A DNA stretch of 39,726 nt from Nitrososphaerales archaeon. Its GTDB lineage: Archaea > Thermoproteota > Nitrososphaeria > Nitrososphaerales > Gagatemarchaeaceae. The position numbers were made by a program, and so were the translations under genes. The DNA lies in NCBI GenBank assembly GCA_030038365.1, contig JASHPA010000176.1:1-39726 (forward strand), read 5' to 3'. Position 1 is the stretch's first letter, and the number at the start of each line of letters is the position of its first letter. Below the pieces are notes generated by a model. The model did not search any database. It was not told the DNA's origin and saw nothing but the letters and a program-made list of their open reading frames with translations. Of the stretch, positions 1 to 39,726 are shown in pieces.

Positions 1-26
1 GGAGGGGCGATCACCTTGCGTTTCAT
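1..26 (-). CDS. Possible 5' end of a truncated minus-strand gene (MKRKVIAP...), running off the window
   Basis: ATG at 26..24 on minus strand, open to window edge; only 8 codons visible. Confidence 0.25.
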
Positions 27-139
27 TGTCGTATCGGCGGCGGCGCTGTATCTTAACGTTGTGCCGACTCGCGCGAGCCGCTAGAAACCCCTAAATCAGC
101 AGCTGGCGTCGAGCGGACCCGCTTGGAGCGCCGACGCTG

Positions 140-1207
140 ATGGACCCCAGGGTCGCCGAACACGCCAGAATCGTCGTGAACTATTCCTGCGATGTGAAGC
201 GCGGGGACTTCGTCCTGATAGACACGAGCAGCGGAGCTCTGCCCCTGGTCACCGAGGTCGCCGCTGAGATAGCGAAGGCCGGGGCACACTTTCAGGTTCT
301 CGCACGTGACTATGGGTTCAGCAGGGCGTACTTGCTCAACGCGAGCGAAGAGACGCTGTCGTCCTTCCCCGAGCCGCTGCTCAACCTCTACAAAGGTGCG
401 GACATCCTGATAGCGATAATAGCCCCGGAGAACACCAAGGAACTTGCGGACGTGCCGCCCGAGAAGTTCCGGATGCGTGTCAAGGGCATGGCGGAGGCAA
501 ACAAGGCGATCATGGGCAAGGAGAAGTGGTGTATCACGCTGCACCCTACGCCCGCTCTCGCGCAGGAGGCAGACAAGTCGCTCGAGGCCTACTCTGACTT
601 TGCGTACGGCGCCATGCTCCGCGACTGGCCCGCCATGGCCAGTAAGATGCAGGTCCTCGCTGACAAGATGGCCGCGACGAAGAACGTCCGCCTGGTCGGA
701 GAAGAGACTGACATCTCCTTCTCGATAGAGGGAAGGAAGCCGATGGTAGATGCCGGCAAGAAGAACCTGCCTGGCGGTGAGGTCTTCACCAGCCCGATCG
801 AAGGGACGGTAAACGGCAGGGTCTACTTCGACCTTCCGTTCCTCTTCCTCTCCAACACAGTCAGGGGCGTGAGGCTGAAGTACGTTGACGGGGAGATAGT
901 GGAACATAGCGCCGAGGTCGGCGACAAGCTCCTGTCGGAGCTGCTGGCCTCTGACGCCGGCGCGAAGCGTCTCGGCGAGCTTGGAATAGGCATGAACAGG
1001 GGGATTACCGAAGTGACGAAGAACATGCTCTTCGACGAGAAGATGGGCGACACAATCCACATGGCGGTGGGACGCGCGTTCGAGGAGGTCGGAGGCACCA
1101 ATGAGAGCGGCATCCACATCGACATGGTCAAAAGCATGAAGAAAGGTGGCGCTATCTACTTCGATGGGGAAGCGATTTACGAGAACGGCAGGTTCGCCTG
1201 GGAATGA
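140..1207 (+). CDS. M29-family (thermophilic) aminopeptidase
   Basis: 355 aa; N-terminal 'ARIVVNYSCDVKRGDFVLIDTS' and C-terminal 'INRGITEVTKNMLFDEKMGDTIHMAVGRAFEEVGGTNESGIHIDMVKSM' pattern typical of M29 aminopeptidases. Confidence 0.85.
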   Translation: MDPRVAEHARIVVNYSCDVKRGDFVLIDTSSGALPLVTEVAAEIAKAGAHFQVLARDYGFSRAYLLNASEETLSSFPEPLLNLYKGADILIAIIAPENTKELADVPPEKFRMRVKGMAEANKAIMGKEKWCITLHPTPALAQEADKSLEAYSDFAYGAMLRDWPAMASKMQVLADKMAATKNVRLVGEETDISFSIEGRKPMVDAGKKNLPGGEVFTSPIEGTVNGRVYFDLPFLFLSNTVRGVRLKYVDGEIVEHSAEVGDKLLSELLASDAGAKRLGELGIGMNRGITEVTKNMLFDEKMGDTIHMAVGRAFEEVGGTNESGIHIDMVKSMKKGGAIYFDGEAIYENGRFAWE

Positions 1208-2427
1208 GGCGTTTCGTCTTGATCGAGGAGCTCGCGCAGGGTACGCGTCCTGCTCTCGGCCTTCTTGTCTCCCGCTGATAGCCCTGTGAGAATCGGAATC
1301 GGGGAGAAGGAATCAGTCTGGCGCCGGCCCGAGAGGCGCATCACCTCTTCCGCCTCGCGTATCAGCCTCCTGGCGGTGTTGACCGAGCCCCCTGGACCTC
1401 CTCTGTGAGTGAAGCTCTTGCCGCCTTGCGCAACTGCGATTGAAAACGCGTTTGCGCCATAGAAGCTTCGGCCCAGAGGGTGCTTCCTTTCCAAGACCTG
1501 GAAGGAGAGACAGCAGGTCATGGTCCTCGAGCTGCCATCCATGACTATCTCGGTGACGAGAGACGGATAACCGCGCTTCCTTCCGGAGATATGCCACGCG
1601 CACAGGTCATCAACGCTCGCGGAGCCGGGGCCGCTTGCTAGGACCTCTGGTACGCTCTGCTTGCTTGACCGTACCTCGAGACGGCCCAGGATGGCGCAGA
1701 TGTTCGTCGTAATCCTCGCCTTGGTCTGCTGGTCCTTGATCTCGGGAAGCAGGTCTGTGCCACCTGGCTCCAGGTAACCGCCGTCGGTCAGCGCCTGGTA
1801 TATCCGTCCTGGTGAGAGACCCTCTGAGGCTCTGCTGAAGAGGAAGTTGAGGCTCGAGTTGTCGCGCTTCAATATGTGAACGGTCCGGGTGCTCAGCCTG
1901 GAGGCGGCCACGGGGACGTATTCCATCTGGTCTATCCAGACGCCCTGGGTGCAGTTCAGGCCGAGGAAAGTTTTCTGCTTTCGCGCCCGCGAGAAGAGAT
2001 CCCTGCACATAGCCGGGTCGGCCCAAGCTGTCTTGTTAGCGGTGCAGATTGCGAGAGTCCCCATGAGCTCCGATGTGAGACCGTATGCACTCCGCGCGTC
2101 GAGATACGTTGTGTCGAACACGACCCACTCGTCAAGCGCAGGTTGGATGATTTCGCTGAGGATGTGAGCTTCCTCTTTGGCGCCCTCGAAGTCCGTCGCG
2201 GCAAAAGAAGCAGGGAGGCCGCCGAGTCCCTTTTTTCCTCTCTTGGCCCGGGTTATCTTCGCGACGTCGGACGCGGTCAGCTTCTTGCCGTCCTTCCTTG
2301 AGATGATCCGCGAGCTGTCCGCGACCCAGTAGAGAGGGAAGCGATCAGTGCGCTCCACGACCTGCAAGAGGACGTTCCTTCCGAGGTTGCCCAGTCCCAG
2401 CAGGCCGAAACGGAAATTCTTGACCAA
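1177..2427 (-). CDS. Homoserine dehydrogenase-like NAD(P)-binding oxidoreductase
   Basis: N-terminal Rossmann 'FRFGLLGLGNLGRNVLLQVVER', 'VVFDTTYLDARSAYGLTSELMGTLAICTANKTAWADP' similar to the homoserine dehydrogenase fold; 3' end overlaps the convergent aminopeptidase gene by 31 nt. Confidence 0.65.
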   Translation of the reverse strand: MVKNFRFGLLGLGNLGRNVLLQVVERTDRFPLYWVADSSRIISRKDGKKLTASDVAKITRAKRGKKGLGGLPASFAATDFEGAKEEAHILSEIIQPALDEWVVFDTTYLDARSAYGLTSELMGTLAICTANKTAWADPAMCRDLFSRARKQKTFLGLNCTQGVWIDQMEYVPVAASRLSTRTVHILKRDNSSLNFLFSRASEGLSPGRIYQALTDGGYLEPGGTDLLPEIKDQQTKARITTNICAILGRLEVRSSKQSVPEVLASGPGSASVDDLCAWHISGRKRGYPSLVTEIVMDGSSRTMTCCLSFQVLERKHPLGRSFYGANAFSIAVAQGGKSFTHRGGPGGSVNTARRLIREAEEVMRLSGRRQTDSFSPIPILTGLSAGDKKAESRTRTLRELLDQDETPHSQANLPFS

Positions 2428-2511
2428 TTGAGGGTAACGGGGGACGTAAGGAGCTTATGAGCTTGTGAGGATAATCCTTATCAGAACCATCCCGCCACTC
2501 TTCACGCCTGT

Positions 2512-4098
2512 TTGAGTAGGTCTACGGCATTCGTGCGTGAGGCTACCGGCATAGTGAGGTCGATATCCCCGCTTCAGGCATTCATAACGACGGTCGCGGT
2601 TACCAACATCGGCTTTGGCGTCGCCACTACATATCTGCCAATGCTGGCAGTGTTCCCCGGCACGGACATCCCCCTTGTGTTCGTCCTAGTCCTCCCATTC
2701 CTGCTTGTCACTTCAGCCCTCTACTCCCTGCTTTCGCTGAGCATGCCTAGGTCCGGCGGTGATTACGTGTGGTCCGGAAGGATACTTCACCCATCCGTCG
2801 GTAGTTCCCTTGCGTTCACCAATGTCATCTTCAATGCGATATTCATGGGCTTCTTCGCTAACACGTTCGTCACCTACGGACTCTTCTCGGTCTTCGACAC
2901 GATCGGGGCGCTCACGAACAACCCCGGCCTGATCACCTGGTCGGCGAGCGTCTTCACGAATCTGGGATGGGTCACCGTGATCGGCGGAGTGCTGATCATC
3001 TACATGGCGCTGACGATGATCTCCGGGACGACGAACTATCTGAAGCACCAGTTCGTCTACTGGATCATCGGCATGATAGGCACCCTGATAGCGATGGGAT
3101 ATCTCTTCTCGACCAACCCCACCACGTTCGCGTCTACGTTCGACAGGCTTCTGGGGAGCTACACGACGTACCAATCAATCATCACCAAGGCGGACGTCTC
3201 GTACACGCCGGGCACAATCGCGTTGGGCGCCCTTGCACTGGCATGGCTCGCGAACAACGGATATCAGTATTCGGGGTACTTCTCCGGTGAGGTCAAGCAG
3301 GTGAAGAAGTCGATGTTTCTCTCGACGATGGGGAACAACGTCGTCGCGACGGCGATCTACGCCCTGTTCGCGCTAGCCCTGCTCGACGCCGTGGGGCAGC
3401 AGTGGCTCAACGCTGTCTCCAAGCTGTCCGTCGTCTCGGCTTCGGCCTGGGGGATACCGGTCCCACCGAACCCGTACTTCTTCGCAAGCCTGCTGGCCAA
3501 CAATGTTGTGGTGGCCACCATCATCAACCTGGGGCTCATCGCGTGGGCGATTATAATCATCCCCTCCAACTGGATGGCCACTACCAGGATCATCCTGGCG
3601 ATGGGCTTCGACAGGATCCTTCCGGGAAGGTTCGCTGATGTGAGCGATAGGTTCCACACTCCCGTCAAGGCGATCATTTTCGTGGCTTTCATCACGTTCC
3701 TCGGCCTGCTTGCCACGAACTACTACGGAGCCGTCTCGGCGAACCTCAACTACACGGTCGTCTACACCTTCATCCTGGCGGTGGTCTCGCTCGGTGGCGC
3801 GATCTTCCCGTTCGTCCGCAAGAGCATCTACCAGCAGTCGCCGATAGCCGTGTACAAGTTCGGAGGCGTTCCCCTCGTGACGCTCGTCGGAGCGGTCTCG
3901 TGCGGCTTCTTCGCGTTCCTCTCGTACACGGCAGGTGCCAACTCGTCGATAGGAGGGCCCAACGGCCTGTATTCTCTAGTGCTGGCCGTGGCAGCTCTGG
4001 TCGGGAGCGCAGCACTGTACTTCATCGCAAGATGGTACCATCGCGGAAAGGACCACATCGATATCGCGATGAACTTCAAGGAGATCCCTCCGGAATAG
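2512..4098 (+). CDS. APC-family amino acid/polyamine permease
   Basis: 528 aa, about 12 hydrophobic segments, 'SMPRSGGDYVWSGRILHPSVG' APC signature; TTG start with TATA-like CTTATC about 35 nt upstream. Confidence 0.85.
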   Translation: MSRSTAFVREATGIVRSISPLQAFITTVAVTNIGFGVATTYLPMLAVFPGTDIPLVFVLVLPFLLVTSALYSLLSLSMPRSGGDYVWSGRILHPSVGSSLAFTNVIFNAIFMGFFANTFVTYGLFSVFDTIGALTNNPGLITWSASVFTNLGWVTVIGGVLIIYMALTMISGTTNYLKHQFVYWIIGMIGTLIAMGYLFSTNPTTFASTFDRLLGSYTTYQSIITKADVSYTPGTIALGALALAWLANNGYQYSGYFSGEVKQVKKSMFLSTMGNNVVATAIYALFALALLDAVGQQWLNAVSKLSVVSASAWGIPVPPNPYFFASLLANNVVVATIINLGLIAWAIIIIPSNWMATTRIILAMGFDRILPGRFADVSDRFHTPVKAIIFVAFITFLGLLATNYYGAVSANLNYTVVYTFILAVVSLGGAIFPFVRKSIYQQSPIAVYKFGGVPLVTLVGAVSCGFFAFLSYTAGANSSIGGPNGLYSLVLAVAALVGSAALYFIARWYHRGKDHIDIAMNFKEIPPE

Positions 4099-4143
4099 GC
4101 TGCCGCAAAACGCTTATGTCGAGCAGGAAGTAGCTTCACCCTT

Positions 4144-5178
4144 ATGGGACAGGTCATAGCAGCGCGATTCTATGCGGCTAAGCAGCCACTGAAGCTTGAG
4201 AACGTGCAGATCCCTCCGCCTGGAGACGACGAGGTCGCGGTCGAGATCAAGGCTGCGAGTATCTGTCATTCCGACCTGCACACCCTCGCCGGAAGGCAGG
4301 TCCCCGCCACAGTCCCCATAACGCTGGGACATGAGGCCGCCGGAGTCGTCTCGGCCAAGGGGAAGAACGTGACCAACGTCGAGGTGGGCGACCGAGTGGG
4401 GATTGACTATGTCCAGAGCTGCGGAAAGTGCCAGTACTGCCTGAGGGGCAAGGACAACCTTTGTGACAACTTTGCCGTCATGTCCTTCAACAGGGAAGGC
4501 TCGTGGAAGGAGGAGGCTGTGGTCCCGTCCCGACACGTCCACAGGCTACCGAACAACATAGGGTTCCCGGAAGGGGCGATGCTGAACTGTGCTGTCATGA
4601 CCGCTTATCACGCCGTCAGATACGCGCAGCAGCCACCCGGAGCGTCGGTGTTGGTCTACGGCCTTGGCGGTGTCGGTCTGAGCCTGTTGAAGTGGGCAAA
4701 GATCGCAGGCGCCACCGACATCATAGCGGTCGACCTCGAAGACGAGAAGCTGAAGATCGCCAAGCGCGAGGGCGCGACGGCAACGGTCAATCCAAGGAAC
4801 GGCAACCCAGTCCAGGAAATCCGCAAGTTGACAGGTGGAGGCGTAGACATCGGCTACGAGGTGATAGGGAAACAGGAGAGCGAGAGGAACACGATATCCT
4901 CGGTAAGGAAGGGAGGACAGGCGGTTCTCGTGGGTATGTCTTGGGATCCCATCCCGATACACGTCGTCGACGACCTGCAGGTACCCGAGGTGAAGGTCAT
5001 GAGCCCGCAGGACCACCTGAAGTCGGAAATCCCCGAGGTATTGAGGCTGATAGAGATCGGACGCTTCACGTTCAGCGACGCCGTGACCCACAAGTTCCCG
5101 CTCGGGTCCGTCAACGAGGCGGTCTCGGTTCTGCAGAACAGGACCGGGAATCCCGGAAGGGTCGTGCTGGAACCATAG
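4144..5178 (+). CDS. Zinc-dependent alcohol dehydrogenase (MDR superfamily)
   Basis: GHEAAGVV, four-Cys structural zinc lobe 'CGKCQYCLRGKDNLC', 'GLGGVGLSLLKWAK' nucleotide-binding motif. Confidence 0.9.
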   Translation: MGQVIAARFYAAKQPLKLENVQIPPPGDDEVAVEIKAASICHSDLHTLAGRQVPATVPITLGHEAAGVVSAKGKNVTNVEVGDRVGIDYVQSCGKCQYCLRGKDNLCDNFAVMSFNREGSWKEEAVVPSRHVHRLPNNIGFPEGAMLNCAVMTAYHAVRYAQQPPGASVLVYGLGGVGLSLLKWAKIAGATDIIAVDLEDEKLKIAKREGATATVNPRNGNPVQEIRKLTGGGVDIGYEVIGKQESERNTISSVRKGGQAVLVGMSWDPIPIHVVDDLQVPEVKVMSPQDHLKSEIPEVLRLIEIGRFTFSDAVTHKFPLGSVNEAVSVLQNRTGNPGRVVLEP

Positions 5179-5700
5179 TCAGGTCTTTCGGTCCCACAGA
5201 CCCGCGTCGTCTATGATGCCCGTGGGAAGGACTTGCCGGTAGAGTCTGAAGATCGATTCGGCGTAGTCGCGAAGGATGACCTCGCGTGGGCGCTGCGCGC
5301 TGACGGTTTCATAGGTCGCGAGCGGTACTGCGTAGAAGACCTGACCCTCGCCCCGTCCGTCCACGGTGTAGTTGAGGTGGAAGTGGTAGACCGGGAAGAA
5401 GCCGCCTATGCCGATGATCAGTTTCTTCACGCTGTCGTGGATGATGGAAAGGTTCTGGGGCTCCGACTCCAGAGAGCCGATGGCTATTCCTGAATAGTCC
5501 TCCAGCGTCTTCGGTCTGAGAGTCGTGTTCCCGGGTGTCCCTGAGACTATCTCCGTCCTGAGCATGAAACCGTTCCGAGACTGCCGCTGTATGACGAATA
5601 CCGAGCGCCGATCGGTGACCAGGATGGCATATTCCTTCAGGCTGCCTCTCCCGGCGAGGACCCTGTGCACCAGCCCGAGTCTGTTCTCCTGCACGCTCAT
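5179..5700 (-). CDS. Conserved-looking hypothetical protein (173 aa)
   Basis: Complete ORF between flanking genes, non-mirror codon usage; no recognised motif. Confidence 0.6.
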   Translation of the reverse strand: MSVQENRLGLVHRVLAGRGSLKEYAILVTDRRSVFVIQRQSRNGFMLRTEIVSGTPGNTTLRPKTLEDYSGIAIGSLESEPQNLSIIHDSVKKLIIGIGGFFPVYHFHLNYTVDGRGEGQVFYAVPLATYETVSAQRPREVILRDYAESIFRLYRQVLPTGIIDDAGLWDRKT

Positions 5701-5807
5701 GGCGAAGACTCTCCGGACCGGAGGTAGCCTCGACCTTAGGTCTTCCTGTGTGGACCGCGTTCGGGCAAAAGTATTAATCGAAAAATTGTAGGGTCGACGC
5801 CCGAAAA

Positions 5808-6545
5808 ATGATGGAACGCTACAGGAGGGGGATAGCCACCTCGATGACCTTTGTGATCGCGGTGGTAATCCTAGTGGCGGGGGCCGCGTGCGCAGTGGTG
5901 CTCAGTTCCGCATCGATGCAGGCTACCCAATCGACGACCCCGGTGAGTTCATCGACGACCGGCTTTTCGAGCAGCAGCCAGTCGACAAGCACCATAGGTT
6001 CGGCGAGCAGTACGACTGTCGCGTCCCGGTACGGACTCGAGCTCGAGCTCTCGATGAACGGGACTCGGTTCAGCGCAGGTCAGAACATCTCGGTCAATGT
6101 GAGCGAGTTCAACGCGCTCGACCAAAGCAACAACGTCAGCGGTTCCGGAGACTGGTTCGTTCCCGTAGCCTTGGGCTCGTGCACGAACCTTAATGACCTG
6201 CCCGTCGGGATCGCGTTGTACAGGGGCCACTACAGCGCGGGCAACGTCTCCTCGGGCACGCAGATCCAGGTGTTTCCTGTGACGGTCTGTCCGATGATAG
6301 TCAGGTACATCTCGGGTTACGAGTTCCAAGCCAACAGCGACGTCGCGACGATCCTCCCGGGTTCGGCGCAGGTAGCCGTGATGGCGAGCGTGGACATCGT
6401 GAACGGGACGTCGAACGGTGCGGGGATCGGGCAGGCGTCACCTCTGAACCCAGGACAATATACGGTGGTCGCTGCCGATGAATGGGGTGCCGTCACGTTC
6501 CTGTACTTCCAGGTAGAGGGGCTTTCCCTCGGTCAGACCGGCTGA
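5808..6545 (+). CDS. Membrane-anchored extracellular protein with Ser/Thr-rich linker
   Basis: N-terminal 'TSMTFVIAVVILVAGAACAVVLSSAS' TM/signal, long S/T linker, many N-x-S/T sequons. Confidence 0.7.
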   Translation: MMERYRRGIATSMTFVIAVVILVAGAACAVVLSSASMQATQSTTPVSSSTTGFSSSSQSTSTIGSASSTTVASRYGLELELSMNGTRFSAGQNISVNVSEFNALDQSNNVSGSGDWFVPVALGSCTNLNDLPVGIALYRGHYSAGNVSSGTQIQVFPVTVCPMIVRYISGYEFQANSDVATILPGSAQVAVMASVDIVNGTSNGAGIGQASPLNPGQYTVVAADEWGAVTFLYFQVEGLSLGQTG

Positions 6546-6592
6546 CATCTCGACATGAATCTTATATAGCAAAGCCTCATATTACATGCGAC

Positions 6593-7093
6593 TTGAGTTC
6601 CGAGATGGGCGAAGAGGAGAGCGGAGGAGAGGCAACGGGCGAGATATCGCCCGCGGTGCAGCCGGCCGACGTGCCGGCAGAAACGACTGAGGCGGTCGCG
6701 AGTCCGCAGCCCCAGTCAGAAGGAAGGCGGACCCAGTTGAGGATTGTCAGAGAGCATCTTGAGAACCTCTCATCTGACGTAGGGAGTGCCAAGAGAAGCA
6801 GCGAGGCGAGCGCGAAGAAACTAGAGAACAAGATTGAGTCAATCCGCAAGGACCTAGCTGAGTACAAGCGATCGAAGGACATCTCAGAGCATGCCAAGAG
6901 CAGCGACACAAGTGCGAAGAGGCTCGAGAAGAAGGTCAGCTCACTGAGTAACGATGTAGCGGCCCTGAAAGCGAGCATCGCCAAGGACGCTGCCAGGACC
7001 AGGACGAGGCAGGAGGCATTGATGGCCAAGATACTTGCGAAGGTGAGTCCGAAGAAGCCGGCCGCCAAGAAAAAGTCCACCAAGAAGAAGTAG
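6593..7093 (+). CDS. Coiled-coil protein with Lys/Ala/Pro-rich histone-H1-like C-terminal tail
   Basis: TTG start 31 nt after TTATATA (6562-6568); internal heptad duplication; C-term 'SPKKPAAKKKSTKKK'. Confidence 0.7.
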   Translation: MSSEMGEEESGGEATGEISPAVQPADVPAETTEAVASPQPQSEGRRTQLRIVREHLENLSSDVGSAKRSSEASAKKLENKIESIRKDLAEYKRSKDISEHAKSSDTSAKRLEKKVSSLSNDVAALKASIAKDAARTRTRQEALMAKILAKVSPKKPAAKKKSTKKK

Positions 7094-7161
7094 AACCTCA
7101 CTCACGACGCAACGGAGGACAAGGATAAAGGCCCCGGCCCGGCTCCGACAGGGGGACCAGC

Positions 7162-7938
7162 TTGGCTCGGCCCAGACTTTTGACGGAGAATGAGAAACAG
7201 AGTCTTAGGCCCCGGCTCAGCAAGATGGAGAAGCTGGTCGCCGACAGCACGGGCGCCGTCGAAGCAGCGTGGGCCTGGTACGACCGGAGGCAGGGGATCG
7301 TGGAATGGGCTTTCAGAAACGCCGATTCCATCCAGCGCAGCACGATACTGATGAGAAGCTCCTACTATCTTGGCGATGGCTATTGGCCCATCTATTCCTA
7401 CAACCCGGCTTTCCGGACGGTCTTGCTCGACGGAAGAGAGACTATCAGACCTCTCGAGGAGAGGAGCGTCCCGCTCAACACCGCGCCCCTAGGGCTTGTC
7501 CAGTTCGGCAATCTGCAGCACGCCGTGATCTGCCTCATCGTCACGCTTTCACCGGGACAGGCGTGGGGGATGCTCGAAGGAGGGTTCGGCCAAACCGGGC
7601 CAGCGTCGACAATCGCTATCTATGGAGTGACGCCGACCAATGGAGGAGACTTCTGCCTCGGTTACGACCCTGCCGAGGTGAAAGACTGGAACGAACAGAC
7701 GAAGATGCGGCTGAGTGCGTACACACCCAACCCGTCGACCTTCAACACCTGGCTTTTCCAGGCGGAGACTACCGCGCGATACAGCAAGCAGTTCTCAGGT
7801 GACTCCATCGCCTCGGGCAGGTGTACAGAGGCGACGCCGCAGGTCCAAGGTCAGGCCATCGGGCCCAAGGGGCAGGAGACGAGTGACATGTTCCCTCCAG
7901 TCTTTCCTGACGTGCTCCTGCCACCCCTCAACCCGTGA
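7162..7938 (+). CDS. Hypothetical protein (258 aa)
   Basis: Complete ORF filling the gap between flanking genes; TTG start; no recognised domain. Confidence 0.6.
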   Translation: MARPRLLTENEKQSLRPRLSKMEKLVADSTGAVEAAWAWYDRRQGIVEWAFRNADSIQRSTILMRSSYYLGDGYWPIYSYNPAFRTVLLDGRETIRPLEERSVPLNTAPLGLVQFGNLQHAVICLIVTLSPGQAWGMLEGGFGQTGPASTIAIYGVTPTNGGDFCLGYDPAEVKDWNEQTKMRLSAYTPNPSTFNTWLFQAETTARYSKQFSGDSIASGRCTEATPQVQGQAIGPKGQETSDMFPPVFPDVLLPPLNP

Positions 7939-7946
7939 CGCGCGTG

Positions 7947-9206
7947 TCAGTCTCTCAGGGCGGAGGCTCGGGCAACAGCGAACGGCACCGTCATCTCGTC
8001 TACGTGCATGCCTCCATGCTGGCCCCTGAGGAGAGGCGACTCGACGTCGGGATAGTGGTACCAGACGCTCATCTCGCGCTTCGGAAGCACCATTAGGTTC
8101 CCCACCCTCTCCAGGAATGTAGCCGAGGGCGTTCCGACGCCGAATACACCTGATGACACTACGTCAGCGCTCTTCGCGACGAGCGCGACTCCTGAGAGTG
8201 TCTCGGAGAGGTACTGTTGGACTTCGTCAACCGAGTCTTCTTCGATACGGAGATAGATGTCGCGAGGCGAACCCCACGGCGGGATCGTTTTTCCTGCGGG
8301 GCTCCTGGCCAGGCTCTTCGTGAGGTTCCTGTGCTTGTCGAGCCAGACGGAATCATCTGTCGAACTGCGGACATGTCCGTGGTCCGCCGTCACCACAAAG
8401 AGCGTCTTTGAGGCTACTCTCTCGTCGAGTTTGTCGAGACCGAGGGTGAGGGCAGCCGAGACGTTCGCCGCCTCCACGTAGGACTCTCGAGAGCCCGGGC
8501 CGTAGGAGTGTTCCTGGGAGTCGATCGCGCTGTAGTAGACATAGTGGAAGGAGGCCCCGCGTTCGGATTCGAGCTTCCTCCGGAGAAGGTCTGCCATGTC
8601 GAACGCGTTCACGTAAGGCTGCACGTCGCTCGCACCGTGCATCAAGCGTGAGTAGGAGCTGTTTGCGATGAAGCGGCTGAGATAGGACCGGACCACCACC
8701 CCTTCTCTGGTGAGCCGCGGGAACAGCGGCTTTCCTGTCACGAGGACATCAGGGCTAAGGTATGGAAGGAGGAGGTCGGCCCCTCGGGTCCCTACAGGGG
8801 AGAATGGCAGACTCTGGATTACCATGTCCGTTTCTTTGAGGTAAAGGAACCACTCGACGAGGCTATGCTCCTGCGGAGTCAGGGCAGTTGTGAGCGTCGT
8901 GAGGGCAGCGGAAGTCGTCGAGGGGAAAACGCTGGTGATGGGGGTGACCTTCCCCTTGCTGCCCATGTTTCCGAGGAAGCCCATTCCCACCTGCCTTTGC
9001 CATTCCTTGTAGCCGAGGCCGTCGAGCAGGAAGAGGACTACGTTCTCGATGCCAGTGGTGTCGACCCCGTCGAAGACATCGTTCGGCAGCTTGGTCCTGC
9101 CAATCTCGACACCGAGTATCGAGAGGAGGGTCGAAGGGATGTTCGAGAGGCAGTACGAATCATACCTGGGCTGCACCGAGCCCTCCTCGAACCTGAGGCC
9201 GGTCAT
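7947..9206 (-). CDS. Alkaline phosphatase superfamily protein (type I phosphodiesterase/nucleotide pyrophosphatase-like)
   Basis: 'VVLFLLDGLGYKEW', 'VTPITSVFPSTTSAALTTLTTALTPQEHSLVEWFLYL', 'FVVTADHGHV' motifs. Confidence 0.85.
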   Translation of the reverse strand: MTGLRFEEGSVQPRYDSYCLSNIPSTLLSILGVEIGRTKLPNDVFDGVDTTGIENVVLFLLDGLGYKEWQRQVGMGFLGNMGSKGKVTPITSVFPSTTSAALTTLTTALTPQEHSLVEWFLYLKETDMVIQSLPFSPVGTRGADLLLPYLSPDVLVTGKPLFPRLTREGVVVRSYLSRFIANSSYSRLMHGASDVQPYVNAFDMADLLRRKLESERGASFHYVYYSAIDSQEHSYGPGSRESYVEAANVSAALTLGLDKLDERVASKTLFVVTADHGHVRSSTDDSVWLDKHRNLTKSLARSPAGKTIPPWGSPRDIYLRIEEDSVDEVQQYLSETLSGVALVAKSADVVSSGVFGVGTPSATFLERVGNLMVLPKREMSVWYHYPDVESPLLRGQHGGMHVDEMTVPFAVARASALRD

Positions 9207-9213
9207 CGTCCGC

Positions 9214-10464
9214 TCAGGGCCAAATGCCGAGGGTCTTGATCGCTTCGGCTACTCTGCCGACGCCGACTATCAGGGCCCCGGTCCTCATCGAGACCCCCTT
9301 CTTCGTTGCCTCGGTGTGGACGCCAGCAAAGGCCGAGGTTATCTTCTTCTCAAGTCTCTCGTTGACTTCATCCTCGCTCCAGTAGAGTCTCTCGAGGTTC
9401 TGGACCCACTCCAGATAACTGACTATCACCCCTCCCGAGTTCGCGAGAATGTCGGGCACCAAGAAGACACCTGCTGCGTCGAGCACCCTGTCCGCCTCGG
9501 GGGTTGTCGGTCCGTTCGCGCACTCTGTGATTATCTTGGAGCGCACGCCCTTCGCCACATCCCCGGTTATCGAGTTCTCAAGCGCGGCTGGACAGAGCAC
9601 GTCGCATTCGGTCTGAAGCACCTCCTCGTTGGAGATATCCTTGGCGCCTGGGAATCCTACGACGGTCCCGGTCTTCTCCTTGAATGCGAGGACGGCCCGG
9701 GCGTCCAGTCCACCCTTGTTGTAGATACCACCCTTCGAATCGCTCGTCGCGATGAGCTTCGCGCCCATCTCCTGCATTATTATGGCGAAGTTCGAACCCG
9801 CGTTTCCGTATCCCTGAACCGACATCGTAGCACCCTTGAGAGGAATGCCCTTGACTTTGGCTGCCTCGCGCGTGCAGAACGCGGCACCTCTCCCTGTCGC
9901 CGTGTCCCTACCAAGGGAGCCGCCCAGCGGGACAGGCTTTCCCGTCACGACAGCGGGTACGGCGTGCCCCTTGAGCAGGCTGTAGGTATCGAGTATCCAT
10001 GCCATGACCTGAGCGTTGGTGTAGACGTCGGGCGCGGGGACATCCCGCTCCGGGCCTATCACGTCGGCTATGCCGATGGTGTACCTGCGGGTAAGCCGCT
10101 CGAGCTCGTCCTGGGACATCGCCTTGGGGTCGCAGATCACGCCGCCTTTTCCGCCTCCGAAAGGTATGTCGGCTACGCTGCATTTCCAGGTCATCCACGC
10201 TGAGAGGGCCTTCACCTCGGCCAGGGTGACCCCCGGATGATACCTGATGCCGCCTTTGAACGGCCCCCTCGCGTCGTTGTACTGGACCCTGTAACCTGTG
10301 AAGACCTTGACGCTCTCGTTGTCCATCTTCACCGGCAGGGATACCTCAACAATGCGCTTCGGCTGCCGTAGCATGTCTTTCACCGCAGCGTCTAGCTCCA
10401 AGTACTCGCTCACTATGTCGAGCTGCTCGAGCACGTTGTCGAAGGGATTGGTCTCTGAGGACAT
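9214..10464 (-). CDS. gdhA: Glu/Leu/Phe/Val dehydrogenase (glutamate dehydrogenase), paralog 1
   Basis: 'GYRVQYNDARGPFKGGIRYHPGVTLAEVKALSAWMTWKCSVADIPFGGGKGGV' and 'SVQGYGNAGSN' signatures. Confidence 0.93.
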   Translation of the reverse strand: MSSETNPFDNVLEQLDIVSEYLELDAAVKDMLRQPKRIVEVSLPVKMDNESVKVFTGYRVQYNDARGPFKGGIRYHPGVTLAEVKALSAWMTWKCSVADIPFGGGKGGVICDPKAMSQDELERLTRRYTIGIADVIGPERDVPAPDVYTNAQVMAWILDTYSLLKGHAVPAVVTGKPVPLGGSLGRDTATGRGAAFCTREAAKVKGIPLKGATMSVQGYGNAGSNFAIIMQEMGAKLIATSDSKGGIYNKGGLDARAVLAFKEKTGTVVGFPGAKDISNEEVLQTECDVLCPAALENSITGDVAKGVRSKIITECANGPTTPEADRVLDAAGVFLVPDILANSGGVIVSYLEWVQNLERLYWSEDEVNERLEKKITSAFAGVHTEATKKGVSMRTGALIVGVGRVAEAIKTLGIWP

Positions 10465-10574
10465 CAGTTGGAGGATTGCCCAATTTTATTTACAGGTTTC
10501 GAATATTCTATACCAATTTCGTCGCTGTCCATGCTTCGAAAACCCTTATGATGCACGCCGGCCAATTCTGTGGA

Positions 10575-11360
10575 ATGTCCACAGCTCTGCTTTCGGAGAT
10601 GACTTGGCCCGACGTCAAAGAGGCCATAGAACAGAAGAGGGTAGTGATTCTGCCAGTCGGCTCGACCGAACAGCACGGCCCCCAGCTGCCTCTGGACACG
10701 GACATCGTCAACTCATTCGAGATTGCCAAGGCGGCTGCGCGGAAGACGAGCAACCTCGTCGCGCCTCCGCTGTACTACGGAATCACACCGCACTGGATGG
10801 GCTTCCCAGGCACAATGTCCATCGAGTACGACACGTGGATCAGGTTCGTCACACAGATTGGTAACTCGCTCGCCAAGCACGGGTTCGAGAAGCTGGTCAT
10901 CCTGAACGGGCACGGAGGAAACTCAGCGGCGATACAGCTCGCGGCCCAGAACATAGCAGAGTCGAGCGGAGTGAAGTGCACTGTAGCTGCTTTCTCCTAC
11001 TGGGACGTGTCCCACGCGCAGGTGAATGCCGTGCGGAGGTCGGCACCGGGAGGGATGGGCCACTCGTGCGAACTCGAGACTTCGTTGCAGCTCCATCTCC
11101 GAGACAATTTAGTGAAGATGGACAGGGCCGTCAAGAACGTCCGCACCAGACAGTCGGAGTTTGAGCAGCTCGACATGATGGAGGACGGTGGGCACGTGCT
11201 GTTCTACAGCGTCGGGGGAGGTGGAGGCGCCTACGACCCCGGCGAATGGGGTACGATAGGCGACCCGACGGTTGCTACAAGGGAGAGCGGGGCAACGTTC
11301 TTCGACGTGATAGTCGACCAGGTCGCGAGGGTGCTCGAAGATCTATCACGCAGAAGGTAG
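10575..11360 (+). CDS. Creatininase-family amidohydrolase
   Basis: 'ILPVGSTEQHGPQLPLDTDI', 'LNGHGGNSAAIQLAAQNI', 'GHSCELETSLQLHL'; ATG 10575 lies about 30 nt after TATA-like CTTATG (10545). Confidence 0.88.
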   Translation: MSTALLSEMTWPDVKEAIEQKRVVILPVGSTEQHGPQLPLDTDIVNSFEIAKAAARKTSNLVAPPLYYGITPHWMGFPGTMSIEYDTWIRFVTQIGNSLAKHGFEKLVILNGHGGNSAAIQLAAQNIAESSGVKCTVAAFSYWDVSHAQVNAVRRSAPGGMGHSCELETSLQLHLRDNLVKMDRAVKNVRTRQSEFEQLDMMEDGGHVLFYSVGGGGGAYDPGEWGTIGDPTVATRESGATFFDVIVDQVARVLEDLSRRR

Positions 11361-11402
11361 CGTGACAGAAAACGCTAAGTGCAGCAAGGGCAGTGGAAGC
11401 AT

Positions 11403-11930
11403 ATGGTCCGCAGACGACAGATTTCGGTCATCGGTTTTGATTCAGAGCTGTGTACGGACGCGGCTTACGACGCCGCCTACCGCGTCGGAACCGCACTGGC
11501 GAAGAAGGGAGCCGTCCTCCTGAGCGGGGGTCTCGGCGGAGTCATGGAGGCGGCCAGCAAGGGTGCTTCCGAGGCAGGGGGCCTCGCGATAGGAATCATA
11601 CCCCCGGACGACGCCTCGAGGGCGAACAGATACTGTGACGTGGTGATTCCCTCGGGGCTGGGGTTCGCCAGGAACTTCCTTGTTGTGAATTCGGGAGATG
11701 CGATAATAATCGTGGGAGGAGGTGCAGGCACCCTGACCGAGGCCGCGGCGGCCTATGGAAAGGGAAAGCCCGTGATAGCAGTGAGGGGGACCGGAGGCGT
11801 TGCTGACCAATGGGCAGGAAGGTACTTCGACGAGAGAAGGACGGTCAGAGTCGCTGCCGGTGACAGCCCCGAGAACGCAGTCGCGCTGGCGTTGCGTGCC
11901 AAGAAGAAACCCGGTCCTGCTGAATACTGA
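11403..11930 (+). CDS. TIGR00725-type/LOG-like Rossmann protein
   Basis: 'ISVIGFDSE', 'LLSGGLGGVMEAASKGASEAGGLAIGIIP', 'IIVGGGAGTLTEAAAAYGKGKPVIAV'. Confidence 0.85.
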   Translation: MVRRRQISVIGFDSELCTDAAYDAAYRVGTALAKKGAVLLSGGLGGVMEAASKGASEAGGLAIGIIPPDDASRANRYCDVVIPSGLGFARNFLVVNSGDAIIIVGGGAGTLTEAAAAYGKGKPVIAVRGTGGVADQWAGRYFDERRTVRVAAGDSPENAVALALRAKKKPGPAEY

Positions 11931-11942
11931 AGATAAGACCGG

Positions 11943-12152
11943 CTAGCGCCTCGTCTTCTGCCTCTTGCGTCTCTTGGCTTTCTCGTGCGCGTCCTCAGCG
12001 AGATCGACCCTGTCCTCATCCTCCCTAGATATGAAGCCTGCCCTCGCTCTGGCGTTCCCCGCCGTCTGCTTCTTCAGCCAGTTTTCGTAGATGTCAGGCA
12101 GCATCTGGCTCGCGTCGAATTTCTCGACCACTTCGTCCCTCTTCTCTGGCAT
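11943..12152 (-). CDS. Small basic hypothetical protein (69 aa)
   Basis: Complete ORF with basic C-term 'KAKRRKRQKTRR' between two convincing genes. Confidence 0.55.
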   Translation of the reverse strand: MPEKRDEVVEKFDASQMLPDIYENWLKKQTAGNARARAGFISREDEDRVDLAEDAHEKAKRRKRQKTRR

Positions 12153-12203
12153 GGTCGCGTGGTGGGAGGATTTCTATTTCACTCTTTTGGGGGGGCACAT
12201 CCC

Positions 12204-13376
12204 TTACGTGCCTGCCTCGCTGCGGAGTCTGAAGATTGGAAGGGAGATTCCCGCGACCACAGCGCCTCCCACCGCCCATGCTAGCGGATAGCTGTAGCCA
12301 GCGGCTACAGCGGAAAAGACCAGCGGCATGACGACTCCGCCGAACAGGGCGATACCGTTGATCCACGAAATCCCCAGCGCGGCATACTCGCTCCTAGCGC
12401 TCCCGATTGACCGGCCTATCCCCACGCCGAATACATACGCGCCCTGCGTCGCGACTCCGAGGACTAGACCGGAGAGAAGGGCCGCGTAGACGGAGTTCAG
12501 GGCCGCGATGGTGACGGCCCCAGCCGCGGTGAGGCAGAGCGCAATCAGGATGGTCTTCGGCCTGGGGCTCCTGTCGAAGGCATTGCCGACGAAAGGCGAG
12601 AACGCGATCGACGTCACCATCGTGAACCCGGGAATCAGGCCGGCTATTACGGCCCCGGTCTTCAGACTCTCCTCGAGGTAGTACACCATGAAGTAGGTGT
12701 TCAGCCCGAAGGCGACCTGGGAGACCACCAGACCTGCGCTGACGATAAGGAGAGGCCTGTTTAGGATTATCTCTTTGAGCTCAGAGGGACGTATCGAGAG
12801 AGAGCCCACGGCGGGGTCGTCGGGAATGAGAAGTAGCAACAGCGCCAGCGAGATGAGCCCGAGGACTCCCGCCCCGATTACGCTGAGTCTCCAGCCAGCT
12901 ACGGTCCCCAGGATGGTCCACCCCGAAATCCCGACTATCCCACCCAGGTCGAACGCCGCCCCGAAGATCCCTATCCCGAGGCCCTCAGCCCCCTTTCTGA
13001 AGTAGCGGATTATGAGGATGACGCCGGGTCCGAAGATGAAAGCCTCGCCGACGCCCACTACGAACCTGAGCACGGTGAGTGAGAAGAGCTGGTCGACGAG
13101 CCCGACAAGGATGGACGAGACCGAGATCAGAGTCATGCCGATGGTCAGGGCCTGCTTGGGTCCGTACCTCGCGGCTATCAGGCCGGCCGGGAGCTGGAAT
13201 AGCGCCACCCCGAGGACGAAGGTCGAGGTAACGAGACCGAGCCCCGAAACGTTCTGGTGGAAGTCCGCCGCGATGAGCGAGAAGACCGAGGAGACGCTGT
13301 ACCAGTTTATCGCGCAGACGAACTGGAGAGCGATGAGTGTCGCGACGGCCCCCCTGTTCTCTAGGTTCCTGAACAA
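12204..13376 (-). CDS. MFS transporter
   Basis: 390 aa, about 12 TM segments, 'GLIAARYGPKQALTIGMTLISVSSILVGL' MFS loop motif. Confidence 0.85.
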   Translation of the reverse strand: MFRNLENRGAVATLIALQFVCAINWYSVSSVFSLIAADFHQNVSGLGLVTSTFVLGVALFQLPAGLIAARYGPKQALTIGMTLISVSSILVGLVDQLFSLTVLRFVVGVGEAFIFGPGVILIIRYFRKGAEGLGIGIFGAAFDLGGIVGISGWTILGTVAGWRLSVIGAGVLGLISLALLLLLIPDDPAVGSLSIRPSELKEIILNRPLLIVSAGLVVSQVAFGLNTYFMVYYLEESLKTGAVIAGLIPGFTMVTSIAFSPFVGNAFDRSPRPKTILIALCLTAAGAVTIAALNSVYAALLSGLVLGVATQGAYVFGVGIGRSIGSARSEYAALGISWINGIALFGGVVMPLVFSAVAAGYSYPLAWAVGGAVVAGISLPIFRLRSEAGT

Positions 13377-13431
13377 ACGGTTCTCCCGTTAATGGGCGGA
13401 GAATTTTCGATTATAATGATTGGTGCGTCTT

Positions 13432-14154
13432 TTAGAAAATCGCGGCAAGTATCACTGCTATGAGACCCGTCAGGAAGACTCCGTCGAAGGTCCCGGCGCC
13501 TCCGATGCTCTCCATGGCCGCGCCTGAGTGGTCTGCCCCGCGCAGGTTCGTCAGGTCGGCCCCGATCAGGGCGCCGAGGGTGCCGGAGACGTAGGCGACG
13601 ATGGCCGGCGAGCCAGGAGCCAGTATGAGCGCCACAACCGCGGCGAAGAGCGGTGGAAGGAATGCGGGCGTCACGATACCGACGCCCGGCACCCGCTTGG
13701 CGACTAGGTGCACGAGCACCGACGTGATTGCCGTGCCGACGACGGCGAGCACCGTGAGCTCCCCCAGGTGCGTCGAGAGGAGGTACGCGGAAATGGCGAT
13801 GGGTATCAGGCCTCCGCCAAAGTTCAGGGCGATCGTCGTGGTTACCTGCCTGAGTACGCGTCTTGGTACGTGATAGGTCAGCCAGAAGACCCTCACCTCC
13901 TGCACCTGCACCATAGGGACAAGGCTCCGCACCCTGTACAGGGGGATGTCAATGGTGCTTCCCAAGAATGTCAGAATCAGTATTATGGCGAACTCGAGGG
14001 GCGTGAAACCGAGCTTCGCGAACGCGAACTCGCCCGCCTCAATCAGCAGGAAGATGACTATGACCGCGAGCAGTATGCCGAGCAAGATGCGCAAAGGCCA
14101 CCCATGGTGATGGCGGTGCACCCATACCGGCGGGATGTAGTCATCGTCCTCCAT
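13432..14154 (-). CDS. DUF1614-like polytopic membrane protein
   Basis: 'LTFLGSTIDIPLYRV', 'LNFGGGLIPIAISAYLL', 'AYVSGTLGALIGADLTNL...ESIGGAGTFDGVFLTGLIAVILA'; start re-assigned to MEDDDYIPP. Confidence 0.75.
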   Translation of the reverse strand: MEDDDYIPPVWVHRHHHGWPLRILLGILLAVIVIFLLIEAGEFAFAKLGFTPLEFAIILILTFLGSTIDIPLYRVRSLVPMVQVQEVRVFWLTYHVPRRVLRQVTTTIALNFGGGLIPIAISAYLLSTHLGELTVLAVVGTAITSVLVHLVAKRVPGVGIVTPAFLPPLFAAVVALILAPGSPAIVAYVSGTLGALIGADLTNLRGADHSGAAMESIGGAGTFDGVFLTGLIAVILAAIF

Positions 14155-14245
14155 TCTGGCACTTTTCTCGCAACTAGCCCAGAAAAAGGCTTCCCTCCCC
14201 GCAATCAAAATTCGTTAATAGCGGGGAAGCTTCCTTTGGGGCAAC

Positions 14246-16573
14246 ATGAAACTGACGGCAGGCCACGTGCCGCTGCTGCTTGTGGCGGGCGCGATACTCT
14301 GCCTGGTCCTGACGATAGGTCCCGTAGTAGCGCGAGCATCGCCGACCGGGACGCAAACGGTGAGCATCGTCCCCACCCGGACGTGCTCCTGCTCCGCCTC
14401 GAATCCGGGTGACACCAGCGGAGAATCGCAGCTCCAGGGTCACGGACCACCGATATTCTCGAATTATGACGAGCAGGTGGGCATGACCTTCACCCAGAGC
14501 TTCACCTCTATCGAGTTCAACGTTACTGCAATCGAGCAGACCGACCCGCTCCTCGGTACGGGCCCCGCGTACCTGGTCAATGGTCTCTCCAACGCCGGTT
14601 ACTGGTACCAGGTGGGGGTATCGTGGGACTGGGCGCCGGGGGAGAACCCCGGCACCGGCTTCGACATGAACTACGAAGTCTTCGATACATCGGGCAATTC
14701 CATCTTCCCGAGCGACGGGCAGGGAGGCGTGGCTGCCTTCTCAGGCCAGGTGAACCCCGGCGACATCATCCTCCTCAACCTGTACTTCTCGAACACGACC
14801 CAGAACGTCATCATGGTAGCAGAGGACACGGACACGAAGGCGACGGCCTCGGTGACATACTCCAACGAGGGTGCCACCTACTTCGTCGGACTGCCGAACT
14901 ACGTGGCCAACTCGAACGGGTACTTCACGGGCCTGATGACCGAATGGTACCACGGTGCGCCATACTACACCAACGAGGCCCCTGTGGTCTACTCGAACGA
15001 CAACTTCGAGCTTACTTCGGGATGGATGTGGATGGATGAGTTCGATGCTAGCAACTTCCAGGAGGTCTTCGCAAGTAACAGCAGCGCTCCCGTCTCGTTC
15101 GCGAACCCGACGACCCTGCAGGAGTTCTCGTACAACGGGACTACCGAGTACGCCGACGCGTTCGAGTTCATAACCGGAGCGTTGTCGAACGCGACCCAGT
15201 CGTCCGGCGTCCCGCTCGTCTTCTCGTACTCAGTCAGCGGGGGAGGGACGGGCTACTCTGCGCCCACCCTTACGTATGTCAGCGGAGGGAAGAAGACATC
15301 GGTACCCCTCACGGGTTCGCCTTCGTTGTACTTTGCCGACCCTGGTAGCACCTGGAACGTCTCCTCTACGCTCGACGGCTCGACCTCTGAACTAAGGTGG
15401 GAGACCGCGCAGACGACTTCCGAGACCGCAAGCTCCTCCGCGAGCGTGTTCTTCGTTTACTACTATCAGTCGTACGTCACATTCGGATTCTCGGTAGCCG
15501 GGGGAGGGTCGGGGTACTCGCCACCCACAGTCTCCTACACTTCGCTTGGAACTTCTTCGGTTACCACGGTCGGAGCCAGGGTCTGGGTCGATATCGGAAC
15601 AAGATACCAGTACTCGAACCCTCTGGCTGGTTCGAATGGCACCGTCAGGTGGTACGCCAGCACCTTTGGCTCGGTAGGGTCGTCCCACGAGATAACCGTC
15701 TCGTTCTATCCCCAGTACCTTACCACGTTCGATATCGTCTTCAAGAACACCGAGGTCTTCCCCGGCGTGTCGCTGACGTCGACCTCGGGTGGCCAGCCCT
15801 ACTCGACCACGCTGGTGGAGGGCGCGAACAAGGTCTGGCTCGATGCAGGTTCCACCTATGCTGTCCCCCAGACATTCTCCCTTGCGAGCGGCCAGAGGCT
15901 TGTCACGAACGCGAGTTATACAGGGACCATCTTGTCGAGCGCTACGATAGGGCTGGTCTACGATCGCCAATTCTACGTCGAAGTCACACAGAACTTCGCG
16001 GCCGGCGGGACCGTCTCCCCGTCCTCCGGCTGGTACGATTCCGGTTCGACGCTCAAGCTCGACGCCGTCGCGTCCTCCGGGTGGATGTTCGAGGGATGGC
16101 AGGGAGCGGGCTCGGATTCCGTGTCGGGTTCACAGGCGCTCCTCTCCCTAACCGTCGGACCAGGCACGTCCGCAAATGAAACAGCGGTGTTCTATCCAGG
16201 GGTGGCGGTGGATGCGGATGGCCCTTCCTCGGTCTCGTATAGCGACGGGTCCATTTCGGGGACCGTGGCAGGAGGTACCACCGAGGAGGTCTACGTGCCT
16301 CCCTCGTCGGAGCTCAAGCTCACGGGTTCGAGCGTACCCTTTCTGACGGGTTTCTCAGGCTGGAGCGGGGCGAGTAACTCTTCGGCGACAACCGTGTCGC
16401 TGGTGGTCGCGTCTCCCGTGAGCATAAGGGCCGTCTCAACCTACGATCTCCCCGGGATCGGGGTATTCGTGCTCGCCTTAGCGTTCATCATCGCAATCGC
16501 CGTGCTGACGCTGAGGCGTCGGAGAGGCGGGGTAACGGTACGGCAGCCTGAACCGGTGCCGCCCCCACCGTAG
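14246..16573 (+). CDS. Large secreted, C-terminally membrane-anchored surface protein with about five degenerate beta repeats (InlB-B-like)
   Basis: 775 aa; N-terminal signal 'VPLLLVAGAILCLVLTIGPVVARA', C-terminal TM plus RRRR; repeats 'GGGTGYSAPTLTYVSGG', 'GGGSGYSPPTVSYTSLG', 'AGGTVSPSSGWYDSGSTLKLDA...FEGWQG'. Confidence 0.8.
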   Translation: MKLTAGHVPLLLVAGAILCLVLTIGPVVARASPTGTQTVSIVPTRTCSCSASNPGDTSGESQLQGHGPPIFSNYDEQVGMTFTQSFTSIEFNVTAIEQTDPLLGTGPAYLVNGLSNAGYWYQVGVSWDWAPGENPGTGFDMNYEVFDTSGNSIFPSDGQGGVAAFSGQVNPGDIILLNLYFSNTTQNVIMVAEDTDTKATASVTYSNEGATYFVGLPNYVANSNGYFTGLMTEWYHGAPYYTNEAPVVYSNDNFELTSGWMWMDEFDASNFQEVFASNSSAPVSFANPTTLQEFSYNGTTEYADAFEFITGALSNATQSSGVPLVFSYSVSGGGTGYSAPTLTYVSGGKKTSVPLTGSPSLYFADPGSTWNVSSTLDGSTSELRWETAQTTSETASSSASVFFVYYYQSYVTFGFSVAGGGSGYSPPTVSYTSLGTSSVTTVGARVWVDIGTRYQYSNPLAGSNGTVRWYASTFGSVGSSHEITVSFYPQYLTTFDIVFKNTEVFPGVSLTSTSGGQPYSTTLVEGANKVWLDAGSTYAVPQTFSLASGQRLVTNASYTGTILSSATIGLVYDRQFYVEVTQNFAAGGTVSPSSGWYDSGSTLKLDAVASSGWMFEGWQGAGSDSVSGSQALLSLTVGPGTSANETAVFYPGVAVDADGPSSVSYSDGSISGTVAGGTTEEVYVPPSSELKLTGSSVPFLTGFSGWSGASNSSATTVSLVVASPVSIRAVSTYDLPGIGVFVLALAFIIAIAVLTLRRRRGGVTVRQPEPVPPPP

Positions 16574-16583
16574 AGGAGAGAGG

Positions 16584-17684
16584 ATGGCTAGTCTCTCTCA
16601 GACCTACCACGACGTCACGAAGGTGGACAGGTCCGCCTTCAGTCTTTCTGCTGGCTTGAGCGCAGCGGCCTTCGTCACAGTCCCTTTGCTGCTGGGGATC
16701 GTCACCGGGCAGCTGGCGGCGCTCATCTACACCACGCTGGGTGCGTTGATCATAACCAACACGGAAGGCACGAAGGACACTCCGACCCCGCTGCGCGTGA
16801 TGCTGGTGGCGGCGGCCACGGAGTCCCTGGCCTTCGGGCTCGGTACGCTGGCCGGGACTACGGGACTCGCTATCATCCCACTGGTAGGCGTAGGTGTGTT
16901 CACCGGCCTCCTCCTAGCCATCTATCCAGGGTACGCGCCGGCGGCTATGCAAACGGCAATCTTCTTCGCCATCGGCGCCCGTCTTCCCGGAGGTTCCGTT
17001 AGCGTAGTCGACGACAGGGTTGTCTTCTCCCTGCTTGGCGGGCTGTGGGGCATGTTCGGAGTCACGACGCACAGGTTCGTGGACGCGCGGCGAGCCAGCC
17101 CAAAGGACCCAGGTGCGGTCCCGTCCACTCCCTCCTCGAGCGTCAGGTCGCCGGGCTCTCTCTTCCAAAATGACGCCTTCAGACACGCCGTGATAGTCGG
17201 AGTTGCGTCGAGCATCGGGCTTTCCATAGGTCTGGGTCTTGGCCTTGTCCGTGATTTCTGGGTCGTTGTCACGATAATAATAGCGCTCCGGCCCGGGCTG
17301 GCCACGACCGTCGATTACACGACGATGATCGTCATCGGGACGGCACTGGGAGCGGTCATGGCGGCCGCCGTGACCCTGGAGGTGACGGCAGAGTACACTT
17401 TGTGGCTGATTCTCTTTGCTGTTGCCATCGCGTTCTTCTCCACGAGGGGGACGAACCTAGCCGTTTCACAGGTCTTCCTCACGCCCTTCATCATCATCCT
17501 GCTCAACGTCCTTTATCCGGGCCACTGGCAGCTCGCTGAGGCGCGCATACTGGACGTTCTGATAGGGGGCGCAGTCGCGCTGGCGATGGTCTACGTCCTG
17601 TTTGTGAGGGATTTTCTGAACATCGTCCGTCAGAAGCAGCGACATCCCGCGCAGGCGCGCGCTGCAGTGTGCGCCAAATGTTGA
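16584..17684 (+). CDS. FUSC-family (aromatic acid exporter-like) membrane protein
   Basis: Two similar hydrophobic halves; 'RDFWVVVTIIIALRPGLATTVDYTTMIVIGTALGAVMAA' typical of FUSC. Confidence 0.75.
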   Translation: MASLSQTYHDVTKVDRSAFSLSAGLSAAAFVTVPLLLGIVTGQLAALIYTTLGALIITNTEGTKDTPTPLRVMLVAAATESLAFGLGTLAGTTGLAIIPLVGVGVFTGLLLAIYPGYAPAAMQTAIFFAIGARLPGGSVSVVDDRVVFSLLGGLWGMFGVTTHRFVDARRASPKDPGAVPSTPSSSVRSPGSLFQNDAFRHAVIVGVASSIGLSIGLGLGLVRDFWVVVTIIIALRPGLATTVDYTTMIVIGTALGAVMAAAVTLEVTAEYTLWLILFAVAIAFFSTRGTNLAVSQVFLTPFIIILLNVLYPGHWQLAEARILDVLIGGAVALAMVYVLFVRDFLNIVRQKQRHPAQARAAVCAKC

Positions 17685-17711
17685 ATTACTCGGCACACCA
17701 TATCCGTTGCG

Positions 17712-17954
17712 GTGCTGAGTGTGGTTTCAGATGATCGCGAGTTCCAGAAACAGAAGGAAGAGCTTGAGGAGAAGTTGACCAAGCTCGAGAGCGAGAGGGT
17801 GAGCCTCATCTCTGAGGTAGAGACCCTTCGACAGAGGCGAATCCTCTTAGACCTTGAGAAGAAGACCCACTCGATACAAGAGACGGTCGACATGCTGAGG
17901 CGGGAGAAGGAGGATCTGGAAGGACAGATATCCTCCCTCCAGAGCGGCCCTTAG
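17712..17954 (+). CDS. Short coiled-coil protein (about 80 aa)
   Basis: Continuous heptad pattern 'KQKEELEEKLTKLESERVSLISEVETLRQRR'; start GTG 17712 or GTG 17721. Confidence 0.6.
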   Translation: MLSVVSDDREFQKQKEELEEKLTKLESERVSLISEVETLRQRRILLDLEKKTHSIQETVDMLRREKEDLEGQISSLQSGP

Positions 17955-17958
17955 GACT

Positions 17959-18381
17959 CTAGTCCTGTTCGAGCTCTTTCTCAAGGCGGTCCTTATCCGC
18001 CTTCAGTTGCTTCACGTTTTTCTCAAGCTGTCGTACTTCTCCCTCAAGCCGTGCGATGACACTGTCTTTGAGCTGTCTTGTAAGTGATTCTTCACGCTGC
18101 AGTTTCTCCTTGCGTAGGATCTCTATCTGTTCGTCCAGCGTCTCTGATTTGGTCTTGTAGTCTGCGCCTTCTTTCTTCAGCCGCGTGAATTCCGTCTCTG
18201 GCACCAGAAGGTAATGGACCCGACCGAGGACGCGAGGAAAGGTGGTGTCGCAGCGCTGGCATCGATACATGCCGACGTCTCGTTTGATGATTCCTCGCTC
18301 TCCCTGCTCCGGCTCAACTGTCACCTTGTAGACCCTGTCGGGCGAGTTGACGGTAGCCTTGCAGCTAGGGCAGGCGGGCAT
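17959..18381 (-). CDS. Zinc-ribbon plus coiled-coil protein
   Basis: From ATG 18381: 'MPACPSCKATVN...MYRCQRCDTTF' (two CxxC pairs) followed by long heptad region. Confidence 0.75.
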   Translation of the reverse strand: MPACPSCKATVNSPDRVYKVTVEPEQGERGIIKRDVGMYRCQRCDTTFPRVLGRVHYLLVPETEFTRLKKEGADYKTKSETLDEQIEILRKEKLQREESLTRQLKDSVIARLEGEVRQLEKNVKQLKADKDRLEKELEQD

Positions 18382-18383
18382 TG

Positions 18384-20636
<2,253 letters not shown>

Positions 20637-20673
20637 GACAGACCCGCGTGCCACCCGGCCCAGGTGAGTCGCT

Positions 20674-21744
20674 ATGAAGGCGATGAGGCTTCTCGAGTTC
20701 GGTGGTCGGCTTGAGTTGCGAGAACTCGACCCGCCCAGCGCTGGAGACGGCGTGCTCGTCAAGGTGGTCGCTGCGGGCGTCTGCCACACGGACATCCACG
20801 TCGTCTCAGGGGCCTACGACCTCGGGAACGGCAACCTCCTGAAGATGGTCGACAGAGGCATACACCTCCCGATGACCCCCGGTCACGAGATCGCAGGTGA
20901 GGTCGTCGAGCTCGGGGCCCACAACGGGAAAACGACGGTGCAGGAAGGAGACAGGGTGGTGGTCTTCCCATGGATAGGGTGCGGCACGTGCAGGAAGTGC
21001 CTGGCGGGTTTCGAGAACCTCTGTGAGGTCAAGCCAGCCAGCCTGGGTATCTTCCAGGATGGGGGTTACGCGGAGTACGTTTACGTGCCGCATCCTCGCT
21101 ACCTGATTCCGGCCGCGGGGCTGCGGGCCGAGGAAGCCGCCCCACTGGGATGCTCGGGACTCACCGCCTACAGCGCACTCAACAAGTGCAGGCTGGATAC
21201 GGAGGAGCTGCTCGTGATAATCGGTGCTGGAGGTCTCGGCACTACCGCAATCCAACTCGCGAGCCGGACGACGAGCGCGAGGATCGTAGCCCTGGACATC
21301 GATGACGGGAAGCTCAAACTCGCCTCCTCGCTAGGCGCCGACCAGACGATCAACACGAAGGTGCTATCCAAGAAGGACGTGGTGGATGCGATCAAGAAGG
21401 AGAACAAAGGCAGAGGGGCGGATGCCGTGATCGATTTCGTCGGCTCGCCAGCTACCAGCGAACTCGGGTTCGAGGCGCTCACAAAGCAGGGGCGGCTCGT
21501 CCTTGTGGGCCTCTTCGGGGGCGCTGCGTCATTCCCGCTTCCTCTCTTCCCTCTGAGGGGAGCGCAGGCGACAGGCAGCTTTACGGGGACCCTGACCGAG
21601 CTGAGCGAGCTGGTGCAGCTTGCCGCGAGCGGGGTGGTCAGGCCCGTGGTCTCCGGGAGGTACTCCCTCGAGGAAGCGAACGATGTCCTTGAGAAGCTGG
21701 CTAGGGGAGAGATAGCAGGCAGGGCCCTGCTGAGGCCTTACTAG
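20674..21744 (+). CDS. Zinc-dependent alcohol dehydrogenase (MDR), second copy type
   Basis: 'GVCHTDIHVVSG', 'TPGHEIAGEVVELG', 'CGTCRKCLAGFENLC', 'IGAGGLGTTAIQLA'. Confidence 0.9.
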   Translation: MKAMRLLEFGGRLELRELDPPSAGDGVLVKVVAAGVCHTDIHVVSGAYDLGNGNLLKMVDRGIHLPMTPGHEIAGEVVELGAHNGKTTVQEGDRVVVFPWIGCGTCRKCLAGFENLCEVKPASLGIFQDGGYAEYVYVPHPRYLIPAAGLRAEEAAPLGCSGLTAYSALNKCRLDTEELLVIIGAGGLGTTAIQLASRTTSARIVALDIDDGKLKLASSLGADQTINTKVLSKKDVVDAIKKENKGRGADAVIDFVGSPATSELGFEALTKQGRLVLVGLFGGAASFPLPLFPLRGAQATGSFTGTLTELSELVQLAASGVVRPVVSGRYSLEEANDVLEKLARGEIAGRALLRPY

Positions 21745-21974
21745 GTCTCCGCTACGATTATGGTATTGGTCGCAAGCACGCTGTTGAGCTTGCGCATCTC
21801 AGCGTTCACAGTATTCTTGAGCTCCTCCATCGTGTCGGCCTTCACTTCGGCGACGATGTCGTAGACACCGTAGACCTCGTACACTTTGTCGACATGCTTG
21901 AGGGCTTTCAGCTCGGAGACCACGTCCTTGTCCGTACCCACCTTCACGTTCATCATGACGAAGGCCTTCGGCAT
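21741..21974 (-). CDS. Stand-alone Lrp/AsnC effector-binding (RAM) domain protein
   Basis: 'KAFVMMNVKVGTDKDVVSELKALKHVDKVYEVYGVYDIVAEVKADTMEELKNTVNAEMRKLNSVLATNTIIV'; no HTH. Confidence 0.88.
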   Translation of the reverse strand: MPKAFVMMNVKVGTDKDVVSELKALKHVDKVYEVYGVYDIVAEVKADTMEELKNTVNAEMRKLNSVLATNTIIVAET

Positions 21975-22154
21975 GCTACAGTCGGCTTTCCGTGGCAGTA
22001 CCTGGAATATATGCGATTCTAGTCCGTTTCCGGGAGGTCCAAAGCAGACTGAACGTACATAGTACAAGAACTGCTGCTCGAAGAAGAGGTTCCGACTTCG
22101 GGCTCATCGGTTCGAGCTATCCTCGCTGTCTATTATCGTCATCCACTTATTCAC

Positions 22155-23534
22155 TTGCTCGACCTCAATGCCGCAATGGCTTCTCGAAGCTCCTTCGTAG
22201 TGGAACCCCGAAAATCTCCGGTCAGGAAGGGAAGATTCTTACAGAGCCAGATCGGCCGTCGGCTGGAGAGCCGGTTGGTAGACGAGGACCCGTATGATAA
22301 CGCCCTGACACAGCTCGCTTCGATAACCGAGGTGGTCCAGATCGAACCCGAGTATTTCGAGATGCTCAAGCATCCGCGCAGGGAGGTCGTCGTATACCTG
22401 CCTTTGAAACTAAACGCCCACGACCAGCTGACGTGCATGGGTTACCGTGTCCAGCACAACAACGCGAGAGGCCCTTACAAGGGAGGGCTCCGTTACCACC
22501 CCTCCGCCAGTCTGAACGACGTCCGCGCGCTGGCGATGTGGATGACCTGGAAGACGGCCATAATCGACGTTCCGTACGGAGGCGCCAAGGGAGGGATCAC
22601 CGTCGACCCATCAAAGCTCACCCAGGACGACCAAGAGCGTCTGACCAGGAAGTACGTCGACGCCATCGAGCGCGATATCGGACCGGAGGTCGACATCATG
22701 GCCCCGGATGTGAACACGAATCCCCAGACGATGGCCTGGATAATGAATGAGTACTCGAAGCTCAAGTCGCAGAACGTCCCCGCCGTCGTGACCGGTAAGC
22801 CCATCGAGCTCGGTGGGTCGGAGGGACGGGTCGCCGCTACAGGAAGAGGTGTCTCTATCTGTGCGGGAGAAGCGGCAAAGACCTTCCTGAAAAAGGACAT
22901 CGGCGATACCACCGTAGCGGTTCAGGGCTTCGGCAACGTGGGCAGCAATACCGTCGCCTCGCTCATCAGGATGGGGGCGAGGGTCGTGGCAGTTAGCGAC
23001 GTGAAAGGTGGCGTGATGTCGCGGCGACCCGTAGGTCTAGACGTGAGCTACGAGAAGCTGCTCGAGACCTCGGCCAGCAAGGGTTCGGTCTCCAAGCTGG
23101 AAGGAGGAGAGCTCATATCCAACGAGGAGCTGCTCGAATTGGACGTGGACATCCTCATCCCGGCCGCGCTCGAGAACCAGATCACAGAGTCGAACGCAGG
23201 CTCGATCAAGGCGAAGCTGATAGTGGAGGGAGCGAACGGCCCCACGACACCCCACGCCGACAAGATACTCAGCAGGAATGGGATAACGGTCATCCCGGAC
23301 ATTGTCGCGAACTCGGGCGGGGTCCTCGTGTCTTACTTCGAGTGGGTGCAGAACCTGAACCGCGACCACTGGACCGAGGAGGCGGTGAATTCACGTCTTG
23401 ACGATAAGATGAGACGGGCGTTCCGCGATGTCCTCAGACTTTCCCAGAAGGAAGGCATCGACATGAGGAAGGCGGCGCTGGCGATCGCCGTGAAGAAGGT
23501 CACCTCTGCGATGCGCCTGAGCGGCTGGCACTGA
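22155..23534 (+). CDS. Glu/Leu/Phe/Val dehydrogenase (glutamate dehydrogenase), paralog 2
   Basis: 'GYRVQHNNARGPYKGGLRYHPSASLNDVRALAMWMTWKTAIIDVPYGGAKGGI', 'VQGFGNVGSN'; N-terminal extension compared with paralog 1. Confidence 0.93.
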   Translation: MLDLNAAMASRSSFVVEPRKSPVRKGRFLQSQIGRRLESRLVDEDPYDNALTQLASITEVVQIEPEYFEMLKHPRREVVVYLPLKLNAHDQLTCMGYRVQHNNARGPYKGGLRYHPSASLNDVRALAMWMTWKTAIIDVPYGGAKGGITVDPSKLTQDDQERLTRKYVDAIERDIGPEVDIMAPDVNTNPQTMAWIMNEYSKLKSQNVPAVVTGKPIELGGSEGRVAATGRGVSICAGEAAKTFLKKDIGDTTVAVQGFGNVGSNTVASLIRMGARVVAVSDVKGGVMSRRPVGLDVSYEKLLETSASKGSVSKLEGGELISNEELLELDVDILIPAALENQITESNAGSIKAKLIVEGANGPTTPHADKILSRNGITVIPDIVANSGGVLVSYFEWVQNLNRDHWTEEAVNSRLDDKMRRAFRDVLRLSQKEGIDMRKAALAIAVKKVTSAMRLSGWH

Positions 23535-23581
23535 CCAGGAGAGCACGCGCAAGGCCTAAAGGCGCGGAGGAGTCCGCTTCC

Positions 23582-24403
23582 GTGTTGGCCCACCGCGTCC
23601 ACACACACTGGTACATGGTCGAGCCCGGGAAGAAGGTTAGGCGGAAGGACTGGGACCCGAACGACACATCGGGCTTTGACGGCGGAGAGGACGAAGCGCG
23701 CGAGGAGTCGGTCGTCCTAGACGCGGCACTCGACGAGCTCCAAGACAAGCTCTACGCGGAACACAAGCGCAAGGTCCTCATCATCCTCCAGGCGATGGAC
23801 ACAGGAGGGAAGGACGGAACCATAAGGAGGATTTTCGAAGGCGTCAACCCCTCAGGGGTCCGCGTCGCTCACTTCCGCGAGCCAACCCCCGACGAGAAGG
23901 CCCATGACTTTCTGTGGAGGATACACCAGCAGGTTCCCGGCTATGGTGAACTCACGATCTTCAACAGGTCACACTATGAGGGAGTGCTCGTCGAACGGGT
24001 CCACAAGATCGTCCCGAAGGAAGTCTGGCACAGGAGGTACCGGCAGATCAACAATTTCGAAAGAATGCTGACCGAGGAAGGCACGACCATACTCAAGTTC
24101 TACCTCCATATCGACGCAGACGAGCAGAGGAAGCGGCTGCGCGAAAGGCTGGATGACCCCAACAAGCAGTGGAAGTTCAGCGAGGACGACCTCAAGGAGA
24201 GGAAGCACTGGGACGGCTACATGAAGGCCTACGAGGAGATGCTCCAGAAGACGAGCACCGAGTACGCCCCCTGGTATATCGTCCCGTCCAACCACAGGTG
24301 GTTCAGGGACCTTCTGGTCGCGACCATCATCGTGAAGACCCTGGAGGGATTCGACATGAAATACCCAGCCCTCTTGCAGGACCCACGGTCCGTAAGGATA
24401 TAG
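23582..24403 (+). CDS. PPK2-family polyphosphate kinase
   Basis: 'ILQAMDTGGKDGTIRRIFEGVNPSGVRVAHFREPTPDEKAHDFLWRIHQQVPGYGELTIFNRSHYEGVLVERV'. Confidence 0.92.
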   Translation: MLAHRVHTHWYMVEPGKKVRRKDWDPNDTSGFDGGEDEAREESVVLDAALDELQDKLYAEHKRKVLIILQAMDTGGKDGTIRRIFEGVNPSGVRVAHFREPTPDEKAHDFLWRIHQQVPGYGELTIFNRSHYEGVLVERVHKIVPKEVWHRRYRQINNFERMLTEEGTTILKFYLHIDADEQRKRLRERLDDPNKQWKFSEDDLKERKHWDGYMKAYEEMLQKTSTEYAPWYIVPSNHRWFRDLLVATIIVKTLEGFDMKYPALLQDPRSVRI

Positions 24404-24421
24404 TCGCGCTACCCGCAGCGC

Positions 24422-24619
24422 TTAACACTCTAGCTCGGCGAGTTTCACCCACTCATGCTCGGCCCCTGCGGTAGGCGATAACTGGAAGATGGAGACATCG
24501 TCGTACTCTCCGGTCTCCTCTAGGAAGTCCTTCAGGTTGAACGCGCTCTGCAGCGAGCTCTGCTCGAATCGGCTGAGCGTGGTTGCGCTTTTTGCTACCA
24601 CAAGTATCCGCGGGTTCAT
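24422..24619 (-). CDS. Small hypothetical protein (65 aa)
   Basis: From ATG 24619 (MNPRILVVAKSATTL...), preceded 31 nt upstream by strong TATATATAAT box. Confidence 0.65.
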   Translation of the reverse strand: MNPRILVVAKSATTLSRFEQSSLQSAFNLKDFLEETGEYDDVSIFQLSPTAGAEHEWVKLAELEC

Positions 24620-24688
24620 GGTCTTCTGAAGGATATTCTTATTATATATAATTCTCTGTCGCAATTATTCCTACCGGTATCGGCCGCG

Positions 24689-25909
24689 TCAGCCTCCTGT
24701 TTCCGCCTTGATTGGATGCTCTATGCGCGCAGGCCTTCGTTCGCCGAGCCTTTGCAGCAGGGGACCCACGATTGCTGTGACCAGGACGGTTATCCCGAGG
24801 ATCGAGAAGACGGAGTTTGTGATGAGAGCTGAGGCGAGGGCGGTCTGTCCGATGATGAACGAGAATTCTCCCCGGGGCACCAACCAGGCGCCGACCAGTT
24901 GGGGTTCTGTCTCCTTGAACGAATTTCCCATCTGTAGAACCTTTCCCACCAGGATGCCGCCGAAGAACTTGGCGGCAACGAGCAGGGTCAAGATCAATAC
25001 TAGCGAACCCCAGACAGCGAGGGCGGGGAACGGGTCTATTTCGGTCCCCATGTAGACGAAGAAGATGAAGACGAGGAGGCCTCTGACTGGTGCGACCTTC
25101 ACGGTCAGGAACCTCGAGTGTTTACCGCGGATGGCGAGTCCGATTATGAACGCACCGACGCCCGCAGAGTAGCCGAGATAGGAGCCGAGGACCCCGAAAC
25201 CGAACCCTAGCCCTAGCGCGAAGAGGAATGGGAGCTCCTCGAACTCTTCCTCGAAGCTGCTCAGATAATTTATCGCGGGTGGGGCAAGGTACCGGGCGAC
25301 GATGAAGCCGAGCCCGAGGAGGGCGAACCCTCCCGCGATGGTCTCTGCTATGGAGATCGTCCCAACCTGGGTTGCAACCGTGCCGGTGGCGGGGAGAGAT
25401 GAGATGACTATGAGGAAAGCTATCGCTGCGACGTCCTCGACAACTAGCATGCCCATGAGCAGTCTAAGCGCTTCGTCGGGCGTTCCCCTGCCGAGGATGA
25501 GTTGTCCCACGATGGCGGTACTGGTGACGCTGCTGGCCAGGGCGAAGATCAGCGTCTCGGCCAAGCTCATCCTGAGGACGTAGGCGCAAACCAGCCCGAC
25601 GAGGAAGGTCAGCCCCATCTCCAGGACCGCGAGGAACCCAGCCCTGCCTATCATCTTCGCGAACTTCACCGGGTCCAGTTCCAGCCCGATGAGGAATAGG
25701 AGCACGACTATGCCGACGGTCGCGATGTCACCGATCACGGCCGTATCCGAGGTAGAGACCCAGCCCAGAACATACGGGCCTGCGATCATGCCTGCGAGGA
25801 TCTCGGCAGTGATTATCGGAAGTCTGAGGCGTGCGGTGAAGAGCCCGATAGCGAGGGCGACGCCGGAGAGTATTCCGAGGGACAGCAGGAAGCCGACGCT
25901 TTCTGCCAT
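24689..25909 (-). CDS. CPA2/KefB-type cation:proton antiporter (no RCK domain)
   Basis: 'LLFLIGLELDPVKFAKMIGRAG', 'SSVTSTAIVGQLI', 'VPRGEFSFIIGQTALA'. Confidence 0.9.
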   Translation of the reverse strand: MAESVGFLLSLGILSGVALAIGLFTARLRLPIITAEILAGMIAGPYVLGWVSTSDTAVIGDIATVGIVVLLFLIGLELDPVKFAKMIGRAGFLAVLEMGLTFLVGLVCAYVLRMSLAETLIFALASSVTSTAIVGQLILGRGTPDEALRLLMGMLVVEDVAAIAFLIVISSLPATGTVATQVGTISIAETIAGGFALLGLGFIVARYLAPPAINYLSSFEEEFEELPFLFALGLGFGFGVLGSYLGYSAGVGAFIIGLAIRGKHSRFLTVKVAPVRGLLVFIFFVYMGTEIDPFPALAVWGSLVLILTLLVAAKFFGGILVGKVLQMGNSFKETEPQLVGAWLVPRGEFSFIIGQTALASALITNSVFSILGITVLVTAIVGPLLQRLGERRPARIEHPIKAETGG

Positions 25910-25985
25910 GATGTCTTGTTGTCAGGACACCGCCGTGTACCGCATTCGTCGCGCTTTGCCTGGAGATCGCGGATTCAACCTTGCG

Positions 25986-26159
25986 CTACCTTCCAACATA
26001 ATACAGGAGACCGCATTTCGGGCAGTGATAGAGCATCGGCGTGACTCTCCCACTCGGGGGCTTGGTCGCTGCGTTAGTCGTTCGTTTGGTCTTCACGCCT
26101 TGGGGTAGTTCTTCCAGCGTCAGCTTACAGAATCGACATTCGACGATGCGGTCTCTCAT
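25986..26159 (-). CDS. Small zinc-ribbon protein (57 aa), below the ORF track's size cut-off
   Basis: Translated by hand: MRDRIVECRFCKLTLEELPQGVKTKRTTNAATKPPSGRVTPMLYHCPKCGLLYYVGR*; CxxC...CxxC; minus-strand TATA-like TTAAATAG at 26211-26204. Confidence 0.75.
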   Translation of the reverse strand: MRDRIVECRFCKLTLEELPQGVKTKRTTNAATKPPSGRVTPMLYHCPKCGLLYYVGR

Positions 26160-26295
26160 TGCCTTATGGTTCAGTCACTCCTTCCAGCTCTTTGGGTCAA
26201 TTCCTATTTAATGAAGACGGTTCCTCGCTTGCGCCAAGCCTCAGACCGTAACGCGGTGCACGCTACTTATCTATCGAAAAGACCTAGCCACGACT

Positions 26296-27108
26296 ATGCA
26301 GAACATCGACCCATTCCTGCTCCTAGAGCCGGTGCTCTTCATTTTGCTTGGTCTGGGCACGGTGGTCTACTGGAGACTGAAGAGGAGGCTGATCTGGATC
26401 GTGTTACTGCTTTCGATGATTGCCTACGCAGCGGCAATCGCCCTCAAGGAGGTTATACAGGTGTACACTGCCGCCGCGGTCGCCGTCGATTTCGGTTACG
26501 TGAGCTTGGAGACAGCCCTCTACTACGGGCTCCAGACCTGCTTCCTGGAGGTGGGTCTCGCATACCTCGTTGCGAGATACGCGGTTGCGAGAAAGCTCAT
26601 CACCGATGCGGATAGCGAAGGTTATGGGGTCTCGCTGGCATTCTGGGAGAACGCAGTGCTGCTGGGCGCGCTGACCCTGTTCAACCTAGTGGTGACATAC
26701 GTGCTCATCGCGGACTCTCTACTACCGCAATCCGTCTATCAGACGATAGTAAGTTCCGAGCCGGCGCTGTTCTACTCTCCTCAGCAGCTGGCCGTGCCGA
26801 TAGCGCTGGCTGTCCTCGAGAGATTCTCGTCGTTCCTGGTCCACTTCGCCTGGGGCTATCTGTGTGTCTTGGCGGCGTTTTTGCGGAAGCCGGTATACTT
26901 CCTCGTCGCTTTGCCCATGGGACTGATAGATGCGCTGGTGCCACTCGCCCAGGTTATCCCCACTTGGGAGTTCGAGCTAATCATATTCGTATTCTCTGTC
27001 GCCTGCGTGGCCATCGCCTGGAGGGTGACGGAAGGTTACAGGCATGGCCTGTTGCCGCAGGTCGCGGTCGCATGGACTGGAGCCGACCCGAGCCATCAAG
27101 GAAATTAA
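26296..27108 (+). CDS. Polytopic membrane protein, possibly YhfC-like
   Basis: About 7-8 TM segments; topology and length resemble YhfC-like membrane proteins, family not certain. Confidence 0.6.
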   Translation: MQNIDPFLLLEPVLFILLGLGTVVYWRLKRRLIWIVLLLSMIAYAAAIALKEVIQVYTAAAVAVDFGYVSLETALYYGLQTCFLEVGLAYLVARYAVARKLITDADSEGYGVSLAFWENAVLLGALTLFNLVVTYVLIADSLLPQSVYQTIVSSEPALFYSPQQLAVPIALAVLERFSSFLVHFAWGYLCVLAAFLRKPVYFLVALPMGLIDALVPLAQVIPTWEFELIIFVFSVACVAIAWRVTEGYRHGLLPQVAVAWTGADPSHQGN

Positions 27109-27131
27109 GCAACGGGTGGTCTCTCCACGGC

Positions 27132-27656
27132 ATGAGAAAGGTCGAGCCTTCGAAGGTCTACAGACTGCTTTACCCCTCCGTCCCTGTGGTGGTGGCGGCG
27201 TTCCAAGCAGGAAGGTGCTTCGCCATGCCCGTCGTGTCAATCATCTCCCTTTCGGGGGACCCTCCGCTCGTGGGGATCTCCTCTTCCCCATCGCATGCGA
27301 CCTACCTGGCAATCCGGCGGGCAGGATGGTTCTCCGTCGCGTGGCTCGACGCGGAGTCCCTCCCGTCTATTGAATATCTCGGTAGCAACTCGGGGTCGGA
27401 AACTAGAGACAAGCTTACAGCCTCTGGCCTGCATTACACTCTTCGGGGTTCGCCCGCGGTGCCCATCGTGAAGGAAGCTCGCGCCAGGCTCGTGTGCTCA
27501 GTGGAAAGCACCCGGAGGTACGGAGACCATGAACTGGTCGCCGGGCGCGTAGTCGGCGCCGAGGCGGACGGGGACTTTCGCGACTACTGGGAGTTCGAGA
27601 GGTACGATCCGGTGCTTTACACTGGCCTGGGCAGGCCACCGCTCAGACGACCTTAA
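27132..27656 (+). CDS. Flavin reductase-like FMN-binding protein
   Basis: 'RLLYPSVPVVVAAFQAGRCFAMPVVSIISLSGDPPLVGISSSPSHATYLAIRRAGWFSVAWL'; ATG 28 nt after ATTAAG. Confidence 0.8.
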   Translation: MRKVEPSKVYRLLYPSVPVVVAAFQAGRCFAMPVVSIISLSGDPPLVGISSSPSHATYLAIRRAGWFSVAWLDAESLPSIEYLGSNSGSETRDKLTASGLHYTLRGSPAVPIVKEARARLVCSVESTRRYGDHELVAGRVVGAEADGDFRDYWEFERYDPVLYTGLGRPPLRRP

Positions 27657-28281
27657 TCGAGGGGGACCGGATCTTGTTGAGCTTGCCGACGCTGAGCAGC
27701 ATAGCGGTCAGCGACTCGATGGTACGAGAGTTGCGCAGCGGGCCGGCATAGAGCGGACGCAGCTTCTGGATGCAGGAGACGAGTTCCGAGACCTCCGCGA
27801 AGATCTCCCTGGTCTCAGCGGCCACCAGTACGTCGTAGTCGAGCAGCGCTTTGGGCTGCATGAGACGCTCGGCGGGAACATTGTGGAATGCTGCGGCTAC
27901 TCTCGTCTGGAGGACCGAGGCGACAGACTCTGCCGCCGAGCTCGCAGAGGGCTTGGGAAAGAAGAGTCCATCGCTGAACTCCATCGGGACAATCGGGGAG
28001 ACGACGAGCTTGCCCTGCAGGCTCGGCTTCAGCGCGAGCAGCACGTCGTTGGAGGGAAGGTCCGGGATGGTCAGCACAGCGATATCCGAGGCTGCGGCTG
28101 CTTCGACGTTGGTCATCCCAGTCGCCGCCTCGCCCGAAAGGGATGAGACTTTCGCGGCTGCCTCGTTGGCGCGCACCGCATCGCGTGACCCGATGATTAC
28201 CTTGTAGCTCGTCGATAGCCGACAGCCGAGACCGATTCCGAGGTCCCCGGTACCTCCCACCAGGGCCAAGGTCTTTGTCAT
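27643..28281 (-). CDS. npdG: F420-dependent NADP reductase (NpdG/Fno-like)
   Basis: 'LALVGGTGDLGIGLGCRLSTSYKVIIGSRD', 'IAVLTIPD', 'AAFHNVPAERL'. Confidence 0.85.
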   Translation of the reverse strand: MTKTLALVGGTGDLGIGLGCRLSTSYKVIIGSRDAVRANEAAAKVSSLSGEAATGMTNVEAAAASDIAVLTIPDLPSNDVLLALKPSLQGKLVVSPIVPMEFSDGLFFPKPSASSAAESVASVLQTRVAAAFHNVPAERLMQPKALLDYDVLVAAETREIFAEVSELVSCIQKLRPLYAGPLRNSRTIESLTAMLLSVGKLNKIRSPSIKVV

Positions 28282-28967
28282 TCCACGAGCTTCTCCTGCT
28301 TGGCCGGTATTCCTCCCTGCGTGAGGTATGGTGTGTCCAGCATGTGGACGATTCGCGAGGCGCGCTTGGGGCCGAGACCCTGTACCATGGCCAGCTGCGA
28401 CTCGGAGAGATTCATGATCCGTCTGGGCGAACCGAACCGCGAGAGCATCCTCTTGGCGAGCTTCGTCCCCACGCCGGGCAGTGCCGAGACGAGGTATAGC
28501 TGCTGCTGGGGCTCTTCATTCGCCTTGGGAGCGGCGGTGAAGGAGCTGGAAGGCAGCGAGCGTGTCCGGCTGTGCCTTGCGAGGGCGGCTATCGCAGCGG
28601 CGGTCTGCGCCTGGTCGCTCGTGTGCATGACCCTTAGGTCATGGACCAGTGTGACCGAGGCTATCGCACCGTAGTATGAGTTCAGGTTCCTCGTAAGCTC
28701 GCTGAGTTCTTTGATGTCGCCCTCTACGATGAGGTACGGTTTCCGGTAAGAGCGGGCTATCTCGGAGGCCTGGACGAAGAGCCTTCCGTCATAGACCGAC
28801 GAGACAAAATCCCTTAGGGCCTTCCGCTCTACGGCAATCTCGGGGCTCAGGACATAGTCGGCCACATGCAGCGTACTGTAGTATACCCTAACGTCGAGCT
28901 TCGAGAGGGCATCAGGCACCCCACTCTGGCGCTCTCTTTCATCGACGACAACCCTCGGGGGAATCAT
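28278..28967 (-). CDS. XPF/ERCC4-type nuclease with C-terminal HhH2 (helicase-less)
   Basis: 'VVVDERERQSGVPDAL', 'VERKALRDFVSSVYDGRLF', C-terminal 'LPGVGTKLAKRMLSRFG...VQGLGPKRASRI'. Confidence 0.92.
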   Translation of the reverse strand: MIPPRVVVDERERQSGVPDALSKLDVRVYYSTLHVADYVLSPEIAVERKALRDFVSSVYDGRLFVQASEIARSYRKPYLIVEGDIKELSELTRNLNSYYGAIASVTLVHDLRVMHTSDQAQTAAAIAALARHSRTRSLPSSSFTAAPKANEEPQQQLYLVSALPGVGTKLAKRMLSRFGSPRRIMNLSESQLAMVQGLGPKRASRIVHMLDTPYLTQGGIPAKQEKLVE

Positions 28968-29752
28968 CAGAGCGGAAAGTGATAGAAGTGGTAGATATAG
29001 ACTGTGACGGCAAAGAGCAGGAAGGAGGCGACCATGACGGTCCAGTCATACCATTTCAGCTTCATTCCGTAGAGGGAGGTCGGCCTTGGGGTCGCGCCGT
29101 AGGCCCTAGATTCCATCGCCTCCGCGAGCTCTCCGCTTCGGATGACGGAATTTACGACGAGTGGGATGAGGATGGGTATCATGTTGCGCGCCCGGGCGAG
29201 TATGTTGCCCTTGTCAAGCTCAAGTCCCCTCGATTTTTGAGCGTCCATTATCTGGAACGCGTCGAGCATCACGACCGGGATGAATCTGACCGCGGTCACG
29301 AAGGCAAAGACCACGTCTCGGGGAAAGTGCATCCACTTCATGATCTGCTCGAGCTCGTCAGGAGATGTCGTGATGAAGAACAGGCTCGTGGAGCTGATTA
29401 TAGCCAGGAACCTCAGCGCGTAGACGGAAGCCTGGATGAACGTTATCGCGAACAGAAGGTTAATGCCGAGGATTACCGCAGCGAAGACGAGTGAGAACAA
29501 CATGGTCCTGCCGATCCGCTTGAGCGACCTGGCGAACGTGGCGATGGCGAGCACCGAGATCAGGACGAGCGCTACGGCGGGCACCGATGACGCAAGGAGC
29601 GAGAGGACGAATAGCTCGATGGATATCGCGAGCTTAACCCTTGGGTCGAGCTTGTGGAATGGCGATACGGTCCTTCGAAACAGGAACCCCCCGGTGATCC
29701 AGTACAAGCTAGACGGCCTCCCTCTCCAGCCAAGAGCTGGCCTCCTGGACAT
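28967..29752 (-). CDS. ECF transporter transmembrane (T) component
   Basis: 'SPFHKLDPRVKLAISIELFVLSLLAS', 'MESRAYGATPRPTSL' Ala-Arg-Gly-like coupling motif. Confidence 0.9.
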   Translation of the reverse strand: MSRRPALGWRGRPSSLYWITGGFLFRRTVSPFHKLDPRVKLAISIELFVLSLLASSVPAVALVLISVLAIATFARSLKRIGRTMLFSLVFAAVILGINLLFAITFIQASVYALRFLAIISSTSLFFITTSPDELEQIMKWMHFPRDVVFAFVTAVRFIPVVMLDAFQIMDAQKSRGLELDKGNILARARNMIPILIPLVVNSVIRSGELAEAMESRAYGATPRPTSLYGMKLKWYDWTVMVASFLLFAVTVYIYHFYHFPL

Positions 29753-30524
29753 CTAGGAGGGGTTTCGCCGGCCTCTGTGACAGGCTCTCGTAGAGCCTTA
29801 TGAGCTGCGGCTGGGTAACCCTCGCTCCAGCGAGCATCTCGCCGTCGAGCATCGTCTCGATGCTGGGGCCGTCTCCGACAATCTTCCCCTGTCGCATCAC
29901 GACAATCCGCGGCTGAAGCAACCAGAGGAACTCCACATCATGGGAGACTATGATCATCGTCTTGCCCGTGGAGTGCAGCTCCCTGGCTATGCCGGCGAGC
30001 TTCTCCTTCTGGACCGCGTCCTGGCCGACGGTGGGCTCGTCGAGAATCACGACTTCCGGGTCCCAGGCGAGTATCGACGCCAGTGTGAGCCTCTTCTTCT
30101 CGCCACCGCTCAGGGTGAGCGGAGAAGAGTTGCGATAAGACGAGAGGCCGAAGAACTCGAGCGACGACGTCACCCGCTGGTCTATCAGGGATTGATCGAA
30201 GCCGAAATTCCGGAGCGCGAAGCTCACCTCCTTCTCCACGCTGTCGGAGAACAGCTGGTGGTCCGGGTTCTGGAAGGCGATGCCAACCTTCCTCGCCAGG
30301 GACGCGGTGCTCACGTTACGGGTATCCTGGCCGTCGACCTTCACCGAACCGTTAACAGGCTTCAGCAGTCCGTTGATGTGACGGACGAGCGTGGTCTTAC
30401 CGGCTCCGTTCTCGCCTACTATGCCAACCAGCTCGCCCTTCTCGATCGTGAGGTTCACGTCATCGAGGGCGGTAACCCCCGTCTGATGCACGAACTTTAC
30501 GTCCTTGAACTCTATGAACGTCAA
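29709..30524 (-). CDS. ECF transporter ATPase
   Basis: Walker A 'GENGAGKTT', 'LSGGEKKRLTLASILAWDPEVVILDEPT'. Confidence 0.93.
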   Translation of the reverse strand: MTFIEFKDVKFVHQTGVTALDDVNLTIEKGELVGIVGENGAGKTTLVRHINGLLKPVNGSVKVDGQDTRNVSTASLARKVGIAFQNPDHQLFSDSVEKEVSFALRNFGFDQSLIDQRVTSSLEFFGLSSYRNSSPLTLSGGEKKRLTLASILAWDPEVVILDEPTVGQDAVQKEKLAGIARELHSTGKTMIIVSHDVEFLWLLQPRIVVMRQGKIVGDGPSIETMLDGEMLAGARVTQPQLIRLYESLSQRPAKPLLDVQEASSWLEREAV

Positions 30525-31360
30525 GGCGAGTTCACCTCGTCGGCAAGCTCTTCGGGAGTGAATGGGTAGCCGCGCGGCCCCAGGCCGTCAGCGGTGAGCC
30601 GGTTGTAGAGCTGCGAGACGGGAGGTACCGAGACGCCAAAGGCCTCGGCTCTCGGGTCGCTGAGCACCTGCTGGGGTGTGCCCTCCATCACTTTCTTCCC
30701 GCTGTCCATCACGACGATCCTGTCGGCGAGCTGGGCGAGGAGCTCGAGCCTGTGCTCCACGATGATGAATGTCAGGCCCTCTTCCTCGTTCAGCTTCCGG
30801 ACCAGAGAGACGAGCTCTGAGGCGGTCTGCGGGTCGAGAAGCGAGGTCGGCTCGTCGAGGATTATCAGTCCGGGCCTCATCGCGAGCACACCGGCAAGAG
30901 CCACCCGTTGCTTCTGACCGTCCGAGAGCTCGTGCGGGGCCCGCAGCGCGAGCTGGGTTATCCCTAGGCGTTGCATCACCTCGTCTACCCTCCGCCTCAT
31001 CTCGTCCCGTGGCATCCCGAGGTTCTCCAACCCGAAAGCGATGTCCCTCTCCACGGAGAACATGAATATCTGGTTCTCGGGGTTCTGGAAGAGCAGGCCC
31101 ACCTTCTGGGCGAGCGCCCTCATCGGCGTCTTGTCGACCTGGTCGCCGCCGATGGTTATCGACCCGCTGTACTCTCCGGGGTACATGTGGGGTATCAGGC
31201 CGTTCATGCACCTCAGGAGCGTGGACTTGCCGCACCCGCTCTGACCAGCGAGGACGACGATCTCCCCCTCGCCTATGCCTAGGTCGACGCCGTGGATGGC
31301 CCATCTCTGCGCGTCCAGGTACTTGAACGAGAGATTGCTGACCTCGACGAGATTCTTCAT
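30521..31360 (-). CDS. ECF transporter ATPase
   Basis: Walker A 'GQSGCGKSTLLRCMNGLIPH', 'LSDGQKQRVALAGVLAMRPGLIILDEPTSLLD'. Confidence 0.93.
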   Translation of the reverse strand: MKNLVEVSNLSFKYLDAQRWAIHGVDLGIGEGEIVVLAGQSGCGKSTLLRCMNGLIPHMYPGEYSGSITIGGDQVDKTPMRALAQKVGLLFQNPENQIFMFSVERDIAFGLENLGMPRDEMRRRVDEVMQRLGITQLALRAPHELSDGQKQRVALAGVLAMRPGLIILDEPTSLLDPQTASELVSLVRKLNEEEGLTFIIVEHRLELLAQLADRIVVMDSGKKVMEGTPQQVLSDPRAEAFGVSVPPVSQLYNRLTADGLGPRGYPFTPEELADEVNSP

Positions 31361-31528
31361 ACGCTGTGACCACTATGGTTTCCGCGGGGCGGGACAGCGC
31401 GCCCCCTCGTTAATTGATGATAACTGTTTGGAGCGGGGCAATGCGTCCGCTCGCTCCCGCCGGAGTGATTACTAAATATTTGGTTGCTACTAAATTCTTA
31501 TTAGACCCGTCTATGGGCCGCTAGGATC

Positions 31529-32227
31529 GTGGCAAACAGCATGCGCGCAGGGAGGATAGACAGCGTCTCCCTTGCGGGGATGGCAATATTCGGTGCGCTC
31601 GCGGTCGTCCTGACGACCGTTTCCCAGTCCTTGGGTCTGAACTTCCCGCTTCTGCCGTATCTTCAGTTCGACCTCGGGGAGATAGCGATATTCCTGGCAT
31701 TCTTCATCTTCGGCCCCGTCCCCGCGATAGTCGCGTCGTTCGTCGAGTTCGGGACGCTGATGGTCGTCGGTGAGAACGTGCCCATCGGACCTCCCCTCAA
31801 ACTGATTTCTGTGCTGTCCTCGCTCTTAGGGATATGGGTAGGGACGGTGCTCGCCTCGAGAGTAAAGAATCCGACGGTCGGAAGGGCGACGGGCGTCGGA
31901 ACATTTGTTGGAATCCTGGCCAGGATCGGGGCTACGACGGTCGCCAACTTTTACCTCATCGTCGTCCTGAGCAGCTACTTCACGTACTACTCGCTCTCCG
32001 CGATACTGGACTACTACGGGCACTATCTTTCGGCGTTCGGGATAAACTCGTCCAACGGACTCGAGATAATCCTCGGAGTTACGGCCATCTTCAACGCGCT
32101 CCAGCTGCTTTTTGCATGTGGAGTCTCGGTGATCATCATAAGACTTCCACAGATACGCATGGTCAGGGCAGCGGGGCGTGGACTCTGGATCTCTTCGTAT
32201 ATTCAGAGGAAGACCGAACTCAAGTAA
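31529..32227 (+). CDS. ECF transporter substrate-binding (S) component, RibU-like
   Basis: 'LPYLQFDLGEIAIFLAFFIFGPVPAIVASFVEFG' resembles the RibU N-terminal motif; divergent from ecfAAT; GTG start. Confidence 0.75.
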   Translation: MANSMRAGRIDSVSLAGMAIFGALAVVLTTVSQSLGLNFPLLPYLQFDLGEIAIFLAFFIFGPVPAIVASFVEFGTLMVVGENVPIGPPLKLISVLSSLLGIWVGTVLASRVKNPTVGRATGVGTFVGILARIGATTVANFYLIVVLSSYFTYYSLSAILDYYGHYLSAFGINSSNGLEIILGVTAIFNALQLLFACGVSVIIIRLPQIRMVRAAGRGLWISSYIQRKTELK

Positions 32228-33218
32228 TCTCGACAGGCTTTTCCTTCAGCAGCTCACCCATCATCGCCAAGAACCGGGAGAGCGTGCTCGCCTCGTCTCC
32301 AGAGGTCAGTGTGAACGAGGCGGCGGTGGGGTGCCCTCCTCCGTAACCGCGTCCTTTCGAGATGGCTTCCGCGATGTCGGTCCCGAGATGGATCCTGGTC
32401 TCGGTCTGGAACCTCTGGTGGGCCCGCAGGCTCCCCTTCACTTCGGAGTCCACCTCGCCCACGACGAGTGCCACATCGGCACCGAGTTGCGTGAGGCTTC
32501 TCGCAACGTTCGCTTGGAACGAGCCGACCGTGCTGACTGCTATCACCCAGCTCTTGGCCCTGTAGATCCTGGACCTCTTCGCAGCCTTGAGCTTAGCTAT
32601 GACCTCGCCGTAGTCGGGGGAGGAGCGCAGGCATGCCCTGGCCTCGTCGAGGTTGGCTCCCACGTCCACCAGGTCGAGCACCGCCCTGAGAGTTCGCGGG
32701 CTTGCTATCGAGAGGTACTGCGAATCGAAGAGGATGGCGACAAGGAGGGCCTGCGCGACCTTGGGTTCCAGCGCCACTCCGAGCTGCTTCGAGACACCGT
32801 AGACGAGCTCTGCCGCCGACGAGGAACTCGTGTCTATCAGCGCCTGGTCGTAGGGCGAGTGATCCTGCGGTGGGTGGTGGTCTATCAGGACCTTTACGCC
32901 GGAGCTGCTGCGCAGCTTCTCCGCCCAGTCGCCTAGCAGCTCGAGATGGCCGATGTCGACCGCGATTATGAGGTCGTAGTCCTCCCGGTGTTCTGGTGGT
33001 GGGTGGGAGAATGACTCCGCGAGCTTCTTGGTGAGCATACTCATCCCATCAGGAATGATGATCGAGACGCGCGCGTCGGGCATGATCTTGCCTAAGATGA
33101 ACGAGATAGCATATGCAGAAAGGTATGTGTCGGCGTCGGCGTGCCTGTGACAGAGGATGGCTACGCTCTTGACACTCTTCGTTTCAGGGAGGACAAAGGC
33201 CATTCTATCGATGGGCAC
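32220..33218 (-). CDS. DHH/DHHA1-family phosphoesterase (RecJ/NrnA-like)
   Basis: 'ILCHRHADADTYLSAYAI', 'DLIIAVDIGHLE', 'VLIDHHPPQ', C-terminal 'GRGYGGGHPTAASF'. Confidence 0.92.
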   Translation of the reverse strand: MPIDRMAFVLPETKSVKSVAILCHRHADADTYLSAYAISFILGKIMPDARVSIIIPDGMSMLTKKLAESFSHPPPEHREDYDLIIAVDIGHLELLGDWAEKLRSSSGVKVLIDHHPPQDHSPYDQALIDTSSSSAAELVYGVSKQLGVALEPKVAQALLVAILFDSQYLSIASPRTLRAVLDLVDVGANLDEARACLRSSPDYGEVIAKLKAAKRSRIYRAKSWVIAVSTVGSFQANVARSLTQLGADVALVVGEVDSEVKGSLRAHQRFQTETRIHLGTDIAEAISKGRGYGGGHPTAASFTLTSGDEASTLSRFLAMMGELLKEKPVEIT

Positions 33219-33261
33219 GTCGCCGCTAGTTTCGGGGCGCCCTTTAACCTGAGTCGTCCGC

Positions 33262-33639
33262 CTAGGACTGCGGACCAGGCGTGGCGCCCTGTGTCCGTCC
33301 CTTGATCATGTCGTCGATCTTGACCTGGAGCTCCTTGATGTTGTCCTTGAGCCTCGCCTGCTGCTTGTTGAGGACGAGAGTCCGAGTGTTGGAGATGTCC
33401 TTCTTCTCCTCCAGCTCCTTCGTCATCTCCTCCTTAGTCACTTTGACAAGAAGGCTTCCGATGTACTTGTAGATCTGCTCTCCTTCCTGGACCTTCGCAA
33501 GCTCCTCCAGCGTCTTCTCGGCGTCTGCGAGCTCCGCCTCGGTCTGCTGTTTCTGTATCGTCACCGATTGCAGGTTCTGCTGCAGACCCTCCAGCCGGGT
33601 CAGCTGCTCCCTCAACCAAGGGGGTATCTCTTGACTCAA
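33262..33639 (-). CDS. pfdB: Prefoldin beta subunit
   Basis: 'LEGLQQNLQSVTIQKQQTEAELADAEKTLEELAKVQEGEQIYKYIGSLLVKVTKEE'. Confidence 0.92.
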   Translation of the reverse strand: MSQEIPPWLREQLTRLEGLQQNLQSVTIQKQQTEAELADAEKTLEELAKVQEGEQIYKYIGSLLVKVTKEEMTKELEEKKDISNTRTLVLNKQQARLKDNIKELQVKIDDMIKGRTQGATPGPQS

Positions 33640-33663
33640 GTTGTGCGAACGGCGCTCCCCTGA

Positions 33664-33858
33664 CTACTTAAAGCCTTTCGGAATTTTCTGTACCGCCTTT
33701 ATCGCGTCGCTCGCCTTCTTCAGTTCCACCGTCGCTGTCGCAGCGTCGGTCGCCGTGATAGAGTGCGAGAGCACCCCGTCTGAGAGCTCAGAACCTGGGA
33801 GTTTCTTGTGGAGGGATGCGAGCTCGACGGGCGTCCCCTCGAGCCTTACGTTTATCGT
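33664..33858 (-). CDS. Small Pcc1-like ORF (possible KEOPS subunit), no canonical start codon
   Basis: Hand translation: (ACG)INVRLEGTPVELASLHKKLPGSELSDGVLSHSITATDAATATVELKKASDAIKAVQKIPKGFK*; 'ITATD...IKAV' resembles the Pcc1 C-terminal half; position next to prefoldin beta/L37Ae. Confidence 0.45.
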   Translation of the reverse strand, partial: TINVRLEGTPVELASLHKKLPGSELSDGVLSHSITATDAATATVELKKASDAIKAVQKIPKGFK

Positions 33859-33874
33859 GACAGACCTGATGGGC

Positions 33875-34096
33875 TTATGCGCTCTTCGACTGGGCGACGT
33901 CGTACGCCCCTCCGGCCACTGTGAAGCCGCAGGTCTTGCAGGTCCATACGCCGGTGGACACTCTGGCCAGTTTCATGCTCGAGCAAGAAGGGCACTCCTT
34001 CTTCGCCTTGAGGAGGCGATGTACGTTTGAGTACCGCTTCCTGACGGTGCCGCCGTACTTGGCTCCCAGGCCGCGCTCGGACTTCGACCTAGGCGT
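33875..34096 (-). CDS. rpl37ae: Ribosomal protein L37Ae (eL43), apparently initiated at ACG
   Basis: Hand translation: (ACG)PRSKSERGLGAKYGGTVRKRYSNVHRLLKAKKECPSCSSMKLARVSTGVWTCKTCGFTVAGGAYDVAQSKSA*; no ATG/GTG/TTG between in-frame upstream stop and conserved N-terminus; GGGAGG about 9 nt upstream of ACG. Confidence 0.9.
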   Translation of the reverse strand, partial: TPRSKSERGLGAKYGGTVRKRYSNVHRLLKAKKECPSCSSMKLARVSTGVWTCKTCGFTVAGGAYDVAQSKSA

Positions 34097-34904
34097 GTCC
34101 GGTGGCCTCCCTGATTATGGCCCTGATGTCGTTCCCCCTGTTGAGTGCCCAGTCGGCCGCGGTGAGAATCTGCTCTGGGTTCAGGGCGCCCGGTTCTCCC
34201 TTCTGTCCGGCGCAGATGTGCCCCTGCCCGTCCGTCGTCAGGGTTATCCTCGCGTCCATGACTGCCTCTTCCTCGGAAGTCGGGTCGGCGACAAGCGTGT
34301 TGCCTATGCTGGCCATGGTGAGCGACACCGGGATCTTCTCCACCGGTAACGGGCTCATCTCGCCCGTGTTCTTGACGCTGTCGCCGTCCATGACGAACTT
34401 GGGCATCTTGGCTGTCAGCAGGGCCGAGACGACCGCATAGCTGGTAGCATCGAAGAGGTTACCGTCGACGTTGAGGACGTTCACGTCAGCGAAGACCGCG
34501 TAGACCCACTTGCCTTCCTTGATGACCAACGTGCTCATGTCGATCATCTCGGACTCCCTGACGCCTCTGTCCACGACCCTCGCGAGTTCTATGGCACCTT
34601 CGTCAGGGGGACCGGCTTCCAGGTTGGCCGCAGCGAGCGGCAGGACCTCAGCGCCGCATATCAGCAGACCCTTGTCTGGCGTGTCGGGGAACGGGGCTCC
34701 TTTGTCTATCTTCACCCCGGCGATGACCTGAGTATTCCCGAGGTTGACCAACGCTGAGCCGTTGGCTTTCTCGATGACGCCCGTCTGGATTTCGAGCTTC
34801 CTGACCTGGTCGAGGCGCCTTCCGTCGAGCCTCGTACCCTTCGCCAGCAGCTCTAGGAGCTGTGCCTTCCTCAGTGTCTCGACTACGTATGATTTCCCTG
34901 GCAT
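34089..34904 (-). CDS. rrp42: Exosome complex protein Rrp42
   Basis: 'GTRLDGRRLDQVRKLEIQTGVIEKANGSALVNLGNTQVIAGVKI' RNase PH fold. Confidence 0.95.
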   Translation of the reverse strand: MPGKSYVVETLRKAQLLELLAKGTRLDGRRLDQVRKLEIQTGVIEKANGSALVNLGNTQVIAGVKIDKGAPFPDTPDKGLLICGAEVLPLAAANLEAGPPDEGAIELARVVDRGVRESEMIDMSTLVIKEGKWVYAVFADVNVLNVDGNLFDATSYAVVSALLTAKMPKFVMDGDSVKNTGEMSPLPVEKIPVSLTMASIGNTLVADPTSEEEAVMDARITLTTDGQGHICAGQKGEPGALNPEQILTAADWALNRGNDIRAIIREATGHA

Positions 34905-34906
34905 CT

Positions 34907-35659
34907 CTACTCGCCTATCTCTTCGGCCGTTGCTTCTGCCGTCGAACCCGCAAAGTACTTCTTAAGCAGCGCCTCTCTCTGGAGCTCATAGACCTTCTTC
35001 GCGCCTCCTGTCGCCATCTCGATTGCCTGCTTGAATTCCTCCGAGGTGAAGAGGCCGTCCAGCTGCAGGAGTGTCACGACGCCGAAGTTCGGCATCATTG
35101 CGAACGGCATGTCGCCCGAGCCTTCCTTGTCCTCCGTGTCGTTCAGGTCGAGGACCACCTTTCCGTCGACCTTGCCGACGGCGCACCCGACGACGAGATC
35201 GCGCATGTTGATCCCTGCATCAGCCAAGGCCAGCGAAGCCGCTGTTATGCCTGCGACCCGCGAGCCACCGTCTGACTGGAGTACCTCAACGTAGATCTGT
35301 ATCGCCGTACGCGGATAGTCCTCTAAGATAAGAGCGGGTTGTATGGCTTCCCTGATCACCTTCGAAATCTCAATCTCCCTCCTGGACGGAGCAGGATTCT
35401 TCCTCTCTTCAACCGAAAAGGGTGCCATGTGGTATCTGCACTTGAGAACCGCACGGTCGGGGAGGAGCATGTGCTTCGGATGCATCTCTTTCGGACCATA
35501 GACAGCAGCCATTATCTTGTTCTTCCCGAACTCGATGTAGGCCGAGCCGTCTGCATTATTCAGGGTACCCACCTCAATCTTGATGGGCCTCAGCTCGTCC
35601 CATCTGCGGCCATCTGTGCGCAGACCGTTTTCATCGATCAGCTTTCTTTTTTCTTCCAA
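34907..35659 (-). CDS. rrp41: Exosome complex exonuclease Rrp41
   Basis: '[52 protein letters not shown]'. Confidence 0.96.
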
Positions 35660-35661
35660 TT

Positions 35662-36336
35662 CTATGCACCACTACTGAGAAAAGCCTCGACCTTCTGCGT
35701 GAGGTCGGCCATGTGAGCCTCTTGCTCGATTAGCTCCACAGCCTTGACCGCCTTGAGGACGCCCTCCGGGGGCCCTGCCAGTACGACGAGTCCGTTCTGA
35801 CCTACCCGGATATCGCAATGCGTCATGTTACCGATCATCTTGACCATGTAGCCTTTCTTGCCGATCAGGCGGGGAACCTTCGTGGGAGATATCCTGACGA
35901 GCTCTCCGCGGGGAATCTTCCCGAACCCTGGCCCGCGTATCGAAAGCTGCGGATCCCTGGACCTGTCGAAGGCTTCAATCTTCGCAAGAAGGAGGTCCCC
36001 AATCGCGAAGCGCGAGTTCAGGTCATGGGTGGCCGGAGAAAAGTCCCGGCCAAAGACGAACTGCGCGGGCAGGTATCCTAAGAAGCATGAGTTGATGTCT
36101 ATCTCCCAGCCGTACCCCGTAGTGTTCACGACCTTTCCGACAATCTGGTCCTCCACTCGCGGGATGTATGAGCCCGAAAGCGGGATGACCTTCGCGTCGC
36201 TCCTGATGACCTCTGCAAGGCCGACCCGGAGCGCAATCAGGTCGTTACCCCTGCGCTCGACAAAGCTTCCAGGCCTATAGTCCCCGCTGGCTATCACGTC
36301 TCCGGGGATTACCTGCTTTCTGATTATCTCTGGCAT
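35662..36336 (-). CDS. rrp4: Exosome RNA-binding protein Rrp4
   Basis: '[16 protein letters not shown]', S1 then KH '[18 protein letters not shown]'. Confidence 0.95.
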
Positions 36337-36337
36337 C

Positions 36338-37027
36338 TCACTTCACCAATGTCACCTGTGCCGACCCTTTGGTGACCGCGCCCAACCTGTCCAGAAGACT
36401 TGGTTGCGAAGCGGCAGGCACTTCTAGCACTACGGACAGTCCACCGTCCTGCCCCCACTCCTCTTTAAGTATCTCGCCGAATCCCTTGAGGACACCTATC
36501 GCCTGGCCCGAGTACTGGGCGGGTGTGCGTACTGCAAGCTTCACCCTCTCTGACCTTAGCGGGATTATCGTCCTGATCTCCTCAATGACGGACTTGGCCT
36601 GTTCGCTCACGTCCTTGAATGGGTCTATCGAGACGCGCGCTTCCTGCATCGCCTGCTCCACCCTCACCGGGGGGTGAGGCAGGTGGGTCTTGGGGTCGAC
36701 GTAGTTCTTAGAGATGATGTTGACGATCTGCCTCCTCTTCTCCTCGGTCAGCCTCACCCGCTGCTCCTGGGTGAGCTGGAGCTCGCCCCTCTTGAGGACC
36801 TCCAGAGCAGCCTTGGCGTGGTCTTCCGTCTTGAAGTGCTTCTTGAGCTTGTCAGCCGAAGCGCGCAGACCCTTGGAGGAGTCCGCGAAGACCTCGTCTA
36901 TCGCGAGGACCTGGCTAGGTTCGACCTGCTTTCCCATCTTGAAATTGAGAGCGGGGTCCGGATAGACAAGGACCTCGTACCTTTCCCCCTCAATCGTTAG
37001 ACGCACGTTTGTGAACTTGGTGCTCAT
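36338..37027 (-). CDS. SBDS ribosome maturation protein
   Basis: 'GERYEVLVYPDPALNFK...LAIDEVFADSSKG..A...LKKHFKTEDHAKAALEVLKRGELQLTQEQR'. Confidence 0.95.
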   Translation of the reverse strand: MSTKFTNVRLTIEGERYEVLVYPDPALNFKMGKQVEPSQVLAIDEVFADSSKGLRASADKLKKHFKTEDHAKAALEVLKRGELQLTQEQRVRLTEEKRRQIVNIISKNYVDPKTHLPHPPVRVEQAMQEARVSIDPFKDVSEQAKSVIEEIRTIIPLRSERVKLAVRTPAQYSGQAIGVLKGFGEILKEEWGQDGGLSVVLEVPAASQPSLLDRLGAVTKGSAQVTLVK

Positions 37028-37044
37028 TACCCTGCATCGCGCGG

Positions 37045-37794
37045 CTACGCGCCTTTCGCAGGTGACTTGTCGCTACGGGTCTTGGCGCCTGCAGCGTGCT
37101 TGGCTATCTCATCCTCCGTCAGTCTGCGCATCATTTTGGTCTCCGTCTCGACGACGGCAGTCTTGATGTGGGAGGTTCCCTGCTTGTCCTCACTGACGAG
37201 GTAGATGCATTCTATCGCGAGCGTTATCCCGTCCTCGAGGCTGATGTTGGGGTCGTAGTTCTTCTCGAGGTATTCGTTGACCTGGTCGCTGCCTGCCCCG
37301 ATGGCGATCGCGTCGAAGCTGAGGTATGCTCCAGTCGGGTCGGTGAGATAGACCACCGGTCCTCTGTTCTCGTCGACGCCGGCTATGATTAGCGACACAC
37401 CAAAGGGCCTTACTCCGGCATACTGGGTGTACTGCTGGTTCAGGTCCGCTATCCTCTTGGCGACCGTCTCGATGTCGACGGGCTCATCGTAGACGAGCTT
37501 GTTGCTCTGGGCGATGACCCTGGCGTTGTCGACTTGGATCCTGGCGTCGGGAATGTAACCTGCTCCGACAGCGCCGATGTGGTCGTCGATCTGGAACATC
37601 TTGACCACCGAGTAGCCGCTCTGGAGCTTCCTGCCTCTCTCCTCCACCGCGAGGACGACGCCTTCGTTCGTCCTTACTCCTACGGCGAGGCTCCCGCGCC
37701 TCACCGTCTCGAGAGCGTACTCAACCTGATACAGCCTTCCGTCGGGCGAGAATATCGTAATCGCCCTGTCATAACCAGCAGAGGGTGCGAACAT
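37045..37794 (-). CDS. psmA: Proteasome alpha subunit
   Basis: 'AGYDRAITIFSPDGRLYQVEYALETVRRGSLAVGVR'. Confidence 0.97.
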   Translation of the reverse strand: MFAPSAGYDRAITIFSPDGRLYQVEYALETVRRGSLAVGVRTNEGVVLAVEERGRKLQSGYSVVKMFQIDDHIGAVGAGYIPDARIQVDNARVIAQSNKLVYDEPVDIETVAKRIADLNQQYTQYAGVRPFGVSLIIAGVDENRGPVVYLTDPTGAYLSFDAIAIGAGSDQVNEYLEKNYDPNISLEDGITLAIECIYLVSEDKQGTSHIKTAVVETETKMMRRLTEDEIAKHAAGAKTRSDKSPAKGA

Positions 37795-37912
37795 ATTTCC
37801 TAGTCTCCTTTTGTTTCGAGAAGGAGCCTTTCTGGGTCATTTTAAAGCATTCTATCAAAAAGACCCGGTTGCAAAGCCGTTTTATGTCTCGGCTACGGCT
37901 CCCGGATTCATC

Positions 37913-38314
37913 TTGCCCGTCAAGAGCGCCGTCGTCAGGCGCGAAGTGATCAACAGCGTGTTGACGTACTCCAAGGCGGCTCATCCCAGAGAGGGAATTC
38001 TGCTGCTTCGAGGGAGCAGCAAGAAAGGGGTCCTTCATATCGATTCGGTCGCGATCCCACCGATGGCGACACACGGCCAGAGTTTCTCGAGCTTCAACTG
38101 GTACATGGTCCCGATGGACCTCAGCTTCGTCGGGGTCGCGCACTCCCACCCCTCAGGGTACGCGGTTCCCTCACAACAGGACATGCTGCACATGATGGGG
38201 AGAGTAATGATGATCGCCGGGTTCCCCTATGAGGACTCGAGCTGCGTGAAGATTTACAACTCGCGCGGCGACCCGGTAAGCTATGCCATCGATGATTCGC
38301 CGCAGCAATCTTAA
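37913..38314 (+). CDS. JAMM/MPN-domain metalloprotease (Rpn11-like fold)
   Basis: Zinc motif 'FVGVAHSHPSGYAVPSQQD' (H-x-HPxG-x6-S-x2-D); TTG 37913 lies 32 nt after TTTAT; longer ORF from 37811 possible. Confidence 0.85.
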   Translation: MPVKSAVVRREVINSVLTYSKAAHPREGILLLRGSSKKGVLHIDSVAIPPMATHGQSFSSFNWYMVPMDLSFVGVAHSHPSGYAVPSQQDMLHMMGRVMMIAGFPYEDSSCVKIYNSRGDPVSYAIDDSPQQS

Positions 38315-38353
38315 ATACAAAAATCGGAGGTCGGGGAATCAGGTGCTCTAACT

Positions 38354-38530
38354 ACGTCGTACTCGAAGGGACAGACGTGGGCCGCCCTGAAGAAGTGCTG
38401 GAGGGCCTACAAGATTGCTAAGATCAAGAACGAGAAGAAAGACATGCTGGAATACGCGAACAGGATAAGGACGCTCCAGAAGGAGCTCGGCGTTCAGCAG
38501 GCCAAATTCCCGGAACTGAACCTGTCTTAG
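38354..38530 (+). CDS. Small basic protein (about 58 aa) without canonical start
   Basis: Hand translation: (ACG)SYSKGQTWAALKKCWRAYKIAKIKNEKKDMLEYANRIRTLQKELGVQQAKFPELNLS*; upstream in-frame TAA at 38312; own TATA-like TTAAATA at 38311-38317. Confidence 0.6.
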   Translation, partial: TSYSKGQTWAALKKCWRAYKIAKIKNEKKDMLEYANRIRTLQKELGVQQAKFPELNLS

Positions 38531-38532
38531 GA

Positions 38533-39042
38533 CTAACGCGTTCTCTCCGGAATCATCCCGGTGGAGTATATCGTCATGACGGTGTCGCGGAGGTTCCCGG
38601 CGAGCTGCAGCTCAAAGTCCGGCTCCATCGATATCAGCATGAAGTTCTCGCCCAAGTTGAACGTAAGCAGGTTCACCTTCTCCCTCTTGACGAAGTTGAA
38701 CTGCATCGTCCCGAAGTATCTGTCCCAGGTCTTGTCCGTGCCGATCTGTATGGTGAGGTTCGCCATAAGCCTCAGGTCCTCGCTCGCAGGCTCGAGTGAA
38801 CTTATTCCTTTTCTCATCCCGCCTGCAATCACCCGACCGGTGTCGTCGAGGACACTCGCATAGCGTATCCTTCTGTCGAACTTCAAAATCTGCGTGCAGA
38901 GCTTATCCAGCGGATATGTCAATCCAGAGACGAAGCGTAACTCAAGCTTGCGATGAAATATAAAAGTTATTGGTGGAAAGCCGCCCCCTTTGTCGTCCGC
39001 CTTTGCTTTTGATGGGATTGTGTAATACCTTTGACTCGCCAT
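38533..39042 (-). CDS. Hypothetical protein, roadblock/DUF6659-like pattern
   Basis: 'LDKLCTQILKFDRRIRYASVLDDTGRVIAGGMRKG' resembles thaumarchaeal roadblock-like proteins. Confidence 0.6.
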   Translation of the reverse strand: MASQRYYTIPSKAKADDKGGGFPPITFIFHRKLELRFVSGLTYPLDKLCTQILKFDRRIRYASVLDDTGRVIAGGMRKGISSLEPASEDLRLMANLTIQIGTDKTWDRYFGTMQFNFVKREKVNLLTFNLGENFMLISMEPDFELQLAGNLRDTVMTIYSTGMIPERTR

Positions 39043-39084
39043 TAGAAGATGCTCTCGCGTTACTATATCACAGGTGCAAGCGAA

Positions 39085-39531
39085 ATGGTGTTCGAACAGG
39101 TTCTCACCATGCTCTTCGCCCTATGCGTAGGCGTCGCAATCGTCGTCTACGCTGCCAAGCCCAGACAGCGGGCCGTACCCGCTAGCATAACTAGCGCGTC
39201 GCCCGTCCAGTCCTTCGCGCCGGCCGAGGTCGTCCATGCAGACCCGACCCCAGAGGTCGCGGCTGTAGAGGTACCGGTCGTCGTGACCCCCACTCCTTCG
39301 GAGTCCCTGACCGTGTCCGAAGTGACTCCGGTGGTGGCGGACGTTGTCGCCGCCCCGACAGAGGCAGCCCTTGTGTCGTCGACACCGATCGTCGATGTCC
39401 CGACAGAGGTATCCGCCTCCCCGATTGAGGCAGCTCCGGCCAGCCCGACCCGAAAGCGCAGGGCTTCGACGAGGAAGAAGAGCACATCGACCAAGAGACG
39501 CGCCAAGGCTACGAAGACTGAGACAGCGTAG
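39085..39531 (+). CDS. N-terminally membrane-anchored protein with Pro/Val/Thr-rich linker and Lys/Arg-rich tail
   Basis: 'MVFEQVLTMLFALCVGVAIVVYAAKPRQ' TM; tail 'RKRRASTRKKSTSTKRRAKATK'; TATA-like CTATATC about 22 nt upstream. Confidence 0.65.
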   Translation: MVFEQVLTMLFALCVGVAIVVYAAKPRQRAVPASITSASPVQSFAPAEVVHADPTPEVAAVEVPVVVTPTPSESLTVSEVTPVVADVVAAPTEAALVSSTPIVDVPTEVSASPIEAAPASPTRKRRASTRKKSTSTKRRAKATKTETA

Positions 39532-39595
39532 TCTCCGACGAGAAGCAGTGGGCTCGAGGCGGTAGCCTTAAACCCACATCCTTCCTATTTTAGCC

Positions 39596-39726
39596 GTGAA
39601 AGAGCCGCAGGTCGGCTTTCATGTCTCTATATCCGGCTCGATAGACCTCGCAGTGGACCGAGCGCTCGAACTCGAGTGCACCACCTTCCAGATCTTCACG
39701 CGCAACCCGCGCGGATGGAACTTCAA
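39596..39726 (+). CDS. nfo: Deoxyribonuclease IV (AP endonuclease family 2), 5' fragment
   Basis: GTG start, 'KEPQVGFHVSISGSIDLAVDRALELECTTFQIFTRNPRGWNF'; TATA-like CTTAAA 29 nt upstream; runs off window. Confidence 0.85.
   Translation, partial: MKEPQVGFHVSISGSIDLAVDRALELECTTFQIFTRNPRGWNF

Follow-up and report, generated by a model that had tools for sequence, protein, structure and literature searches.

Can a ribosomal protein gene of an archaeon begin at ACG? The question is raised by rpl37ae, which encodes L37Ae (eL43), in a stretch of DNA of 39,726 nucleotides (hereafter the window) with a GC content of 59.5%. The host family is Gagatemarchaeaceae (Nitrososphaerales), formerly known as group I.1c and having GC contents of 54–62% (PMC10640624), and the close relatives of the genome, which we call G000, are Thaumarchaeota MAGs and Ca. 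Gagatemarchaeum. Reviews of archaeal translation list AUG, GUG, and UUG as the only start codons (PMC7531240, PMC4574771). A listing of the open reading frames with ATG, GTG, and TTG starts does not report rpl37ae, in line with the statement of the initial annotation that ORF callers miss the gene.

The rpl37ae start and its surroundings

The features that bear on the start codon are the following.

33875–34096, minus strand: coding sequence of rpl37ae (eL43/L37Ae), from ACG to TAA, with PF01780 above the cut-off and a start position that is conserved in relatives
34094–34096, minus strand: ACG, the proposed start codon of rpl37ae, homologous to the ATG, GTG, or TTG of relatives; ACG also in genomes G024 and G184
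34106–34111, minus strand: GGGAGG, a Shine-Dalgarno-like element that precedes the ACG by 9 nt, with (A)GGAGG at the same place in congeners
34089–34904, minus strand: rrp42 (exosome RNase PH-like subunit), the upstream gene, the last 8 nt of which overlap rpl37ae

In the L37Ae frame, the minus strand reads TAA TCA GGG AGG CCA CCG GAC ACG CCT AGG TCG AAG TCC GAG CGC GGC CTG GGA..., and the frame continues intact to the TAA stop at 33875–33877. Neither ATG nor GTG nor TTG is present in this frame between the upstream TAA and the internal Met of CSSMKL. The initial annotation had described an intact frame that lacks these three codons before the conserved N-terminus, with GGGAGG about 9 nt upstream of the ACG, and our reading agrees with it on both counts. 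The ACG has the properties of a near-cognate start, namely, no canonical start in reach, a homologous position, and a ribosome-binding context upstream.

The product matches the PF01780 profile with 62 bits, the gathering cut-off being 21.9. Its four-cysteine zinc ribbon, CPSC...CKTC, is invariant across the alignment of relatives, and this feature and the conserved N-terminal part RGLGAKYGGT.RKRY both place the protein in eL43. The scores fall short of the stricter NCBIfam equivalog cut-offs (66.8 vs 87 and 59 vs 95.8), as for a divergent archaeal member. The gene is the sole copy in the assembly, which comprises 2.3 Mb in 216 contigs and is 88% complete.

Across the ACG, the 3' end of rrp42 reads CAC GCC TAG. 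The C of the ACG (G at 34095 on the plus strand) coincides with the third base of the His codon CAC, and ATG at this place would therefore leave Rrp42 unchanged; the earlier view that the ACG is not forced by the overlapping gene thus holds. The two genes lie on the same strand with overlapping stop and start, which is the arrangement expected for termination-reinitiation coupling. The overlap amounts to 8 nt in genus g1 and to 1 nt in genus g7 (1 nt in G024). In another genome, G007, the rrp42 gene (G007:C68:10910-11672, minus strand) is broken up into three pieces that overlap and differ in frame, likely due to assembly or sequencing errors.

The start of rpl37ae is directly readable in about 30 genomes of the family, and the ACG of G000 falls on their exact homologous start codon, which is where the initial annotation had expected the N-terminus. 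Comparing the junction among relatives, as had been suggested, gives a divided answer: the congeners of G000 do have ATG or GTG at this codon, behind the same (A)GGAGG leader, but the relatives do not all carry ATG, the exceptions being G000 itself and the pair G024/G184 from another genus, all with ACG. G024 (YF1.bin121) and G184 (clean525) are separate assemblies with 2 differences in 2,000 bp around rpl37ae, and they are therefore separate sequences that agree on ACG. Codons 2–6 (PRSKS) differ only synonymously between G000 and its nearest relative, G003, which points to protein-level constraint on the segment right after the ACG. Two more distant Nitrososphaerales MAGs (L083 and L084) have CTG at the homologous rpl37ae start; in the former, a GTG lies in frame three codons before the CTG.

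ACG and CTG at conserved starts

A first survey covered the exosome-cluster region (12 kb) of each of 20 family genomes, and ACG is found there at the start of psmA in G001 and of rrp41 in G022. A later survey added the regions around uS3, uS13, and uS12, and 1.55 Mb of sequence from about 40 family genomes yielded alignments of 108 orthologous families; the compared genomes are related and incomplete, with MAGs among them. Starts were inferred from the alignments, and start columns were counted only if at least 80% of their codons were NTG. These columns contain 816 NTG codons (493 ATG, 207 TTG, and 116 GTG) and 45 others, counts that are not independent, because the species are related and G024/G184 and G008/G014 are near duplicates. 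The commonest non-NTG codons are ACG (12) and CTG (8), some of the 12 ACG columns having a nearby NTG and thus possibly misplaced starts. In families with 12 or more members, ATA, ATC, ATT, and AGG do not occur at start columns, and ACG does not occur in any of the 1,050 cells of conserved internal Met columns (Fisher p=4.6e-5). TCG gives no coherent case at start columns. In the regions fetched after the hypothesis arose, ACG is again the top exception (7/616).

Among the ACG starts with no plausible NTG are those of uL30 (G018), an EcfT-like gene (G011), and a nusA-like gene (G008 and G014), the sole nearby NTG of the last being an ATG at +13. CTG is found at the homologous start of uL15 in G022 and also in G004 and G017, with NTGs downstream only (L190, L193, L195), and at that of a mevalonate-kinase-like (GHMP) gene in three congeners (L207, L209, L212). 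The CTG starts of both genes are preceded by Shine-Dalgarno-like leaders. Two further ORFs with ACG at the start are located in the window itself.

38354–38530, plus strand: conserved ORF of 58 residues, function unassigned, with an ACG start at 38354–38356 and no NTG in reach
33664–33903, minus strand: Pcc1-like small ORF in the +1 frame, its start probably inside the 3' end of rpl37ae, with ACG ACG at 33898–33903

The 58-residue protein, for which no Pfam match was obtained, begins TSYSKGQTWAALKK..., while its relatives begin MSQYTKGQSWGALKK... or MSQYTKGQSWGALKKAWRGYKVAKV....

The ACG start of the Pcc1-like ORF is less certain than that of rpl37ae; the position is occupied by ATG or TTG in most relatives and by TCG in three genomes. 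Each of the ~35 species has this ORF overlapping the 3' end of rpl37ae in the +1 frame, and its start codon is shared with the Tyr/Phe-Asp codons of L37Ae. The overlapping Tyr/Phe codons end in T in 20/27 genomes, compared to 16% elsewhere (p~3e-11, a value inflated by relatedness), which preserves an ATG or TTG at the start of the Pcc1-like ORF. We have also considered a frameshift fusion of L37Ae with this ORF, prompted by the constant +1 frame, and rejected it, since the arrangement is better explained if the ORF starts within the 3' end of the L37Ae gene. The Pcc1 identity was likewise dropped, being without Pfam support and with PF09341-like matches elsewhere in several genomes. At the 3' end of the ORF (about 33664–33680, minus strand), a recurrent AAAGG(A/C)TTTAAGTAG was noticed by eye in many relatives, and it looks like a putative TATA box for the following pfdB gene.

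We defined a Shine-Dalgarno match as at least 4 nt of GGAGGTGA within 20 nt upstream. Such a match precedes 17/17 ACG and CTG starts without a nearby NTG (11 ACG and 6 CTG), the 11 ACG starts including the nusA-like pair with its ATG at +13 and the near duplicates G024/G184 and G008/G014. Elsewhere, matches are found at 61–70% of NTG starts, 36% of internal ACG codons, and 30% of random sites. Weak start codons would need the better Shine-Dalgarno context that the ACG and CTG starts have; errors at ordinary starts would not select it.

In Nitrososphaeraceae (45–55% GC), the same pipeline gives 391 NTG, 1 ACG, and 1 CTG. This ACG belongs to uS3 of G117 (L252:9625; TSAVKNVIKNNF...), where the other genomes have NTG and the nearest NTG is an ATG at +14. 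The difference between the two families is suggestive only (p=0.07 if ACG is counted by itself, p=0.02 if ACG and CTG are pooled), and the trait is therefore not clearly exclusive to Gagatemarchaeaceae; judging from these two starts, it may also occur, more rarely, outside the family. The genomes of a 20-genome order-wide control were too divergent for starts to be fixed. As far as the alignments tell, ACG and CTG most likely serve Gagatemarchaeaceae as minor start codons, each making up about 1% of the well-conserved starts. The rpl37ae start, initially treated as an isolated case, is instead part of a family-wide pattern that involves other genes and other members.

One of the genes in the surveyed regions, uS12, is split in G000 by an insert of about 500 residues that keeps the reading frame (L226:8719-10581, minus strand, corresponding to G000:C197:46718-48580). 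The insert matches the Pfam profile Intein_splicing above the cut-off (37.6 vs 35.8 bits), and an insert at the same site is present in G010, G022, G025, G026, G031, and G033. It is an apparent intein inside a ribosomal protein, for which a literature search returned no prior report.

Alternative explanations and proposed mechanism

The initial annotation had left two options for the ACG, near-cognate initiation and a single T>C error. According to the latter, the gene has a true ATG start that is concealed at 34095 by an error made in sequencing or assembly, or by a minor allele; this explanation draws on the fragmented state of the G000 MAG and on the ATG or GTG carried by its congeners. However, ACG recurs in the separate assemblies G024 and G184 and in other genes, including the two further ones in the window. 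Errors are moreover expected to yield ATA as often as ACG, against the 12 ACG and 0 ATA seen, and enrichment of Shine-Dalgarno matches at ACG starts is not expected from them. An error is thus improbable, and near-cognate initiation is favored.

Initiation might instead take place at another near-cognate codon, e.g., the CTG of Leu9 (CTG GGA GCC AAG), resulting in a protein about 8 residues shorter. The CTG starts of uL15 and of the mevalonate-kinase-like gene show that such codons are at the disposal of the family, but the conserved PRSKS segment lies upstream of Leu9, the Shine-Dalgarno spacing suits the ACG, and the relatives start at the ACG position, making this possibility very unlikely. 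It was also considered that L37Ae is not initiated separately at all but results from a ribosomal frameshift that extends Rrp42 into it, as the 8-nt overlap and the lack of an NTG in G000 could suggest. The frame relation of the two genes is not conserved, differing between genera g1 and g7, and relatives retain an NTG at the homologous start, as separate initiation predicts. The fusion was rejected on the former ground, and we regard it as extremely improbable.

On the basis of these comparisons, the ACG at 34094–34096 is very probably the real start of rpl37ae, placed by a Shine-Dalgarno element, probably coupled to rrp42, and belonging to a minor use of ACG and CTG throughout the family. 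The GGGAGG element would position the 30S subunit at the ACG, and ribosomes finishing rrp42, which would stop a few nucleotides past it, would probably reinforce initiation. The initiator Met-tRNA would then decode the ACG with a C–A mismatch at the middle position, and we infer that L37Ae would begin Met-Pro-Arg-Ser-Lys. In G001, psmA has its ACG start behind a non-overlapping leader, suggesting that context alone may suffice. Loss of aIF1 as the cause was considered and rejected, as the factor is present in 39/45 genomes and the copies inspected look ordinary.

Precedents and implications

Near-cognate non-AUG initiation is familiar from eukaryotes, some genes of which start at CUG or ACG. 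CUG is the strongest near-cognate start there (PMC11706245). The codons tolerated in the two settings are the same, each one base off AUG, and e/aIF1, e/aIF1A, and e/aIF2 are common to archaea and eukaryotes. In contrast to the eukaryotic cases, initiation here would depend on a Shine-Dalgarno context within polycistronic archaeal mRNA, and several of the genes concerned are essential, single-copy, and without any other start. The GUG and UUG starts of archaea are similar in that a non-AUG codon is read by the initiator Met-tRNA in Shine-Dalgarno and operon contexts, but their mismatch is at the first codon position, while that of ACG is at the second. A search of the open-access literature (subscription literature lying outside it) did not find an ACG start codon reported for archaea.

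Termination-reinitiation coupling is documented for overlapping archaeal gene pairs (PMC6728339), which share with rrp42/rpl37ae the co-directed overlapping genes and the intragenic Shine-Dalgarno element. Those pairs are of the ATGA/TGATG type, whereas the overlap here is 8 nt with ACG and the coupling is putative; psmA of G001 has its ACG without a tight overlap. In chloroplasts, ACG starts are repaired to AUG by C-to-U RNA editing (PMC9845219). These genes also have a genomic ACG at a conserved start position, but editing would restore AUG in the mRNA. To our knowledge, start-codon editing of this kind is not known in archaea.

We tentatively put forward a broader proposal, which we consider possible though somewhat less probable than its opposite, namely, that start choice in Gagatemarchaeaceae is heritably relaxed by a change in the initiator tRNA, the initiation factors, or the ribosome. 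ACG and CTG would then be standing fourth and fifth start codons genome-wide, and about 1–2% of genes, essential ones included, would be missed or truncated by callers that accept ATG, GTG, and TTG. Already if the reading of ACG as a real start is right, such callers miss or truncate ribosomal proteins, the proteasome alpha subunit, and exosome subunits in these soil archaea, and the missed genes can distort completeness estimates that are based on marker genes. It would also mean that, in nature, initiation in archaea can proceed despite a mismatch at the second codon position, and this in essential single-copy genes. The family would thereby offer a natural system for studying how the stringency of start-codon choice is governed by aIF1 and the initiator tRNA, in the domain that gave rise to the eukaryotic machinery.
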